From NCBI GenBank assembly GCA_035533095.1, contig DATLUM010000137.1, positions 1 to 64,000 on the forward strand: a stretch of 64,000 bases of DNA, given 5' to 3'. Positions 1-64,000 of the stretch are shown piece after piece (the first letter of the stretch is position 1; each line of letters begins with the position of its first letter). This DNA comes from Acidimicrobiales bacterium. Lineage in GTDB: Bacteria; Actinomycetota; Acidimicrobiia; Acidimicrobiales; Palsa-688. The notes below the pieces were generated by a model. The model did not search any database and was not told the DNA's origin. It saw nothing but the letters and a program-made list of their open reading frames with translations. The translations under genes were made by a program, and so were the position numbers.

Positions 1-93
1 AGGAAGGGATGGGTTCTGACCGGTTGACGTTGCGGCGGGGGGCCCGGTGGCCTGCGGCTGTCCGGGCGTGCTGTCCTGCGGTCGCGGACACGG

Positions 94-429
94 CTACAGC
101 TCGGGGACGCCGGGATCGTGGCGGTGCGGTTCGGCGTAGCCGAACGCCTTCTGGCGGGCCAGCGTCACCTCATACAGCCGGCGGGCATCCGCCGGCCTCA
201 CGCCGGCCGCGGCGGCGATCTCCGCCCAGGTAGCGCCCGCCTTGCGGGCGGTCTCCATGGCCAGCCAGCGGTGCCGGCGCATCCGGTCCTCCAACTCCCG
301 CCGGGCCGCCAACGCCAAAAGCGCCTCGTCCTTCGATGGCGTCCGGCCAAGGACGGCAGCGATCTCGACGTCGACCACCGCGGCCAACACATCCGAAGAC
401 GCCCACCGATCCAGCGGCTGGCCGGTCAT
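94..429 (-). CDS. Small HTH-like protein of the integrative element
   Basis: This 111-residue protein is not recognised as a named family. It is rich in Ala, Arg and Glu and predicted largely helical. The middle carries a WAEIAAAAGV stretch (about residues 68-77) that resembles the second helix and turn of a helix-turn-helix, so a DNA-binding or regulatory role is plausible. Its ATG overlaps the stop of the upstream excisionase-like gene by four bases (ATGA), so the two are very probably translated together. Position beside an integrase on the opposite strand suggests a control function in the element. The family is unknown to me; the HTH reading is by eye. Confidence 0.6.
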   Translation of the reverse strand: MTGQPLDRWASSDVLAAVVDVEIAAVLGRTPSKDEALLALAARRELEDRMRRHRWLAMETARKAGATWAEIAAAAGVRPADARRLYEVTLARQKAFGYAEPHRHDPGVPEL

Positions 430-635
430 CGGGCGTCTCCCGGTGTGACAGCCATCCGCTCGATCGCCGATCGGGGCACCCGCAGCAGCCGGCCCAGGCG
501 CTGCACCGGCAGGCCACTACGGCCTCCGGTGTGCCGCCACTGCTGAGCCAGCAGATAGGCCGAGGTGCGCCCGATCCGCAAGACCCGGGCCGCCTCCTCG
601 ACGGTCAAGAACTCCGGCAACTCCTCCAGCGGCAT
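426..635 (-). CDS. Excisionase-like helix-turn-helix DNA-binding protein
   Basis: This 69-residue protein has the layout of the excisionase/HTH_17 family: FLTVEEAARVLRIGRTSAY near the N-terminus is a MerR-like winged helix-turn-helix, followed by the RLGRLLRVPRSAIERM segment that recalls the usual wing ending in a basic recognition stretch. The ATG at 635 was chosen over an upstream one at 689 because GGGAGGT lies about five bases before it and homology-like sequence starts there. It is divergent from the integrase at 993 and reads away from the palindrome pair at 722-826, so it may bind there. Role in excision or integrase control is inferred from family and context. Confidence 0.75.
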   Translation of the reverse strand: MPLEELPEFLTVEEAARVLRIGRTSAYLLAQQWRHTGGRSGLPVQRLGRLLRVPRSAIERMAVTPGDAR

Positions 636-721
636 CTGTGACCTCCCGTAATGAGGGCCACCGGGCCGCCAGCTATCGGTCTGGTGCATCGCGCAAGGAC
701 CTCCTCACCCGGCACCGAACT

Positions 722-746
722 CGTGTCATTCCCGGGGAATGACACG
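722..746. promoter_or_regulatory. Perfect palindrome 1, candidate operator
   Basis: A 12-base arm, CGTGTCATTCCC, is followed by one central G and its exact reverse complement. The site lies about 85 bases upstream of the excisionase-like start and is related in sequence to the second palindrome at 800-826. The symmetry and the position between divergent genes suggest a dimeric repressor operator. No binding protein is known from the sequence. Confidence 0.6.
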
Positions 747-799
747 CCCTCCGACCCGGTGGATGCGGACCCGACGGGCCCTCTCACGAGAATCCAGAG

Positions 800-826
800 G
801 AGTGTCACTTCCCGGAAGTGACACTC
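800..826. promoter_or_regulatory. Perfect palindrome 2, candidate operator
   Basis: A 13-base arm, GAGTGTCACTTCC, is followed by a central C and its exact reverse complement. Together with the first palindrome it fits the pattern GTGTCAYTYCC-N-GGRARTGACAC. Centre-to-centre spacing of the two sites is 79 bases. It lies upstream of the integrase gene. Function as an operator or recombination-accessory site is inferred. Confidence 0.6.
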
Positions 827-992
827 CCCTGGAGAAGGATGAGAGAGGTCGTCATCGCATAACTGACGCCCGCCCCGCTGTACGATGAAGACCGCATTTG
901 GCGGCCGATCCCGGCCCGGCTCGAGGCTCCGCCGGGCCCGGGGACGCCGAAAGAGCCTCCTCCACGACGCTCTCGTCTCTGGAGGTGCTTCC

Positions 993-2138
993 ATGCCCGC
1001 CCGCCGCCACTTCGGCTCAGTCCGAAAGCTCCCATCCGGCCGCTACCAAGCCAGCTACTGGCACGAGACCGTCCGCCACGTAGCCCCGCAGACCTTCGCT
1101 TCGAAGAGCGAAGCTCAAGCCGCGCTGGCCGCCATGGAGGCGGACATCCTGCGCGGGGTGTGGATCGATCCGTCGGGCGGGAGGGTCACCTTGGCCAAGT
1201 GGGCCGACGGCTGGCTCACATGTCGTACCGACCTACGGCCGGTCACCTGGGCCAAGTACCGCCACATGCTCGACCGCCATGTCCTGCCGATACTCGGCGA
1301 TCAGGAACTGGCGAAGCTCCGACCCTCGGCTGTCCGCTCGTGGTACATGGGAATGAGAGCGAGATACAAGACCACAGCCGACGACGCGTACCGGATGTTG
1401 CGGGCCATCCTCACGACCGCCGTCACGGACGGGCTCATCCCCAAGAACCCGTGCCGGGTTAAGGGAGCCGGACAGGCACGATCGGCTGAACGCCCTACTG
1501 CGTCAGTCGCAGAGGTCATTGCCGCAGCAAAAGCCACTCCCGATCATCATCGGCTGGCAGTGCTCCTGCCTGCTTGGTGCCAGCTACGGCGAGGAGAAGT
1601 CCTCGGTCTGCAGCGTCGCGACATCGATCTCTTGCACAGCACCATCCGGATCGACCGCTCCGTAGTGCGGCCGATGTCCGGAGAACTCGTCGTCGGGCCG
1701 CCGAAGACGTCAGCGGGCCGACGCAGCATCGCCGTGCCCTCGAACGTCCTCCCCGCCTTGACGCAGCACCTCGAGAGATACGTTGGTCCGAATCCCGAGG
1801 ACTGGCTCTTCACCTCCGAGGCCGGCGGGCCCATGCTGCCGAGCACACTCAACCGGATATGGCAGCGCACCCGGGAGGTGATCGGACGGCCCGACCTCTT
1901 CTACCACGACCTCCGCCACTCCGGGCTCACCTGGTCCGCTGCGTCCGGTGCCTCGATCGCGGAACTGATGCGTCGTGGTGGGCACGCCAACCCAACAGCC
2001 GCCCTTCGGTACCAGCACGCGACGGAAGATCGGGACCGTGCCATCGCCGACGCTCTGGCTGATCTCGCAGTCGGGACGGTGACTCCTCTGCGAACGGCGC
2101 CGGCCCGGCCTGCACGAGCCCGATCGCCAAAGGCCTAG
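993..2138 (+). CDS. Tyrosine recombinase / phage-type integrase
   Basis: This 381-residue integrase would catalyse site-specific recombination of the element. It has an N-terminal AP2-like DNA-binding part (RHFGSVRKLPSGRYQASYW), a SAM-like core-binding domain around residues 70-150, and a C-terminal catalytic domain. Visible catalytic motifs are QLRRGEVLGL (Arg I, near residue 199), HDLRHSG (His-x-x-Arg, near 305), GGHAN (near 329) and ALRYQH with the nucleophilic Tyr near 340. The ATG at 993 is preferred over one at 885 because GGAGGT sits seven bases before it and the upstream extension is only Arg-rich. It is near full length for the family. Confidence 0.92.
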   Translation: MPARRHFGSVRKLPSGRYQASYWHETVRHVAPQTFASKSEAQAALAAMEADILRGVWIDPSGGRVTLAKWADGWLTCRTDLRPVTWAKYRHMLDRHVLPILGDQELAKLRPSAVRSWYMGMRARYKTTADDAYRMLRAILTTAVTDGLIPKNPCRVKGAGQARSAERPTASVAEVIAAAKATPDHHRLAVLLPAWCQLRRGEVLGLQRRDIDLLHSTIRIDRSVVRPMSGELVVGPPKTSAGRRSIAVPSNVLPALTQHLERYVGPNPEDWLFTSEAGGPMLPSTLNRIWQRTREVIGRPDLFYHDLRHSGLTWSAASGASIAELMRRGGHANPTAALRYQHATEDRDRAIADALADLAVGTVTPLRTAPARPARARSPKA

Positions 2139-2953
2139 AAGCCGATCTCAGGGCCGCGAGACGGGGTTTCGGGCGTACCCGACGGCCCAGTTGTCCAAGG
2201 GGAGGGGGAGGGGTGGCCACGGCCCCGCTGCTGCGGGTAAGCGGGCCCTGTCGGCGTCTGGATGCTGCGAGTCACTTCCGGGACCGAGGGTGGAACTGTC
2301 TCTCGTGCGATCTCCGCCCGCAGCGCGCTACTCCAACTGCGCATCGTCTCCTTGACCTGCGCAATGCGTTTGCTATCTACGCCATAGCCGGCGAAGTCTT
2401 CCTCCGGGAAGCGGTCAACGCCGGCGAGAGCCTCGGCGAACCATCCTTTGCTGAAGCCTCGATCCGCCTCGCTGCCGAGGCGGATGAGCTCTTCCCTGGT
2501 GAACCGGCCGCTGTCGAGGATCCCGGCAAGGTCCAAGTAGTCCCGGGCCTCCCCTCGGCTGAAGACAGTGGCCACCTTCGACGACACGGCATCTCGCTCC
2601 GCCAGCACCGGTCCGACGGACAACTGGACAGGGTCCAACTGGCGGAAGTCGGCAGCCAGGTCGACGGTTGCGATCCTGCCTGCTTGGGGGTCAGTTACCT
2701 GGATGCGGGCGAAGGCCTCGGCTCGTCGAGGGACAGCGACATCCAGCCCGTCCGTCCGGTACGCCTTGCAAACGGCGTCCACGGCCCGAGTGAACTCCTC
2801 CCGGTCCCATCTGTCGGTGAAGAGATCGATGTCCTCGCTCAGCCGGTCCACGAGCTGATGAGCCTGGAGCGCGTAGCCACCGGCGAGGACGAACCCGTAT
2901 GAACTCAAGGCTGAGAGGCCCACTCGAGCGAGACGCTCCTGGAGTTCGTCCAC
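2135..2953 (-). CDS. AbiEii/AbiGii-like nucleotidyltransferase
   Basis: This 272-residue protein belongs with the AbiEii-type nucleotidyltransferases, known as the toxin halves of type IV abortive-infection systems. The N-terminal GGYALQAH (residues about 25-32) followed by RLSEDIDLF (about 37-45) is the GG...D-x-D nucleotidyl-transfer signature. The C-terminal 50 residues are Pro/Gly/Ser-rich and probably disordered. The GTG start at 2953 lies nine bases after the stop of the small upstream gene, so the two form an operon. Its 3' end overlaps that of the integrase by four bases. Toxicity is not shown by the sequence; a cargo or defence role is inferred. Confidence 0.8.
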   Translation of the reverse strand: MDELQERLARVGLSALSSYGFVLAGGYALQAHQLVDRLSEDIDLFTDRWDREEFTRAVDAVCKAYRTDGLDVAVPRRAEAFARIQVTDPQAGRIATVDLAADFRQLDPVQLSVGPVLAERDAVSSKVATVFSRGEARDYLDLAGILDSGRFTREELIRLGSEADRGFSKGWFAEALAGVDRFPEEDFAGYGVDSKRIAQVKETMRSWSSALRAEIARETVPPSVPEVTRSIQTPTGPAYPQQRGRGHPSPSPWTTGPSGTPETPSRGPEIGF

Positions 2954-2962
2954 GGATCCGAG

Positions 2963-3307
2963 CTAAGCGGCTGAAACCAGTTCCGGGAAGCGGCCCTGCC
3001 AGTTCTCCCGGATGCGTCGGGGAAGGAACAGGCGGGGCCACACCTCGACCAGGACAGCTCCGTTGACGAAACGAGCCACTTCGGCGGTCGTTGCTGCCTC
3101 TCGCAGCACCCGCTCGTAGACCACCCGGCGATCGGCGTCCCGGGCCAGGTCGTATGTCCGCCTTGGGCCCCAGTCGATCGTGGTCGGCAGCTCGATTCGC
3201 CCATCGGTTGGCCCGGTGAGGTCGGCCAGGCGGGCCGGCGGATCCGGGTACGGCCGGTGGTCGCCGTAATGGCGTTCTTCGGGGGCGACCTGGTCGCTGC
3301 TGGCCAT
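2963..3307 (-). CDS. Small partner protein of the AbiEii-like gene
   Basis: This 114-residue protein is encoded immediately upstream of the AbiEii-like nucleotidyltransferase, nine bases away and on the same strand, so it is the probable partner. Visible features are WGPRRTYDL near the middle, YERVLREA, and a C-terminal VWPRLFLPRRIRENW. I do not see the winged-helix of a classical AbiEi antitoxin. The start at 3307 is chosen because the longer reading from 3409 adds an Ala/Arg-rich leader of low quality. Antitoxin function is a context-based inference; the family is not securely recognised. Confidence 0.65.
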   Translation of the reverse strand: MASSDQVAPEERHYGDHRPYPDPPARLADLTGPTDGRIELPTTIDWGPRRTYDLARDADRRVVYERVLREAATTAEVARFVNGAVLVEVWPRLFLPRRIRENWQGRFPELVSAA

Positions 3308-3474
3308 GGCTCCAGTGTGCCGGAACCCAGTGACCCTCACAGTCCTTAGAGACCCGTTCGCGGAAGCGGCGGCCGATTCGTTCGCGCACGCAGCGCGCAC
3401 GACGGCCAATTCGACCTTCTCGAACGACCCGGCCGGACGGCCAAAAATAGCCTCTGACCAGCACCGGAGCGCAG

Positions 3475-3547
3475 CACCCCCAACGGGATTCGAACCCGTG
3501 CTGCCGCCTTGAAAGGGCGGTGTCCTAGGCCGCTAGACGATGGGGGC
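3475..3547 (-). tRNA. tRNA-Glu (UUC)
   Basis: The reverse complement folds as a 73-nt tRNA: acceptor arm GCCCCCA/TGGGGGT, anticodon stem-loop CCGCC-CTTTCAA-GGCGG with anticodon TTC, and T arm CACGGGTTCGAATCCCGT. CCA is not encoded. Its 3' end faces the integrase-bearing block to the left, consistent with use as an attachment site. Confidence 0.95.
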
Positions 3548-3580
3548 AGAAGGAGCAGAGCCTATCCGGGCGGGACTGCG

Positions 3581-4639
3581 CTAACGGAGCTTCGGCAGGA
3601 CCTCCTCCACCAGCATCCGCCGGGATTCGCGAGCCGCGTCCCGGTCCATGCCGATCCCCCCTCCGAGCAGCACGAGCTTGTCCAGGCCGAGCTCCAGCAG
3701 CTGGGCGAGGCGCTCCGTGCAGTACGACGGTGGCCCGGCCACGGCGAAACGATCCACCGTTTCCGCCGGCAGTCCTTGGCTCTGCGGAGAGCCGTGGGTG
3801 AAGTGGCGGTGCATGTCGTAGCGGTCGTGCACGCCGGCAAGCACGTCCCTGTCGGCGTCGTTGACGGGCCCCGCCACCTTGCCATGCATCACCGAGAACC
3901 TCGCAAACGACGCAACCCCGCCGCCGACGAGCTCCCTCGCACGGTCCCTGTCTTTGTGCACGACGACAGGTAGGTACGCGCCGAGCGGCATCCGATCACC
4001 GATCCCAACGGAGCGCGCCTCCCCGATCGCCCACTTCATGCGCTCGGGGTCGGAGCCGACGGCGAACGTGATGCGGTCGGCGACACGCGACGCGATGCCG
4101 ATCACCTTCGGCCCCGTGGCGGCCACGTCAAGGGGCACCTTCGGGAGTGAACCGGCGGCGATCCATCCGATCCGGCTTCCTGATGGAGCGTCCGCCATGC
4201 CGAGGGCGGTGGCGGGCGGGGCAACGCCGGCACCGTCCCGCGATGCGTCAAACGGGACCTCTTCACCGTGCAGGTATCCCTGCAGTCTCACGAGGTAACG
4301 CTCGAAGGCTGCAGGCGATGCAGGGGCCAGACCGAGATGGGCGAGCGACGAGTCGCCGCGACCGATACCGAGGACCGCGCGGCCGCCGGATTCGGCCTGT
4401 ACGGTTCCGATAGCCGTCGCAGTCGCGGCGGGGTGGCGCGTCAACGGGTTGGTGACACCGGTCGCCAGTTTCAGGCGCGACGTGGCAGCTGCTGCAAGCC
4501 CGAGATGCACGTAGGGATCGAAGGCGAGGTTCTGCGAGTCGACCAGCGCCCAACCGTCCCAGCCCTCGTCCTCCGCCCGGTGCGCCAGGTCGGCGGTGCG
4601 GCCGGGAAGCGACGCTCCCGCGAGCCAGAACTCGGTCAC
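3581..4639 (-). CDS. LLM-class (luciferase-like) F420-dependent oxidoreductase
   Basis: This 352-residue protein has the luciferase-like monooxygenase TIM-barrel pattern: LAHRAEDEGWDGWALVDSQ near residue 20, LKLATGVTNPLTRHPA (about 57-72), then AVLGIGRGDSSL (about 89-100). In actinobacteria this branch usually uses F420, as in methylene-H4MPT reductase-like proteins; the cofactor is inferred. The GTG start at 4639 overlaps the stop of the amidohydrolase gene by four bases (GTGA), giving translational coupling. A longer open frame up to 5368 runs over the neighbour in a different frame and is not real. Substrate unknown; context suggests a catabolic pathway with two amidohydrolases. Confidence 0.88.
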   Translation of the reverse strand: MTEFWLAGASLPGRTADLAHRAEDEGWDGWALVDSQNLAFDPYVHLGLAAAATSRLKLATGVTNPLTRHPAATATAIGTVQAESGGRAVLGIGRGDSSLAHLGLAPASPAAFERYLVRLQGYLHGEEVPFDASRDGAGVAPPATALGMADAPSGSRIGWIAAGSLPKVPLDVAATGPKVIGIASRVADRITFAVGSDPERMKWAIGEARSVGIGDRMPLGAYLPVVVHKDRDRARELVGGGVASFARFSVMHGKVAGPVNDADRDVLAGVHDRYDMHRHFTHGSPQSQGLPAETVDRFAVAGPPSYCTERLAQLLELGLDKLVLLGGGIGMDRDAARESRRMLVEEVLPKLR

Positions 4640-5754
4640 GCGGCAGCGGGAAGTGCCGACGTGTCGATCCCGTAGAGGTCGGCGACGTTTCCGGAGAGGA
4701 TCGCCTGCTTCTGCTCCGGGCTGAGCTCCTCCGTGTGCTTGTCGAGGAGCTCCTGGCTCCAGGGCCAGGTGGAGTCGGAGTGGGGGAAGTCGTTGGCCCA
4801 GAGGAGCCGGTGCCAGTTCATGTCGCCGGCGAAGCGGAACGCGGTCCAGTCGTCCTGGAACGTGACGTAGACGTTCTCGGCGAAGTACTCCGACGGCGGG
4901 CGGCTCAGTTCCTGTCGGGCGGGTAGCCAGTTGCGGTGCCTGTTGTAGGCGTGGTCCATGCGATACATGAAGTGCGGGACCCAGCCGGCGTCGGCCTCCG
5001 CGCACACGACCCGGACGGACGGGTTGCGCTCGAACACGCCGCCGAGAACGAGCATCCCCATGACGTCCTGGCAGCCGCGGACGATGGAGAGGAACGAGTT
5101 CATCCTCGGGCCCCGGGTGTGCCCTGCCTTCATGGTGAGGATGTGGAAAGACGGGACCATGCGCAGCGCCACCGTCGCCGCCCAGAACTCGTCGTAGATG
5201 GGGGAGTCGTAGTCCTCGACGCCGGGCTGCCCGGGCATCATCACCCCGCGCAGGCCGAGCTGCTTCATGGTCTCCAGGTCCGCGATGCCCTCCTCGGGCG
5301 TTCTCATCGCCGTCTGGCCCAGGCCGATCAGGCGATCGGGGCTCGCCGAGCAGTAGCCGGCCATCCACCGGTTGTACGCGTCGAAGCAGGCCTTCTTGTA
5401 GTCGAGGTCAGGATGGTTGCAGAGCACCATGCCGATGCTCGGGTAGATGACCTCCGCGGCGACGCCGTCCCGTTCCTGGTCGGCGAGCCGCAGCTGCGGG
5501 TCCCACCCGCCCGCATGAAGGTCGGAGAAGCGAGATCCCTTGAGCTTGATCTCCTCGGGCTTCTTGCCGGCGGCTGCCACGGTCCCGAGGGACAGGGGCT
5601 TGGGGAACCCGTCGATCACGAACGCGTCGCCGATCTCCTCGCCGCAGTTCTCGAGTCGCGGGGCACGGTCGGCGAATGCCGGGTCGATGTGGTCGACGTA
5701 GGTTTCTGCTGGCTCCGTGATGTGTGAGTCCGCAGAGATGATCGGGAAAGTCAT
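4636..5754 (-). CDS. Amidohydrolase family 2 metal-dependent hydrolase
   Basis: This 372-residue TIM-barrel hydrolase has the amidohydrolase-2 signs: N-terminal ISADSHITEP (variant of the metal-binding D-x-H), PSFHILT with a conserved His near residue 201, and NDFPHSDSTWP near residue 318 carrying the catalytic Asp and His. Family members hydrolyse C-N bonds or decarboxylate aromatic acids; the substrate here cannot be told. It overlaps its upstream neighbour by four bases (ATGA) and its downstream neighbour by four (GTGA), so the three genes form one coupled operon. Confidence 0.9.
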   Translation of the reverse strand: MTFPIISADSHITEPAETYVDHIDPAFADRAPRLENCGEEIGDAFVIDGFPKPLSLGTVAAAGKKPEEIKLKGSRFSDLHAGGWDPQLRLADQERDGVAAEVIYPSIGMVLCNHPDLDYKKACFDAYNRWMAGYCSASPDRLIGLGQTAMRTPEEGIADLETMKQLGLRGVMMPGQPGVEDYDSPIYDEFWAATVALRMVPSFHILTMKAGHTRGPRMNSFLSIVRGCQDVMGMLVLGGVFERNPSVRVVCAEADAGWVPHFMYRMDHAYNRHRNWLPARQELSRPPSEYFAENVYVTFQDDWTAFRFAGDMNWHRLLWANDFPHSDSTWPWSQELLDKHTEELSPEQKQAILSGNVADLYGIDTSALPAAA

Positions 5755-7490
5755 GCCTGGCCTCCGGCTTGGTTGTGGTGGCCTCTTGTCGGGTCCTGCC
5801 TGGCGCCGCGGACGAGCCTGCCCGGTAGTGCACCGGTCGGTTCGCCGTCGCGATAGGTCTCGATTCCCGACACCACCGTGTGGAGGTAGCCCTGTGCCGG
5901 TTGGACGAGGCGCTTGCCGCCGGCGGGAAGGTCGTGGGCGATCCGTGGTGGCTTGTTGCGCAAGTTGTCGAAGTCGATGACGTTCAGATCAGCCTTGTAC
6001 CCGGGCGCGACGATCCCCCGGTCGAGTAGCCCGACGGCCTCGGCCGTGGCTCTCGACTGGCGGCTCATGACCCAGGGCAGGTCGAACTTTGTTCCCTGCT
6101 GGCGGTCCCGCGCCCAGTACGTGATGAGTGTGGTGGTGAAGCTGGCGTCGCAGATGGTGCCGACGTGGGCGCCACCGTCCCCGAGTCCGGGGACGGTGTG
6201 CGGATGGCCGAGCAGCTCCGCCGCGGCGTCTAGGTTGCCGTCGAAGTAGTTCAGGAACGGCAGGTAGAGAAGGGTCCTGCCACCGTCTGCGAGGAGCAGG
6301 TCGTACATCAGCTCCTCCGGCTCCTGCCCCGCGCGCCGCGCCCTGGCAGAGATGCTGTCGCTGGAGTCGGGCTCGTAGTCGGGGGGATCCCCGAGCTCGA
6401 AGATCCGATCGAGCGGCTGGCGAACGCCACCGGGGCGCGCCGCCAGCTCCGCGAGCACCTGGCGGCGGACGTCGGGCTGACCGAGCCGCTCGACTCGCTC
6501 GGGCAGTGGAAGGTGTTCCACCGAGCGGTAGGTCTCGGAACCCTTCAGTGGGTTCACCGAGCCCTGCAGGCCGATCATCAGGCCGATCGCCCTGGCAGCG
6601 ACCTGCGCCCGCATCTGAAGCCCTTCGCGGTTGGCGTCTTCCAACGTCTGGAGCTGGCGTCGGTAGCCCGGGCCTGGGCGGAACTGGGCGAGAGACATCG
6701 ACAGCGGCCGTCCGGACCGCCGCATCATCTCGAAGAGTGTCGTCATCTCGTCGTCGAAGTCCGGGAAGTCGGAGATGACCTGCAGGACACCGCCGCCGGT
6801 CTCCCCGATGGCTTCGGCAATTCCCACCAGCTCCTCGCGTGCCGCGGTCAGAGTCGGTGTGGGCTCACCGCGGCTCGTTCGGTGGTTGAGGGTCCTGCTG
6901 GTCGTGAAACCGAGAGCGCCCGCTCGGATCCCCTCAGCGGCGAGGCGACCCATGTCGGCGATCTCCTCGGCACTGGCGGGTTCACGGTCGGCTCCGCGCT
7001 GCCCCATCACGTAGAGGCGAAGCGGGCCGTGGCACACCTGCGCCGCGAAGTCGATGTCGTGCGGCCGCCGATCGAGGGCGTCGAGGTACTCGGGGATGCT
7101 CTCCCACTCCCAGGTCAGGCCTTCGTGCAGGACCGTGCCCGGTAGGTCCTCGACTCCCTCCATCAGCTCTATCAGCTGGGCGTGATCGGTCGGCCGGACC
7201 GGCGCGAATCCGACCCCACAGTTGCCCATCACGACGGTCGTGACGCCGTGAGCAGAGGACGGCTGCAGCCGCTCGTCCCAGGTTGCCTGACCGTCGTAGT
7301 GGGTGTGGATGTCCACGAACCCCGGGGCCACCACCGCGCCGTCGGCGTCGATGACCCGCTCTGCGGTGGTCCCGGCGAGACGTCCGACGTCGACGACAAC
7401 CCCACCGGCGATCCCGACGTCCGCCCTCGTGGCCGCGGATCCGGTGCCGTCGATCAGCGAGCCGCCTCGGATCAGCAGGTCAAAAGCCAC
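5751..7490 (-). CDS. N-acyl-D-amino-acid deacylase / D-aminoacylase-type amidohydrolase
   Basis: This 579-residue protein matches the amidohydrolase-3 / D-aminoacylase family in length and layout. It has an N-terminal beta sandwich, GFVDIHTHYDGQATWD near residue 57 (metal-binding H-x-H), GVTTVVMGNCGVGFAP near 83 (conserved Gly-Asn-Cys-Gly), GDGGAHVGTICDASF near 458, and the C-terminal GYKADLNVIDFDN. Members hydrolyse N-acyl-D-amino acids or related cyclic amides. It is first in the three-gene operon; no promoter was recognised in the 303 bases before it. Confidence 0.87.
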   Translation of the reverse strand: MAFDLLIRGGSLIDGTGSAATRADVGIAGGVVVDVGRLAGTTAERVIDADGAVVAPGFVDIHTHYDGQATWDERLQPSSAHGVTTVVMGNCGVGFAPVRPTDHAQLIELMEGVEDLPGTVLHEGLTWEWESIPEYLDALDRRPHDIDFAAQVCHGPLRLYVMGQRGADREPASAEEIADMGRLAAEGIRAGALGFTTSRTLNHRTSRGEPTPTLTAAREELVGIAEAIGETGGGVLQVISDFPDFDDEMTTLFEMMRRSGRPLSMSLAQFRPGPGYRRQLQTLEDANREGLQMRAQVAARAIGLMIGLQGSVNPLKGSETYRSVEHLPLPERVERLGQPDVRRQVLAELAARPGGVRQPLDRIFELGDPPDYEPDSSDSISARARRAGQEPEELMYDLLLADGGRTLLYLPFLNYFDGNLDAAAELLGHPHTVPGLGDGGAHVGTICDASFTTTLITYWARDRQQGTKFDLPWVMSRQSRATAEAVGLLDRGIVAPGYKADLNVIDFDNLRNKPPRIAHDLPAGGKRLVQPAQGYLHTVVSGIETYRDGEPTGALPGRLVRGARQDPTRGHHNQAGGQA

Positions 7491-7793
7491 GTCGCCTCAC
7501 CCTCCCCCGGGGTTGCCGGTCAACACCGGTGTGCCGGCTCAGGTTACGGCACCTTCCTCAGTTCTCGAGGGTTTGGATCAAATCGGTGAAGACCGGCTTG
7601 CCAGGACGGGCGGTCGCTCCAATTCGCAGCAGCTCATCGACTGCTCGACTCTTCACTCCACAGGTGGACCAAGGCCAGTCACACTCCAAGGTTAGGTCTG
7701 ACGTTCAGGGGGGCTACGTGGTCCTACTGAGAGGTCTCGACGAAAGAATCAGTGATTGCCCCGCTCACGTTTGCAGGCTGACCTCGGGCCTCG
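7491..7793. other. Intergenic region, nothing coding recognised
   Basis: About 300 bases separate the deacylase start from the end of the next minus-strand gene. I see only a short inverted repeat CCGGT-CAAC-ACCGG near 7518. It presumably contains the promoter of the deacylase operon. Open frames here are short and unlike known proteins. Confidence 0.5.
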
Positions 7794-9047
7794 TCACCCG
7801 CTCCTGAGATCCCAGACGGTGCCCTCTGGAGTGTCACGCACCTCGACCCCCGCGGCAACCAGTAGATCCCGTATGCGGTCGGCGTCTGCAAAACGACGAG
7901 CCTCTCGGGCAGACTCGCGCTCGGCAATCAAGCCCTCCACGTAGACGCCCACCACCTCACGCGGGTCGCGCGCCCCCGTCTCCGCCAGAGATCCGAGGCG
8001 CACAACCATCCGGCGCAACGCGGCGCGCCCGCGTTCGCCGGCGTCGGACTGGGTCGTGTCGCCGGCCCATGCTGCGAGCGTCTCGTCGAGTTCCAGGATC
8101 GCGCCCACCGCTGTCGCCACGTCGCGAGCCGCGATCGCGCCGTCGAACTCGATCTCGAGCCGGCGGATCTCGCCGTGCAGGGCGGTACGCGGCGCCACGG
8201 CAGAGGCCCCGGCCTCGGGCTGGGGAGGCGCGCCGCCAGGTCTTTTCCCCGATGCAAGCGAGGCCAGCGAGCCGATCGGTACCGAATCGCCGGCCGCCAG
8301 GACGGCCGACTGGCCCCGCCGGCGCACCGTGACGGTTCCGTTGCCGGCGACAGTGGCGCTGCCCGCGTCCACATCGAGTATCAGCGCGGTGTGCTCGTCC
8401 ACGCCGAGCACCCACCCGCCGGCGGGAAGCTGCTGTTCGAGCACAGACAGGCGCCTCTCGCCCAGGTAGCAGAAGCGGGTGTCGTGGTTGCCGCCTTCGG
8501 CGTTGTCGTAGTGGGGGATGACCGCCACGTCGGGGCCGAGCACAGGCGCGATGAGATCCAGCCCGTCCGCCCATACAGGGTCCGCTCCGACCTTGTAGAT
8601 CTCGTACACCGGGACTGTGAAGCGGCCGAGCGTCAGCGCCGCCGCGCTGGCGAACACGACGCACCCACCGTGTGCGAGCTTGTCCGCCAGCAGGTCGGGA
8701 ACGTCCGTCCTGGCCCACTGTTCCAGCGCGTAAGTCGGGCTGCCTGGGCCCGCGAAGACCCACCGCGCAGAGGCGATCTTCGCGATAGAGGTTTCACGCC
8801 GGACCAGATCGGCGCTTTCGGTGCGGCGCAACTCGGCCACCTCCACGCGCCGTCCCACACTGGCGGTGAAGTACTCGACCGCTCTGGCGGAGATGTCGTC
8901 CGCGTTCATCTGGAAGCCGTAGGGCGTGTCCAACAGCACTGCCGGCACCGGATCCGGCCCGAGCCGTTCGAAGAGGAAACGGTGCGGCTTCACCATCGTC
9001 GGCGCCGTCTCGCCCGACCCCATGATGACCAGCAGCCGGGGTGTCAC
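7794..9047 (-). CDS. Cyanophycinase-like (peptidase S51 fold) protein fused to a CysRS-like C-terminal domain
   Basis: This 417-residue protein appears to have two parts. Residues 1 to about 260 resemble peptidase E/cyanophycinase: LVIMGSGETAP at the start, GPGSPTYALEQW near 99, CVVFASAAALTLG near 130 at the nucleophile-elbow position, and LGVDEHTALILD near 215. The elbow reads A-S-A-A rather than the usual G-T-S-A-G, so protease activity is uncertain. Residues about 290-417 are helical and end in ARRFADADRIRDLLVAAGVE, a sequence typical of the C-terminus of cysteinyl-tRNA synthetase. It overlaps the alpha/beta-hydrolase gene by four bases. The function of the combination is unknown. Confidence 0.75.
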   Translation of the reverse strand: MTPRLLVIMGSGETAPTMVKPHRFLFERLGPDPVPAVLLDTPYGFQMNADDISARAVEYFTASVGRRVEVAELRRTESADLVRRETSIAKIASARWVFAGPGSPTYALEQWARTDVPDLLADKLAHGGCVVFASAAALTLGRFTVPVYEIYKVGADPVWADGLDLIAPVLGPDVAVIPHYDNAEGGNHDTRFCYLGERRLSVLEQQLPAGGWVLGVDEHTALILDVDAGSATVAGNGTVTVRRRGQSAVLAAGDSVPIGSLASLASGKRPGGAPPQPEAGASAVAPRTALHGEIRRLEIEFDGAIAARDVATAVGAILELDETLAAWAGDTTQSDAGERGRAALRRMVVRLGSLAETGARDPREVVGVYVEGLIAERESAREARRFADADRIRDLLVAAGVEVRDTPEGTVWDLRSG

Positions 9048-9925
9048 GAGAAGAACCCCGGCTGGGTCGCTGCGTCGAGCAGGTCAGCGACGACATCGGG
9101 GTGCTGAGCGTGGAGGTCGTGGTCACCGTCGATCCAATGAACGACCGAGCGCGGCAGCAGCTTCGCAGCGCGTTCGACCGAATCACGCTTGCCTTGCATC
9201 CAGCGCTGGTTCGATTCGTCTCGCGCCGGGATGATCAGCACGGGAACGCTCATTTCCGCGAAGCGGGTCGAAGGTTTGTGCTCCCAAAGGTGGCGGAGTA
9301 TCACCATGTGGTCTTCGCGCGACAGCCACGGGCGGATGGTCCCGTCCGGGAGAAACTCCATGTTGGCGAGGGTCCCTTCTACCCCTTGCTCGGGCCAGCC
9401 GGGGTGCGAGTTGCGAATGTGTGATTCGACGCGGGCCGCGGGCATGCCGTCGAGCGGCGGTGGAGCGAGCGCGGCTTCGCACGTCGGCCAGTCGGCGAAA
9501 CCGTCCGCGAGGTCGTGGGTACCGCCGTCGATCAGAGCGACCGCGCTCACAGCATCCGGGTGGAGCGCGGCGAGCTCGAGCACGACGTTCGCGCCCCAGC
9601 TCTGGCCGGCGGCCAGCGGTCTATCCCAGCCGTAGTGATCGACCAGTGCCAGCAGATCGGCGGTCAAGGTCTGGAAGTCGTAACCGTCGCCGGGCTTTTC
9701 GGACCGGCCATGACCGCGCTGGTCGACAGCGACGACCGGGTGCCCGGACGCCGCGAGCCGATCGGCGACCCCGTCCCACAGGCGGGCGTTCGACGCGAGA
9801 CCGTGAACCAGCAGCAAAGGCGTTGCGTCACCGTCGCGGTTCCGGACGATGCAGCTGAGGTTCACCCCTCCCGTGCCGGCGATGGTCTCCCGCCTCGCAG
9901 GTACGGGAGCTGGGCTGGTGCTCAC
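9044..9925 (-). CDS. Alpha/beta-fold hydrolase
   Basis: This 293-residue protein has the alpha/beta-hydrolase plan: LLLVHGLASNARLWD near residue 38 (oxyanion HG), VAVDQRGHGRSEKP near 66, nucleophile elbow GQSWGAN near 108, an acid candidate in IPARDES near 233, and the catalytic His in DGDHDLH near 263. Substrate cannot be predicted. Both ends overlap neighbours by four bases, placing it in the middle of a coupled minus-strand operon with the flavin-fold protein upstream and the S51/CysRS fusion downstream. Confidence 0.88.
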   Translation of the reverse strand: MSTSPAPVPARRETIAGTGGVNLSCIVRNRDGDATPLLLVHGLASNARLWDGVADRLAASGHPVVAVDQRGHGRSEKPGDGYDFQTLTADLLALVDHYGWDRPLAAGQSWGANVVLELAALHPDAVSAVALIDGGTHDLADGFADWPTCEAALAPPPLDGMPAARVESHIRNSHPGWPEQGVEGTLANMEFLPDGTIRPWLSREDHMVILRHLWEHKPSTRFAEMSVPVLIIPARDESNQRWMQGKRDSVERAAKLLPRSVVHWIDGDHDLHAQHPDVVADLLDAATQPGFFS

Positions 9926-10332
9926 CCCGCTCGGTCGGGACCGGCGGAGGTCGGGGTGATAGCGATGATCACGCGCTTCTCGCGCACCATCGCCTCGCGG
10001 TAGTCGTCCCAGTCCGGGTGCTCGCCGGCGATCCCGCGGTACAACTCGACCAGAGGTTCCATCGCCTCAGGCAACGACACGATCTCCGCGCGGCCCTCGA
10101 CCACCACCCACTTCCCGAAGAAGTTGTCCGTGAACGCGCAGAGAGTCACGCGAGGGTCGCGCCTGATGTTGCGCACCTTGAACGCCGCTTCCCGGCTCGA
10201 CACGACGATCCTCCCCCGATCGTCCACCCCGTGCACCACCGGCGACGGCTGTGGTTCACCGCCGGGACGGCGGGCGATCAGTACCGACCGGTGGTTGGAG
10301 CTGAGGAACTCGAGAGCGTCTTGAACGTCCAT
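9922..10332 (-). CDS. PPOX/FDOR-family F420- or flavin-dependent oxidoreductase
   Basis: This 136-residue protein has the split beta-barrel of pyridoxamine-5'-phosphate-oxidase-like proteins: an opening helix, HRSVLIARRPGGEPQPSPV near residue 14, then VSSREAAFKVRNIRRDPRV near 44, typical of the actinobacterial F420-binding FDOR branch, and VVEGRAEIVS near 78. Such proteins reduce quinones, biliverdin or unknown small molecules with F420H2; the cofactor is inferred from family. It overlaps the alpha/beta hydrolase by four bases. The ATG at 10332 leaves only four bases after the DUF2017 stop, so it belongs to the clpS operon. Confidence 0.85.
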   Translation of the reverse strand: MDVQDALEFLSSNHRSVLIARRPGGEPQPSPVVHGVDDRGRIVVSSREAAFKVRNIRRDPRVTLCAFTDNFFGKWVVVEGRAEIVSLPEAMEPLVELYRGIAGEHPDWDDYREAMVREKRVIIAITPTSAGPDRAG

Positions 10333-10336
10333 GGGC

Positions 10337-10807
10337 TCAAGTCTGGTCTTCCAGCGCTTCTACTACTTCACCGAGCAGGTAGGTCAGCCACTGGTAGAGC
10401 GCCTCGTCCGGTGACTCCGGCCGGCGGTTCTCCTCGTCCTCCTGCACGTCGAGATGGGTCCCGAGGACCAGCCGGATGCTGTTGAGAGCGCGCGCCCACG
10501 CCAGGAGTTGCTCGCCGGTCAACGCGTCTGAGCCGGCCGTCGAGGCGAGCAGCTCGAACTCCTGGCGATGGCGGTCGACGAGGTCCTCCTGCATCAATCG
10601 GCGGTACTCGTCCTGCAACTGAAGGTCCTCCTGCTCGTTGTACGCGGGCGGGAAGAGCCGTTCCAGCACGGGCTGCGTGGGGTCGTCGAGCAGAGCCGCG
10701 AACTGCGGCCCGAGGTTGCGCAGGAGGTCGCGCTCGTCACCGTCGAGGTTGAGCTTGTAGGCGTCGCCTGACCTCTGGATGAGCCGGCGTGCGAAGAGCG
10801 GCGTCAG
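10337..10807 (-). CDS. DUF2017 family protein
   Basis: This protein of about 156 residues matches DUF2017, an actinobacterial family found next to clpS and of unknown function. Visible features are TPLFARRLIQRSGDAYKLNL at the start, DERDLLRNLGPQF, and a helical C-terminus WLTYLLGEVVEALE. Family-like sequence starts exactly at a CTG whose last two bases overlap the ClpS stop (CTGA); the nearest conventional start is GTG at 10831, overlapping clpS by 28 bases. I annotate CTG because the homology begins there. Its job may be linked to Clp proteolysis by neighbourhood alone. Confidence 0.8.
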   Translation of the reverse strand: MTPLFARRLIQRSGDAYKLNLDGDERDLLRNLGPQFAALLDDPTQPVLERLFPPAYNEQEDLQLQDEYRRLMQEDLVDRHRQEFELLASTAGSDALTGEQLLAWARALNSIRLVLGTHLDVQEDEENRRPESPDEALYQWLTYLLGEVVEALEDQT

Positions 10808-11097
10808 CTGTCGTGCTCCATGGTCGCCCACAAGCCGTGCTCGTGGAGGCGGAACACGTCCAGTTCCGCCTTCTCCCTGGGGCCGTGCGACACGACGGCC
10901 CTTCCCTTGTAGTGCACGTCGAGCATGAGACTGTGGGCCTTTTCCCGGCTGTACCCGAACAGCTTCTGGAGGACGAATGTGACGTAGGACATCAGGTTTA
11001 TCGGGTCGTTCCAGACCAGGACCTTCCACGGGCGGTCCGCGGCGGCGACCTCGCCTACTTCGGGTTCCTTGATCTCTACCGGCGCTGCGGTTGGCAT
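10804..11097 (-). CDS. clpS: ATP-dependent Clp protease adaptor ClpS
   Basis: This 97-residue protein is a full-length ClpS, the adaptor that hands N-degron substrates to the ClpC/ClpA unfoldase. Diagnostic sequence includes VLVWNDPINLMSYVTFVL (residues about 26-43, with the conserved N-D of the substrate pocket), KLFGYSREKAHSLMLDVHYKG, and GRAVVSHGPREKAEL. The N-terminal extension of about 23 residues is acidic. It heads the clpS-DUF2017-FDOR-hydrolase run and ends in a CTGA overlap with DUF2017. The ctaA gene ends only four bases upstream, so readthrough from ctaA is possible. Confidence 0.95.
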   Translation of the reverse strand: MPTAAPVEIKEPEVGEVAAADRPWKVLVWNDPINLMSYVTFVLQKLFGYSREKAHSLMLDVHYKGRAVVSHGPREKAELDVFRLHEHGLWATMEHDS

Positions 11098-11101
11098 CGC
11101 G

Positions 11102-12070
11102 TCAGCTTCCCGCCCGCACGGGCCGGGCCGCTCGGGCCCAGAGCCCCGCGTAGAAGTGGATGACGGCGATGATCACGAGGGCTGCGCCCGCTACGTGGAC
11201 GGCGACAAGCCCGACGGGGTCACCGTTGAAGTACTGGATGTAGCCGATAACCGCCTGAAGAACGAGCGCACCTAGGAGCAATTGCGCCCTCTTGATGACC
11301 GGCCGGGGTGCGCCGGTCCGAGCCAGGTTCCACAGCGCCACGACGGTGACCACGAGAAATATCTCGACCGAAGTGCCGTGCAGCTGTGCAACAGAATGAA
11401 GGGAAAGACGGAACCGCTGAGCGGTCGGGTCACCTCCATGAGGACCGGTGGACGTGACGATGGTCCCGAGGGTGACCACCGCGGCTGTGGCGATCAATAA
11501 GAGGCGGGACAGGACGATGGTCGAGCGGTCGACGAGCGGTCGGGGTTCGGCCGCCTCGTCGTGGATGCCCGCCCGCTCGTAGAGCACCACAGCGACCGCG
11601 AGGAATGCGAGGCCGAGGAGGAAGTGGGCCGAGACGAGCGCTGGCGCCAGCTTGTAGTAGACGACGAGGGCGCCCATGACCACCTCGGCGAACAGGCCGA
11701 CCACCAGGCCGGCAGACAGCCAGGTGAGGTCCCGCCGGCGGGGCGAACGCAGCAGGGCGGCCGCGAGCGCCCCGATGGAGGCCAACGACACCGCTGCGTT
11801 GATCAACCGATTCCCGAACTCCACCCACGCGTGGAACTGCAGCGGCGCCACGACGCCGGTCGCGGTGCAGTTCGGCCAGTCCGGGCAGCCGAGCCCCGAC
11901 CCCGTGAGGCGGACAGCCGCCCCCGACACGATCGTGACAGCGAGGGCCCACACGGCTGCGGCGGCGACGACCCGGAAGGCCCGCGGCGAAACGCGAGGTA
12001 GACGTGCTGTCAGCCCTGCCAGGCCGCCGACGGTCCCGGCCCCCGGGGCGGTCGTCGTCGTGTCGGCCAT
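11102..12070 (-). CDS. ctaA: Heme A synthase (COX15/CtaA)
   Basis: This 322-residue membrane protein hydroxylates heme O to heme A for cytochrome c oxidase. It has about eight hydrophobic helices and the family marks GAAVRLTGSGLGCPDWPNC near residue 50 (conserved Cys pair), FHAWVEFGNRLI near 80, SAHFLLGL near 145, LHSVAQLHG near 224, and HVAGAALVIIAVIHFY near 289, giving the heme-ligand His residues. The ATG at 12070 is used; another in-frame ATG lies nine bases upstream, and the long open frame beyond is non-coding. Divergent from ctaB with 85 bases between starts, so they likely share a control region. Confidence 0.93.
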   Translation of the reverse strand: MADTTTTAPGAGTVGGLAGLTARLPRVSPRAFRVVAAAAVWALAVTIVSGAAVRLTGSGLGCPDWPNCTATGVVAPLQFHAWVEFGNRLINAAVSLASIGALAAALLRSPRRRDLTWLSAGLVVGLFAEVVMGALVVYYKLAPALVSAHFLLGLAFLAVAVVLYERAGIHDEAAEPRPLVDRSTIVLSRLLLIATAAVVTLGTIVTSTGPHGGDPTAQRFRLSLHSVAQLHGTSVEIFLVVTVVALWNLARTGAPRPVIKRAQLLLGALVLQAVIGYIQYFNGDPVGLVAVHVAGAALVIIAVIHFYAGLWARAARPVRAGS

Positions 12071-12155
12071 CGCGACCATCGTAGGACGGGTGGCGCTGCG
12101 GCCCCACCCGGCCGCTTTGTTGGCTCCCGGTGGGCTGCCGTAGTCTCGTAGCCCG

Positions 12156-13064
12156 ATGTCGACAGCGGCCCCAACAGCCCTTCCGGGCGAAATATCCCTC
12201 GGGCGCCGCCTGGGCGGCTTCATCGCGCTGACCAAGCCACGCATCATCGAGCTGCTCCTCGTGACAACACTGCCGACGATGGTGGTCGCTGCGCGCGGTC
12301 TCCCCCCGTGGCAGCTGGTGCTCACCACGCTCGCCGGGGGCACCCTGGCCGCGGGCGGAGCCAACGCCATCAACATGGTCGTCGACCGCGACATCGACGC
12401 GGTAATGCACAGGACCCGCAAGCGACCGTTGGTCACCGGGGTCGTGTCCGCGCCGGAAGCGCTGGCCTTCGCCATCGGCTTGGAGGTTGCAGCGTTCGGC
12501 CTTCTGTGGGCAGAGGTCAACCTGCTCTCCGCGCTGCTCGCCGTCAGCGCCACGCTGTTCTACGTCTTCGTCTACACGCTCTGGCTGAAGAGGACTTCAA
12601 GGCAGAACATCGTGATCGGCGGCGCCGCGGGCGCTGTTCCGGTCCTGGTCGGTTGGGCGGCGGTACGCGACAGCGTCGGGTGGGCCCCTGTGGTTCTCTT
12701 CGCCCTCATGTTCGTTTGGACGCCGCCGCACTTCTGGGCCTTGGCCATCCGTTACCGCGACGACTACAAGTCGGTGGACGTGCCGATGATGCCGGTGGTG
12801 ACGTCGTTCAGGAAGACGGCGGCGCAGATCTTCGCCTACACCTTGCTGGTGGCCGTGGTTTCGCTGGTATTCGGATGGACCGCGAGGATGGGAGCGCTGT
12901 ACTGGGCCTCGGCTGTGATTCTCGGAGCGGTGTTCTGCGTGCTGGCCTACCGGTTGTGGCGATCGCCCAACGAAGGGCTGGCTATGAAGCTGTTCCACTG
13001 GTCGATCACCTACGTGACCCTGCTGTTCGCCGCGATGGCAGTCGACCAGCTGGTGCTGCACTGA
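12156..13064 (+). CDS. ctaB: Protoheme IX farnesyltransferase (heme O synthase)
   Basis: This 302-residue UbiA-family prenyltransferase converts protoheme IX to heme O. It has the expected nine-helix membrane profile, TKPRIIELLLVTTLPTM near residue 26, the first Asp-rich motif NAINMVVDRDIDAVMHRT near 72, YTLWLKRTSRQNIVIGG near 130, and the second polar motif RYRDDYKSVDVPMMPV near 202. Length is standard. It diverges from ctaA, supplying the substrate for that enzyme. It converges on the ABC permease gene at 13110, 45 bases beyond its stop. Confidence 0.95.
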   Translation: MSTAAPTALPGEISLGRRLGGFIALTKPRIIELLLVTTLPTMVVAARGLPPWQLVLTTLAGGTLAAGGANAINMVVDRDIDAVMHRTRKRPLVTGVVSAPEALAFAIGLEVAAFGLLWAEVNLLSALLAVSATLFYVFVYTLWLKRTSRQNIVIGGAAGAVPVLVGWAAVRDSVGWAPVVLFALMFVWTPPHFWALAIRYRDDYKSVDVPMMPVVTSFRKTAAQIFAYTLLVAVVSLVFGWTARMGALYWASAVILGAVFCVLAYRLWRSPNEGLAMKLFHWSITYVTLLFAAMAVDQLVLH

Positions 13065-13109
13065 AGAAGTTCGCAGAATTGCTCCACCGGCGCGAACCTC
13101 TTTAGTCAG

Positions 13110-13841
13110 CTACTCCCAACGGAAGAAGTAGGCCGCTGCGGCGGGTGCTGCGGCCGCCCACACCGCCAGGACGATCCACGCCCTGAGAGGCACGCCTTGA
13201 GAGTTCGCGGCGAGAGCCCCGTTGAGCGCGTCGGATAGGGCACCGGCGGGCAGCCCGCGTGCGAAGGTCCGGAGGCCAGCGGGCAGCTTCGAGAGCGGGA
13301 TCACCATCCCGCCGAGGAGCAGCAAGAGAAGGTAAAGACCGTTGGCGGCGGCGAGGGTCACCTCCGCGCGCAGAGCACCGGCCATCAGCAGCCCGACGCC
13401 GGCGAAGCCAACGGTTCCGAGGAGGATCGCCGGGGCGGCGGGCCACAGGGATCCGCCGGCGTGCCAGCCGAGGCCGAGCGCCACTCCGACGATCACGCCG
13501 ACCTGGAACGCCTCGATGACGACGATCGACAGGATCTTCGCCGCCAACAGGCGGGGGCGGCCGAGCGGAGTCGCGGCCAGCCGCTTCAGCACCCCGTATT
13601 GGCGTTCGAAGCCGGTCGCGATGCCAAGGCTGACCATTGCCGTCGACATGACCGCGAGGGCGAGGATGCCCGGGGCGAGGAAGTCGACCGGGTGGCGCAC
13701 GCCGGCGGGCTTCGGCAGCACGTCGACGAGCGAGAAGAAGATCAGCAGCCCCAGCGGTATCGCCAGGTTGAGCAGCACCGCATCGCCGCGCCGCAAGGTG
13801 AGCCGCAGCTCCGTCGCGGTCTGAGATCTGAGCGCTCTCAT
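13110..13841 (-). CDS. ABC-2-type transporter permease
   Basis: This 243-residue protein is the membrane part of an ABC-2 exporter. About six hydrophobic helices are visible, with FLAPGILALAVMSTAMVSLG near residue 57 and the ABC-2 loop ERQYGVLKRLAATPLGRP near 80. Its ATG overlaps the stop of the ATPase gene by four bases (ATGA), so the pair is coupled. The longer open frame to 14378 lies over the ATPase in another frame and was discarded. Substrate is not predictable; drug or lipid export is typical of the family. Confidence 0.87.
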   Translation of the reverse strand: MRALRSQTATELRLTLRRGDAVLLNLAIPLGLLIFFSLVDVLPKPAGVRHPVDFLAPGILALAVMSTAMVSLGIATGFERQYGVLKRLAATPLGRPRLLAAKILSIVVIEAFQVGVIVGVALGLGWHAGGSLWPAAPAILLGTVGFAGVGLLMAGALRAEVTLAAANGLYLLLLLLGGMVIPLSKLPAGLRTFARGLPAGALSDALNGALAANSQGVPLRAWIVLAVWAAAAPAAAAYFFRWE

Positions 13842-14782
13842 GGTTGCGAGTTCTCCGGAAGCTCGCCCGTCAGGCGGAGGAAGACCTCTTCGAGGCTCTC
13901 CCGCCCGGCGCGCAGGCTGGTGAGTGGGAGATCGCGCTCGGCCATCCAAGCGGCGAGAGCGGCCGTCGTTGCCGGCGCGTTCTCTGCCTCGACTGTGTAG
14001 TGGCCGGGTGATTGCTCGCGGACCGGCGCGTCGAGAGCGGCGGACAGCGCGGCCAGGTCGATGCCGGGCGGTGCTTCGAAGCGAAGGCCGGCGTTGCCGG
14101 TCGCGGTCAGCTCTGCAAGGGTGCCGGACGCGACGACCCGCCCTCGATCGACGATGACGATGGTGTCCGCAACCCGCTCCGCCTCCTCGAGCTCGTGTGT
14201 GGTCAGGAGCACGCAAACACCGACGGCACGTAGCCGGGCGATCTCCGAGCGGATCGCGATCCGCCCCTGCGGGTCGACGCCAGCCGTGGGTTCGTCGAGG
14301 AATGCCACCTCGGGGCGGCCGACGAGGGCGAGCGCCAGGGAGAGACGCTGTTGTTCTCCTCCGGAGAGGCGGCGCCATGGGGTGCGCGCCACCGCGGTGA
14401 GCCCCACCCGGGCCAGCAATGCGTCAGGCTGTTCCGGATCGTCGTAATAGCTGGCGAACAGGCGGACTGCTTCCCCCGGTCCCATACCCGGGTAGACGCC
14501 GCCCCGCTGCAGCATGACGCCTATACGGGAGGCGAGAGCCCGCGTCTCGCTGTGGACACCGGGGTCGAGGCCCAGCACCCGCACGGAGCCGGCAGACCGC
14601 CGGCGGTACCCCTCCAGGGACTCGACGGTGCTCGTCTTGCCCGCCCCGTTGCGGCCGAGCAGCGCGACCACCTCGCCCCGGTGGGCGCTGAACTCGACCC
14701 CGTCGACCGCAACCAGGTCTCCGTAGCGCACGACCAGCCCGGATACCTCGATCGCGGCGCCGGAATGGGGGACGGCGGGCAC
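13838..14782 (-). CDS. ABC transporter ATP-binding protein (DrrA-like)
   Basis: This protein of about 314 residues is the ATPase of an ABC-2 exporter. Motifs seen: Walker A LLGRNGAGKTST near residue 42, signature LSGGEQQRLSLAL near 141, Walker B VAFLDEPTAGVDP near 161, and switch His in LLTTHELEE near 193, followed by a C-terminal DrrA-like extension of about 90 residues. The start is uncertain: family-like sequence begins near GTG at 14782, which lacks a clear ribosome binding site. It is divergent from a second exporter ATPase at 14880, about 100 bases away, so the two systems share a control region. Confidence 0.87.
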   Translation of the reverse strand: MPAVPHSGAAIEVSGLVVRYGDLVAVDGVEFSAHRGEVVALLGRNGAGKTSTVESLEGYRRRSAGSVRVLGLDPGVHSETRALASRIGVMLQRGGVYPGMGPGEAVRLFASYYDDPEQPDALLARVGLTAVARTPWRRLSGGEQQRLSLALALVGRPEVAFLDEPTAGVDPQGRIAIRSEIARLRAVGVCVLLTTHELEEAERVADTIVIVDRGRVVASGTLAELTATGNAGLRFEAPPGIDLAALSAALDAPVREQSPGHYTVEAENAPATTAALAAWMAERDLPLTSLRAGRESLEEVFLRLTGELPENSQP

Positions 14783-14879
14783 GGGGCACGAAGCTACCGC
14801 GGCGTCATACCGGCGGACGACGGAGTGAATACATCTCGCGCGGGATGTGCGGCGGTGCCCCATGCCCCATGATGGAGCG

Positions 14880-15794
14880 ATGATCGAGGCCCGAAACCTC
14901 ACCAAGCACTATGGGAGAACCGTCGCCGTCGACGACCTCAGCTTCGATGTGGCGCCGGGGCGGGTGACCGGCTTCCTCGGGCCGAACGGGGCCGGCAAGA
15001 CCACGACCATGCGGATGATCCTCGGTCTGGACAGGCCCAACTCCGGCGCCGTGACGATCAACGGCCGCCCCTACCGGGACCTACCGGCACCCCTCCGTGA
15101 GGTCGGCGCCCTGCTCGACGCCAAGGCCCTGCACGGTGGCCGCAAGGCCTACTACCACCTCCTACTCCTCGCCCAGAGCAACGGGATCGCCAAGGCGCGG
15201 GTCGACGAGGTGCTCCGTATCGTCGGTCTGGAGGGAGTCGCCGACAGGCGCGCCGGCGGCTTCTCCCTCGGCATGGGCCAGAGGTTGGGTATCGCCGCGG
15301 CGTTGCTCGGTGACCCCGGGATCTTGATGTTCGACGAGCCGGTCAACGGGCTGGACCCGGAAGGCATTGCTTGGGTCCGCCAGTTGATGCGCGCGCTCGC
15401 GGCTGAGGGTCGCACCGTGCTCGTTTCGAGCCACCTGATGAGCGAGATGTCGCTCACCGCCGACCACCTGATCGTCATCGGCAAGGGCAAGCTCATACGT
15501 GACGAGAGCGTGACCCAGTTCGTCGAGTCGAGCTCGCGACACTCGGTGAGGGTCCGCTCGCCGCAGCGAGAGCGGCTGGAGGAACTCGTGCAGCACGCAG
15601 GGGCGTCTTTTTCCCGAGTCGAAGACGGGACGCTCGACGTGCTCGGGCTCGAAGCTGCCGCCATCGGCGAACTCGCCGCTTCGAACGGCTTGGTGCTGCA
15701 CGAGCTCACGCCGAAACGCGCATCTCTCGAGGAGGCGTTCATGGAGTTGACCCGCGACAGCGTCGAGTTCCACGCGACAGGGCAGGTGGCCTGA
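14880..15794 (+). CDS. ABC transporter ATP-binding protein
   Basis: This 304-residue ATPase has Walker A FLGPNGAGKTTTMRM near residue 36, signature FSLGMGQRLGIAAAL near 128, Walker B ILMFDEPVNGLDPEG near 149, and switch His in SSHLMSEMS near 182. The ATG at 14880 is chosen because GGAG lies just before it and family sequence starts there; an earlier in-frame ATG at 14847 adds eleven residues. Its stop and the next ATG share an A (TGATG), coupling it to the permease. The C-terminal 90 residues form the accessory domain typical of multidrug/bacitracin exporters. Substrate unknown. Confidence 0.9.
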   Translation: MIEARNLTKHYGRTVAVDDLSFDVAPGRVTGFLGPNGAGKTTTMRMILGLDRPNSGAVTINGRPYRDLPAPLREVGALLDAKALHGGRKAYYHLLLLAQSNGIAKARVDEVLRIVGLEGVADRRAGGFSLGMGQRLGIAAALLGDPGILMFDEPVNGLDPEGIAWVRQLMRALAAEGRTVLVSSHLMSEMSLTADHLIVIGKGKLIRDESVTQFVESSSRHSVRVRSPQRERLEELVQHAGASFSRVEDGTLDVLGLEAAAIGELAASNGLVLHELTPKRASLEEAFMELTRDSVEFHATGQVA

Positions 15795-16615
15795 TGACCG
15801 CGGTGATCGAACGGCCGCCGCAGACGGCTTCTCCCGTACGTCGCGCGACCTTCGGCGACGCGCTCCGTTCGGAATGGACGAAGCTGCGGACGGTCCGCTC
15901 GACGTTCTGGTCGCTCGCCGCCGCCGCCGCCCTCGGGATCGGCCTCGGAGCGCTGATCAGCTGGGCCGGCGCCAGCCGCTTCCACCGCGACGCCGGATTG
16001 CACTTCAACTGGAATCCCACCGATCACAGCCTGCGCAGCCTCACGATCGCGCAGCTGGCGTTCGCGGTGCTAGGTGTTCTGATCATCAGCGGCGAGTACT
16101 CGACCGGCATGATCCGCACGAGCCTCGCCGCCGTCGCGAAGCGGTCGCGGATGTTGTCGGCCAAGCTGACCGTCTTCACTTTGTTGGCATTGATCGCCGG
16201 CGAGGCGATCGCGTTGGCGACCTTCTTCCTCGGCCAGGCACTCATCTACGGCAAGGCTCCGTCCGCGAGCATCGGGTATCCGCACGTCGCCCGGGCGGTC
16301 ATAGGTGCCGGCGTGTATCTAGCGCTGCTCGCGTTGCTCGGCTCAGCGATCGCGACGATCGTGAGGCATGCCGCGGCGGGTATCGCTGTAATAGTCGCGA
16401 TCCTGTTTGTCCTGCCGGGCATCGCGTATGCCCTGCCGACGTCATGGCAACAGCCGATCGAGGAGTACTGGCCCACCAACGCCGGCCAGCAGTTCGCCAT
16501 CGTGATGCGCGACGCGCACACGCTCGGGCCGTGGCAGGGCTTCGGCGTGATGGCGGCCTTCGTGGCGGTCGTTCTGGTAGCGGCCTTCGTGCTGTTAGAG
16601 CGGCGCGACGCGTAA
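15794..16615 (+). CDS. ABC transporter permease
   Basis: This 273-residue membrane protein partners with the ATPase directly upstream, sharing one base with its stop. It opens with a cytoplasmic stretch containing ALRSEWTKLRTVRSTFWSL, a pattern common at the start of ABC-2 permeases, and then about six hydrophobic helices. GEYSTGMIRTSLAAVAKRSR near residue 96 is the characteristic conserved loop of this group. Substrate unknown. A histidine-phosphatase gene starts nine bases downstream on the same strand and may be co-transcribed. Confidence 0.88.
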   Translation: MTAVIERPPQTASPVRRATFGDALRSEWTKLRTVRSTFWSLAAAAALGIGLGALISWAGASRFHRDAGLHFNWNPTDHSLRSLTIAQLAFAVLGVLIISGEYSTGMIRTSLAAVAKRSRMLSAKLTVFTLLALIAGEAIALATFFLGQALIYGKAPSASIGYPHVARAVIGAGVYLALLALLGSAIATIVRHAAAGIAVIVAILFVLPGIAYALPTSWQQPIEEYWPTNAGQQFAIVMRDAHTLGPWQGFGVMAAFVAVVLVAAFVLLERRDA

Positions 16616-16624
16616 CCTGCCAGG

Positions 16625-17248
16625 GTGGGAACCGCCGGCGGCCAGCCTCGTTTGTGGGTAATCCGCCACGGCGAGACGGAGTGGAGCCGATCGGGGCAGC
16701 ACACCGGCTGCACGGATCTCCCATTGACCACTCGCGGTGAAGGGCAGGCGAGTGGGGTCGGCGAGCTGGTGAGGTGGCTGGTCGGTGCGGGTGGGTTCGA
16801 CCTGGTGTTCTGTAGCCCGATGTTGCGCACGCGCCGGACTGCGGAGCTGGCCGGGCTGTGTGGTGGCGCCGCTGGCGGGCAGTTCGAGGTCGACCCGGAC
16901 CTTCGGGAATGGGACTACGGGGAGCTCGAGGGGCGGGTGACGGCCGAGATCCGCGCTGAGTACCCGGGGTGGTCCATCTGGGACGGTCCATGGCCGGGCG
17001 GCGAGACCGCCGCAGAGGTGTCGGCCCGCGCGGATCGCGTGGTCGCCCGGGTGGTGGGATCAGGTATGTCGAACGTCGCGGTGGTCGGTCACGGCCACTT
17101 CAGCAGGGCGTTGGCGGCTCGGTGGGTGGGGGCCGAGCTGGGGGTGGGTCGTTGGTTGGAGCTGGACACGGCGTCGGTGAGCGAACTGGATTGGTCGCAG
17201 GGTCAGCGTGTGATCCGGCGCTGGAACATGGTGGCGGAGGCGGAGTGA
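16625..17248 (+). CDS. Histidine phosphatase family protein (phosphoglycerate-mutase-like)
   Basis: This 207-residue protein carries the RHG signature LWVIRHGETEWS near residue 10, FCSPMLRTRRTAELAG near 62, the acid residue in REWDYGELEG near 94, and the second catalytic His in VVGHGHFSRALAARW near 153. These mark a phosphatase of the branched-chain histidine phosphatase family; substrates range from sugar phosphates to cofactor precursors and cannot be fixed here. It starts at GTG and overlaps the rhomboid gene by four bases (GTGA). Confidence 0.88.
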   Translation: MGTAGGQPRLWVIRHGETEWSRSGQHTGCTDLPLTTRGEGQASGVGELVRWLVGAGGFDLVFCSPMLRTRRTAELAGLCGGAAGGQFEVDPDLREWDYGELEGRVTAEIRAEYPGWSIWDGPWPGGETAAEVSARADRVVARVVGSGMSNVAVVGHGHFSRALAARWVGAELGVGRWLELDTASVSELDWSQGQRVIRRWNMVAEAE

Positions 17249-18192
17249 GCGAGGTCTCGGGCGGAGGGCCGTGGGGTGGCCCCGCCGGCGGTGTGCCGGA
17301 GGGCGGCGTGCCGGCGTGCTACGTGCACCCGGGCCGCTTGGCCAGCTCGGTGTGCCGGCGGTGCAACAGGCCAATCTGCACTGAGTGCATGACCGAAGCA
17401 CCTGTCGGTTGGCAGTGCCGATCGTGTGTGCGCGAAGGAGCGCGTTCGTCACCGGTGCGGCGCTGGCAGCCCGGGCGCCAGGGTTACGGGCGACTTGGTG
17501 CGACCCGCATGACGCCGATGGTGATCGCCCTGATTGCTGTCAACGTGATCGTGTACGTGTGGGAGATGTCGAGCAAGGCGGGCGTGCTCTTCGTCAACGG
17601 CCAGTTCGTCGGCCAGTGCCCGCACAGCGTCGAGTGCAACTACGGCTTGCTTCCGGCGGCGGTCCACCAAGGCGAGTGGTACCGGTTGATATCCGCTGCC
17701 TTCTTGCACGCGAACATCGAGCACATCGCCTTCAACATGTTCACGCTCGCGATCGTCGGGGCGCCGATCGAGGCGGAGCTTGGCAAGGTCCGGTTTCTCG
17801 CGCTCTACTTCGTGTCGGCGCTCGGTGGTTCGGTCGGCTCGTACCTTCTGAGCGAGCCGCTGCAGATCGGGGTGGGCGCGTCGGGAGCGATCTTCGGGTT
17901 GATGGGTGCGTACTTCGTGATCGCTCGCCGCCGGCGGTGGGACAGCAGCGCGATCCTCGCGCTCATCATCATCAACCTCCTGATCAGCTTCGCTTCGACG
18001 GGAATCGACTGGAGGGCCCATCTCGGAGGGCTGGTCGTCGGCGCCGTGGTGGGTCTCGCGATGTCCCGATCGGCGAGCGGCTGGCAACTAGGGCGGGCCG
18101 GCGAGCTGGTGGTGGGGGTGGGGTTCGCGATTGTCGTCGCGGGGGTGCTGTCGTTGTTGGTAACGCTGCCGCCGGGGCAGGTGAACCTGTAG
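17245..18192 (+). CDS. Rhomboid-family intramembrane serine protease with N-terminal zinc-binding segment
   Basis: This 315-residue protein would cleave membrane substrates within the bilayer. Residues about 24-60 form a Cys/His-rich segment (CYVHPGRLASSVCRRCNRPI then CTECM and CRSC) that likely binds zinc. Six to seven helices follow, with HANIEHIAFNMFTL near residue 155, the catalytic Ser in GVGASGAIFGLMGAYF near 211, and the catalytic His in WRAHLGGLVVG near 256. The Ser-His dyad is complete, so activity is expected. GTG start overlapping the phosphatase stop. It is the last gene before the tRNA-Lys island. Confidence 0.9.
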   Translation: MSEVSGGGPWGGPAGGVPEGGVPACYVHPGRLASSVCRRCNRPICTECMTEAPVGWQCRSCVREGARSSPVRRWQPGRQGYGRLGATRMTPMVIALIAVNVIVYVWEMSSKAGVLFVNGQFVGQCPHSVECNYGLLPAAVHQGEWYRLISAAFLHANIEHIAFNMFTLAIVGAPIEAELGKVRFLALYFVSALGGSVGSYLLSEPLQIGVGASGAIFGLMGAYFVIARRRRWDSSAILALIIINLLISFASTGIDWRAHLGGLVVGAVVGLAMSRSASGWQLGRAGELVVGVGFAIVVAGVLSLLVTLPPGQVNL

Positions 18193-18244
18193 CGGCGGCG
18201 CGCTTCGCCGCATCGCGAACCTACTGTTTCTCGATCAGCGCTAG

Positions 18245-18279
18245 GGGCCGCTAGCTCATCCGGTAGAGCAGGGGACTTT
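18245..18279 (+). repeat. Truncated tRNA-Lys 5' half (attL core)
   Basis: Bases here are identical to positions 1-35 of the intact tRNA-Lys at 26371, through the D arm and into the anticodon loop. After one T fewer the match ends, and no T arm or acceptor 3' strand follows, so this cannot be a working tRNA. It is best explained as the left attachment remnant of the island. Confidence 0.85.
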
Positions 18280-18318
18280 AACTGGATCCGGGCCTTCGAA
18301 GTGGACTGATCGAAACGG

Positions 18319-18332
18319 AAAAGTCCTGGTCA
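18319..18332 (+). repeat. Candidate integrase arm-type site, left end
   Basis: AAAAGTCCTGGTCA lies 40 bases inside the left att core. It differs by one base from AAAAGTGCTGGTCA at 26349-26362, just before the right att core. Matching short repeats near both ends are expected for tyrosine-integrase arm sites; binding is inferred. Confidence 0.5.
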
Positions 18333-18366
18333 AGTCCAAGATGCTTGCTGAGTGCTCGCGACAGTT

Positions 18367-18385
18367 ACTGGGTGTGTCCCTATTG
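18367..18385 (+). repeat. 19-bp inverted repeat, left copy
   Basis: ACTGGGTGTGTCCCTATTG is the exact reverse complement of 19429-19447. The pair encloses 1.08 kb containing the IS5-like transposase remnant and a GNAT gene, so it may be the end repeats of a decayed insertion sequence or composite. Confidence 0.6.
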
Positions 18386-18387
18386 CT

Positions 18388-18597
18388 GGGGCGAGGCGGG
18401 TCGCCAAGCGCATCGTGGCCGTCGAGCGCGTCGAGGTCGCCCACGGCCGTCTCGGTCGCTCTCGCCGCCTGGCGAAGTCGTTCGAGAACACCACCACCTC
18501 GGCGACCGGATGGCTCCAGGTCGCCTGCATCGCGACCACGCTGCGCCACCTGTCATACGAACGGGCTCGCCAGCGCAGACTCGCAGTCGCGGCGTGA
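18388..18597 (+). pseudogene. Remnant of an IS5-family transposase C-terminus
   Basis: The frame reads RRVAKRIVAVERVEVAHG, then RLGRSRRLAKSFE, then a TSATGWLQVACIATTLRHL helix. This closely follows the C-terminal end of IS5-group DDE transposases, where the catalytic Glu lies in a VERTFAWL segment followed by RNRRLAKDFE; here that segment is degraded to VERVEVAHG. Only about 60 residues remain and the N-terminal and DDE core are missing, so it is non-functional. It lies right after the left copy of a 19-bp inverted repeat. Confidence 0.7.
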
Positions 18598-18732
18598 GCG
18601 ACTGCCAGTCACGAACCGCGCGGAACGCGCCAGGGTGCGGATCGCCCGCGGCAAGAGAGTGCACTGCCCCCGCCCCATCGACTCAGCGGAACGAAGCAGC
18701 CGGTGGCCGGGCGCCGTCTCGCGAGCGAGGAC

Positions 18733-19314
18733 TCAGCGGGCGGGAACCGGCTCGAACGACGGCTGCCACTCCCGCCTGATTAGCCCGTACACCCACGAGT
18801 CCGAGACCTCGCCATTCACGACGCAGTCTTCCCGCAACGTCCCTTCACGCACGAATCCGAGCTTCTCCAGGACGCGGGCAGATGCCGCGTTGCGCGTATC
18901 GGTCTCGGCCTGGACACGATTCAGGTCCAGCGTGTCGATTGCCCACTGCAGCAAGGCGCGCGCGGCCTCGGTCGCGTAGCCATGGCCCCATGCTGCATCG
19001 TCGAGGCAGTAGCCCATCGACGCGCTGCGGTAGTCCGGGTTCCACCGGGTCAGGCTGCACCAGCCGATGAACGCCCCGTCGGAAACGCGGTCCACGGCCA
19101 GCCGCTTCCCGGTGCCTGCCTCGGCCATCTGCCGGCAAGCCGTTATGAACCGCTCGGCGCGCACACGTTCGCACCAGGGCGGCGCGTCCCAGTAGCGCAT
19201 CACGTAGGCGTTGCTGTGCAGCGCGAAGAGGGCGTTCGCATCCGAGTCGTTGAAGGGACGCAGTCGCAGCCGAGCGGTGTGCAGCGTGGGAGTCGACAAG
19301 GACATGCGTGCCAT
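18733..19314 (-). CDS. GNAT-family N-acetyltransferase (RimJ/RimL-like)
   Basis: This 193-residue protein transfers an acetyl group from acetyl-CoA to an amine. It opens with TARLRLRPFNDSDANALF, standard for the RimJ/RimL subgroup, has IGWCSLTRWNPDYRSASMGY near residue 83, the acetyl-CoA pyrophosphate loop in AAWGHGYATEAARAL near 106, and TDTRNAASARVLEKLGFVREG near 138. Members acetylate ribosomal protein N-termini, antibiotics or other amines; substrate is unknown. Cargo of the tRNA-Lys island, inside the 19-bp inverted repeats. Confidence 0.9.
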   Translation of the reverse strand: MARMSLSTPTLHTARLRLRPFNDSDANALFALHSNAYVMRYWDAPPWCERVRAERFITACRQMAEAGTGKRLAVDRVSDGAFIGWCSLTRWNPDYRSASMGYCLDDAAWGHGYATEAARALLQWAIDTLDLNRVQAETDTRNAASARVLEKLGFVREGTLREDCVVNGEVSDSWVYGLIRREWQPSFEPVPAR

Positions 19315-19727
19315 GGTGCCTCATCGCGGATGCCGGTCACTCACAACCCGGGCTTCTCAGCGGGCGAACAGCAGGACGTGCCGCCCATCGGTAGATCCGG
19401 TAAACGCGTCTGCCCCGCGCGCAGCCGTCAATAGGGACACACCCAGTTAGAGCTAGCACTTGCCGCTAACTGTGCGCCAATCACAGCAAGCACCCGGTTT
19501 CCGGCAAGCGTGTCGGACCGAGTGCGACCCAGGTTGGGCCTCGTGGACGAGGAGGCGGCTCGGCGTTGATCTCGGTGTTCGGGCGTCGAGGACAGCTCGA
19601 GTCGCTGGAGCACACCGACGCGGATGCGGCGCGCGCATGTCTCGATCGTGCCAAGCAGCGCCTCTCCGCCGCGTCGGTGCTCACGGAGGCGAAGCTGTGG
19701 GAGGGGGCACCGCGCCGGGCGCGCATG
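19315..19727. other. Gap with inverted-repeat copy; possible gene remnant
   Basis: Besides the inverted repeat at 19429-19447, the plus strand from about 19600 reads AARACLDRAKQRLSAASVL, then TEAKLWEGA, which looks like the start of a HEPN-type helical protein that then breaks down. This is a weak resemblance only. No intact gene is seen. Confidence 0.35.
19429..19447 (-). repeat. 19-bp inverted repeat, right copy
   Basis: Exact reverse complement of 18367-18385. See the left copy for interpretation as possible ends of a decayed insertion sequence. Confidence 0.6.
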
Positions 19728-20102
19728 TCAGTGGAGGCAGAGGCAGAATGGATGCCCGGCCGGGTCGGCGTAGACCCGCCAGTTGGCATCCTGGCGCAGC
19801 TGGTCAGTGCGCTCGAGCACGGTCGCGCCAAGCTCGAGCACCCTTTTCTCGTCCGCTTCAATGTCGTCCACGTCGAAGTCGAGGTGGACCTGCTGGGGGT
19901 GCTCCTGCCCAGGCCAGCCCGGCGGCCGATAGCCGTCCACTCGCTGGAAGGCGAGCGGCGTCCCTTCGAACCCAACCACCTCCACCCAGTCCGGCTCGTC
20001 GGGTTCCATGACCACCCGACCGCCGAGCAGTTCGGCATAGAACTCGGCGAGCCGCAGCGGGTCTGCGCAGTCGAGCGCTACCGCCTGGAGCCTCTTGATC
20101 AC
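19728..20102 (-). CDS. VOC-family (glyoxalase/bleomycin-resistance fold) protein
   Basis: This 124-residue protein has the vicinal-oxygen-chelate fold: VALDCADPLRLAEFYAELLG at the N-terminus, VHLDFDVDDIEADEKRVLEL near residue 72 opening the second beta-alpha-beta repeat, and YADPAGHPFCLCLH at the end with the conserved D-P-x-G-x-x-F. This actinobacterial group often acts as small-molecule binding or resistance protein; the function here is unknown. It is carried in the tRNA-Lys island with no close same-strand partner. Confidence 0.88.
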   Translation of the reverse strand: MIKRLQAVALDCADPLRLAEFYAELLGGRVVMEPDEPDWVEVVGFEGTPLAFQRVDGYRPPGWPGQEHPQQVHLDFDVDDIEADEKRVLELGATVLERTDQLRQDANWRVYADPAGHPFCLCLH

Positions 20103-20664
20103 CTACACCACTCTCCGATCTCGGCGTCCGCGGATTCGTCCCGAAACGAGGTACATCATCGCGAGCCCCCGATCCAAGAGGTTTGATTTTCCCGACGGTC
20201 GCGGTCGCTGACCCAGCAGCGCATCGTAGAGAACTCGGACTGATCCGGTGTGGCGTGCGGGACCGCCGGCCGGGCTGGCAGCGCTCCCGAGTTCGAGAGG
20301 AGTAGCCCCCGGCTCAGCCGGCCGACGAAGGCCATCGACGATGGTGTCGGCCGCTCCCACCAACTCATCGACCTCCGACAGCGGGCCCGCTGACAGCGAC
20401 ACGCCGCAACATCCAGCACCCTCCACCCCGACAGCCCAGATTGTGCCCCAGACCACGCGCCTCGAGCCTCTCCTATCACCGGCCGCCCGGTGACCCTGAT
20501 CGCCGGCTTGCGGAGACACTCGAGAAGTGCCGATATGCGCTGCTGCGAGCGCGGCGACACTCGGATTCTTGAGTGCGCGTTCTGCTCCCCCGAACGGCAT
20601 CACTTAGAGAAGCCACCTGTGGAGCGTCTCGACCAAACGGACACCGAGAATAGGCTGCACGTCT
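20103..20664. other. Non-coding or decayed stretch within the island
   Basis: About 560 bases with several overlapping open frames on both strands, none resembling a known family and none with a good ribosome binding site. It may be decayed mobile-element DNA. I see no clear RNA gene or repeat. Confidence 0.5.
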
Positions 20665-21135
20665 GTGCCCGCGTGGAAGGAGATCGAGCAGACGGAACCA
20701 GACTTCGCCGGACGCGTTCGGGGGCTGTTCGACGCCGGTCGCCACAAGACGATCGCTACGCTGCGCGCCGACGGCTCGCCACGCATCTCGGGCATCGAAT
20801 GCGAGTTCAGAGACGGTCATCTCCGCTTCGGGTCGATGACCGGTGCGCTTAAGGGGGCAGACCTCAAGCGGGATCCTCGCTTCGCCCTCCACGGCCCAAC
20901 TTTCCACCCTGAGCCGGGGAAGGAGAACGACTGGCCAGGTGAGGCCAAGATCGCCGGACGAGCGATCCCCTCCGGCCCGGTAACTACGGGCGACGCAAGC
21001 GAGCAACTTGAGGGCGAGATGTTCATCGCCGACATCGCGGAGGTCACTATCACCGCACTCAACGCCCAGGCCGCCAAGCTTGTCGTCGAGTTATGGACGC
21101 CTGATCGAGGACTACGAAGGCTCGAGCGAGACTAA
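20665..21135 (+). CDS. Pyridoxamine-5'-phosphate-oxidase-like family protein
   Basis: This 156-residue protein has the split-barrel fold: GRHKTIATLRADGSPRISG near residue 25, LRFGSMTGALKGADLKRDP near 53, with the R-D-P turn typical of PPOX-type actinobacterial proteins, and a C-terminal strand VVELWTPDRGLRRLER. It may bind FMN, F420 or heme; the sequence does not decide. It starts at GTG with no strong ribosome binding site. Island cargo. Confidence 0.8.
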   Translation: MPAWKEIEQTEPDFAGRVRGLFDAGRHKTIATLRADGSPRISGIECEFRDGHLRFGSMTGALKGADLKRDPRFALHGPTFHPEPGKENDWPGEAKIAGRAIPSGPVTTGDASEQLEGEMFIADIAEVTITALNAQAAKLVVELWTPDRGLRRLERD

Positions 21136-21418
21136 CTATGTGACGGAACGCCCTCAACCGCCGGGTGAGCAGGAGAGGCCTGACGTGCCGATCTGCGCTC
21201 GTGGTCTCGGAGGTAGACGCGAACTATTGAGCGGACGTTCTGCACCGTCCCTCTTCGGGGCCGGTGGCGTGGGGGCAGACCTCCATGGCCCGTGGACCAA
21301 TACCTGACGCCAGCTCTGTCGCCGGCCGTCCGCAGCCGGTGGCTGGCCGTTCACACGGGGAGGGTGCTGGGGTGGGCACCCGAGGAAGCCAGACGGTCTC
21401 CGACCGTATGCTCGAACC

Positions 21419-22120
21419 ATGCAGGTCGACTTCGTGGAGGGGCGGATCCTGGGCAGCCTCATCGAGAAGCAGCTGACCACCCCTCAGCAGTATCCCCTGA
21501 GCCTCAACGCTTTGGTTCTCGCCTGCAACCAGACGTCGAACCGGGAACCGGTGACCTCGCTCGACGAACCCACCGTCGAAGCCTCCCTCGCGACTCTCAA
21601 GGGGAAGGGCCTGGTCCGCTACGTGCTCCCGTCGCACGGCCGCTCTGTGGTGCGCTACCGGCAGATCCTCGACGAGCGGCTGGCTCTCGATGAACGCCAG
21701 ATGGCTCTGGTGGGAGTGCTGCTTCTGCGAGGTCCGCAAACCATCGGGGAGTTGCGGGGACGCACCGAGAGGATGGCGCGCTTCGACAGCACCGAGGACG
21801 TCGAGCACGACTTGGAGGGACTCACCCGGGGAGAGGAACCCTTCGTCGCCCGCCTAGCCCGCCGTCCCGGCCAGAAAGAGGAGCGATGGGCCCACCTGCT
21901 CGCAGACGAGCCGCGCGCGACCGCGCCGACTCCCAGGGCGGCTCCGAGCCCGAGTGAATTCAGGGCGGCTCCGTCGGCCCCGGCCACCGGTGGGTCCGAT
22001 GACTTGCGGGCTGACGGCCTGCGCGACGACGGCCTGCGCGACGAGGTGGAATCACTGCGCAAAGAGGTGGAGGTGCTGCGAGCCGAGGTCGACGGCCTGA
22101 AGGAGGCTCTCGGCCTCTAG
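21419..22120 (+). CDS. YceH family (DUF480) protein
   Basis: This 233-residue protein belongs to the YceH/DUF480 family of winged-helix proteins with unknown role. Diagnostic sequence is EGRILGSLIEKQLTTPQQYP at the start, SLNALVLACNQTSNREPV near residue 28, and LLLRGPQTIGELRGRTERM near 101. The last 60 residues contain an Ala/Pro-rich linker, a short DGLRDDGLRDE repeat and a coiled coil VESLRKEVEVLRAEVDGL. It is preceded by about 280 bases without a gene. Island cargo. Confidence 0.9.
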   Translation: MQVDFVEGRILGSLIEKQLTTPQQYPLSLNALVLACNQTSNREPVTSLDEPTVEASLATLKGKGLVRYVLPSHGRSVVRYRQILDERLALDERQMALVGVLLLRGPQTIGELRGRTERMARFDSTEDVEHDLEGLTRGEEPFVARLARRPGQKEERWAHLLADEPRATAPTPRAAPSPSEFRAAPSAPATGGSDDLRADGLRDDGLRDEVESLRKEVEVLRAEVDGLKEALGL

Positions 22121-22381
22121 CGGGACCGTCCACTGATACCGGTTCGTGGCCCGCGCGGATATCGCACGGCCGACCGGGAACGCGCGGGGGGTCCCACGAC
22201 GCCAAACCGCCGACGCGAGTGCCCGTGATCGCCCGGGTGAGTGGCATGCGAACACCCCATCGACCGCTGGACGGCGCGCTCCGACGGCCGGCCATAACCT
22301 CTGGGCGCGTCACTAGATGAGGGCGAGGTGGGGGGAGCTTCGCAGAAGGGAAGAGTTCGGTTCTCTTCCGATCGGTAGCTG

Positions 22382-22894
22382 TCATCCCTCGAGGTATTTG
22401 AGTACTGCCAGCACCCGGCGGTGGTCGTTCGAGGTGGCCGGTAGGTCCAGTTTCGAGAAGATGTTGGCCACGTGCTTTTCTACAGCGCCCTCCGAGATGA
22501 CGAGGGTGGCGGCGACCGCGGAGTTGGTTCTCCCCTCCGCCATGAGTGCAAGCACTTCCCGCTCCCGAGCGCTCAGCTTGTCCAGGGTGTCGGTGCGGCG
22601 GGAGGCGCCCATCAGCTGGGTTACGACTTCCGGGTCGACAGCGGTGCCTCCGGAGGCCACGCGTCCGAGGGCTTCGACGAAGTCGGTGACGTCGGCGACT
22701 CTGTCTTTGAGCAGGTATCCGATACGGGCCGCGCCGCCGGCGAGCAGCTCGGCGGCGTAGCGGGTCTCGACGTATTGCGAGAATACGAGGATTCCCACGT
22801 CGGGGTGATCCCGTCGCAGGGAGATGGCAGCGCGCAGCCCTTCGTCGGTGAAGGTGGGCGGCATGCGGATATCGACGACGGCCACGTCGGTTCG
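22382..22894 (-). pseudogene. 5'-truncated LuxR-type response regulator
   Basis: The frame encodes the second half of a receiver (DVAVVDIRMPPTFTDEG with the phospho-Asp, then LLKDRVADV with the conserved Lys) and a complete LuxR DNA-binding domain (LSAREREVLALMAEGRTNSA, then ISEGAVEKHVANIF). About 50 residues that should precede it, including the acidic pocket of the receiver, are absent; upstream in-frame sequence is Arg-rich and unlike any receiver, and other frames do not supply it. No kinase gene is adjacent. It is therefore a fragment, though an internally started HTH protein cannot be excluded. Confidence 0.75.
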
Positions 22895-23097
22895 CCCGCC
22901 AGTCGCCCCTCGGCGGTCCAAACCCCGGCGCTTCCGGTGATCCTCCCCCCTCCCAGGTCGGCCGAGCGGGGGGCTTCTAATCGGTCTGACGGGGTGGGTG
23001 GCGATCTCCTCGGAGGGCACCTACGCGCCTCGACGCGCGATGCTCTGCTGTCCGCCATCAACGCAGTACCGGCTGTCTGCAATCAAGAGGAGCCCAC

Positions 23098-23574
23098 ATG
23101 CCCGATACCGTCTTCCTCACCGACCGCATTGAGGTAACAAGGCCGATCCCTGCCTTACCCCCCGCCATCTTCGACGTCCTACGCAGCCCGGCAGGGCATG
23201 TGGCAATTGACGCGTCGGGCATGCTGCAGGACTTCACCGGCGAGCCGGCGGAGAAGGTCGGCGACACGTTCGTGATCCACATGGACCGCGAGTCCCTCAA
23301 TGACGTCCCCTTAGGCAAGTACGACGTAACCGTGCATATCATCACTTTCGAGCGCGACAAAGAGATCGCATGGGACCTCGGGCCCGATATCCCGTTCCCA
23401 CACTTCTATGGATACCGACTGGATCCCGGCGACGACGGTGTAACCAATGTGACCTCGTACTACGACTGGTCAAGGGTGACAGGGGACATCAAGGCACGAT
23501 TCCCGATCGTCCCGGAGTCGGCCCTGCGCGCCACATTGGGCATTCTCGACCGGACGGTCCGGAAGGGCCTATAG
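23098..23574 (+). CDS. SRPBCC-fold protein (polyketide cyclase/dehydrase-like)
   Basis: This 158-residue protein has the START/Bet v1 layout: an opening strand TDRIEVTRPIPALPPAIFDV, then RSPAGHVAIDASGMLQDF near residue 30, GDTFVIHMDRESLNDVPLG near 55, and a long closing helix containing ALRATLGILDRTVRKG. Members bind hydrophobic ligands. The ATG has a good AGGAG nine bases upstream. Ligand unknown. Island cargo beside the truncated regulator. Confidence 0.82.
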   Translation: MPDTVFLTDRIEVTRPIPALPPAIFDVLRSPAGHVAIDASGMLQDFTGEPAEKVGDTFVIHMDRESLNDVPLGKYDVTVHIITFERDKEIAWDLGPDIPFPHFYGYRLDPGDDGVTNVTSYYDWSRVTGDIKARFPIVPESALRATLGILDRTVRKGL

Positions 23575-23745
23575 GCGGGTCAGGTCGCAGGATCTTCGTT
23601 CGGCGCCCAACAACCGCTGAATCGTCGCATGCGACACGACGAAAGCAGCGTCTCCGAACGCCCGACATGAGATGTGCCGATCTGCACCCAGCATGCGATC
23701 GCGCCTAGCGGATTACGGCGTGCGTTCTGCGTGTGCCGGCAGGAG

Positions 23746-24804
23746 CTACGTTCTTGCAGCTCGGCGGTCGACGAACTTTGCGGCCTTGCGCCGCTTACGC
23801 TCAGCGATGTCCCCCCGGGCCTTCTCGAGTCCCGAAGATGCCGGCTCGGACCTCAATCGCATCCAGCTCTCCAAGCGGCTGCGGTCGAGGCACCCGTCGG
23901 AGACCGCCTCCGCAAGGGCACACCCCGCCTCACCGGAATGCGAGCAACTGGCGTACGTACAGCCACGGGCCAGCACTTCGACATCCTGGAACGCCTGCTC
24001 CACACCTTCACCCGTGCCTAGCACCGACAGGGCTCGCATCCCCGGAGTGTCGATCAAAAGGCCGCCTCCGGGAAGCAGGACCAGCTCGCGGTGGGTTGTC
24101 GTATGGCGTCCGCTTCCGTCTCGACGTACTGCCCCGGTCGCCAAGATCTCAGCACCTGCCAACACGTTCACCAGCGTCGACTTACCTGCTCCGGACAACC
24201 CGAGTAGCGCGACCGTGTGCCTCGGGACCAAGTAGGGCGCCACGTCGACCACGCCGTCACCGGTCGTCGAGCTGACGACGACCACACTGACTCCCTCGGC
24301 AACCGTCCTGACTGCCTCTAGTGCCTCGGTCACGATCGCCGGCAGGACCGCATCGGACTTGGTAATCAGCACGACAGGAGTGGCACCGCTCTGCCACGCC
24401 AGAGCCAAGAAGCGCTCGAGATGGCGAAGGCTGAGGCTTCCGTCGAGCGCATCGCACAAGAACACCGTGTCAATATTCGCGGCTACGAGCTTGGGCGCCG
24501 CACCCCTCGCAGTGGCCGCTCGGCGGAACACACCACGACGAGGAAGGACAACCACGATCCGCGATCTCCCACCGGCGGTGGGCCCCGGGGCAAGACCGAC
24601 CCAATCGCCGACCGCTACTTCGACACTCCGCTCGGTCGCGACCCGAACCTCGGCCGTCCCAGTCATGACGGTGCAGATACCGCGGTCGACGCGCGACACC
24701 CGTGCCGGCCTCACAGTCGGATCGCCAAGCTCTTCCAGGGCTGACGCCCAGCCGTCATCCCACCCAAGGGCTAACAAGCCCGAAACACCCGAGGTGGTCG
24801 ACAC
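23746..24804 (-). CDS. rsgA: Ribosome small-subunit-dependent GTPase A
   Basis: This 352-residue protein is RsgA, the circularly permuted GTPase that assists 30S maturation. Order of motifs is G4 VVLITKSDA near residue 143, G1 LLGLSGAGKSTLVN near 202, G3 LLIDTPGM near 251, then a C-terminal zinc motif in GCTYASCSHSGEAGC near 285 (C-x4-C-x-H-x5-C). An OB-fold N-terminal domain precedes them. The GTG at 24804 is chosen because AGGAG lies eight bases upstream; an ATG at 24858 would add 18 residues. It is unusual cargo: a housekeeping-type GTPase inside the tRNA-Lys island. Confidence 0.92.
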   Translation of the reverse strand: MSTTSGVSGLLALGWDDGWASALEELGDPTVRPARVSRVDRGICTVMTGTAEVRVATERSVEVAVGDWVGLAPGPTAGGRSRIVVVLPRRGVFRRAATARGAAPKLVAANIDTVFLCDALDGSLSLRHLERFLALAWQSGATPVVLITKSDAVLPAIVTEALEAVRTVAEGVSVVVVSSTTGDGVVDVAPYLVPRHTVALLGLSGAGKSTLVNVLAGAEILATGAVRRDGSGRHTTTHRELVLLPGGGLLIDTPGMRALSVLGTGEGVEQAFQDVEVLARGCTYASCSHSGEAGCALAEAVSDGCLDRSRLESWMRLRSEPASSGLEKARGDIAERKRRKAAKFVDRRAART

Positions 24805-25068
24805 AGTGAACTCCTGACAATCCGGCAGGACCCAGTGTCTCACCGTTGCGGCCCTCACCCGCCGCGACGACAGCCACCTGGCTCGGGATACCGAACTCTG
24901 GTTGCCGGCATGGATGTACGCGCGAAGCGCCTATATACCCTCGTTGCGGTTCATTTCCTCAAGGAATCTCGAGCGCATGATCTGTGTGCAGAGCTCCGAC
25001 CAGGTTCTAGCCGCGTACAAAGCGGCGCGGCTTCGCCAGATTCCCGGTTGCTTCGCTGTCGGGCGGCT

Positions 25069-26271
25069 CTATCGGGTCAACTGGCCGGTCTTCCTCCGGC
25101 GGGCCGGCGAAGAGGGGCGCGGGGAGGAGGTGGAGGAAGAACCGGCGGACAGCAGGCTGCCGAGGTAGTCGGCGGCGTCCTGGTCCCGGCCCTCGACCAT
25201 GTGGGCGTAGACGCGCAGGGTTGTAGTGGCGTCGGAGTGCCCCAGCCTGCCAGCGATCGTGCGGACGTCGCGCCCCGACGCGATCAGCATGCTCGCGCTG
25301 AAATGGCGCAGAGTGTGGAGGCTCACGCCCCGAACTCCGGCCGCCTGGCACAGCGACGCGAAGCTGTGGGTCAGCCCGTCGGGCTTGAGTGGCTCCCGGC
25401 CCGAGGGATCCAACGTGAATACGAACCCATCGTCGAGGACCTCAATGCCGGCGTCAGCCGCCCACGCCTCGACATTCGCCCGGTGGGTCCGCAAGACGGT
25501 GGTGGTGAACTCGTCGAGGGAGATCCTGCGCGCCTGATGGGTCTTGGTGGGGCCGATGACCCACCCGCCCTCGAGACCATTCTTGAGCGACTGGTGGACG
25601 TGGAGCCTGCCCACATCGAGGTAGACGTCGTTCCAGTGCAGGCCTGCGAGCTCGCCCCTGCGCAGACCCGTCGTAGCGGCGACGGCGATGATTGCCGCGA
25701 GGACCGGCTGGCCTCTGTCCTCCGCGGCGGTGATGAGCTTCTGTACGACGTCGGGAGTCGGTATCTCCTTCGGCGTGTGGTGCCGTTGCGGTGGGGTCGC
25801 CCTGGCGGTCGGCGCTACGGCGAGGAGCCCCCATTTCACCGCTTGGCGCAGGGCCGCTGAGAGCACGCGGTGGAGGTGATGGACGGTGCTCGGGTGGAGC
25901 CCTTCGTCCAACCAGGCTCGGTAGGCGCGGTCGAGGTGCTGGGCGGTCAGCTTGTCGAGGCGGATCCCCCCGAGACGGTGGTTGATCCTCTCGGCCTTGT
26001 GGCGGTAGCCCCTGATGGTGGCGGGCGAGCGCGTCGGTGTGATGTGGTCGAGCCATCGGTCGAGGAACTCGGCGACTGTGGTGGAGGCGACGATCGGAAC
26101 GGTGCCGTTTGAGACCTCGGTGACGAACTCGGCCAAGGCGGTGTCGGCCTGTTTCTTGGTGCCGTGGAAGGTTCTCGTCACCTGCTTCGGGTTGCCCGTG
26201 ACAGGATCGCGGCCGATGAACACCCGCAGCCGCCATATCCCCGGTGATCGCTCGTCCTTGGTCCCTCGCAT
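25069..26271 (-). CDS. Tyrosine recombinase / integrase of the tRNA-Lys island
   Basis: This 400-residue integrase has an N-terminal arm-binding AP2-like domain (RSPGIWRLRVFIGRDP), a SAM-like core-binding domain, and a catalytic domain with TTGLRRGELAGLHW (Arg I near residue 202), HTLRHFSASML (His-x-x-Arg near 318), RLGHSDATTTLRVYAHM (second His near 344 and Tyr near 355). All catalytic residues are present. The ATG at 26271 has GGAGGA just upstream and is preferred over 26295. It ends in a Ser/Pro-rich tail. It lies 100 bases from the intact tRNA-Lys, the classic place for an element's integrase. Confidence 0.94.
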   Translation of the reverse strand: MRGTKDERSPGIWRLRVFIGRDPVTGNPKQVTRTFHGTKKQADTALAEFVTEVSNGTVPIVASTTVAEFLDRWLDHITPTRSPATIRGYRHKAERINHRLGGIRLDKLTAQHLDRAYRAWLDEGLHPSTVHHLHRVLSAALRQAVKWGLLAVAPTARATPPQRHHTPKEIPTPDVVQKLITAAEDRGQPVLAAIIAVAATTGLRRGELAGLHWNDVYLDVGRLHVHQSLKNGLEGGWVIGPTKTHQARRISLDEFTTTVLRTHRANVEAWAADAGIEVLDDGFVFTLDPSGREPLKPDGLTHSFASLCQAAGVRGVSLHTLRHFSASMLIASGRDVRTIAGRLGHSDATTTLRVYAHMVEGRDQDAADYLGSLLSAGSSSTSSPRPSSPARRRKTGQLTR

Positions 26272-26293
26272 GGCTCCTCCAGCCGGCCACCCC

Positions 26294-26362
26294 AAAAGTG
26301 CTAGTCCAAAAGTAGTCCAGGACTACAGGTCGAGATGGTATCGTTTGTAAAAGTGCTGGTCA
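26294..26362 (+). repeat. Cluster of candidate arm-type sites, right end
   Basis: Three related words lie between the integrase start and tRNA-Lys: AAAAGTGCTAGTCC at 26294, AAAAGTAGTCC at 26308 and AAAAGTGCTGGTCA at 26349. The last differs by one base from the left-end copy at 18319. The cluster also overlaps the presumed integrase promoter, so it could serve autoregulation. Binding is inferred. Confidence 0.5.
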
Positions 26363-26370
26363 GAGCATAC

Positions 26371-26446
26371 GGGCCGCTAGCTCATCCGGTAGAGCAGGGG
26401 ACTTTTAATCCCAAGGTGCAGGGTTCGAGACCCTGGCGGCCCACCA
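26371..26446 (+). tRNA. tRNA-Lys (UUU)
   Basis: A complete 76-nt tRNA with acceptor GGGCCGC/GCGGCCC, D arm GCTC...GAGC, anticodon loop CTTTTAA (anticodon TTT), T arm CAGGGTTCGAGACCCTG and an encoded CCA at 26444-26446. Its first 35 bases are duplicated at 18245, so the working gene is probably a hybrid whose 5' part was supplied by the island. Confidence 0.96.
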
Positions 26447-26626
26447 CGGATCTGCCCCGTTATGGGAGCGAGAGTCGGAGGAGGGTAGAGGCGGGCGGCG
26501 ACGCCGGCGACGCCCGTACTGGGTAACTTAACTAGTCCCTGAGGATACTTAGGCTACCCACTCGGACCGAAGCGCCGGCGACCGGGGTGCGCCGGCGGCA
26601 GGCTCCAGGCAATTAGCGTTGCGGGC

Positions 26627-26920
26627 ATGAGTGAGGACGAGGCGACCGTGGCGGTCGGGTACACGGAGACGCTCGACCGGATCGCGGGCGACCTCGAAGC
26701 GGTCGAGGCCGCGCTGCGCCGATTGGACGACGGCACTTACGGACGCTGCGGTACCTGCGGCCGGCAGATTGCAGAAGACGAAGTGGAGCGGGACCCGCTG
26801 GCAGCCACGTGCGCCGACCACAGGGGACTGCCGGCGCCGGCCAGCGCCTCAGAGCGGGCTGTTGGCGTGCTTGCGGGCGACGATCCGCTCTCGCTTGGTC
26901 GCGAGCATCCGGAAGGCTGA
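26627..26920 (+). CDS. TraR/DksA-type zinc-finger protein
   Basis: This 97-residue protein resembles the short actinobacterial DksA/TraR group. A helical N-terminal half, TLDRIAGDLEAVEAALRRLD, precedes DDGTYGRCGTCGRQIAEDE (C-x-x-C near residue 41) and ends the finger with ATCADH (second metal pair Cys/His). Such proteins may modulate RNA polymerase or simply bind zinc. The ATG at 26627 has no strong ribosome binding site. Its last 24 codons overlap, tail to tail, the end of the carboxyltransferase gene, and the C-terminal residues after the finger are low in complexity. Confidence 0.75.
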   Translation: MSEDEATVAVGYTETLDRIAGDLEAVEAALRRLDDGTYGRCGTCGRQIAEDEVERDPLAATCADHRGLPAPASASERAVGVLAGDDPLSLGREHPEG

Positions 26921-28228
26921 CGCCACGGCCTTGCGGGTCTCGGCGGGGTCGACAACCTGGTCGACGAAGCCACGCGCGGCAGCGACGTATGGGTTGAGGT
27001 AGGTCTCCTCGTACTCCTCCACGAGGCGGGCCTGCGTCGACGCGTCCTCGCGGCGGTGAAGGATCTGGACCGCGCCTTGAGCGCCCATCACCGCGACCTG
27101 GGCTGACGGCCACGCGAGGCACAGGTCGTTGGCCATGCCCTTGGAGTCCATGACGATGTACGCGCCGCCGAACGCCTTGCGCAGGATCAGGCACACGCGC
27201 GGCACCGTCGCTTCGGCGTACGCGAACACGAGTTGCGCGCCGTGGCGGATCATGCCGCGCCACTCGAGGTCCTTGCCGGGCATGAATCCGGGGGTGTCGA
27301 CCAGCGTCAGCAACGGGACGTTGAACGAGTCGCAGAAAGCGACAAAGCGCGCCCCCTTCTGTGACGCCGAGATGTCGAGCGTTCCTGCCATCGACTGCGG
27401 CTGGTTGGCGACCACCCCTACCGGGTGCCCGTCGATCCGGCACAGCAACGTGCACAGCTGAGGCGCCCAGGCCGCCCGGAACTCGAGGAACTCGGCGTCG
27501 TCGGCAACCGCCGACACGGCCGTGCGAACGTCGTAGGAACCGCTTGCGCTCGAAGGCAACAGGTCCCGCAGTGACGGAGTCGCGCGATCGAAGGGATCGT
27601 CGGTGGGCCACGCCGGCGGTTCCTCGTCGGCGTGGTCCGGCAAGTAGTCGAGAGCAGCCGCGGCGACCTCCAGCCCGTGGTCCGCGTTGTCGGCCAGCAG
27701 TGCCGCCACACCGGTCGAACGGGCGTGGACCCGCTGGCCACCGAGTTCCGCCGGCGTCAACTGCAGGCCAGTCATCGCGGCGACCGCCGTGGGGCCCGAC
27801 ACGTACGCGACCGCCTCGGGTGTCATCACGACGACGTCTGCCATGCCGAGCAGCAAGGCCGGCCCGGACAGCGCCAGCCCGTAGGCGACGATGACGGTCG
27901 GCACGATGCCCGAACAGGAGTACATCGCGCGAGCGGCCCGCCCCCAACCGTCGAGAGAGGCGACGCCCTCGAACACGTCGGCGCCCGACGAGGTGAGCAC
28001 CATGACGAAGGGCAGGCGCTGGTCGAGGGCCATGCGGGCACCCGCAGCGATGGTGTCGCTGTCGCTGACGCTGAGCGCGCCGCGCCGCTGCCCGCTCGAC
28101 ACGTGCACGAGCACCACCCGCCGGCCGGTCACAGGCAGACGCGCCAGGCCGGCGGTGGTCGCTCCCGAGGCCATCGCCCGGAGCCGGACCGATAATTGCG
28201 CCGGCGGATCTGCGTTCACGGCGGTCAC
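26849..28228 (-). CDS. Acyl-CoA carboxylase beta-type carboxyltransferase
   Basis: This 459-residue protein carries the carboxyltransferase fold of propionyl/acetyl-CoA carboxylase beta subunits: TSSGADVFEGVASL (N-terminal subdomain oxyanion region), GVVANQPQSMAGTLDISASQ near residue 273, TLVDTPGFMPGKDLEWRGMI near 308, and AFGGAYIVMDSKGMANDLCL near 346. It is shorter than the usual 510-540 residues, lacking the N-terminal KL-T-A-R-E-R segment. The GTG at 28228 was chosen because coding character begins there; upstream frame is Arg-rich. No biotin-carboxylase partner is in the window. Acyl substrate not predicted. Confidence 0.82.
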   Translation of the reverse strand: MTAVNADPPAQLSVRLRAMASGATTAGLARLPVTGRRVVLVHVSSGQRRGALSVSDSDTIAAGARMALDQRLPFVMVLTSSGADVFEGVASLDGWGRAARAMYSCSGIVPTVIVAYGLALSGPALLLGMADVVVMTPEAVAYVSGPTAVAAMTGLQLTPAELGGQRVHARSTGVAALLADNADHGLEVAAAALDYLPDHADEEPPAWPTDDPFDRATPSLRDLLPSSASGSYDVRTAVSAVADDAEFLEFRAAWAPQLCTLLCRIDGHPVGVVANQPQSMAGTLDISASQKGARFVAFCDSFNVPLLTLVDTPGFMPGKDLEWRGMIRHGAQLVFAYAEATVPRVCLILRKAFGGAYIVMDSKGMANDLCLAWPSAQVAVMGAQGAVQILHRREDASTQARLVEEYEETYLNPYVAAARGFVDQVVDPAETRKAVASAFRMLATKRERIVARKHANSPL

Positions 28229-28284
28229 CCCCGCGTGCTGACGGCCGTCATCACCGAACTCTGACAGCCGGGCGCACGGTGTGG

Positions 28285-28872
28285 TTACCCGGCCAGCTCG
28301 CCGGAGGGGAACAGCCCGATCTGGCCGAGCGGAACCGGGGCGCCGGCGGGCGCATGAGCAGCGCCAGCGGGCGCAAGGTGGGAATCGTTGTCCTCTCCTG
28401 TTGCGTGCTCCAGCCCCCGGGCGATGAGGAATCCCCGGGCACGCTCGGTCAGCGGGTAGCGCTCCACCAACGACCAGAACCTGGCGCCGTGACCCGGCAC
28501 CGAAAGGTGCGCCAGCTCGTGGACGACGACGTAGTCGATCACCCATCCCGGCTCCCTCGCCAACCTGGACGAGATGCGGATGGACCCGTCGGCCGGGGTG
28601 CAGCTACCCCACCGCCACTCCTGGTTGTCGACCCACCGGATCGCCACAGGTTCCCTCAGCCCGTAACGACCGGCCAGGACGCGTGCGCGCTCCTCGAGAT
28701 CGATCAGGTTCGCCGCGGACTTGCGCTGCATCCGGCGAAGCATCTCGGCGACCCAGTGATCCTCCTCGGCCTTGGTCATGTTGGCGGGGATGGAGACCCG
28801 CAGCACCCCACCGACCTCGCGTGCCTGCACGGTCTTGCGCCGGCGGGGACTGCGGACCACCTCGACCTTCAT
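28285..28872 (-). CDS. YgjP-like metallopeptidase (DUF45)
   Basis: This 195-residue protein has the DUF45/YgjP signature: an N-terminal basic strand pair, IRWVDNQEWRWGSCTP near residue 78 (W-G-S-C), and the zinc motif VVVHELAHLSVPGHGARFWS near 115, where H-E-x-x-H and the later His form the metal site. The family is predicted to be a zinc metalloprotease or nuclease-associated protein. The last 35 residues are Ala/Pro-rich. It lies 56 bases before the carboxyltransferase start on the same strand. Confidence 0.87.
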   Translation of the reverse strand: MKVEVVRSPRRRKTVQAREVGGVLRVSIPANMTKAEEDHWVAEMLRRMQRKSAANLIDLEERARVLAGRYGLREPVAIRWVDNQEWRWGSCTPADGSIRISSRLAREPGWVIDYVVVHELAHLSVPGHGARFWSLVERYPLTERARGFLIARGLEHATGEDNDSHLAPAGAAHAPAGAPVPLGQIGLFPSGELAG

Positions 28873-28902
28873 GGACCGGACCGTACCCGAGGAGAGGGAC
28901 GG

Positions 28903-29526
28903 TTAGGACGGATCGGAGGCGAGCTCGAGCTCGAGGAGGTCGATCGGCTCCTCGGGCAACAGACCGCCGGCGTTGTGCCGTCCGCGGTAACCCGCAAGGT
29001 GCCCGACGCGGTATTCCGCCGCGGAGGCCAGGCGCGCCAGCGCCCTCACCACGCCGCCGTGGGCGACGACGAGGATGGCGCCGAAACCCGCCGACTCGGC
29101 CGCGCGGCCGATCCTCGCTGCGGCCTCCGACACGCGATCGTCGAACGCCGACCGGGTCTCGCCGCCGGGGGGCGCTGGCAACTCACCGCAACTGAAGCGC
29201 GCGATGTCACCCGGCCAGCGGATCTCGATCTCGTCGCGGGTCCGCCCGCTCCACTCACCGACGTCGTACTCGCGAAGCCCGGGTTCGACAACCGGCGGAG
29301 GGATCGATCCCATCGACGCCGTCAGGATCTCGGCGGTCTCGACCGCGCGGGAGAGATCGGAGCAGAAGACCCCGTCGAAGGAATCCAGCTCTGCGAGCCG
29401 CTTGCCGGCCGCGCGGGCCTCGCGGCGACCCTCGTCCGACAGCACCGGATCGGCGTGCCCCTGCCACAAGCCCGCGGCGTTCCATTCGGACTGCGCGTGG
29501 CGGATGACGACGAGTCGACCGGGCAT
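28903..29526 (-). CDS. Histidine phosphatase family protein
   Basis: This 207-residue protein has LVVIRHAQSEWN near residue 5 (R-H-A/G signature), FCSDLSRAVETAEIL near 54, REYDVGEWSGRT near 83 and the second His in LVVAHGGVVRALARLA near 151. It belongs to the phosphoglycerate-mutase-like phosphatases; substrates include alpha-ribazole phosphate or phospho-sugars. The ATG at 29526 is used; a long upstream open frame to 30024 covers the MoaD gene on the other strand and is not real. Divergent from moaD with about 95 bases between. Confidence 0.87.
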   Translation of the reverse strand: MPGRLVVIRHAQSEWNAAGLWQGHADPVLSDEGRREARAAGKRLAELDSFDGVFCSDLSRAVETAEILTASMGSIPPPVVEPGLREYDVGEWSGRTRDEIEIRWPGDIARFSCGELPAPPGGETRSAFDDRVSEAAARIGRAAESAGFGAILVVAHGGVVRALARLASAAEYRVGHLAGYRGRHNAGGLLPEEPIDLLELELASDPS

Positions 29527-29622
29527 TGCAGGCAAGGCTAGGCCAGGTGAGAAAAAGAAGTCGTTGCCGGGTAGGTTCACACCGCACGAGGAGAAGGTAC
29601 GCAGCTGGCACGAGAGGGTTTG

Positions 29623-29913
29623 ATGGGTGAGGTGGCCCCCGAAAGCATTCGAGAGGAGCGCGCCCCGGCCGGCGTGACACTCCTGTTCTTCGCGGCAGCG
29701 CGCCAGGCCGCCGGCGTCGCGAAGGAGTCGGTCGACGCCGCCACGCTGGCGGAGGTGCTGGACGGCGCCCGCCGGCGGCACGGCGAGGCGTTCACCGCGA
29801 TTCTCGAAGGCTGCCGCGTGTGGGTCAACGGCGAGCCTGCCGAAGAGGCCACGGCTCTTCGCGACGGTGACGAGGTGGCGGTACTCCCGCCGGTATCGGG
29901 AGGCTACGGATGA
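29623..29913 (+). CDS. MoaD/ThiS-family sulfur-carrier protein
   Basis: This 96-residue beta-grasp protein resembles MoaD, the small subunit of molybdopterin synthase: VTLLFFAAARQAAGVAKESV near residue 18, GCRVWVNGEPAEEATALRDG near 62, DEVAVLPPVSGGYG at the end. The activated Gly-Gly is normally the very C-terminus, but here two residues (Tyr-Gly) follow, so it must be trimmed, use the last Gly, or act in another pathway. ATG at 29623 directly follows an alternative TTG. It overlaps the next gene by four bases (ATGA). No MoaE is nearby. Confidence 0.78.
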   Translation: MGEVAPESIREERAPAGVTLLFFAAARQAAGVAKESVDAATLAEVLDGARRRHGEAFTAILEGCRVWVNGEPAEEATALRDGDEVAVLPPVSGGYG

Positions 29914-30590
29914 GCATCGCAAGCGAGCTCGTCGTTGCGGGTCGCCGCAGGGTAAGGACCCAAACGCCGGCGAGGGTCGTCGCCCGCGGAAGGGCGGCCG
30001 CCGAGAACAAGACGGGCACCACACAACTGGCTGTGGCCGCGCGCGGGGTGCTTTGGGCCGCGCTGCTCCTTGCTTCCTGCGTGATGGGATCGCTGGCGGT
30101 CGGGCTCGTCGTGGTCCCCGCTGCCGTTATCGCATCCGTGTCGGCGCTCCGGGCGGTGCCCCGTCCGCTGCGTGCCCCGGCCGTTGCCGTCGCGGTGGGC
30201 GGCCCTATAGCAGCCGCGATCTCTTTCATCGTCGCTGACGCGCAGGGCGCCAACCTTGGTCTAACGCTCGCATTCGTCGTCTGCCTCTACGACGCGGCAA
30301 GCTATCTCAACGGCAACGGTCGCGGCACCGGAGGCTGGCCCGGAGTGGGCGCCGGCCTGCTGACGGTCGGCGTGCTCGCCGTGTTCGTCGCCGCAGTGTT
30401 GGTGCCGCCGTTCACCGGCACCCGGTCGTGGCTGGTCGTCGGCATGACCGGACTGGTCGCTCCGGTGGGTGTCTGGCTCGCCGGCCGGGCGACGGGGTGG
30501 GACAGGCTGCCGGCGCTGCGGAGGGTTGACTCGATGATCCTCGCGGCCCCCGTGTGGGCGATCCTGGTCTCGACCGTCGTGCAGCGCTGA
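29910..30590 (+). CDS. Membrane protein, weakly CdsA-like
   Basis: This 226-residue protein has a basic N-terminus of about 40 residues then six to seven hydrophobic helices. The C-terminal RRVDSMILAAPVWAIL recalls the end of phosphatidate cytidylyltransferases (R-x-D-S-x-x-x-A-x-P), and YDAASYLNGNGRGTG near residue 126 could be a degenerate version of the active region, but the full signature is missing. I cannot assign a function. It is coupled to MoaD by an ATGA overlap. Confidence 0.55.
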   Translation: MSIASELVVAGRRRVRTQTPARVVARGRAAAENKTGTTQLAVAARGVLWAALLLASCVMGSLAVGLVVVPAAVIASVSALRAVPRPLRAPAVAVAVGGPIAAAISFIVADAQGANLGLTLAFVVCLYDAASYLNGNGRGTGGWPGVGAGLLTVGVLAVFVAAVLVPPFTGTRSWLVVGMTGLVAPVGVWLAGRATGWDRLPALRRVDSMILAAPVWAILVSTVVQR

Positions 30591-30648
30591 GCGCCGTTCC
30601 GGCGCGGAGGCGACCTACATCCGGGCCGTGCGGTAGCCTCCCCGTACG

Positions 30649-31179
30649 GTGGCTCGACTCGAGGACGTCTTGGCTCCCGGCTACCTCGATGGCCTGGAGG
30701 GCTGGTCGCTGGCAGATGTACGAACGCGCCGCAACGAAGCTACGGAAGTCGAGACCGGGCTGTCCTACCTCCGCCGGATCATCCAGGGCCGCTTGGACAT
30801 CCTCTTGGCGGAGCAGCGGCTCCGGCGCGACGGCGAAGGTCACAGCGACCTGACGTCTCTGGTCGAGGAACTTCCGACCATCCTGTCCGACCACGTGCAC
30901 GCCCCGGGCCTGGGTCGCCTGCCCGCTCTGATGGGCCCCGGTGAGCTGGATCCGGAGCTGGAGGCACGCCTCGAAGCAGTGATACCGGCGAGCCACCTCG
31001 CGAAGATCGACTCTCTCGAGGACTCCGAGGTGTCGTCCGCCTGCGAGGGCCTGGTCGAACTCGAGAAGACCGTTTCCTCGCAGAGGCGGTCGGTGTTCGA
31101 AGTGCTCGACCGGCTCCAGGACGAGATCGTGCGGCGGTACGGCACCGGCGAGGCGACGGTCGACAGCCTGCTGCCGTGA
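30649..31179 (+). CDS. RsiG-like c-di-GMP-binding anti-sigma factor
   Basis: This 176-residue helical protein resembles Streptomyces RsiG, the anti-sigma factor that holds sigma WhiG when c-di-GMP is bound. Known RsiG proteins carry E(x)3S(x)2R(x)3Q(x)3D motifs. Here E35-S39-R42-Q46-D50 fits the motif exactly, and a second copy, E139-S143-R146-F150-D154, fits except that Gln is Phe. The opening VLAPGYLDGLEGWSLADVRT also fits the family. No sigma factor gene is in the window. The stop overlaps the next start by four bases (GTGA). Assignment rests on the motif and layout; binding is inferred. Confidence 0.78.
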   Translation: MARLEDVLAPGYLDGLEGWSLADVRTRRNEATEVETGLSYLRRIIQGRLDILLAEQRLRRDGEGHSDLTSLVEELPTILSDHVHAPGLGRLPALMGPGELDPELEARLEAVIPASHLAKIDSLEDSEVSSACEGLVELEKTVSSQRRSVFEVLDRLQDEIVRRYGTGEATVDSLLP

Positions 31180-31547
31180 AGTCCGCAACTCGGCCACGGC
31201 TGGTGCTCGTGGTCGACGACGACGAGATGATCCGCCGGTTGGTGCGGGCGGTGCTGGAGGCCGACGAGTTCGAGGTCGTCGAGGCCCGCGACGGCGCGTC
31301 CGCCTTGAGCCTTGCATCCGAGAGACAACCCGCCGTCGTCGTGCTCGACATCATGATGCCCGGTATCGACGGCGTCGAGGTGTGCCGGCGGCTCGATCAC
31401 GACCGGGCCAAGGTCGTCATCCTGACGGCGCGCGACGACCCGCGCCTCGAGGACGAGTGCAGGGCCGCAGGCGCGGATGCGTTCCTCACCAAGCCGTTCT
31501 CGTCGGTGCAGCTGCTCGACCTGATAGCAGAGATGCTCCCCGCCTGA
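31176..31547 (+). CDS. Single-domain response regulator receiver
   Basis: This 123-residue protein is a stand-alone CheY-like receiver: LVLVVDDDEMIRRLV gives the acidic pocket, VVVLDIMMPGIDGVEV the phospho-Asp near residue 60, VVILTARDD the conserved Thr, and FLTKPFSS the Lys. There is no output domain, so it probably signals by protein contact. GTG start overlapping the RsiG-like gene by four bases, so the two are co-translated, linking a phosphorelay input to a c-di-GMP-type anti-sigma protein. No kinase is adjacent. Confidence 0.92.
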   Translation: MKSATRPRLVLVVDDDEMIRRLVRAVLEADEFEVVEARDGASALSLASERQPAVVVLDIMMPGIDGVEVCRRLDHDRAKVVILTARDDPRLEDECRAAGADAFLTKPFSSVQLLDLIAEMLPA

Positions 31548-31615
31548 GCGATGAGCGACCTCGTGAGCGGATCAGTCGGCACAGATCGGGGCGGCATCGC
31601 TCGGACGGTGCCCCG

Positions 31616-32005
31616 ATGAACGACTTTCCCGATCCCTGGCGAGAGCTCGGCGAGTTCATCCGGGAGCAGCGATCCGTCGCGCGCCTGTCGGTGCGCCGGT
31701 TGTCCGACATGGCGGGTATATCGAACCCTTACCTCAGCCAGATCGAGCGCGGCCTGCGCCGGCCGTCTGCGGAGATACTGCAGCAGATCGCCAAGGCGCT
31801 GCGCATTTCGGCGGAGACCCTTTACATCCGCGCCGGGATACTCGACCCACGCGAAGGAGACGGTGACCTGACTCACGCGATCCTCGGCGAACCGGGATTG
31901 ACGGAGGATCAGAAGCAGACGCTGCTGCGCATCTACCTGTCGTTCAGGCGGGAAAACGAGACGGCCCGTCCCTCCAAGCCCCCGTCCGACGAGGAGGCCG
32001 GGTAG
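31616..32005 (+). CDS. XRE-family helix-turn-helix regulator
   Basis: This 129-residue protein has an HTH_3 domain: LGEFIREQRSVARLSVRRLS, then DMAGISNPYLSQIERGLRRP with the recognition helix near residue 40, and EILQQIAKALRISAETLY. It resembles short actinobacterial XRE regulators preceding mshA-like genes. The C-terminal half (LTEDQKQTLLRIYLSFRREN) is helical and may mediate dimerisation. ATG at 31616; the next gene starts three bases after its stop. Confidence 0.88.
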   Translation: MNDFPDPWRELGEFIREQRSVARLSVRRLSDMAGISNPYLSQIERGLRRPSAEILQQIAKALRISAETLYIRAGILDPREGDGDLTHAILGEPGLTEDQKQTLLRIYLSFRRENETARPSKPPSDEEAG

Positions 32006-32008
32006 GTC

Positions 32009-33271
32009 GTGCCCCGCATCGCAGTGCTGTCGATGCACACTTCTCCGCTCGCGCAGCCGGGTACGGGCGACGGCGGCGGCATGAACGTGTACGTCCGGGA
32101 ACTGTGCGCGGCGCTCGCGCGCTCGGGCGTGGAGTGCGAGGTGTTCACGCGGACCGAGTCGGTGGACGCTCCGAGCGTTGTCCAGGTCGAACCGGGTTTC
32201 CGGGTGCACCACGTCCCCGCCGGACCTCGATGCGCGGTCGCCAAGGAGTCGCTGTCGGAGCTGGTGCCGGCGTGGACGCGCGGCGTCGGCGGCAGGCTCG
32301 CGGCGCTGGCGGCCGCCGGCCGCCAGGTCGACGCGATCCATGCCAACTACTGGCTCTCGGGCCTCGCTGGCCACGCGCTCAAGCACGAGCTCGAGCTGCC
32401 GTTGCTCGTCACCTTCCACACGCTCGACCGCGTCAAGGCGGACGCCAGCCCGGAGGAGATCTCTTTCCAGGAACCCGCGCGCCGCGCCATCGCCGAATCG
32501 CAGATAGTCGGGTGCGCGGACGCGGTGGTCGCGTCCTGCAGCGTGGAAGCGCAGCAGCTGGTCGATCTCTACGGCGCCAACCCCGATCGGATCGTCACGG
32601 TCGCTCCCGGCGTCGACCACGCGTTCTTCAGCCCGGGTGACCGGGGGCAGGCGCGCCGCGCCACGCGGCTGGAGGAAGCCGCCCCGGTGGTCGTATTCGC
32701 CGGCCGCATCCAACCGCTCAAGGGCCCGACCGTCGCGGTGGAAGCGCTCGCACAGATCCGCTCCCGCGGCCGCGACCGCCTGCGCGAGACCGGCCTCGTG
32801 CTCATCGGCGGCCCGAGCGGTCCGCACGGTGACGCGGAGATGGCGGAGGTCGAGCGCCGCATCCGGGTGTACGGACTCGACGACGCAGTGAGGTTGCTGC
32901 CGCCACAGCCACACGAGCGCCTCTCCACCTACTATCGGGCCGCGGACGTGTGTGTCGTGCCGAGCCACTCCGAGTCGTTCGGACTAGTGGCGCTCGAGGC
33001 GGCCGCGTGCGGGATCCCAGTAGTGGCGTCGGCGGTTGGGGGACTGACCACTCTGGTCGACCACGGGCGCACCGGTTACCTGGTCGAAGGCCGGGATCCG
33101 GCTGACTACGCCGCCCCGCTGGCGGCGCTCCTGGGCGATCCGCAGACCGCGGCGAGGATGGGAGATGCGGCTGCGTCGAGGGCCGGCGACTACACGTGGA
33201 AGGCTGCCGCGGCCGACCTCTGGGAGCGAGTCGAGGCCCTGACCAGCGCCGTTCTGGTCGCCTGCGGATAG
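32009..33271 (+). CDS. mshA: D-inositol-3-phosphate glycosyltransferase (MshA-like, mycothiol step 1)
   Basis: This 420-residue GT4 glycosyltransferase matches MshA, which joins UDP-GlcNAc to inositol-phosphate to begin mycothiol synthesis. Key sequence: HTSPLAQPGTGDGGGMNVYV near residue 10 (MshA-type sugar/phosphate loop), ANYWLSGLAGHAL near 112, FAGRIQPLKGPTVAVEAL near 231, and the GT4 E-x7-E motif ESFGLVALEAAACGIPVVAS near 325. GTG start three bases after the XRE stop. A general sucrose/lipid GT4 role is possible but the N-terminal loop favours MshA. Confidence 0.85.
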   Translation: MPRIAVLSMHTSPLAQPGTGDGGGMNVYVRELCAALARSGVECEVFTRTESVDAPSVVQVEPGFRVHHVPAGPRCAVAKESLSELVPAWTRGVGGRLAALAAAGRQVDAIHANYWLSGLAGHALKHELELPLLVTFHTLDRVKADASPEEISFQEPARRAIAESQIVGCADAVVASCSVEAQQLVDLYGANPDRIVTVAPGVDHAFFSPGDRGQARRATRLEEAAPVVVFAGRIQPLKGPTVAVEALAQIRSRGRDRLRETGLVLIGGPSGPHGDAEMAEVERRIRVYGLDDAVRLLPPQPHERLSTYYRAADVCVVPSHSESFGLVALEAAACGIPVVASAVGGLTTLVDHGRTGYLVEGRDPADYAAPLAALLGDPQTAARMGDAAASRAGDYTWKAAAADLWERVEALTSAVLVACG

Positions 33272-33416
33272 ACCTTGCCGCCCCCCTGGGGTACCGGTAC
33301 TGTCGCCAGTGCCGTCGACCCGGGGGCGTTCGCGGGACTCGTTCGTTCGGGGAAGTGCGAACGGCCTGTGGGTCAAACCCGGGCGGCGGCGCCACGACCC
33401 GCATAGGGTGGCCGGC

Positions 33417-34226
33417 GTGGGGTCGTTGATGCTGCTCGGCGGCGGGAAGATGGGCGAGGCGCTCGCCGGCGGCCTCATCGCCAGCGGCTGGGCACCGGCG
33501 GAGTCGATCACGGTCGTGGAACCGTACGAGTCCCGGAGAAAAGACCTCGCGTCGCGCTACCCGGCCCTGCGCCTGGCAGAGAACGTTCGCGCGGCACTGG
33601 ACGAGCACGGCAGGCCCGACGGGGCCGTCATCGCGGTCAAGCCCGCGGATGTGCAAACGGCGTGCCGGGACCTCGTGCCGGCCGGCGTGGCGCGGGTGCT
33701 CTCCATTGCCGCCGGCGTCACGACCAGCTCACTCGAGGCGTGGTTGGGCGCCGGCCCGGCGGTGGTGCGGGCGATGCCCAACACCCCGGCCCTCGTCGGT
33801 GCAGGGGCGTCGGCTATCGCCGGTGGGGCCAGCGCCGGCCCCGACGACCTCACATGGGCCTCGGGGATCCTGCAGGCGGTCGGCACCGTCGTAACTGTCA
33901 ACGAGTCCGCCCTCGACGCCGTGACAGGCCTTTCGGGCTCGGGACCGGCTTACGTGTTCCTGGTGGCGGAGGCCTTGATCGACGCCGGGGTGCTGGTCGG
34001 GCTCACCCGCCCTGTCGCCCGGCAGCTCGCCATCCAGACCCTGCTCGGCTCGGCCCGGTTGCTCGACGAGACGGGGGACGAGCCGTCTACCCTGCGAGCG
34101 GCGGTCACGTCCCCGGGAGGCACGACCGCTGCGGGCCTGCGTGCGCTGGAGTCTGCGGGGGTGCGCAGCGCCATCCTCGACGCGGTCGCCGCTGCCACCC
34201 AGCGCGCCCGCGAACTGGGGACCTAG
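33417..34226 (+). CDS. proC: Pyrroline-5-carboxylate reductase
   Basis: This protein of about 269 residues catalyses the last step of proline synthesis. It has the Rossmann start MLLGGGKMGEALAGGLIASG, VIAVKPADVQTACRDL near residue 66, AMPNTPALVGAGASAIAGG near 119, SGSGPAYVFLVAEALIDAG near 173, and TSPGGTTAAGLRALESAG near 233, all hallmark ProC segments. Start is uncertain among GTG 33411, GTG 33417 and ATG 33429; 33417 is a compromise. Length is normal. Confidence 0.92.
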   Translation: MGSLMLLGGGKMGEALAGGLIASGWAPAESITVVEPYESRRKDLASRYPALRLAENVRAALDEHGRPDGAVIAVKPADVQTACRDLVPAGVARVLSIAAGVTTSSLEAWLGAGPAVVRAMPNTPALVGAGASAIAGGASAGPDDLTWASGILQAVGTVVTVNESALDAVTGLSGSGPAYVFLVAEALIDAGVLVGLTRPVARQLAIQTLLGSARLLDETGDEPSTLRAAVTSPGGTTAAGLRALESAGVRSAILDAVAAATQRARELGT

Positions 34227-34333
34227 GAGGGGACCCGCGAACCTGCCGGTCTTTCCCCATATCTCATGAGCCCCCCTTTTCACCGGAGCCTCACTGGCGT
34301 ACCCTCGTGACACGGAGAAGGGTGGTAGGACGC

Positions 34334-34546
34334 GTGCAACGAAAGCCACACGTGCAGTCGGGCGAAGCGAGGCCGAGGTTCGTCACTGTCGCCGAGGTAG
34401 CTGACCAGCTGAGGGTCTCCAATATGACCGTCTACCGGCTCGTGCAGTCGGGACAGCTGGCGGCGGTGAGGGTCGGTCGTTCGTACCGGATCCGGGAGGA
34501 CGACGTGGACCGCTACCTCGCCGGGCAGTACACGCAGGCAGGCTGA
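34334..34546 (+). CDS. BldC-like / excisionase-family HTH DNA-binding protein
   Basis: This 70-residue protein consists of a single MerR-like HTH: RFVTVAEVADQLRVSNMTVY, then RLVQSGQLAAVRVGRSYRIR with the wing, and a final helix DVDRYLAGQY. It matches the small actinobacterial regulators related to BldC. GTG start at 34334 follows a purine-rich AGAAGGGTGGTAGGA stretch. It is missing from long-ORF views because it is read within a larger frame continuing from proC. Target genes are unknown. Confidence 0.85.
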   Translation: MQRKPHVQSGEARPRFVTVAEVADQLRVSNMTVYRLVQSGQLAAVRVGRSYRIREDDVDRYLAGQYTQAG

Positions 34547-34577
34547 ACCCCCGGGTTCGCTTCCGGCACTTGCCCCC

Positions 34578-35405
34578 CTGGTAGATCTCATAGCCCGGCC
34601 GATCGTCTTCCTCAGCGACTACGGCCTCGACGACGAGTTCGTCGGGATCGTTCACCGCGTCATTGTCTCCGAGGCGCCCGGCGTGAGAGTCGTCGACCTG
34701 AACCACCGGATCCGGGCGCACGATGTCCGAGCCGGGTCGCTCGCCCTGTGGAGGTGCGGTCCCTGGTTGAGGGGGAGCGTCGTGTTGGCCGTCGTGGACC
34801 CCGGCGTGGGGACCCCGAGGCGCGCCGTCGCCTTGGAAGTTGCCGGCGCCGGAGTGACCCTCGTCGGCCCGGACAACGGGCTGCTCGCACCGGCAGCCCG
34901 GGCCTTGGGCGGTGTCACCGCGGCCGTCGAGCTTCTGGCCCTGCCGGTCGCTGCGCAGGATTCGGGTGCAACCTTCGCCGGGCGCGACCTGTTCGCTCCC
35001 GTGGCTGCCCGGCTGGCCTCTGGGGAGTGGACGCTGGCCGACGCGGGAGTTGCCGTCGACCCGTCGAGCCTCATGGGCGGTGAGGTCAGAATCGCCGCCG
35101 CCGGGGTTGACGGCGTGGTGGCGTGCGAAGTGCTGTGGGTCGACCGGTTCGGCAACGCTCAGCTGAACACGCGCGGGGAGGGCGTGAGCGACACCGTGCA
35201 AGTCGCCGCCGGCGGCGGGTGTGTCGGGGCTCGGCGGGTGGCAGCTTTCGGTGACCTCGCCAGCGGCGAACTCGGGCTCGTGACCGACTCGTACGGGTTG
35301 CTGGCGCTGGCCCTGGACCGTGCGCCGGCGGCTTCCCGGCTCGGGTTGCACGAAGGCGACGCCGTGCGGTTATCGCCGGCTCGGCCCGGCGAGGACCGCC
35401 GGTAG
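34578..35405 (+). CDS. SAM hydrolase / SAM-dependent halogenase family (DUF62) protein
   Basis: This protein matches the DUF62 family of SAM hydroxide adenosyltransferases, which split SAM to adenosine and methionine. Seen: FLSDYGLDDEFVGIVHRV at the start, VVDLNHRIRAHDVRAGSLAL, VVDPGVGTPRRAVALEV, LVGPDNGLLAPAAR, and VDRFGNAQLNTRG. The conserved N-terminal segment begins at 34596, but no ATG, GTG or TTG precedes it in frame near there; CTG at 34578 is the best guess. An ATG-like start at 34683 (GTG) would remove the conserved DYGLDDE motif. Possibly a rare start codon or sequencing error. Confidence 0.8.
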   Translation: MVDLIARPIVFLSDYGLDDEFVGIVHRVIVSEAPGVRVVDLNHRIRAHDVRAGSLALWRCGPWLRGSVVLAVVDPGVGTPRRAVALEVAGAGVTLVGPDNGLLAPAARALGGVTAAVELLALPVAAQDSGATFAGRDLFAPVAARLASGEWTLADAGVAVDPSSLMGGEVRIAAAGVDGVVACEVLWVDRFGNAQLNTRGEGVSDTVQVAAGGGCVGARRVAAFGDLASGELGLVTDSYGLLALALDRAPAASRLGLHEGDAVRLSPARPGEDRR

Positions 35406-35414
35406 CATCGGGGT

Positions 35415-36131
35415 ATGGCATCCGCGCGGCGGATCCCGCAAGCGACCGTAGCGAGGCTTCCTCTCTACCTCAGGGCGCTGGACGAGATCGCAGCAGAACG
35501 CGAGGCGACCATCTCCTCCGAGGCGCTCGCCGGCCGCGCCGGCGTCAACGCCGCGCAGGTCCGCAAGGACCTCTCCTATCTGGGCTCGTACGGCACGCGA
35601 GGGGTCGGCTACGACGTCGCCTACCTCCTCATGCAGATCAACCGGCAGCTCGGTCTGGGCGAGGCGCACCGCGTGGCGATCATCGGCGCGGGACGCTTGG
35701 GGCAGGCCCTCGCCGGTTACGGCGGGCTCCCGGCGCGGGGGTTCCAGGTGATCGCAGCGTTCGACAACGATCCCACCAAGATCGGCACCGCCATCGGCCC
35801 CGTCACCATCGCCTCGGTGGCGAGCATGCCGGAGGTGATGCGCGCGGAGCGCGTCGCGGTCGCGATCCTCACCACTCCGGCGTCAGCCGCTCAAGCGGTG
35901 GCGGATCTCGCCGTAGAAGGAGGAGTGCGGTCGATCCTCAACTTCGCGCCGACGACGGTGTGCGTTCCGCGGGGGGTCGCCCTCCGGCAGGTGGACCTGG
36001 GTATCGAGCTCCAGATCCTGAGCTTCTACCAGGAACACCAGATCGCAACGCCGCCGGCCCGCCGGCCTGAGGCTGATCCGGCCCGCCGGCCTGAGGGTGC
36101 GCCCGCGCAGGCAGCGCCGATCGGGGGTTGA
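35415..36131 (+). CDS. rex: Redox-sensing transcriptional repressor Rex
   Basis: This 238-residue protein senses NADH/NAD+ and represses respiratory genes when NADH is high. An N-terminal winged helix shows IPQATVARLPLYLRALDEIA and GVNAAQVRKDLSYLGSYG, the Rossmann domain shows VAIIGAGRLGQALAGYGG near residue 86, and the swapped helix LQILSFYQEHQ lies at the end of the domain. The last 25 residues repeat ARRPEADP/ARRPEGAP-like units and are non-conserved. It heads the heme operon and lies 9 kb from complex I. I found no TTGTGAAN4-8TTCACAA-like Rex site upstream of rex or nuoA. Confidence 0.95.
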   Translation: MASARRIPQATVARLPLYLRALDEIAAEREATISSEALAGRAGVNAAQVRKDLSYLGSYGTRGVGYDVAYLLMQINRQLGLGEAHRVAIIGAGRLGQALAGYGGLPARGFQVIAAFDNDPTKIGTAIGPVTIASVASMPEVMRAERVAVAILTTPASAAQAVADLAVEGGVRSILNFAPTTVCVPRGVALRQVDLGIELQILSFYQEHQIATPPARRPEADPARRPEGAPAQAAPIGG

Positions 36132-36133
36132 GG

Positions 36134-36763
36134 GTGGACTCGTACGTCCCGGTGTACCCGGTGAACCTCGTCGTCGCGGGGAGGCGTTGCGTGGTCGTGG
36201 GAGGTGGACCGGTCGCTGCGCGCAAGGCAGAGGGGTTGTCGGCCGCCGGCGCCGAGGTCGTGGTTGTCGCGCCTCGGGTCAGCACGGCGATCCGGGGCCT
36301 GGCTGGCGTATCGGTCGAGGAGAGGGAGTACCGCAAGGGTGATCTCGATGGGGCGTGGCTCGCGGTGGCCGCGACGGACGACCCGGCGGTGAACCGGCGG
36401 GTCCACGCCGACGGCGAAGCTGAGCGTGTCTGGGTCAACGCGGTGGACGACCCGCCGGCGTGCTCGTTTACCTTGCCGGCGGTGGTGCGCCAGGGGCCGG
36501 TCGTGGTCGCGGTGTCCACGTCCGGGCACAGCCCGGCGCTGGCGGGGTGGATCCGTGAGAAGGTGGCCGGACAACTCGGCCCGGAGGTGGCGTTGCTCGC
36601 CGAGTGGCTGTCGGACGCCAGGGAACAGATGAAGGCGGCCGGGCGTTCAACAGAGGACGTCGACTGGCGCACGGCGCTGAATTCCGACATGCTCGAATTG
36701 ATCCGAACGGGCCAGGTGGCCCTGGCAAGGGAGCGCCTCCAGGCGTGTCTGTCGTCGCAGTAG
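36134..36763 (+). CDS. Precorrin-2 dehydrogenase / sirohydrochlorin ferrochelatase-type protein
   Basis: This 209-residue protein is the NAD-dependent dehydrogenase half of siroheme synthase: YPVNLVVAGRRCVVVGGGPV (Rossmann), ARKAEGLSAAGAEVVVVAPR, NAVDDPPACSFTLPAVVRQG near residue 98, and VSTSGHSPALAGWIREKV near 123. The methyltransferase half is absent here but is supplied by the CobA-HemD fusion three genes downstream. Start is GTG at 36134 or TTG at 36128 overlapping the rex stop. It overlaps the hemA start by 19 bases. Confidence 0.9.
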   Translation: MDSYVPVYPVNLVVAGRRCVVVGGGPVAARKAEGLSAAGAEVVVVAPRVSTAIRGLAGVSVEEREYRKGDLDGAWLAVAATDDPAVNRRVHADGEAERVWVNAVDDPPACSFTLPAVVRQGPVVVAVSTSGHSPALAGWIREKVAGQLGPEVALLAEWLSDAREQMKAAGRSTEDVDWRTALNSDMLELIRTGQVALARERLQACLSSQ

Positions 36764-38010
36764 GTCTCAACCACCGCATGGTGCCTTTGTCGGCGCTGGA
36801 GCCGATGACGGTCGGTCCGGCGCGCCTTCCCAAGGCGCTGCACGACCTTGCCGCGCACGAGAACCTGACCGAGGTCGTCGTCCTGTCGACCTGCCTCCGC
36901 ACGGAGATCTACGCGGTCGCCCACCGTTTTCACACCGCCATCGCCGACATCCGGAACTTCCTGTCCGCGTGGAGCGGCCGCCCGCCGGAGGACTTCGCCG
37001 GCCACCTGTACGAGTATCACGACGAGGCGGTTGCGAGCCACCTGTTCACCGTCGCCGCGGGCCTCGACTCCGCGGTGCTCGGCGAGAGCGAGATCCTCGG
37101 CCAGGTCGGTTCCGCCTGGGACGCCGCTCGCGAGCACGGCACCGCCGGGCCTGTCCTGTCCATGCTGTTCCGCCAGGCGCTCGAGGTCGGCAAGCGCGTC
37201 CGCTCCGAGACCGCAATCTCGCGGGGCACCACGTCGCTCTCGCAGGCGGCGGTGGCGCTGGCGGGGGAGAAGCTCGGGTCGTTGTCGGGTGTCACGACAG
37301 TTGTTATGGGTGCCGGCGAGATGGGCGAGGCGATGGCCCAGGCCCTGGCCGGCGCTCTGGATGGCGACGGCGAGCTGGTCGTGGTCAACCGGACGTGGAG
37401 CCGGGCGACAGAGCTGGCGGCGCGCTGCGGCGGCCGGGCGATCGAGTGGGACGCGCTGCCCTCCGCTCTCGTTCAGGCCGATGTGCTGCTCGCCTCGACC
37501 GGATCTGCGGATGTGCTGCTCGAGGCGGCTGACCTGGAACCGTTGATGGAGGCCCGGGAGGGCCGCCCGCTTCTCATCGTCGACATAGCGGTGCCTCGCG
37601 ACGTGGACCCGTCGGTGGGTTCGTTGCCCAGCGTCACGCTGCTCGACATGGACGACCTGTCGGCGTTCGCGTCGAAGGCGATGGACGGACGCCGCGCTGA
37701 GGTCCCGCTCGCGCGGGCCATCGTCGCGGAGGAAGTCGAGCGCTACGTCGACGTCGCCGCGCAGCGGCAGGTCGCGCCGCTCGTGGCAGCGCTGCACGAC
37801 AGCGCGGAGGAGATCCGCGAGGCCGAGATGCGGCGGTTCGCCCGCCGGCTCGCCGGCCTGTCGCCCGCGCAGGCGCAGGCCGTCGAGGCGCTCAGCCGCG
37901 GCATCGTCGCCAAGATCCTCCACGACCCGACGGTGGCGCTGAAGACGTCCGCGGGCGGTCCAGGCGGCGAGCAGCTGGCACAGGCGCTGCGGCAGCTGTT
38001 CGACCTCTAG
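36745..38010 (+). CDS. hemA: Glutamyl-tRNA reductase
   Basis: This 421-residue enzyme reduces glutamyl-tRNA to glutamate-1-semialdehyde, the first committed step of C5 heme synthesis. It shows VGLNHRMVPLSALEPM at the start, the nucleophilic Cys in VVLSTCLRTEIYAV near residue 50, LGESEILGQVGSAWD near 112, VVMGAGEMGEAMAQAL (NADPH site) near 188, and VDIAVPRDVDPSVG near 281. GTG at 36745 lies within the end of the previous gene. Full length. The matching aminotransferase hemL is at the end of the cluster. Confidence 0.96.
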   Translation: MSVVAVGLNHRMVPLSALEPMTVGPARLPKALHDLAAHENLTEVVVLSTCLRTEIYAVAHRFHTAIADIRNFLSAWSGRPPEDFAGHLYEYHDEAVASHLFTVAAGLDSAVLGESEILGQVGSAWDAAREHGTAGPVLSMLFRQALEVGKRVRSETAISRGTTSLSQAAVALAGEKLGSLSGVTTVVMGAGEMGEAMAQALAGALDGDGELVVVNRTWSRATELAARCGGRAIEWDALPSALVQADVLLASTGSADVLLEAADLEPLMEAREGRPLLIVDIAVPRDVDPSVGSLPSVTLLDMDDLSAFASKAMDGRRAEVPLARAIVAEEVERYVDVAAQRQVAPLVAALHDSAEEIREAEMRRFARRLAGLSPAQAQAVEALSRGIVAKILHDPTVALKTSAGGPGGEQLAQALRQLFDL

Positions 38011-38019
38011 ACGCCCGAG

Positions 38020-38913
38020 TTGCGCCTGCGTATAGCGACACGGGGGAGCGAGCTCGCGCGTTGGCAGGCCGGTGAGGTCGCGCGGCTGATCGGCGCGGCG
38101 ATCGAAGGTGTCGAAGTTTCGCTGGTCGTGGTAGAGACGTCGGGTGACCGCAGGCTCGACGTTCCGATCTGGGAGATCGGCGGCCAGGGCGTGTTCGTCA
38201 AGGAGGTACAGGCGGCCGTCCTCGACGGGCGGGCGGACGTGGCCGTCCACTCGGCAAAGGACCTGCCGTCGGTGCCAGCGCCCGGGCTTGCGATCGCGGC
38301 GGTCCCCGAGCGCGGCGACCCGCGCGATGCCCTGGTGGGCTCGACTCTCGGCGACCTGCCGGCGGGAGCCAGGGTCGCGACCGGATCGGTGCGCCGGCGG
38401 GCGCAGCTGGCGTGGATCCGCCCCGACCTCACCTTCACCAGCCTGCGCGGCAACATCGCAACCAGGTTGGAGAAGGTTCCCGCTGGGGGGTGCGTGGTGA
38501 TGGCGGCAGCGGCGCTGGCAAGGCTCGGCCTTCTCGACCGCGCCGACGAGGTGCTCGACGAGTCGGCGATGCTGCCGCAAGTAGGGCAGGGCTGTCTCGC
38601 GGTCGAGTGCCGGGACGGCGACGCCGGCGTGCTCGAGCTGCTGGCGGCGATCGAGCACGGACCGAGCCGGGTAGCGCTCGATTGTGAGCGCGGTTTCCTC
38701 GCGCGTCTGGGAGGCGGATGCGACCTTCCGGTAGGCGCGTACGCTCGTCTCGATGGCGACGAGGTCAAGGTCGAGGGGATGCTGGCTTCTCCTGACGGGA
38801 GGGTGATGCTGCGCTCGAGCCGCCGCGGTGGGGTCGGAGCGCCGGCCTCTCTCGGAGCCGACCTCGCCGAGGAGCTCCTGGTCTCCGGCGGCGCAGACCT
38901 CCTGGCGGGGTGA
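38020..38913 (+). CDS. hemC: Porphobilinogen deaminase (hydroxymethylbilane synthase)
   Basis: This 297-residue enzyme joins four porphobilinogens into hydroxymethylbilane. It starts LRIATRGSELARWQAGEV, has VHSAKDLPSVPAPGL near residue 78 with the catalytic Asp region, RRRAQLAWIRPDLTF near 125, LRGNIATRLEKV near 143, and LGGGCDLPVGAYA near 230 with the Cys that carries the dipyrromethane cofactor. Start is TTG at 38020, nine bases after the hemA stop. It ends seven bases before the CobA-HemD gene. Confidence 0.96.
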   Translation: MRLRIATRGSELARWQAGEVARLIGAAIEGVEVSLVVVETSGDRRLDVPIWEIGGQGVFVKEVQAAVLDGRADVAVHSAKDLPSVPAPGLAIAAVPERGDPRDALVGSTLGDLPAGARVATGSVRRRAQLAWIRPDLTFTSLRGNIATRLEKVPAGGCVVMAAAALARLGLLDRADEVLDESAMLPQVGQGCLAVECRDGDAGVLELLAAIEHGPSRVALDCERGFLARLGGGCDLPVGAYARLDGDEVKVEGMLASPDGRVMLRSSRRGGVGAPASLGADLAEELLVSGGADLLAG

Positions 38914-38920
38914 GCGGCGG

Positions 38921-40387
38921 GTGACCGTTTACCTCGTGGGTGCCGGCCCCGGCGACCCGGGGCTGCTGACCGTCCGCGGCGCCGAGCTGCTCTCACGCGC
39001 CGACGTCGTGGTCCACGACCGCCTGGCCGACGCCAGCCTCCTCGACCTCGCACCCACCCGAGCGCGCCGGATCGACGTCGGCAAGGAGCCGGGAGGCCCG
39101 GCTCACCAGGACGAGATCAACCAGCTGATCGTGGCCGAAGGCAAGGCCGGGCGGTGCGTCGTCAGGTTGAAGGGCGGCGACCCGTTCGTGTTCGGGCGCG
39201 GCGGCGAGGAGGCGCTGGCCCTGATGGACGCCGGGGTGCCGTTCGAGATCGTCCCGGGCGTCACGTCGGCGATCGCCGTCCCCGCGTACGCAGGTACACC
39301 CGTGACGCACCGCGGGATGGCGACGTCGTTCACCGTCGTAACGGGGCACAGCCGCCACGCCGTCGACCGGGAGACCGACTGGGAGGCTCTGGCACGCGCC
39401 GGCGGGACGATCGTAGTCCTGATGGGGGTTGCGCACCGCGACCAGATCGCGGCGAGGTTGATGGCAGGCGGGCTGGATCCGTCCACCCCGGTACTTGCGG
39501 TGAGCTGGGGTACCCGGCCCGAGCAGAGCTCCGTGCGGGTGCGCCTGGACGAGCTCGCCTCGACTCCTCTGAACCCCCCGGTCACCATGGTGATCGGCGC
39601 CGTTGCGGGGCTGGATTTGAGGTGGTACGAGTCGCGGCCTTTGTTCGGGCGCCGGATCGTGGTCACGCGCGCCCGCTCGCAGGCATCCGGTCTGTCGTCG
39701 CGGCTGCGGGATCTCGGGGCCCGGCCCGTCGAGGTGCCGACGATCAGGATCGACCCTCCGTCGGATGGAGGCGACGGTCTGCGCCGGGCAGCGGCCGCCC
39801 TCGTCGATGGCGCGTACGGGTGGGTGGTGTTCACCTCGGCGAACGCTGTCGACGCGCTGATGGACCTGATCCCGGACGCGAGGGTTCTGTCGGAGACGGG
39901 TGTCGCAGCGGTCGGCCCCGCCACCGCGGACGCGCTGCGCAGGTACCGGATCGTCCCCGACCTGATGGCGGACAGCCAGACGGCGGAATCACTGCTCGAG
40001 GCATTCCCCGATCCCCCCGGACCGGCGGGAACCGGCGTTCTGCTGCCGCGTGCCGCCGAGGGAAGGGAGGTCCTCCCGCTCGGCCTAGCGGCGGCCGGGT
40101 GGGACGTGGATCTCGTCGAGGCCTACCAGACGGTGCGGGAGCCGGCCGACCCGCAGACGCGGTCGCTCGTCGCCGAGGCCGACGCCGTCTGCTTCACGTC
40201 GTCGTCGACGGTCACAGGCTTCGTAGAGTCCTGCGGGGTCAAAGCGGTGCCGCCGGTAGTGGTGTGCATCGGGCCGGCCACAGCGTCGACCGCGGAGGAC
40301 GCCGGCATGCGGGTCGACGCGGTCGCTTCGCCTCACACCGTCGACGGTCTCATCGAAGCGCTACTCGGAGTGCTGCCCCGCGCTTGA
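38921..40387 (+). CDS. cobA-hemD: Fused uroporphyrinogen-III methyltransferase (CobA) and uroporphyrinogen-III synthase (HemD)
   Basis: This 488-residue fusion has an N-terminal SAM methyltransferase: VYLVGAGPGDPGLLTVRGAE at residue 3, VRLKGGDPFVFGRGGEEA near 78, VPGVTSAIAVPAYAGTPVTH near 107, GTIVVLMGV near 160. From about residue 250, GRRIVVTRARSQASGLSSRL opens a HemD-type synthase, with FTSANAVDALMD near 303 and VCFTSSSTVTGF near 423. The first half sends uroporphyrinogen III to siroheme/cobalamin, the second makes it from hydroxymethylbilane. Such fusions are known in actinobacteria. Its end overlaps the convergent nitroreductase gene by 27 bases. Confidence 0.94.
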   Translation: MTVYLVGAGPGDPGLLTVRGAELLSRADVVVHDRLADASLLDLAPTRARRIDVGKEPGGPAHQDEINQLIVAEGKAGRCVVRLKGGDPFVFGRGGEEALALMDAGVPFEIVPGVTSAIAVPAYAGTPVTHRGMATSFTVVTGHSRHAVDRETDWEALARAGGTIVVLMGVAHRDQIAARLMAGGLDPSTPVLAVSWGTRPEQSSVRVRLDELASTPLNPPVTMVIGAVAGLDLRWYESRPLFGRRIVVTRARSQASGLSSRLRDLGARPVEVPTIRIDPPSDGGDGLRRAAAALVDGAYGWVVFTSANAVDALMDLIPDARVLSETGVAAVGPATADALRRYRIVPDLMADSQTAESLLEAFPDPPGPAGTGVLLPRAAEGREVLPLGLAAAGWDVDLVEAYQTVREPADPQTRSLVAEADAVCFTSSSTVTGFVESCGVKAVPPVVVCIGPATASTAEDAGMRVDAVASPHTVDGLIEALLGVLPRA

Positions 40388-40825
40388 AAGCCGGAACACG
40401 GGATGACGGGGCGCGATCGTGGCGATCTCCTCGTCGGTCGAGTCAGGACCCACCCCGTCGAAGAACACCCCTACCTCGGACTTCCATTTCCTGAGGTACT
40501 CGCGGATTATCCACGTCTTGTCGTCGCCGGTGACCTCGGTGCCGACCAGTTCCTCCCGCCTGCCACCGAGCAGCAAGGCGAGTCTCCCGCCGGCCGCCCT
40601 GACGTTGCGCACCCACTCCGTCTCGCCCCTCGGCGCCACGAGGAAGCGCTCGCCGCCCACCTCCAGGAGGTTGACCGGGACCCGCCTCTGCTGGCCGGTC
40701 TTGCGACCGCGAACTTCGAGCACCCTGCTTCCCCGCATGCTCATGCCCAGGCGGGTGGCCCCCGCCACGATCCCGTTGGCCACGTGCTTGGTGAACCACC
40801 CCGGCCGGCGGTAGTGAGCTGCCAT
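40361..40825 (-). CDS. Deazaflavin(F420)-dependent nitroreductase family protein
   Basis: This 154-residue protein belongs to the DUF385/Ddn family: VLEVRGRKTGQQRRVPVNLL near residue 35, GERFLVAPRGETEWVRNVRA near 59, followed by a GRLALLLGGRR strand. Members use F420H2 to reduce quinones or nitroaromatics. It is on the minus strand inside the heme operon, overlapping hemD tail to tail by 27 bases and diverging from hemB. ATG at 40825 has GGAGG seven bases upstream. A longer open frame to 41974 over hemB is antisense only. Confidence 0.85.
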   Translation of the reverse strand: MAAHYRRPGWFTKHVANGIVAGATRLGMSMRGSRVLEVRGRKTGQQRRVPVNLLEVGGERFLVAPRGETEWVRNVRAAGGRLALLLGGRREELVGTEVTGDDKTWIIREYLRKWKSEVGVFFDGVGPDSTDEEIATIAPRHPVFRLSSAGQHSE

Positions 40826-40906
40826 CGAACCTCCTCCGTCCATTCTGGAACGCCGCAAGCTACCCGGGCAGCGCTGACAGGCGCCGCACGACGGTACCTT
40901 TGTCGC

Positions 40907-41890
40907 ATGGTCTTCCCGGCTTCCCGGATGCGCAGGTTGCGCCGCACCCCCGCCTTGCGCGACCTGGTCGCCGAGACGTCGCTCAGCCCCTCGGACCTCA
41001 TCGCGCCGATGTTCGTAAGGGAGGGGATCGAGGAGCCACAGCCCATAGCGTCGTTGCCGGGGGTGGTCCAGCACACGGTGGAGTCGCTCGTGAAGGATGT
41101 CCACCGCGTCTCGTCCCTCGGGGTCCCTGCGGTGGTCCTGTTCGGGGTTCCGAGCCGCAAGGACGCGGTCGGCTCGGGCGCATCGGACCCTGACGGCATC
41201 GCGCAGGTGGCCCTGCGCCGACTCGCCGAGGAATTCGGCGAGTCGGTGGTCCTCATGGCCGACCTCTGCCTCGACGAGTACACGGACCACGGCCACTGCG
41301 GGATCCTCGATTCCTCCGGCGGCGTCGACAACGACCGGACCCTTGACCGCTACGGCCAGGTCGCCCTCGCTCAAGCCGACGCCGGCGCGCACGTGGTCGC
41401 GCCCTCGGGGATGATGGACGGGCAGGTCGGTGCGATCCGCGCCGCGCTGGACGGGGGAGGGTTCACGGACGTCGCGGTGATGTCCTACGCGGCGAAGTAC
41501 GCCTCCGCGCTCTACGGCCCGTTCCGCGACGCGGTCGACGTCACCATCCAATGCGGCGGCGACCGCAAGGGGTACCAGCAGGACAACCGCAACGCGCGCG
41601 AGGCGCTCCGCGAGGTCGCGCTCGACGTCGACGAGGGCGCCGATATCGTCATGGTGAAACCGGCGCTCGCCTACCTCGACGTCATCGCCGCGGTCCGCTC
41701 GCGCGTAGACGTCCCGCTCGCCGCGTACCACGTCAGCGGCGAGTACTCGATGATCAAGGCCGCGGCGGAGCGGGGCTGGATCGACGGGCCGGCGGTAGCG
41801 CTCGAGCACACCGTCGCGATCAAGCGCGCCGGGGCCGACCTGATACTCACCTACCTGGCCGCTGAGGTGGCCGAGCTTCTCAATGCGTGA
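40907..41890 (+). CDS. hemB: Delta-aminolevulinic acid dehydratase (porphobilinogen synthase)
   Basis: This 327-residue enzyme condenses two aminolevulinates to porphobilinogen. Catalytic lysines lie in VMSYAAKYASALYGPFRDA near residue 197 and DIVMVKPALAYLD near 251. The metal segment reads ADLCLDEYTDHGHCGILD near 120: the first and third Cys of the zinc site of the E. coli enzyme are kept but the second is Asp. AYHVSGEYSMIKAA near 267 is conserved. ATG at 40907. Overlaps the hemL start by eight bases. Confidence 0.95.
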   Translation: MVFPASRMRRLRRTPALRDLVAETSLSPSDLIAPMFVREGIEEPQPIASLPGVVQHTVESLVKDVHRVSSLGVPAVVLFGVPSRKDAVGSGASDPDGIAQVALRRLAEEFGESVVLMADLCLDEYTDHGHCGILDSSGGVDNDRTLDRYGQVALAQADAGAHVVAPSGMMDGQVGAIRAALDGGGFTDVAVMSYAAKYASALYGPFRDAVDVTIQCGGDRKGYQQDNRNAREALREVALDVDEGADIVMVKPALAYLDVIAAVRSRVDVPLAAYHVSGEYSMIKAAAERGWIDGPAVALEHTVAIKRAGADLILTYLAAEVAELLNA

Positions 41891-43148
41891 TCGCGAGGCG
41901 ACCAACGAGGCCCTTTTCGAGCGCGCCCAGAAGGTGATCCCGGGCGGGGTGAACTCGCCGGTCCGCGCCTTCAAATCCGTCGGAGGCGTCCCGTACTTCG
42001 TGGAGCGGGCGGAGGGCGCGTACGTGTGGGATGTCGAGGGGACCCGCTACCTCGACTACGTCCAGTCCTATGGGGCGTCGATACTCGGGCACGCACACCC
42101 CAAGGTGGTCGAAGCCGTCCGGGCCGCCGCCGGCGACGGAACGTCCTACGGGGCGCCGACGGAGCGAGAGGTGCTCCTGGCCGAGGAGATCTGCTCCCGG
42201 GTCGCCGGCTGCGACAAGGTCCGCCTGGTGTCCAGCGGCACGGAGGCGTCGATGTCTGCGGTGCGCCTGGCGCGCGGCGCCACCGGCCGCGACAGGGTCG
42301 TGCTCTTCGCCGGCTGCTACCACGGTCACAGCGACGGGCTCCTTGCCGGCGGCGGGAGCGGGGTCGCGACGCTCGGGCTTCCGGCGTCCGCCGGCGTCAC
42401 GAAGGCGGCAGTCGCGGACACAGTCGTCGCTCCGTACAACGTCGTCCCCGAGATCGGCGACGACGTGGCTTGCGTCATCGTCGAGCCGGTCGCGGCGAAC
42501 ATGGGTCTGGTACCACCGGCGCCCGGGTTCCTCGCCGGGTTGCGCGAAGCATGCGACCGCGCGGGAGCGCTCCTGGTATTCGACGAGGTGATAACGGGTT
42601 TTCGCGTCGCGTACGGCGGCGCCGCTGAGGTATTCGGCGTGACACCGGACCTGTGGTGCTTCGGAAAGGTGATCGGGGGTGGCCTTCCGCTTGCAGCCTT
42701 CGGCGGTCGCCGCGACGTGATGGACGAGCTGGCCCCGGCCGGAGCCGTCTACCAGGCCGGGACGTTGTCGGGGAATCCGCTGGCGACCGCTGCTGGTCTT
42801 GCGGTGCTCGCCGAGCTGGATCGGTCTGCATACGGCGAACTTTCCGCACGGGTCGGGCGCCTGGCCGCGGGGCTGGCCGACGCCATGGGTCCAGGCGTGC
42901 AGGTGCCAGTGGCCGGCCCGTTGTTGGGCGTGTTCTTCGCCGATCAGCCGGTCACGGACTACGAAGGTTCCAAGGCCTCCGCGGGGACCGGCCGCTACCC
43001 CCCGCTCATGCACGGCTTGCTCGAACGCGGAGTGGCGATCGCCCCGGGCGCCTACGAGGTCTTTTTCCCGAGCCTCGCGCACAGCGACGCGGACCTCGAG
43101 CGCACCGTCGAGGCGTTCGGAGAAGTCGCCGGGGGTGAACCTATTTAG
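41883..43148 (+). CDS. hemL: Glutamate-1-semialdehyde 2,1-aminomutase
   Basis: This 421-residue PLP enzyme turns glutamate-1-semialdehyde into 5-aminolevulinate. It shows VIPGGVNSPVRAFKSVGG near residue 18, SSGTEASMSAVRLARGATGR near 118, FAGCYHGHSDGLL near 142, the PLP Asp in LLVFDEVITGFRVAYGG near 230, and the Schiff-base Lys in CFGKVIGGGLPLAAFGG near 261. Length is normal. ATG at 41883 lies inside the hemB end. It converges on the geranylgeranyl reductase gene with a four-base tail overlap and closes the heme operon. Confidence 0.96.
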   Translation: MRDREATNEALFERAQKVIPGGVNSPVRAFKSVGGVPYFVERAEGAYVWDVEGTRYLDYVQSYGASILGHAHPKVVEAVRAAAGDGTSYGAPTEREVLLAEEICSRVAGCDKVRLVSSGTEASMSAVRLARGATGRDRVVLFAGCYHGHSDGLLAGGGSGVATLGLPASAGVTKAAVADTVVAPYNVVPEIGDDVACVIVEPVAANMGLVPPAPGFLAGLREACDRAGALLVFDEVITGFRVAYGGAAEVFGVTPDLWCFGKVIGGGLPLAAFGGRRDVMDELAPAGAVYQAGTLSGNPLATAAGLAVLAELDRSAYGELSARVGRLAAGLADAMGPGVQVPVAGPLLGVFFADQPVTDYEGSKASAGTGRYPPLMHGLLERGVAIAPGAYEVFFPSLAHSDADLERTVEAFGEVAGGEPI

Positions 43149-44434
43149 GCGGCTTCGGGGACGAGCCTGGCGAGCGCCGCCAGCGCCCTGTACGCCGCCT
43201 CGGCCGGGCCGATCTCGTCCGGGCGGAGGATGTTCGCCATGATCCGCAGCACCCACTCCATCAGGGAGCGGCTGCGCATGCCGGTGGTGACGAGGGTGCG
43301 CATGATCTCCGGTCGCCCGATCACCTTCACGAACGCCCGCGCCACCTTGTAATAGAGCGCGTAAGTCTCCTGCAGGCGCTTCTCGTAGGTCTGGAGCGCC
43401 ATCCCGTCGCCGGTACTGAGCGCGAGGTTGACAGCGTCCGCCGCCATGCGGCCGGACTCGTACGCATAGGCGATCCCTTCGCCGTTGAACGGGTTGATCG
43501 TCCCGCCCGCGTCGCCCACGACCAGCCAGGTCGGGCCGGCGTGAGGCCCGACGGACATCCCCATGGGCAGGCGACCCCCGGTCGGTGGCCCGCAGGCCGT
43601 CTCGGGGCGGATGTCCCACGACGGCGGGGCGTACTCGGAGAAGCTCTGCAGCAGGTGCGTCGTGTTGACTGCCTTCCACTGGTTGAAGGTCGACAGCAGA
43701 CCGATCCCGACGTTGATCCTCCCGTCGCCGACCGGGAATATCCACCCGTAGCCGGGAAGCACGTTGCCGCCCTTGTCCCGTATGTCGAGCCAGCTGTCGA
43801 TCCACGGCTCGTCGTGGCGCGGCGAGGTCCAGTACCCGCGGATCGCCATGCCCAGCGGGTAGGCGCGGTTGCGGCTCGTGCCGAGGATGCGCCCGAAGCG
43901 CGAGTTGGCACCGTCGGCGACGACCACGTAGCGGGCACGGACGGCTACGCCGGTGGGGGACCGCCTGTCACCCTCGGGCTTGATCTTCACGTCGGCTCCC
44001 CGCACCAGGCCGCCCTCGACGATGGGCGCGGTCGCCTCGGACCCGTCCCACACGGTCGCGCCTGCCTTCGCCGCGCGTTCGGCGACGAGGGCATCGAGGT
44101 CCTTGCGGGTGATCACGTACCCGTAGCCGGGCAGGGTGGGATGGCCCGGCCAGGTCAACTCGAGGGTTCGCCCGAAGCCGTGGGAGCGAAGGCCGCTGTA
44201 GCGGTGCCCGGCGCCAGCCAGCTCGTCGCCCAGGCCCATGTCTTCCAGCTGCTTCACGGACCGCGGGGTCAGGCCGTCCCCGCAGGTCTTCTCGCGGGGG
44301 TAGGTCTTGCGCTCCACCATGACGACGTCATGGCCTGCCGAGGCGAGCCAGTACGCGCACGCGGACCCCGACGGCCCGCCGCCTACCACCAAGACGTCAC
44401 AGTGGCGCGTCTGGGCGGGAGCGGCGCTATCCAT
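43145..44434 (-). CDS. Geranylgeranyl reductase-family FAD oxidoreductase, probable menaquinone reductase (MenJ-like)
   Basis: This 429-residue flavoprotein has [20 protein letters not shown] (FAD Rossmann) near residue 12, [19 protein letters not shown] near 44, and [20 protein letters not shown] near 309 (FAD ribityl binding). The family saturates isoprenoid double bonds. In actinobacteria homologues beside complex I reduce one isoprene unit of menaquinone, so that role is likely here. A hydrophobic C-terminal region suggests membrane association. Divergent from nuoA with 133 bases between. Confidence 0.88.
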
Positions 44435-44567
44435 GGAAGCAATTTAGAGGACCGGAGGGTCGCCGCCGGCGGCCGGCATGGCGGACGGGGCCGCCGGGGC
44501 CTGCCGGCGCCGCCCGGCTAGCCGGAATGGACCGGCCCAGAGGGGCCAGCACTAACATCGGCCGCCG

Positions 44568-45098
44568 ATGGACCAGTACCTCCCGATCGTATTGATGCTG
44601 GCCCTGACCGCCCTCTTCGCGGGCGCGTCGGTGGCGGGGTCGAGGCTGCTCGGTCCGAAGCGTCCGACCGCCGCGAAAGAAGGGCCGTACGAGTCCGGGA
44701 TCGTCCCGCACTACCAGCCGGCCGCCCGCTTTCCTGTGCGGTTCTACCTGGTGGCGATGATCTTCATCATCTTCGACATCGAGGTGATCTTCCTCTATCC
44801 CTGGGCCGTCATGTACCACCAGCTCGGCACGTTCGGGCTCGCCGAGATGGCGGCCTTCGCGGTGGTCGTATTCATCGCTTTCGCCTACCTCGTGTCCAAC
44901 GGCGCGCTCGACTGGGGCCCGAGAGCGCGCAGGGGTGGCAAGGCCCCGGTCGACCTCGTACGCAGCCCCACGGCAACGGTGCGCCGGGTCCCGCGCCCCA
45001 GCGAGTTGTACCGCGGTGCTGCGCCGCGACCGCTCGACCCCGGCTCCGAGAGAGCGCCGGCCGGCCAGCCTCAACCCGAACACGTCGAGAGCGCGTAG
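44568..45098 (+). CDS. nuoA: NADH-quinone oxidoreductase subunit A
   Basis: This 176-residue membrane subunit of complex I has three helices and the conserved [20 protein letters not shown] near residue 42 and [15 protein letters not shown] near 68. NuoA is usually about 120 residues; here an additional 50-residue hydrophilic Arg/Pro-rich tail follows. First gene of the nuo operon. A start codon of a 43-codon ORF follows the stop directly. Confidence 0.95.
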
Positions 45099-45230
45099 GT
45101 GCTCCCGAACCTGGTGCAGGTCGGTTGGCAGCAGCTGGGCGCGCCGTTCTACGGTGCGGTACGGGCCTTCGATCCCACACGAGAACGCCAGCAACGCGAG
45201 GAGCGCAAGGAGGCGGTACATGGGCCTTGA
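45099..45230 (+). CDS. Candidate small protein between nuoA and nuoB
   Basis: A GTG immediately after the nuoA stop opens a 43-codon frame that ends inside the first codons of nuoB. It reads [20 protein letters not shown], then [18 protein letters not shown], giving a hydrophobic first half and a strongly charged second half. Reading it would carry ribosomes across the gap into nuoB. It is too short for certainty: it could be a leader ORF, a real small subunit or chance. The nuoB ribosome binding site AAGGAGG lies inside it. Confidence 0.35.
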
Positions 45231-45753
45231 GGATCTCCAGCACAACTTCCTGACCGGCACGCTCGAGGGTTTCGTCAAGTGGGCGCGCGCCTCGAGCTCC
45301 TGGGGCGCCAACTTCGGGCTCGCTTGCTGCGCGATAGAGATGATGGCGACGGGCGCCGCGAACTTCGATCTCGCCCGCTTCGGCATGGAGGTGTTCCGAG
45401 CGTCGCCGCGCCAGGCCGACGTCATGATCGTCGCTGGGCGGGTCAGCCAGAAGATGGCGCCTGTGCTCCGTCAGGTCTACGACCAGATGATGGAGCCGAA
45501 GTGGGTCATCTCCATGGGGGTGTGCGCGAGCACCGGTGGCATGTTCAACAACTACGCCATCGTCCAGGGCGTCGACCAGATCGTCCCGGTAGACGTGTAT
45601 GCGCCCGGCTGCCCCCCGGGACCCGAGACGCTCATCCACTCCATCCTGACCCTGCACCAGAAGATCCGGACCGGCGAGATCACCCGCCGCATATCGCCCT
45701 CCGGTGCACGCGAAGGCGCAGGGATCCAACTCGCTGCACCAAGGTCGGCGTAA
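45220..45753 (+). CDS. nuoB: NADH-quinone oxidoreductase subunit B
   Basis: This 177-residue subunit binds cluster N2, the last iron-sulfur centre before quinone. Ligand Cys residues are visible at C36-C37 ([10 protein letters not shown]), C102 (MGVCASTGG) and C131 (APGCPPGPE). Family sequence runs [20 protein letters not shown] and [23 protein letters not shown] at 45220 has AAGGAGG eight bases upstream; the longer upstream frame is not coding. Ends nine bases before nuoC. Confidence 0.97.
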
Positions 45754-45762
45754 GCGACACCC

Positions 45763-46290
45763 ATGAGCGAGCAGACTCCACCCGTCGAGGAGATGACCGA
45801 TACCGCGCCGCCCTCACAGCCGGCGACCCTGCACGGGTGCCCGACTGAAACATTCTTCGGAGCGGAAGTCGTGCACTGCAACCGCGACTCCTACGTCGAG
45901 CTGTGCAAGGCCTTGAAGGCCGATGGGTACGCGATGCCGGTAGGGGTGACGGGCGTCGACTACCTCACCCATCCCGGTCGGTCGTTGCCTGAGAGCGTCA
46001 AGGCGGAGCGGTTCGAGGTAGTCGTCGAGCTCCTCTCCCTCAGGCAACGCAAGCGGATCCGGGTCCGCTGCCAGGTGCCGGGTGACGACCCCCACGTGCC
46101 GACGTTGTTCGACGTTTGGCCCGGCGTCGAGGCACACGAGCGCGAGACCTACGACATGTTCGGGATCCGCTTCGACGGCCATCCGGACCCCTCGCGAATC
46201 CTGATGCCGGAGGACTGGGAAGGTCACCCGCTGCGAAAGGACTACGACGTGGGGCACGTCCCGGTCCAGTTCAAGGAGTCCCCCAAGTGA
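45763..46290 (+). CDS. nuoC: NADH-quinone oxidoreductase subunit C
   Basis: This 175-residue peripheral subunit carries the 30-kDa family signature HERETYDMFGIRFDGHPD near residue 124 and MPEDWEGHPLRKDYDVGHVP near 146. An N-terminal extension of about 25 residues precedes the conserved part. It overlaps the nuoD GTG start by four bases (GTGA). It docks NuoD to the membrane arm. Confidence 0.95.
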   Translation: MSEQTPPVEEMTDTAPPSQPATLHGCPTETFFGAEVVHCNRDSYVELCKALKADGYAMPVGVTGVDYLTHPGRSLPESVKAERFEVVVELLSLRQRKRIRVRCQVPGDDPHVPTLFDVWPGVEAHERETYDMFGIRFDGHPDPSRILMPEDWEGHPLRKDYDVGHVPVQFKESPK

Positions 46291-47696
46291 GCGACACGCC
46301 GACCAATCCCGCTCGGCGCACGAGCCTCCTGGACAAGATCCTCGGCCGGGTCCAACCGGGCGGGGAGGAGATGGCCGGGCTGCTCGAGATCAAGACCGAC
46401 GAGGGTGACCAGGAGATGGCGCCCCGCCAGCGCACGAGCGCGCGCGAGATGTGGATCGAGTCGGGCACCACGGTGCGCACGGGTGAGGGACCGCGACTCG
46501 ACCGGATGGACCTCGACGTAGAGGCGCCCGAGGACGAGACCATGATCCTCAACCTTGGCCCGTCGCATCCGTCTACCCACGGGGTGCTGCGCGTCATGGT
46601 CGAACTGGACGGGGAAACGGTGCTGAGGTCGAAGCCCGTCGTGGGCTACCTGCACACCGGGATGGAGAAGACCGGCGAGGAGCTGATGTACCACCAGGGG
46701 TCCACGAACGTGACCCGCATGGATTACCTGTCGCCGTTCTTCAACGAGCTGACCTTTTCCCTCAGCGTCGAGCGGCTCCTCGGGGTCGAGATACCGCCCC
46801 GCGCAACCTGGATCCGCATGCTCATGTCGGAGCTCAACCGGATCAGCTCCCACTTCTTGTGGCTCGCAACCAACAGCGCCGACATCGGCGCCATCAACAT
46901 GCTCGTGTACGGATGGCGTGACCGCGAGATGGTGCTGTCTTTCTTCGAAAAAGTGACCGGCTTGCGGATGAACCACAACTACATCCGTCCGGGCGGGGTG
47001 GCAGCGGACCTCCCGGATGGGTGGCGCGACGACGTCCTGGCACTGTGCGAGGCCATCCCGCGCCGCATGGACGAGTACGACAACCTGCTCACCGGCCAGC
47101 CGATCCTCCAGAGGCGCCTGCAGGGGGTCGGCCCGGTCGACGCCGATACCGCCATCGCCCTCGGGCTCACCGGACCGCTGCTGCGATCCACGGGAGTGGC
47201 ATGGGACCTCCGGCGAGACATGCCCTACCTCGCCTACGACGACGTCGACTTCGACGTGATCGTCGGAACCAACGGCGACTGCTGGGACCGCTACGCCATC
47301 CGCTTCAACGAGATCCGCGAGTCAGTGCGGATCATTCGTCAGATCGCCGACATGATGCCCAGCGGGGACTTCCGCGTGCAGGACAAGAAGGTGACGCCGC
47401 CCCCGCGCAACCGCATCGACGAGTCGATGGAGGCGTTGATCCATCATTTCAAGCTATACACCGAGGGTTTCCGGGTACCCGCCGGCGAGGCGTACGTCCC
47501 CGTCGAGAGCCCGCGCGGCGAGAGCGGGTGCTTCATCGTCTCCGACGGGACGTCCCGCCCCTACCGGCTGCACATGCGCGCCGCCAGCTTCGCCAACCTG
47601 CAGGCGCTTCCGCACCTTGCGCGAGGCTCGCTAATCGCCGACACGATCGCGATCGTCTCGACGATCGATCCCGTCCTGGGTGACGTCGACCGGTGA
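46287..47696 (+). CDS. nuoD: NADH-quinone oxidoreductase subunit D
   Basis: This 469-residue 49-kDa-type subunit lines the quinone pocket. Conserved sequence begins with MILNLGPSHPSTHGVLRVMV near residue 84, then GYLHTGMEKTGEELMYHQGS (quinone-site His), MDYLSPFFNELTFSLSVERL, and ESPRGESGCFIVSDGTSRPY near 410. An extra 80 residues at the N-terminus are charged and not conserved. GTG start overlaps nuoC. A 106-base gap separates it from nuoE. Confidence 0.96.
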   Translation: MSDTPTNPARRTSLLDKILGRVQPGGEEMAGLLEIKTDEGDQEMAPRQRTSAREMWIESGTTVRTGEGPRLDRMDLDVEAPEDETMILNLGPSHPSTHGVLRVMVELDGETVLRSKPVVGYLHTGMEKTGEELMYHQGSTNVTRMDYLSPFFNELTFSLSVERLLGVEIPPRATWIRMLMSELNRISSHFLWLATNSADIGAINMLVYGWRDREMVLSFFEKVTGLRMNHNYIRPGGVAADLPDGWRDDVLALCEAIPRRMDEYDNLLTGQPILQRRLQGVGPVDADTAIALGLTGPLLRSTGVAWDLRRDMPYLAYDDVDFDVIVGTNGDCWDRYAIRFNEIRESVRIIRQIADMMPSGDFRVQDKKVTPPPRNRIDESMEALIHHFKLYTEGFRVPAGEAYVPVESPRGESGCFIVSDGTSRPYRLHMRAASFANLQALPHLARGSLIADTIAIVSTIDPVLGDVDR

Positions 47697-47802
47697 TGGT
47701 CTCGCGGCGCCGCCCGGGTTGGACGGGTCGGTTTGCGAAGCCAACTCAAGACTCACTTCACGCGGGTTTTGCGGCAGCTTCGCCGATGGGCAAGGATCGG
47801 GC

Positions 47803-48447
47803 GTGGCCCGCCTGACGCCCGACAACGAGCAACGCGCGCGCGACCTGATCGCCCTCTACCCGTACGCGCGCTCGGCTCTCATCCCGATCCTGCACGTGCT
47901 GCAGGAGCAGGACGGGTACCTGTCGGAAGATGGGATGGAGCAAGTCGGCGAGATGCTCGGCCTCACTGCCGCCGAGGTACGCGGCACCGCCACCTTCTAC
48001 GACATGTTCCACTTCGAACCGGTCGGCAAGTACCTCGTAGCGGTCTGCACCAACATCGCGTGCATGCTCCAGGGGGCCTACCGGCTCCTGGAGTACGTGG
48101 AGGACCGTCTTGGCGTCGCGCCCGGCGGGACCACGGCGGACGGTATGTTCACCCTGGAGGACGCCGAATGCCTCGCGCTGTGCGGCAACGCTCCGTGCGT
48201 CACTGTCAACTGGCGGTTCTTCGGTGACATGGACCCGGACGGCTTCGACTCGCTGGTCGAGGACCTGCGCGCCGGGCGGCTCGACGAGGAGGTGCCGCCG
48301 CACGGGACGTTGAGCCGGGTACGCCGGGCGGCCGGCATTGGATCGGACGGTCGTGGCGCCGGTCAGCATCCGGTGCCCTTGGGCACGCGGCGCACGACGG
48401 CGGCAGTGGCGTCCATCAATGCCGGGCACCTGGAAGGGCGCCAGTGA
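47803..48447 (+). CDS. nuoE: NADH-quinone oxidoreductase subunit E
   Basis: This 214-residue subunit binds the [2Fe-2S] cluster N1a next to the NADH site. Ligands are in VAVCTNIACMLQGAYRL (C-x4-C) and DAECLALCGNAPCV (C-x3-C). The start at GTG 47803, after AAGGA, is preferred over an upstream GTG within nuoD. About 35 extra residues follow the cluster domain. Overlaps nuoF by four bases (GTGA). Confidence 0.93.
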   Translation: MARLTPDNEQRARDLIALYPYARSALIPILHVLQEQDGYLSEDGMEQVGEMLGLTAAEVRGTATFYDMFHFEPVGKYLVAVCTNIACMLQGAYRLLEYVEDRLGVAPGGTTADGMFTLEDAECLALCGNAPCVTVNWRFFGDMDPDGFDSLVEDLRAGRLDEEVPPHGTLSRVRRAAGIGSDGRGAGQHPVPLGTRRTTAAVASINAGHLEGRQ

Positions 48448-49781
48448 CGGTCACCGACGCCGCACCGATCGTCAGCCGGCGGCTGGCGACGCCGCACTCG
48501 TGGACCCTGCGGTCCTACCTGGACGACCAGGGTTACGAGGGACTGCGCGCCGCTCTCAAGATGACACCTGAGCAGGTGCACGAGCACGTGAACACGGCCA
48601 ACATCCTCGGCCGTGGGGGTGCGGGGTTCGAGGCGGGCCGCAAGTGGGGGATGCTCCGCAAGGCGCAGCCGATCTACTTGACGATCAACGGCGACGAGAG
48701 CGAGCCGGCGACCTTCAAGGACCACGCCCTCATCGAGGGAGACCCCCATCAGCTCATCGAAGGATCGCTGATCTGCGCGTACGCGATCGGCGCTGCGCAG
48801 GTGTTTCTGTACGTCCGCGGTGAGTTTCCGCTCGCGATCGAACGACTGCAGGCCGCCCTCAACGAGGCCTATGGGATGGGGGCGGTCGGCCAGAAGATCT
48901 TCGGAAGCGACTTCTCGGTGGACATCGTCGTGCACCCCGGAGCCGGCGCCTACATCTGCGGCGAGGAGACAGCGCTGCTCGAGAGCCTCGAGGGCAAGAG
49001 GGGGTACCCGAGGATCAAGCCACCGTATTTCCCCGCGGCAATGGGCCTCTACGGCGCGCCGACGATCGTCAACAACGTCGAGACGGTGTCGAACCTGCCG
49101 TGGTTGATGCTGCACGGTGGGGAGGCGTTCGCTGCGCTGGGCGAGGGTCGTTCGAAAGGGACAAAGCTGCTCGCGCTGGCGGGTCACGTGAAGCGGCCCG
49201 GCAACTACGAGCTCGAGTGGGCGAAGGCCACGTTCAGGGACCTGATCTACGACCCCCGCCTCGGCGGTGGCATCCGCGACGACAACGACCTGAAGGCGAT
49301 CATCCCGGGTGGAGTGTCTTCGCCGTGGTTGGGCGCCGATCAGGTCGACGTCTCCTTGTCCAACGAAGCGATCGCCGGAGCGGGCTCGATGGCGGGCTCC
49401 GGTTCGGTCATCCCCATGGACCACACGACGTGCATGGTGCGCGCGGCGTGGAGGATCACGCGGTTCTTCCACCGCGAGTCGTGCGGGCAGTGCACGCCAT
49501 GCCGCGAGGGCAGCGGCTGGCTCGAGAAGATCCTCGAGCGGATCGAGTCCGGCCAGGGGCGTGAATCGGATCTCGACTTGTTGATGGACGTGTGCGACAA
49601 CATCTCTCCGGGCGTCACCTGGCCGCCGGCGCAGACCACCATCTGCGTCCTCGGCCCGTCGATGCCCCCATCGATCGCTTCCGGGATCCGGAAGTTCCGC
49701 GACGAATACCTCGCCCATGTACGAGAGGGTCGCTGCCCGTTCCCCCCCGACCGCCTGCCGAGGAAGATGGCCCGTGTCTGA
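48444..49781 (+). CDS. nuoF: NADH-quinone oxidoreductase subunit F
   Basis: This 445-residue subunit binds NADH, FMN and a [4Fe-4S] cluster (N3). NADH loop: GRGGAGFEAGRKWGML near residue 57; FMN region: ICGEETALLESLEGKRGYPR near 171; cluster ligands in ESCGQCTPCREGSGW near 348 plus a later Cys in TTICVLGPS. Order and length are standard. Its end overlaps the nuoG GTG start by eight bases. Confidence 0.97.
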   Translation: MTVTDAAPIVSRRLATPHSWTLRSYLDDQGYEGLRAALKMTPEQVHEHVNTANILGRGGAGFEAGRKWGMLRKAQPIYLTINGDESEPATFKDHALIEGDPHQLIEGSLICAYAIGAAQVFLYVRGEFPLAIERLQAALNEAYGMGAVGQKIFGSDFSVDIVVHPGAGAYICGEETALLESLEGKRGYPRIKPPYFPAAMGLYGAPTIVNNVETVSNLPWLMLHGGEAFAALGEGRSKGTKLLALAGHVKRPGNYELEWAKATFRDLIYDPRLGGGIRDDNDLKAIIPGGVSSPWLGADQVDVSLSNEAIAGAGSMAGSGSVIPMDHTTCMVRAAWRITRFFHRESCGQCTPCREGSGWLEKILERIESGQGRESDLDLLMDVCDNISPGVTWPPAQTTICVLGPSMPPSIASGIRKFRDEYLAHVREGRCPFPPDRLPRKMARV

Positions 49782-52767
49782 GGTCAACCCGGGACCCGGC
49801 ACCTCGACCGGCCACACCGGCGTCGAGGCGCCAGTCCGCCTGGTCTCCCGCCCGACCGTGACCGAGAGCGCCGTCGGCACGGCGCCGCCGGCTCCGGCTC
49901 CCGGTGGCGAGACCGTGAACATCACGATCGACGGCCGCGAGGTCGAGGCGAAGGCCGGTCAGTGGATCATCCAGGCTGCCGACGAAGCTGGGGTCTACAT
50001 CCCCCGCTTCTGTTACCACCCGCGCATGAAGCCGGTGGGCATGTGCCGCATGTGCCTGGTCGAGGTGGAGGGCCCTCGGGGACCTTCGCTGATGCCGGCC
50101 TGCTACAACCCCGTCGCGGACGGCATGAAGATCAGCACCGCCAGCCCGATGGCTAAGAAGGCGCAGGAAGGCGTTCTCGAGTTCCTGCTTGTCAACCACC
50201 CGCTGGACTGCCCGGTGTGCGACAAGGGAGGCGAATGCCCCCTGCAGGACCAGACCCTCGCTTACGGTCCCGGTGAGACGCGCTTCGTCGAGGAGAAACG
50301 GCACTGGGAGAAGCCGATCGCGTTGAGCGAGCTGGTGCTGCTGGACCGTGAGCGGTGCATCCAGTGCGGTCGCTGCGTGCGCTTCGCCGACGAGGTGGCC
50401 GGGGATCCGCTTATCGACTTCGCCGAGCGTGGCGACATGACAGAGGTCGCTGTCTTCCCGGACGAACCCTATTCGTCTTATTTCAGCGGCAACGTGGTGC
50501 AGATCTGCCCGGTAGGGGCGCTGACGTCCAAGCCGTACCGGTTCAAGGCACGCCCTTGGGACCTGGAGCAGGTGGAGAGCACGTGCACCACGTGCGCGGT
50601 CGGATGCCGCGTCGCAGTGCAGTCGAGTTTCGGCGAGATCACCCGCCTGATCGGCGTCGACTCCGATCCGGTCAACTGGGGCTGGCTGTGCGACAAGGGA
50701 CGGTTCGTCTTCGAGTCGGGCCGCAGCGAGTCACGCTTGACGACGCCAATGGTTCGCAAGGGCGGCGACCTTGTCCCGGCCTCCTGGGCGGAGGCGCTCA
50801 CCGCGGCGGCGGAAGGCCTGTCGCGGGCGAAAATGTCGGGCGGCGGCGAGTCCCTGGCGGTCATCGGCGGCGCGCGTCTGGCCAACGAGGACGCTTACGC
50901 GTGGGCGAAGGCGGCTCGCGTCGCTTTCGGCACCGACAACGTCGACGCGCAACTCGGTGACGGGCTGCCGGCCGAGACGATCCTCGGCTTGCCACGGGTG
51001 ACGATCGACCAGGCGTGCAGCGCGCCGCTTGTCATCACGCTGTGCGGCGACGTCAAGGACGACCTACCGGTCCTGTACATCAGGTTGCGCGACGCGGTCC
51101 GTGAGAAGGGCGCGCAGATCGTCGAGATCACCCCCGCGCGCACGGGCCTGTCGCCGTACGCGGCCCTGACCTTGCAGTACCGGCCCGGAGAGGTGGAGGC
51201 GCTGGCCGCGGCAGTGGCCGGCGAGGGGCCGGTCACGGGCGAGGTGGCGGGCATCGACGCCTCGGCCCTGTCCGAGGTGCGTGGGCACCTGGCGCGAGCT
51301 GCGGAGATCGCTGCACGCGATGGTTCGGCGGGACCAGCCGTGGTGGTCCTGATCGGTCGCCCGTCGCTTGCGGAGCCTGCCGAACAGGTCGCTGCTGCTG
51401 CGCGCGTTCTGGCGGACATCCCCGGGGTCGCATTCCTTCCGGCCCTGCGCCGTGGCAATGTTCACGGTGCGCTCGACCTCGGCCTGGCTCCCGGCGTGCT
51501 ACCCGGTCGACTCGGGCTGGATGAGGGCCGCGACTGGTTCGCGCACCACTGGGGCGCCGAGTTGCCTCGTCGCGCGGGCATGGACACCGCGGGGATCCTC
51601 GACGCAGCGTCGCGTGGCCGCATCGGAGGCCTGGTGTTGCTCGGGGCCGACCCGCGCAGCGACTTCATCGATGCCCGCCTGGCGCTGCGCGGGATGTCCG
51701 GTGCCCGTTTCGTGGTCGCGGTCGACACCCACCTGAACGAATCCACGAAGCACGCCGACGTCGTCCTGCCGGCCGCGACTTGGGCCGAGAAGCGCGGAAC
51801 GTTCACGAACATCGAGGGACGGCTCACGTGGCTCAGCCAGGTGGTGACCGCCCCGGGCTTGGCATGGCCCGATTGGATGATCGCAAGCGAGCTCGCCACC
51901 CGGATGGGCGTGGACCTCGGGTTCAACAGCCAAGACGACATCTGGGCGGAGGTCACGCGACTGTCGCCGGTGCACGCCGGCGCGGGGTATCACGTCCTTT
52001 CGGAGCAGCAGTCGCGCGACGGGGTGGTCGTTCCGCTCGTGCCGGGTGACAGTGCCGACCGCCGCGCGCCCAAGCCACTCGACCCGATGGCGGATCCGGG
52101 GATCGCGTCGGCCGAGCTGCACAACATCGCGCCCACGTCGATGCTGCTGAAGGCTTCCGCGTCGGTGGCGATGGAGCCCGAGACCGAGGCCGGGGTGCGG
52201 CCCGTGACGGTGTCGCCGGCGGGTGGCGTGCGAACCGGAGCCGCTTCGGAGGGCACGGCGGGTGCTGCCGGCGAGGGTGAGGCCGGTGTTCCAGCAGGCG
52301 AGGAGGCCGGTGTTCTGGCGGGCGAGGGGGCGGAGCCGCCGGCGCAGCCGGCGGCGATGGGCCTGCCGCAGATGGCGCCGGCATCCGGCTCCGGTGAGTC
52401 CGGTGGCCCGAGCGGCATTTCGCAGCAAGGTCTGCGGTTGGTGACTCGGCGCACCATGTGGGACGGTGGGACGCTCGTGCGGTCCGTGCCGGCGCTAGCA
52501 GGGCTGCACCCGCAGCCGTGCCTGAGGGTCCACCCGTCCGTGCTCGCGGATCTCGGGACTGCGGATGGCGAGCGGGTGGTGCTGCGCTCGGCGAGCGGGA
52601 AGGTGACCGTGGCAGCCGCCGGCGACCCGACACTGCCGCCGGGCACGGCCTTCCTGCCGTGGAACCTGCCGGGCGTGCCCGCCGGCGATCTCATCCAGGC
52701 CGGCGCAGCGGCCATCAGTGTCAGCGTGGAAGCGGCCGCGGAAGAGGAGGGATCTTCCGATGGGTGA
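49774..52767 (+). CDS. nuoG: NADH-quinone oxidoreductase subunit G
   Basis: This 997-residue subunit carries several iron-sulfur clusters. In order: a [2Fe-2S] domain with RFCYHPRMKPVGMCRMCLVE near residue 84, HPLDCPVCDKGGECPLQDQ near 146, RERCIQCGRCVRFADEVAG near 192, and CTTCAVGCRV near 270 with a later Cys in WGWLCDKGRF, which is the extra N7 cluster. A molybdopterin-like C-terminal domain follows. Residues 800-885 are an Ala/Gly/Glu-rich linker absent from typical NuoG. The N-terminal 40 residues are also extra. Confidence 0.95.
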   Translation: MSEVNPGPGTSTGHTGVEAPVRLVSRPTVTESAVGTAPPAPAPGGETVNITIDGREVEAKAGQWIIQAADEAGVYIPRFCYHPRMKPVGMCRMCLVEVEGPRGPSLMPACYNPVADGMKISTASPMAKKAQEGVLEFLLVNHPLDCPVCDKGGECPLQDQTLAYGPGETRFVEEKRHWEKPIALSELVLLDRERCIQCGRCVRFADEVAGDPLIDFAERGDMTEVAVFPDEPYSSYFSGNVVQICPVGALTSKPYRFKARPWDLEQVESTCTTCAVGCRVAVQSSFGEITRLIGVDSDPVNWGWLCDKGRFVFESGRSESRLTTPMVRKGGDLVPASWAEALTAAAEGLSRAKMSGGGESLAVIGGARLANEDAYAWAKAARVAFGTDNVDAQLGDGLPAETILGLPRVTIDQACSAPLVITLCGDVKDDLPVLYIRLRDAVREKGAQIVEITPARTGLSPYAALTLQYRPGEVEALAAAVAGEGPVTGEVAGIDASALSEVRGHLARAAEIAARDGSAGPAVVVLIGRPSLAEPAEQVAAAARVLADIPGVAFLPALRRGNVHGALDLGLAPGVLPGRLGLDEGRDWFAHHWGAELPRRAGMDTAGILDAASRGRIGGLVLLGADPRSDFIDARLALRGMSGARFVVAVDTHLNESTKHADVVLPAATWAEKRGTFTNIEGRLTWLSQVVTAPGLAWPDWMIASELATRMGVDLGFNSQDDIWAEVTRLSPVHAGAGYHVLSEQQSRDGVVVPLVPGDSADRRAPKPLDPMADPGIASAELHNIAPTSMLLKASASVAMEPETEAGVRPVTVSPAGGVRTGAASEGTAGAAGEGEAGVPAGEEAGVLAGEGAEPPAQPAAMGLPQMAPASGSGESGGPSGISQQGLRLVTRRTMWDGGTLVRSVPALAGLHPQPCLRVHPSVLADLGTADGERVVLRSASGKVTVAAAGDPTLPPGTAFLPWNLPGVPAGDLIQAGAAAISVSVEAAAEEEGSSDG

Positions 52768-53947
52768 CCCGCTCTTCGCGAACGGTCTCAACCTGGCCGT
52801 CTGGATCATCCTGCTCGTAAAGGTCGTGGTCGTCTTCGCGTTCGTGATGGTCTCGGTGCTGTTCATGGTCATGTACGAGCGCAAGGCGGTCGCCTGGCTC
52901 GGCGTGCGCTACGGCCCCAACCGTGCGGGCCCCAACGGCTGGCTGCAGTCGCTCGCCGACGGGACCAAGCTCCTCTTCAAAGAGGCCTTCACCCCACGTA
53001 CGGCGGACAAGGCCGTCTACAAGATCGCGCCCTATCTGATGCTCTTCCCGGCGCTGGTGGCCTTCTCGATCGTGCCGATCGGCGGCACCATCACGGTCGC
53101 CCACCACACGACCCGGCTGCAGCTTGTCGATCCCCCATGGGGAATCCTCTTCCTCCTCATGACCTCCGGCATCGCCGTATACGGGGTGATGCTCGCCGGG
53201 TGGTCATCCGGTTCCAAGTACCCGCTGCTCGGCGCCGTCCGGGCCAGCGCGCAGATGGTGTCCTACGAGGCGGTCCTTGGTCTCACGACCGCGACCGTCA
53301 TCGTGGTGACCGGCTCGCTGCACACGAGCGCCATCGTGATCAACCAGCACGGCGGCTTCCTCTATCACTGGAACATCATCAGGACGGCGTTGATCCCCTT
53401 CGCCCTGTTCGCGATCGCCATCACCGCCGAGATGACGCGCCCGCCGTTCGACCTGGTCGAAGCGGAAGAGGAGCTCTCGGGTGGTTACAACATGGAGTAC
53501 TCGTCGATCGATTTCGCATGGTTCTACCTCGCGGAGTACGCCGCGCTGGTCACCAACTCGGCGATCATCGTCACCCTCTGGCTGGGTGGGCCCGACGGAC
53601 CGGGCATCGCCGGCCACAGCATCGGGCCATTCTGGTTCCTCCTCAAGCTGCTGATCATCCTTTACATCTACGTGTGGATCAGGGCGACCCTGCCGCGCAT
53701 GCGCTACGACCAGCTGATGGATCTCGGGTGGAAACGACTCATCCCCGGCGCGCTCGCCATGCTGATGATCGTCGCCGGGTTCCAGGTGAGCCGGACCTGG
53801 GGATTCGTGGCGTTCGGAGGGTCGGTGCTCCTGATCGCGCTCCTGATGCGGGCCATAGACGTGGGTCATGGCGCGACGGAGGTCGAATCGGCCCGTGACG
53901 AGTTCGCATCCGGGCGTTCCCGAGCATCGGGGGAGGTGAACGGTTGA
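52760..53947 (+). CDS. nuoH: NADH-quinone oxidoreductase subunit H
   Basis: This 395-residue membrane subunit forms the quinone chamber entry with NuoB and NuoD. About eight helices are visible; conserved parts include RYGPNRAGPNGWLQSLADGT near residue 51, MTRPPFDLVEAEEELSGGYN near 233, and RATLPRMRYDQLMDLGWKRL near 311. ATG at 52760 overlaps the nuoG end by eight bases and has GAGGAGG upstream. A hydrophilic tail of about 30 residues ends the protein. Confidence 0.97.
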   Translation: MGDPLFANGLNLAVWIILLVKVVVVFAFVMVSVLFMVMYERKAVAWLGVRYGPNRAGPNGWLQSLADGTKLLFKEAFTPRTADKAVYKIAPYLMLFPALVAFSIVPIGGTITVAHHTTRLQLVDPPWGILFLLMTSGIAVYGVMLAGWSSGSKYPLLGAVRASAQMVSYEAVLGLTTATVIVVTGSLHTSAIVINQHGGFLYHWNIIRTALIPFALFAIAITAEMTRPPFDLVEAEEELSGGYNMEYSSIDFAWFYLAEYAALVTNSAIIVTLWLGGPDGPGIAGHSIGPFWFLLKLLIILYIYVWIRATLPRMRYDQLMDLGWKRLIPGALAMLMIVAGFQVSRTWGFVAFGGSVLLIALLMRAIDVGHGATEVESARDEFASGRSRASGEVNG

Positions 53948-54657
53948 GCTTCATCGACTTCTTCAAGGGCTTCGTCGTGACGGGCAAGCTCCCGTTCAAG
54001 CCCAAGGTCACCATCCAGTACCCGGAGGAGAAGCGGCCGAAGCCGGAGCGTTTCCACGGCCGCCATGTCCTAAATCGCTACGAGGACGGCATGGAGAAGT
54101 GCATCGGATGTGAACTGTGCGCCGGCGTCTGCCCCGCGCGGTGCATCTACGTGCGCGGGGCGGACAACCCGCCGGACTCGCCGGTGTCGCCGGGGGAGCG
54201 TTACGGCTACGTCTACGAGATCAACTTCCTCCGCTGCATCCACTGCGACATGTGCGTCGAGGCCTGCCCGACCGAGGCGATCACCGAGTCGAAACTGTTC
54301 GAGTTCTCGTTCTCCAACCGCGGCGACGCCATCTACACCAAGTCCGAGCTGCTGGTCGACGACGACGGCAAACCGCAGGAGCTTCCCTGGGAGCACTGGG
54401 TTATCGGCGACGATCGCAACACCTCGGCGTGGGTGCGGGCCACCTCACCCGCTGGGGCGGCATCGCTGGAAGGCCAGCCCCTGTGGTCGGGAGAGCTCGG
54501 CTACGGCGTGCGACCAGCGCAGAAGGGCCAGAGTGACCCCGAGGCGGCCGACTTCCCGGCGGACAACGACTTTTCCCTCCGCGAACTCGCACGCAACGCC
54601 CTGAAGGGCGTCGGGGTCAAGGTGGGCAGGCCGTCCAAGGGGCAGGAGACGGGTTGA
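53944..54657 (+). CDS. nuoI: NADH-quinone oxidoreductase subunit I
   Basis: This 237-residue ferredoxin-like subunit carries clusters N6a and N6b. Cys ligands are at 53, 56, 59, 63 (CIGCELCAGVCP) and 98, 101, 104, 108 (CIHCDMCVEACP). It runs about 60 residues longer than common NuoI at the C-terminus. TTG start overlaps the nuoH stop by four bases (TTGA). Couples the peripheral arm to the quinone site. Confidence 0.96.
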   Translation: MSFIDFFKGFVVTGKLPFKPKVTIQYPEEKRPKPERFHGRHVLNRYEDGMEKCIGCELCAGVCPARCIYVRGADNPPDSPVSPGERYGYVYEINFLRCIHCDMCVEACPTEAITESKLFEFSFSNRGDAIYTKSELLVDDDGKPQELPWEHWVIGDDRNTSAWVRATSPAGAASLEGQPLWSGELGYGVRPAQKGQSDPEAADFPADNDFSLRELARNALKGVGVKVGRPSKGQETG

Positions 54658-55274
54658 CAGCCGCTCTTCTCGCCGCCGGCACCGCGTCGGGCGTACATCT
54701 GGCCCACGGCTCCGCCTGGGCCGTGTTTGCCGTCGGCGCGGCCTTGATCATCACTGGCGCGTTCGGCGTGATCCTCATGCGCAACCCGGTCCATTCCGCG
54801 CTGATGCTCGTCATCACCCTGCTCGGAGTAGCGCTCGAGTTCGTCAACGAGTCAGCAGACTTCCTCGCAGCGGTGCAGATCATCGTCTACGCCGGCGCAG
54901 TCGTGATCCTGTTCCTCTTCGTGATCATGTTCCTCGGCGTGGACCGCCGAGAACCCGCCGGAGCCGAACGGACTCGGTTCCAACGACCGCTCGCGGTCCT
55001 CCTCGGGATCGTCGCACTGGTCGAGATCCTCATCCTTTCCCAGGTGAACCACTGGACGAGCGGCTTACACGGTTTTGCCGGCAACCTTTCCGGGCCGGGT
55101 GAGAACGTCCAGAAGCTGGGGCAGTCCATCTACACCCGCTACCTTCTTCCGTTCGAAATGACGGCTGCCCTACTGGTCATCGCGGTCGTCGCAGCGGTGG
55201 TGCTGTCCCGCCGAAGGGACCCGTCCGCCGGCGAGATGTCGCGAGACGAGCAGGAGGAGGCAGTGCACCAGTGA
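54654..55274 (+). CDS. nuoJ: NADH-quinone oxidoreductase subunit J
   Basis: This 206-residue membrane subunit has five helices and the conserved NPVHSALMLVITLLGVALEF near residue 43 followed by LAAVQIIVYAGAVVILFLFV near 71, including the pi-bulge Tyr helix. TTG start overlaps the nuoI stop by four bases. A 61-base gap precedes nuoK. Confidence 0.95.
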   Translation: MTAALLAAGTASGVHLAHGSAWAVFAVGAALIITGAFGVILMRNPVHSALMLVITLLGVALEFVNESADFLAAVQIIVYAGAVVILFLFVIMFLGVDRREPAGAERTRFQRPLAVLLGIVALVEILILSQVNHWTSGLHGFAGNLSGPGENVQKLGQSIYTRYLLPFEMTAALLVIAVVAAVVLSRRRDPSAGEMSRDEQEEAVHQ

Positions 55275-55335
55275 GCGACCTTGGGAGCGAACCAATGTGC
55301 ACGGGCTGGTTCAGCGTCCGTAGGACGGTGGGCCA

Positions 55336-55641
55336 GTGAGCGTTCCGGGAGCCTGGTACCTCGTCCTCGCGGCGGTCCTGTTCGGGCTGGGCGCAACCGG
55401 TCTGCTTGTCCGGCGCAACGTGCTCGTGATGTTCATGTGCATCGAGTTGATGCTCAACGCGGTCAACCTCACGTTCGTGACCTTCTCCCGCCTGCTCGAC
55501 GACCTCGGCGGGCAGGCCTCGGTCTTCTTCGTACTGGTGGTCGCCGCCGCCGAAGTTGTGGTGGGCCTGGCGATCATCGTTGCCATGTTCCGTCGACGCG
55601 CTGCGACGACGGCCGACGACATCCACACCCTGAAGGGCTGA
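55336..55641 (+). CDS. nuoK: NADH-quinone oxidoreductase subunit K
   Basis: This 101-residue membrane subunit has three helices with the two conserved Glu residues, one in [19 protein letters not shown] and one in [18 protein letters not shown], needed for proton transfer. GTG start at 55336; six bases separate it from nuoL. Length is normal. Confidence 0.96.
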
Positions 55642-55647
55642 TCCGGG

Positions 55648-57597
55648 ATGAACGCCGCCTACGCCATCGTCGCGCTCCCGCTCGCCGGCGCTCTCATCCT
55701 CCTCTTCGCAGGCCGGAGGACGGGCGACCCCGCTTCAGGTTGGATCGCCACGGTCCTGGCGTTCGGCTCCTTCGCAGCGACCATCGTGGTTTGGGCGACG
55801 ATGCTCGGGCGGACGAGCGCAGATCGGACGGTCCACAAGAACATCTTCACCTGGATCCCCGTCGGTGGCCTGCACGTCAACTTCGCCCTGCAACTGGACC
55901 CCCTTGCCATCACCTGGTGCCTCTTCGTCACCGGGGTCGGAGCCCTGATCCACCTGTATTCGATCGGCTACATGAAGGGCGACTCGGACTACGGACGGTT
56001 CTTCTTCTACATGAACCTGTTCCTCTTCTCGATGATCGTCCTCGTGCTGGCGGACAGCTACCTGTTCAGCTTCCTCGGCTGGGAGGGCGTCGGGTACTGC
56101 TCCTACGGCCTCATCGGATTCTGGTTCGAGCGCAACACCGCCGCTGTCGCGGCGAAGAAGGCCTTCGTGACCAACCGGGTGGGCGACTTCGGGTTCATGA
56201 TCGCCTTGTTCCTGATGTTCAGCCATTTCAAGTCGTTCAGCTACTCCGATGTTCTGCTCCCGCTGTCATCAGGGCACGCAATGCTGGGCAACACGACGGC
56301 GACGGCGATCGGCCTGCTGCTGTTCCTCGGAGCGGTGGGCAAGTCCGCCCAGATCCCTCTCTACATGTGGCTCCCCGACGCGATGGAAGGCCCGACCCCT
56401 GTGTCGGCACTGATCCACGCGGCGACGATGGTGACCGCCGGCGTCTACCTGGTCGCGCGAAGCGCACCCATCATCCACTTCAGCTCCTCCACCCAGTGGG
56501 TCATCGCGATCATCGGGTGCGCCACTGCATTCCTAGCCGCGACGATCGCCTGTGCCCAGGACGACATAAAGCGGGTTCTGGCCTACTCGACGGTGTCGCA
56601 GCTGGGCTACATGTTCCTCGGTGAGGGATCGGGCGACTACACCGCAGGGATCTACCACACGGTGACCCACGCCTTTTTCAAGGCTCTGCTCTTCCTCGGG
56701 GCCGGCTCCGTGATCCACGCACTACACGACGAGCAGGACATGAAGCGGATGGGAGCGTTGCGCAAGTACCTCCCCCTCACGTTCCCGACCTTCCTCGTCG
56801 CGTACCTCGCCCTATCCGGGATCCCACCCTTCGACGGGTTCTGGTCCAAAGACGAGATCCTGGCCGCCGCCTGGCACATGAGCCCCGGGCTGTGGGCGGT
56901 CGGGGCGGTCACCGCCGGGCTCACCGCCTATTACATGAGCCGCCTGATGGTCCTCACCTTCGGCGGTGACGCGCGGTGGCGGGAGGCGAACGCCAGCCAC
57001 GGCGCAGCGGGCATCGCGGGGTCGCACTCCGGTCACGGCGACGGGGAGCACGGCGCGGAGCCGCACGAGTCGCCATGGGTGATGACCGTCCCTCTCGTGA
57101 TCCTCGGTGTGGCCTCTGTGATCGGATGGTTGGTCAACGCCCCGTTCGGCCACTGGGACTACCTGCATCGCTGGCTCGCCCCGGTCTTTCCCCAGACGAT
57201 CGCGCCGGCAGTACACGTCTCGACCGACTTCAAGTGGTACGCGGGGATCGCGGTCACCGCGCTGGCCTTCACCGGACTGTTCCTGGGACTCGGCGCCTGG
57301 CGGCGCTCGTGGCAGCGACCGCGCCTCGAGCCGGCATTCCTTTCCCATGCGTGGTACATCGACGAGGGTGTGGCCGCAGCCGTGTCGGGCCCGCTCGCCC
57401 ACACCGCCAGCGGGTTCAGCTTTGGTGTCGACGCCGGCCTCGTCGACGGCACCGTGAACGGACTCGGGAGGCTGGCGGCCGGCACGGGACGGCAGTTGCG
57501 CCGGATCCAGACCGGATATGTCCGGAACTACGCGCTGGGGATCGGTATAGGCGCGGCCGCGGTGCTCGCGTACGTGGCGTCGAGGATCGGAGGTTGA
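55648..57597 (+). CDS. nuoL: NADH-quinone oxidoreductase subunit L
   Basis: This 649-residue antiporter-like subunit is one of three proton channels. Conserved sequence includes HLYSIGYMKGDSDYGRFFFY near residue 109, SFLGWEGVGYCSYGLIGFW near 142, LPDAMEGPTPVSALIHAATM (key Glu and Lys region) near 243, and HAFFKALLFLGAGSVIHAL near 341. A His/Gly/Glu-rich loop lies near 450-475. C-terminal helices include the lateral helix. Starts ATG; ends one base before nuoM. Confidence 0.96.
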   Translation: MNAAYAIVALPLAGALILLFAGRRTGDPASGWIATVLAFGSFAATIVVWATMLGRTSADRTVHKNIFTWIPVGGLHVNFALQLDPLAITWCLFVTGVGALIHLYSIGYMKGDSDYGRFFFYMNLFLFSMIVLVLADSYLFSFLGWEGVGYCSYGLIGFWFERNTAAVAAKKAFVTNRVGDFGFMIALFLMFSHFKSFSYSDVLLPLSSGHAMLGNTTATAIGLLLFLGAVGKSAQIPLYMWLPDAMEGPTPVSALIHAATMVTAGVYLVARSAPIIHFSSSTQWVIAIIGCATAFLAATIACAQDDIKRVLAYSTVSQLGYMFLGEGSGDYTAGIYHTVTHAFFKALLFLGAGSVIHALHDEQDMKRMGALRKYLPLTFPTFLVAYLALSGIPPFDGFWSKDEILAAAWHMSPGLWAVGAVTAGLTAYYMSRLMVLTFGGDARWREANASHGAAGIAGSHSGHGDGEHGAEPHESPWVMTVPLVILGVASVIGWLVNAPFGHWDYLHRWLAPVFPQTIAPAVHVSTDFKWYAGIAVTALAFTGLFLGLGAWRRSWQRPRLEPAFLSHAWYIDEGVAAAVSGPLAHTASGFSFGVDAGLVDGTVNGLGRLAAGTGRQLRRIQTGYVRNYALGIGIGAAAVLAYVASRIGG

Positions 57598-57598
57598 C

Positions 57599-59293
57599 GT
57601 GAAGACCTCGCCGTTTCCGATCCTCAACGTCATCGTCTTCTTCCCACTCGGCGCGGCGATCGTGTTCGCCTTGCTGCCGTCGTCAATCTCGGAGGCGGCT
57701 GCACGGCGGCTTGGTTTGGTGGCGGGCATCGTCGAGATCGGCCTCGTCGCCTACCTCGTAGCCGACTTCCCGGTCGGGAGAGCGGGCTTCCAGTTCGTGA
57801 GCGATCACTCGTGGATCACCACGTTCGGGATCCGGTGGAGACTCGGTGTGGACGGCATCTCGCTCTTCCTCGTAGCGGTGACGGCGCTCGTGTTCCCAAT
57901 AGCCATGGTCGGCCCGCTCGTGCGCAGAGGGTCGCGCGCGTTCATGGGCTGGATGCTTCTCCTCGAGGCGGCGTGCATGGGCACGTTCCTGTCGCTCGAT
58001 CTGTTCGTGTTCTTCATCCTCTTCGAACTGACACTCGTGCCCGCCTACTTCATCATCGCCGGCTGGGGCAGCGAGCGGCGCAACTACGCGGCGATGAAGT
58101 TTTTCATCTACACATTCGCCGGCTCTGCATTCTTCTTCGTCGCCATGCTCGCACTCGTGCTGCTGACCGCGCCGCTCAACGGTAACCACCAGACATTCGA
58201 CCTCGTCACCCTTACCCGGCTCGCCCCGCGGCTGCCCCACGCCGATCAGGTCCTCATCTTCTGCGGGTTCGCGACCGCGTTCGCCGTGAAGATCCCGCTG
58301 GTCCCCTTCCACAGCTGGCTTCCTGACACCTATAGAGAAGCCTCCACCGGCGGATCCATGGTGCTCGCCGGAATCCTGTTCAAGCTCGGCGCCTACGGGC
58401 TCCTGCGCCTGGGCGTCTTCCTGCTCCCGCGCGGCGCCGCGGACATGGCACCGGTGCTGCTCACCTTGGCCGCCGTCGGGATCACCTACGGCGCCGTGGT
58501 GACGATCATGCAGCGAGACCTCAAACGTCTCGTCGCCTATGCGTCAATCGTCGACGTCGCGTTCATCGTGCTCGGGTTCTTCGCGTTCTCGCAGCAGGGC
58601 GTGAGCGGCGGGGTGCTGGAGATGGTGAACCACGGGCTCACCACCGGCGCACTGTTCTTCGTGGTCGGGATGGTGTGGGAGAGGACCGGCACGTTCCGGT
58701 TCACCGAACTCGGAGGGTTGCAGAAGACCGCTCCCATACTGGCCGCGGTGTTCCTGGCAGTCGTCCTGAGCGCAGTTGGACTGCCGGGTCTCAACGGGTT
58801 CGTAGGCGAGTTCCTCGTGCTGGCGGGCACGTTCGTCACCCATCGCTGGTGGGCAGTCGTTGGGACCACGGCGATCATCTCGGGGGCGATCTACCTGTTC
58901 TGGGCGTACCAGCGGGTGTTCCATGGACCGTTGCCCGCGGCGGCAGGTGTGCCGGCGGGTGGTGTGGCGCCGGCGGGTGGTGTGGCGCCGGCGGGTGGTG
59001 GCGGGGGTGATGCCGGTATCGAGGCTTCCGACGCCGGGGAGCCCGGACTGCCGCCGGCACGCCCCGACATGACCTGGCGGGAGATCGTCGCCATTGCACC
59101 GCTGCTGGCGGGCATCGTGTTCCTGGGCGTGTTCCCCAAGCCGTTCTTCGACAGGGTCAACCCGTCCGTCGATCACCTGCTCGATCACGTGCAGCACGCG
59201 GCGCCACAGATCCACGTGCCGGCGCAGGCTCGGCCGCAGGTCCACTACACCGTTCCTGCCAACCAGAACGTCGACGCCGGAGGTGCGCGGTGA
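57599..59293 (+). CDS. nuoM: NADH-quinone oxidoreductase subunit M
   Basis: This 564-residue antiporter-like subunit shows FELTLVPAYFIIAGWGSERR near residue 143, KIPLVPFHSWLPDTYREAST near 231, and LVAYASIVDVAFIVLGFFAF near 312, the standard NuoM marks. Near residues 451-467 a GVAPAG-type tandem repeat forms a loop between helices, encoded by an 18-bp DNA repeat. GTG start; overlaps nuoN by four bases (GTGA). Confidence 0.96.
   Translation: MKTSPFPILNVIVFFPLGAAIVFALLPSSISEAAARRLGLVAGIVEIGLVAYLVADFPVGRAGFQFVSDHSWITTFGIRWRLGVDGISLFLVAVTALVFPIAMVGPLVRRGSRAFMGWMLLLEAACMGTFLSLDLFVFFILFELTLVPAYFIIAGWGSERRNYAAMKFFIYTFAGSAFFFVAMLALVLLTAPLNGNHQTFDLVTLTRLAPRLPHADQVLIFCGFATAFAVKIPLVPFHSWLPDTYREASTGGSMVLAGILFKLGAYGLLRLGVFLLPRGAADMAPVLLTLAAVGITYGAVVTIMQRDLKRLVAYASIVDVAFIVLGFFAFSQQGVSGGVLEMVNHGLTTGALFFVVGMVWERTGTFRFTELGGLQKTAPILAAVFLAVVLSAVGLPGLNGFVGEFLVLAGTFVTHRWWAVVGTTAIISGAIYLFWAYQRVFHGPLPAAAGVPAGGVAPAGGVAPAGGGGGDAGIEASDAGEPGLPPARPDMTWREIVAIAPLLAGIVFLGVFPKPFFDRVNPSVDHLLDHVQHAAPQIHVPAQARPQVHYTVPANQNVDAGGAR
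58949..58999 (+). repeat. 18-bp tandem repeat inside nuoM
   Basis: The unit GTGGCGCCGGCGGGTGGT occurs twice after a shorter GTGCCGGCGGGTGGT copy. It keeps frame and encodes Gly/Ala/Pro/Val units in an inter-helix loop. Copy number could vary between strains by slippage. Confidence 0.8.
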
Positions 59294-61002
59294 CCGTCGC
59301 GGCCGGTCTCTTGGCGTCGGTAGTGGCGCAAGCGACGCCCCCCGGGGGGTGCACTGTCGCGCCCGGTGGCGGGCGGGTGTCCGGGCTGTGCTCGAACGCC
59401 AACTCTCTGCACATCGCAGTCGCGTACCGGTCGATCCTCCCGGTGCTCGTCCTGTCGATCGGAGCGCTGCTGCTGCTGGCGGTGTCCGCGGTGCTGCCCA
59501 AGCGCTCTTGGCCGGGCCTTTATCCGTTACTGACCGCCGTCATCGGCGGGGCGTCGGCGATCGCGTCGGCGTGGGAGTGGACCGATCTCGGAACGTCGAA
59601 CGGGCACGTCTCGCACGCCGCGGTAACCATCGGCCAGCAGATCCTCTACGACCGATTCAGCGTGTTCTTCATGCTGATGATCTCGATCGCGGTGGTCCTC
59701 GGCGCTCTGATTTCGGACAGTTACCTCCGGCGCGAGGGCCTCGACGGTGTCGAGGCGTATGTCCTTATGCTGATGGCGGGCGTCGGGGCAATGCTGATGT
59801 GCGAGTCGGCCGGCCTGATCATGCTGTTCCTCGGGCTCGAGATCATGTCGATCGCGCTGTACGTGATGGCCGCTTACCATCGCCGGCGGACCCAGTCGGG
59901 CGAGGCAGGGTTCAAGTACTTCATCCTCGGGTCGTTCTCGTCGGCGATCTTCCTGTACGGGGTCGCGCTCGTGTACGGCGCGACCGGGTCGACCCAGTTC
60001 GATGAGATCGCCTTCTATCTTGCCCGCGACACGCTCACCAATGGCGGGGTGCTTCTCGCCGGGATGGCGTTGCTGATCGTCGGTCTGGGCTTCAAGGTCG
60101 CGGCGGTTCCGTTCCATTACTGGGCACCGGACGTCTACCAGGGCTCGCCGACTCCGTTCACCGGCTACATGGCGGCGGTCGCCAAGGCCGCCGGGTTCGC
60201 CGGGCTCATACGGGTGCTGCTCGAGGCTCTGCCGACCCAGGCGGCGAACTGGCGGCCGATCATCTGGCTGATGGCCGTGCTGACCCTGCTGGTCGGCTCG
60301 GTCATGGCGATTGCCCAGCGGGACCTGAAGCGGATGCTCGCCTATTCATCGATCAGCCAGGCTGGCTACGTGCTCGTCGGCCTCCAGGCGGGAACCGCCT
60401 ACGGGACCGCCGGCGTTCTCTTCTACCTGTTCACCTACACGTTCATCATCGCCGGCACGTTTGCCGTGGTGCAGGTGATCCAGGGCTCCGGTGAGGCACG
60501 CAATGACCTCGGTGCCATCCGCGGTCTCGCCCGCCGCCAGCCCTACCTTGCCGCGGCGATGCTCGTGTTGCTCCTGGCGCAGGCCGGCGTCCCGTTGACG
60601 ACCGGGTTCCTCGCCAAGCTGTACGTGATCCAGGCGTCCGTGGAGCAGGGTCAGTACGTGCTGGCAGTCATCGCCATGGTGGCCGCTGCGATCGCCGCGT
60701 TCTTCTACCTGCGGGTCGCGCTACTGATGTATTCACGCGGCGAGAGCACGCCTGCGGCAGTGGGCGTGGGCACCGGCCCCGGGTCGCCGGCGGTGGACCG
60801 TTCCGAGCTGGCCGGCCTCGAGCCGGTCGCTTCCCTCGACGGCCCGACAGCGACCGCCACCCTCGAGGCGCCGGCGGAGGAGCGGATCGAGGTTCCATAC
60901 CTGGTTGCGGTAGCCCTGGTGATCTGTGTGGTGTTCACGATCGCCGCCGGCGTGTCGGCGCCGGTCATCGACTTCGCACGGCACGCCACGACGCTGTTCT
61001 AG
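59290..61002 (+). CDS. nuoN: NADH-quinone oxidoreductase subunit N
   Basis: This 570-residue antiporter-like subunit closes the operon. Conserved parts are FLGLEIMSIALYVMAAYHRR near residue 178, AAVPFHYWAPDVYQGSPTPF near 270, and RMLAYSSISQAGYVLVGLQA near 348. A hydrophilic insertion of about 50 residues (near 485-537) sits before the last helix and is rich in Gly, Pro, Ala and Glu. GTG start inside the end of nuoM. Confidence 0.96.
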   Translation: MTVAAGLLASVVAQATPPGGCTVAPGGGRVSGLCSNANSLHIAVAYRSILPVLVLSIGALLLLAVSAVLPKRSWPGLYPLLTAVIGGASAIASAWEWTDLGTSNGHVSHAAVTIGQQILYDRFSVFFMLMISIAVVLGALISDSYLRREGLDGVEAYVLMLMAGVGAMLMCESAGLIMLFLGLEIMSIALYVMAAYHRRRTQSGEAGFKYFILGSFSSAIFLYGVALVYGATGSTQFDEIAFYLARDTLTNGGVLLAGMALLIVGLGFKVAAVPFHYWAPDVYQGSPTPFTGYMAAVAKAAGFAGLIRVLLEALPTQAANWRPIIWLMAVLTLLVGSVMAIAQRDLKRMLAYSSISQAGYVLVGLQAGTAYGTAGVLFYLFTYTFIIAGTFAVVQVIQGSGEARNDLGAIRGLARRQPYLAAAMLVLLLAQAGVPLTTGFLAKLYVIQASVEQGQYVLAVIAMVAAAIAAFFYLRVALLMYSRGESTPAAVGVGTGPGSPAVDRSELAGLEPVASLDGPTATATLEAPAEERIEVPYLVAVALVICVVFTIAAGVSAPVIDFARHATTLF

Positions 61003-61037
61003 ACGGGCGCTGGCGGGTCGGCGGGGTCTGCCGGGAC

Positions 61038-61100
61038 GGCCGGTCGGTCTGCTGGGGCGGCCGGTCGGTCTGCTGGGGCGGCCGGGCGGTCGGCGAGGCG
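61038..61100 (+). repeat. 21-bp tandem repeat downstream of nuoN
   Basis: Two exact copies of a 21-bp unit, GGCCGGTCGGTCTGCTGGGGC, at 61038-61058 and 61059-61079, followed by a degenerate part copy. Non-coding. It lies between nuoN and the hairpin at 61106. Confidence 0.75.
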
Positions 61101-61105
61101 AGCGC

Positions 61106-61159
61106 AAGGGGACAGGGTTGCCGGCAGTTCTCGGCGATGTGTACCAACCCTGGCCCCTT
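61106..61159. terminator. Candidate hairpin terminator / REP-like element after nuoN
   Basis: AAGGGGACAGGGTTG at 61106-61120 pairs with CAACCCTGGCCCCTT at 61145-61159, a 15-bp stem with one mismatch and a 24-base loop. No T-run follows, so it is not a textbook intrinsic terminator. The same GGACAGGGT word recurs at 61185, and as related or reversed forms at 62299 and 62335, suggesting a repeat family. Confidence 0.45.
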
Positions 61160-61293
61160 ACGGAACGACGGGTGATCCAAGACCGGACAGGGTTGGCTGG
61201 TGGCGGGCGGCACGGCCGGCGACCGCGACGGACTCTGTCCTCCTGAGACGTACGCCGTTGCACGGATCCGGATATCACATGTAGTTTCATGCT

Positions 61294-62211
61294 ATGACAA
61301 GTCGCCGAGCAACCTCGACACAACGCTTGCTCGAAATGGCTGCCTCCCAGCATTCCGTTGTCAGCCACCAGCAGATCGCCGGCTGCGGCATCGGCAAGCG
61401 GGAGCGGAGCGAACTCGTGGCGATGGGAGTGCTCCGGCAGGTCTATCGCGGCGTGTATGCCTGCCCCGGAACCGCTCTCACGAGATGGGGCGAGGCCGTG
61501 GCATTGAGCCTTTCGTGCGGCCCGAACGCAGCCTTGTCTCACAACACGGCGGCAGCGATACACGATTTCCCGGGCATACCATCCGGGCCGGCGCTCGAGG
61601 TCTCGGTGTGCGGGTCCTCGCACCCCCGTGCCAAGGGGGCTGCGGTGCACCGGGTGACCCGGATCGAAGCGGTGGACCTCGAGCGCCGAAATGGGCTGCT
61701 GATCACGACCTCGGCGCGGACGCTTCTGGATATTGCCAGCCGATTCGACCTCCGTGACCTCGCAGATCTCGTGGACGAAGGGGTCGTCCGCCGGCTGTGG
61801 ACGGTGGACGAACTGAGGGCAGCCCTGGACCGGTCGGGCGGCAGAGGTCGGTCAGGTATGCGAAACCTTCGGACGGTGCTCGCAGACAGAGAGCACGAAA
61901 CTCTCGACAGCCGTCTCGAGCAACGGGTGATCCGGGCGCTGCGACCGTTGAGGCCCTTTGCGGTTCATCTCGAGGTGATCGTCGAGGGGGAGCTCATCAT
62001 CCTGGACGTGGCCTGGCCAGAGCTCAGGGTCGCTGCGGAGATCGACGGTTTCGGTGTCCACGGCAAGTCCCGGACCAAGTTCGACCGCGACCGCAGGCAC
62101 GCGAACCTGCTGCTCGCGCACGGTTGGCGAGTGGTTCGGATCACGTCCGTCATGGCTGACCGGGAGATCCTCGCTCTTCTCGGCTCTGTCCTCGGGCGGG
62201 GTGTGGCCTGA
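61294..62211 (+). CDS. AbiEi-type N-terminal domain plus DUF559 nuclease-like protein
   Basis: This 305-residue protein begins with a winged-helix like that of AbiEi antitoxins (SVVSHQQIAGCGIGKRERSE, then LRQVYRGVYACPG), has a middle region (RNGLLITTSARTLLDIASRF), and ends in a DUF559/Vsr-like fold: ILDVAWPELRVAAEIDGFGV, FDRDRRHANLLLAHGWRVVR, with Asp, Glu and Lys/Arg positions fitting a PD-(D/E)xK nuclease. Such proteins are common in actinobacteria and their role is unknown; defence or mobile-element linkage is guessed. Flanked on both sides by GGACAGGGT-type repeats. Confidence 0.82.
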   Translation: MTSRRATSTQRLLEMAASQHSVVSHQQIAGCGIGKRERSELVAMGVLRQVYRGVYACPGTALTRWGEAVALSLSCGPNAALSHNTAAAIHDFPGIPSGPALEVSVCGSSHPRAKGAAVHRVTRIEAVDLERRNGLLITTSARTLLDIASRFDLRDLADLVDEGVVRRLWTVDELRAALDRSGGRGRSGMRNLRTVLADREHETLDSRLEQRVIRALRPLRPFAVHLEVIVEGELIILDVAWPELRVAAEIDGFGVHGKSRTKFDRDRRHANLLLAHGWRVVRITSVMADREILALLGSVLGRGVA

Positions 62212-62334
62212 ACCGGACCGGACGGGACAGAGAATGTCGCCCGAGCGAAACGATCGGTATTCCTTGTCCTCTCAGGTGACCCTTGGAGCCGAGCAAACGG
62301 ACAAGGTTGCGCAGAGCGAGTGCGACACCGCGTC

Positions 62335-62350
62335 ACCCTGTCCCTTTGCG
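62335..62350 (-). repeat. REP-like word, inverted copy
   Basis: ACCCTGTCCCTTTGCG is the reverse complement, with one mismatch, of CGCAAGGGGACAGGGT at 61103-61118. The two copies flank the AbiEi/DUF559 gene. It may also act in transcription ending for the convergent genes on either side. Confidence 0.5.
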
Positions 62351-62374
62351 GCCGGCGCCGGCGCGCTCAGGTGC

Positions 62375-64000
62375 TCATGCCACAGGCGCCGGCGGTACCA
62401 GGAATCGCCCGATGACCGGCAGCTCCCAAAACGACTCGGCCCTTGCCACGGCGATCGCCACCGCCAGCATGTTCTCCGGAGCGTCGTAGATCGCGTACCT
62501 CGGGTGCCAGTCCGGGTCGAACTTCGCGTTGAACCTCCAGAGCGACTCGATCTGCATCGAGTCGCCCATGCGCCGCAGCACCCAGCCCTGCACGCGCTGC
62601 GACACTCCCTCGCCGGTCTCGCCGGCGAGGACGGCGCGCATCGTCGCGAAGTTCAACCCGAGGCCCTCGAACCCTCGCCGCTGCAGCTCGCGGATCGTCT
62701 CGACCACGGCGAAGTCGATGAGGCCGTTGGGGTGGTCGCCGTTGTCGCGGCGCATCAGATCGAGCGAGTAGCCGCCGATGCCCGGTGCCGGCACGTACTG
62801 GCAGAACGCCACGGGCACCCCTGCGGGGTCGTGCACCACCGCCAGCAACAAGCCCGCGTCGGCCGGGTCGAACGCCCGGCCGAGCGTCATCGAGAAGCCG
62901 CGTTCGACCTCGCCGCGGCGGCTCTTGGTCATCACGTCCTCGAGAGCGCAGCGCAGCGCGGGGTCGAGCGAGGAAGGATCGTGGAACGTGATGGTGTAGC
63001 CGTACTTGGCGATCCTGTTGACCGCCTGGCGCAAGCCCTTGAACCGCCCTCCCTCCAGCGAGAAACGACCCACCCTCACGATCGCCTCGTCCCCCACGTA
63101 CAGGTCGTGCATCCCGGTGGAGCGGTAGATGGGCAGCCACTCCTCGCCGGCGCCGAGCCCGCCGAGCGCCCAGCTGTGCTCGTCGACGTAGCGGCGGAAC
63201 GCCCGCCACGCGTCGGATCGCTCGGCGACAGGACCGATCGGGTCGGGCGACACGAGGCACACGCTGCCGTAGACGGCGTGCGCGACCACAGTCTCACCCC
63301 AGAAGAAGAACTGCTTGTCGGGACGCAGCGCGAAGTAGTCGAGCGTGCCCTTGCCGTACCGCTCCACGACCGACCTCGCTCGCGCCAAGTCGCCATTGCC
63401 CGAGACGGCGGGAAAAGACGTAACGGTCGCGACGGCCGGGTCTTTTCCCGGAGAATGGCGAAGCTGCCGTTGCACGACAGGGCGGAACACCACGAAGAGC
63501 AGGGCAACGAGCAGACCGGCGGCGGCGGTTGCCATCGCAGGGGAGAAGAAGTCGTTGACACGGTCGGGGAGAGCGACGCCCGACAGGCCGACCATCCTCT
63601 GCAAAGCGGCTTCCACCGCGCGACCCCACGACAGGCGGGGTACACGGCGTGGACCCTGCACCCACGAGCTCAACTGGAGCGAGAGCGCGCCGGCCAGCAC
63701 CGTCAGCGCCGCCGCAACGACCACCCTCACCACGCCTCGCCCCACCCGCTCGACGTCTGTCTTCGCCTCGAAAGACGACCGGTAGACCCACAGGAACGCC
63801 CCAGCAGCGAGGGCTATCAGCGCCTCCTCGACGTCCACCCCCTTGACGACGTGCAGAACAGCGACGGCGATCAGCAGGCCCTCGCAGACGATCCAGGCGC
63901 GGCGCTGGCCTCGGCGAATCCCGCGGGCGAGCACCATCAGCCCGATCCCGCCGAGAGCGGCGAGCGACGCCGCGGTCTCGGGTATAGCCAGCGGGAACAG
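62375..64000 (-). CDS. DUF2156 / phosphatidylglycerol lysyltransferase-like membrane protein (partial)
   Basis: The frame is open to the right edge, so the N-terminus is missing; at least 541 residues are visible. Several hydrophobic helices come first, then a GNAT-like tandem domain of the MprF/DUF2156 type: GKGTLDYFALRPDKQFFFWG, EGGRFKGLRQAVNRIAKYGY, LGLNFATMRAVLAGETGEG, and FNAKFDPDWHPRYAIYDAPE at the end. The family transfers aminoacyl groups from tRNA to phosphatidylglycerol or makes lysyl-tRNA-linked lipids. The substrate is not proven. It converges on the DUF559 gene. Confidence 0.87.
   Translation of the reverse strand: MFPLAIPETAASLAALGGIGLMVLARGIRRGQRRAWIVCEGLLIAVAVLHVVKGVDVEEALIALAAGAFLWVYRSSFEAKTDVERVGRGVVRVVVAAALTVLAGALSLQLSSWVQGPRRVPRLSWGRAVEAALQRMVGLSGVALPDRVNDFFSPAMATAAAGLLVALLFVVFRPVVQRQLRHSPGKDPAVATVTSFPAVSGNGDLARARSVVERYGKGTLDYFALRPDKQFFFWGETVVAHAVYGSVCLVSPDPIGPVAERSDAWRAFRRYVDEHSWALGGLGAGEEWLPIYRSTGMHDLYVGDEAIVRVGRFSLEGGRFKGLRQAVNRIAKYGYTITFHDPSSLDPALRCALEDVMTKSRRGEVERGFSMTLGRAFDPADAGLLLAVVHDPAGVPVAFCQYVPAPGIGGYSLDLMRRDNGDHPNGLIDFAVVETIRELQRRGFEGLGLNFATMRAVLAGETGEGVSQRVQGWVLRRMGDSMQIESLWRFNAKFDPDWHPRYAIYDAPENMLAVAIAVARAESFWELPVIGRFLVPPAPVA

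Follow-up and report, generated by a model that had tools for sequence, protein, structure and literature searches.

A twin-motif RsiG gene overlapping a receiver gene in Acidimicrobiales: a putative c-di-GMP switch for type IV pili with a candidate link to c-di-GMP turnover

Described RsiG–WhiG systems and the window locus

The anti-sigma factor RsiG and the sigma factor WhiG have been described as the sole pair of their kind that c-di-GMP is known to target (PMC8325347). The solved complexes show the fourth residue of the RsiG motif, published as Gln or His, stacked against a guanine base (at its motif-1 counterpart published RsiGs vary, with His allowed), and WhiG touching c-di-GMP through K57, G61 and R62 (PMC8325347). 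The RsiG of Rubrobacter radiotolerans has a single motif and acts as a homodimer in a (RsiG)2-(c-di-GMP)2-WhiG complex, and there a flagellar-type WhiG promoter precedes type IV pilus genes; no receiver/HD-GYP operon is described in that organism (PMC8325347). How the c-di-GMP signal ends at the RsiG–WhiG complex is an open question (PMC13232838). In Streptomyces the GGDEF-EAL phosphodiesterase RmdB antagonises RsiG at WhiG, acting locally and by binding WhiG itself, a mechanism other than the one considered here (PMC13232838).

The rsiG locus described here comes from an Acidimicrobiales bacterium (Palsa-688 in GTDB, assembly GCA_035533095.1), and ‘the window’ denotes the whole stretch of DNA that was analysed (64,000 nucleotides, positions 1 to 64,000 of contig DATLUM010000137.1, forward strand). 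Like the known twin-motif RsiG–WhiG systems of sporulation, it pairs an RsiG with two motifs, equal in length and alike in predicted fold, with a WhiG that keeps the K/G/R contacts. It differs from them in three respects: RsiGs of this order mostly carry His, Phe or Leu rather than Gln at the motif-2 stacking position, a receiver gene (with an HD-GYP gene in relatives) lies in the rsiG operon, and the probable target is type IV pili, not sporulation. A WhiG-type promoter before pilus genes is shared with Rubrobacter, whereas the twin-motif RsiG and the operon are not. As with RmdB, a c-di-GMP phosphodiesterase appears locally linked to the RsiG–WhiG complex, but here the candidate is an HD-GYP enzyme that relatives encode within their rsiG operon, together with a receiver. 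The component protein families are all known; in the literature we found, which covers few subscription papers, no rsiG operon is described that contains a receiver or an HD-GYP gene, and this is consistent with the preliminary description of the locus, whose author knew of no report of the arrangement.

Taking the comparative evidence together, we consider it probable that this locus encodes an anti-sigma switch that is armed by c-di-GMP and controls type IV pili, joined to a phosphorylation-gated c-di-GMP-removal module whose enzyme is missing here. Sequence comparison establishes that the protein is an RsiG, that a WhiG with the contact residues is present, that the operon series exists, that the promoter is conserved and that the receiver is under selection; c-di-GMP binding, the holding of WhiG, control of the pili and the receiver's target are inferred. 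If so, the rsiG-receiver-HD-GYP operon of the order would be a concrete, genetically linked candidate answer to the question of how the signal is ended.

RsiG, its second motif and its WhiG partner

The rsiG gene lies at 30649..31179 on the forward strand (176 aa, GTG start), and its product matches the Pfam family RsiG (PF22802) in two stretches at 2.5e-21 (75.6 bits against a 27-bit cut-off); a search of NCBIfam returned no family for it. Streptomyces venezuelae RsiG (6pfj) is the top phmmer match in the PDB (1.8e-13, residues 19-175). An AlphaFold2 model based on a 45-sequence alignment (pLDDT 84.8) has RsiG chains of 6pfv and 6pfj as its top four Foldseek matches (E 2.9e-05 to 3.6e-04), and VIA scores 6pfv at a Z of 14.0, where the next unrelated entry reaches 8.6; both comparisons predict the antiparallel coiled coil of 6pfj and 6pfv. 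By sequence and predicted fold the gene is thus a genuine RsiG, as had been proposed at the outset, and the Pfam, 6pfj and Foldseek matches exclude a chance match as the origin of its motifs. It is the only RsiG above cut-off in its own genome, with no second copy above cut-off elsewhere in it.

Motif 1 (codons 35-50, 30751..30798, forward strand), read from the translation and alignment as E35-x3-S39-x2-R42-x3-Q46-x3-D50, is intact, in exact agreement with the RsiG motif and with the preliminary description. Motif 2 (codons 139-154, 31063..31110, forward strand) reads E139-x3-S143-x2-R146-x3-F150-x3-D154 and so has Phe at the base-stacking position, the one departure among the ten residues of the two motifs from E-x3-S-x2-R-x3-Q-x3-D. 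The preliminary description called this motif altered, and Phe150 is indeed there, but the word overstates the case: when the ten motif residues were tabulated for 81 RsiG proteins of the same order, 51 had His at the fourth position of motif 2, 24 had Phe, four Leu and two Gln, the Phe being spread over many families. In an alignment of 32 sequences E139, S143 and R146 show no variation and D154 almost none. Because the stacking position varies in this way across the order while the rest of the motif hardly does, we regard Phe150 as normal variation, and in view of its frequency among these relatives we rejected motif decay. A defective Phe150 motif would leave RsiG to bind c-di-GMP through one half-site, to form a homodimer as the single-motif Rubrobacter RsiGs do, or to bind none; the published choice of Gln or His (PMC8325347) and the Leu of four relatives could be read that way. 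We think this very unlikely, given the many families that share Phe and the preserved remainder of motif 2; Phe may, moreover, still stack on guanine, and the model predicts a monomer folded as an antiparallel coiled coil, as in the twin-motif form.

One possible objection, that the genome might lack a WhiG-type sigma factor, falls away because it encodes one, a protein of 257 aa that scores 320 bits to S. venezuelae WhiG and 165 bits to the best FliA. The contact residues K57, G61 and R62 are kept in its segment PLVKFVAGRV, as they are in those relatives where the segment can be read clearly. With about 20 matches to GGDEF, the genome also shows that c-di-GMP signalling is present. Among 119 genomes of relatives from the same order (the named ones mostly Acidimicrobiales or Acidimicrobiia), RsiG occurs in 87 and WhiG, scored as present at 170 bits or more, in 83; 79 have both, eight RsiG only, four WhiG only and 28 neither (Fisher p = 5.6e-16, an optimistic value since related genomes are not independent). 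Several of the eight genomes with RsiG and no recognisable WhiG are incomplete.

The whiG gene (L005/L209) lies on another contig than rsiG, beside a dprA-like gene. The placement of rsiG outside a whiG locus, to which the preliminary description drew attention, is therefore real, but it does not mark a different system, as RsiG and WhiG co-occur. Separation of the two genes is ordinary in this order, where rsiG has a conserved neighbourhood of its own: a phosphoglycerate-mutase-like gene, a moaD-like gene, rsiG, an XRE regulator, an mshA-like gene and proC. The XRE/HTH_3 regulator (31616..32005, forward strand; Pfam HTH_3, 1.9e-12), a conserved neighbour and possible partner, follows rsiG and precedes the mshA-like gene in 73 of the 116 related loci with enough flank. 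The glycosyltransferase gene at 32009..33271 (forward strand), which we take to be mshA-like from its sequence and synteny, is a conserved syntenic marker outside the switch; of the 107 related loci with enough flank, 90 have a match to it on the same strand, downstream of rsiG. In one genome (G109) rsiG occurs twice, on separate contigs (L069 and L079) and each time next to an XRE gene; the second could be a true copy or reflect a mixed assembly (contamination 5%).

By analogy with the solved complexes, high c-di-GMP would lead the two helices of RsiG to hold a c-di-GMP dimer and clamp WhiG. When c-di-GMP falls, WhiG would be freed to transcribe its regulon, which most likely includes the pilM-pilO operon discussed below.

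The receiver gene and the operon series

As the preliminary description stated, rsiG is translationally coupled by overlap to a stand-alone receiver gene (31176..31547, forward strand; 123 aa, GTG start), the start of which overlaps the rsiG stop by 4 bp (GTGA) and the product of which matches Pfam Response_reg (PF00072) at 3.6e-28. A 4-bp overlap of this kind is possible in most receiver-bearing loci. Within the deduplicated set of loci that we fetched and named, RsiG has no adjoining receiver at 94 of the 121 classified loci, and of the 27 that bear one, 17 carry all three genes of an rsiG-receiver-HD-GYP series. The remaining ten have a receiver without the HD-GYP gene (eight loci, the window and L043); one of the receiver-only loci, L048, holds a degraded copy, and another, L078, has a different hydrolase in the HD-GYP place. 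Acidiferrimicrobium sp. IK (locus L134) is among the receiver-only relatives. This last gene (genome G071), downstream of the receiver, apparently encodes a metallo-beta-lactamase-fold enzyme.

The HD-GYP protein matches Pfam HD_5 at 1.1e-34 as well as solved HD-GYP phosphodiesterases, and it keeps the HD motif at all 17 loci and HHE..DG.GYP at 16, the exception (L052) reading HHEMWSGDGYP. Pairwise distances of the receiver correlate with those of RsiG (Mantel r = 0.71, n = 26), as do those of the HD-GYP protein (r = 0.74, n = 17), with none of 5000 permutations as high in either case, which fits linked inheritance. The three locus states are nevertheless scattered on the RsiG tree, requiring at least 16 changes, so that repeated loss or block transfer must have occurred. 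At the window locus there is no HD-GYP gene, nor did we find a close copy in the same assembly, where the nearest relative is 39% identical and shares a 720-aa frame with a GGDEF domain.

Response regulators of the RpfG type combine a receiver with an HD-GYP phosphodiesterase and so convert phosphorylation into a c-di-GMP signal. In the order examined here an anti-sigma operon encodes the receiver and the HD-GYP protein separately, and the two may act as a two-gene version of such a regulator; the window receiver, with no HD-GYP output domain at its locus, is not itself of the RpfG type. As the gene that follows is an HD-GYP phosphodiesterase at 17 loci, the comparative data point to c-di-GMP turnover as the receiver's link, and they suggest that the switch has been joined to its own c-di-GMP-removal unit, the activity of the HD-GYP protein being predicted. 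In relatives with the full operon, the phosphorylated receiver probably controls hydrolysis of c-di-GMP by the HD-GYP enzyme, which would lower c-di-GMP near the RsiG–WhiG complex and release WhiG.

The receiver of the window most likely still functions, since its five phosphorylation residues are intact (the acidic pair D14/D15, the acceptor D58, T84 and K106) and dN/dS against five receiver-only relatives is 0.09-0.20. The same two observations speak against the receiver being a functionless relic that operon structure has kept in place since a receiver-HD-GYP pair was lost. That the HD-GYP gene is missing from the locus, and that a search of the genome yielded no close copy, is what a relic would predict, as is the decay of the receiver in a sister pair of loci; on balance we find this account quite unlikely for the window. 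In that pair (L048 and L050) the decaying receivers lie between rsiG and the XRE gene, and rsiG is intact in both: the central part of the L048 receiver, including the phospho-acceptor Asp, has been deleted in frame, and the L050 frame is broken by a frameshift. Since the gene decays there, the receiver is dispensable in those two lineages.

Alternatively, the phosphorylated receiver might bind RsiG or WhiG directly and change the complex, in which case RsiG would sense the coincidence of phosphorylation with c-di-GMP, as the preliminary description envisaged. The 4-bp overlap of the two genes, the correlated distances of their products and the conservation of the receiver under purifying selection in lineages without HD-GYP at the locus would all suit such contact, for which RmdB, as an antagonist of RsiG at WhiG in Streptomyces, offers a precedent (PMC13232838). 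Yet RsiG evidently works without a receiver, given that it has none beside it at 94 of 121 loci, and the partner gene at 17 of 27 receiver-bearing loci is HD-GYP, which points at c-di-GMP turnover; direct binding therefore strikes us as unlikely. On the reading we prefer, a switch whose receiver is tied to c-di-GMP removal, the target of the window receiver is probably either a different c-di-GMP enzyme or the RsiG–WhiG complex. We think it unlikely that two things hold together: that the rsiG operon carries a phosphorylation-gated c-di-GMP-removal unit by which a two-component signal disarms the anti-sigma factor locally, and that the receiver alone gates RsiG–WhiG directly where the locus has no enzyme, as in the window.

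The pilM promoter and the type IV pilus genes

Flagella were set aside as an output of the switch, as a search of the genome found no flagellin. A genome-wide scan with the flagellar/WhiG consensus TAAA-N15-GCCGATAA at no more than one mismatch gave two sites in 3.44 Mb against one for the reversed control, and no exact consensus match with 14-16 spacing was present in the genome. One of the two sites, TAAA-N15-GCCGATAT with one mismatch, lies 42 bp upstream of the pilM start, and pilM is followed by pilO. Such counts would be insufficient on their own; what makes the pilM site convincing is its position and its conservation in relatives. Specifically, 15 of 19 family members keep it 37-60 bp before pilM, at no more than two mismatches and for the most part with 15 bp of spacer, and there the sequences of spacer and flanks have diverged. 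In more distant genomes a promoter precedes pilM in two of 11 at the same tolerance, and a genome without RsiG and WhiG by the searches used (G041) has no pilM promoter. The conserved promoter and the lack of a detected flagellin make the type IV pilus the likely target of WhiG, as in Rubrobacter.

Pilus control, known from the single-motif Rubrobacter RsiGs, would in that case occur in a lineage with the twin-motif form as well. This suggests that it is not tied to single-motif RsiG, and it may be the older function. A search for further WhiG-type promoters gave no clear one before rsiG itself, where sites at no more than two mismatches were present in three of 125 cases, at scattered positions (none in one shuffle of each), or in the vicinity of eight diguanylate cyclase loci, which yielded one two-mismatch match. 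The other genome-wide match at no more than one mismatch (L252:4674, reverse strand) precedes a 252-aa ORF by about 8 bp.

The contig that carries pilM and pilO also has a prepilin peptidase gene upstream and encodes two PilB-type ATPases with an N-terminal MshEN domain (L249:11740-15078). MshEN is a known c-di-GMP-binding domain, and its presence on these ATPases means that c-di-GMP may act on the pili at two levels, transcription and assembly.
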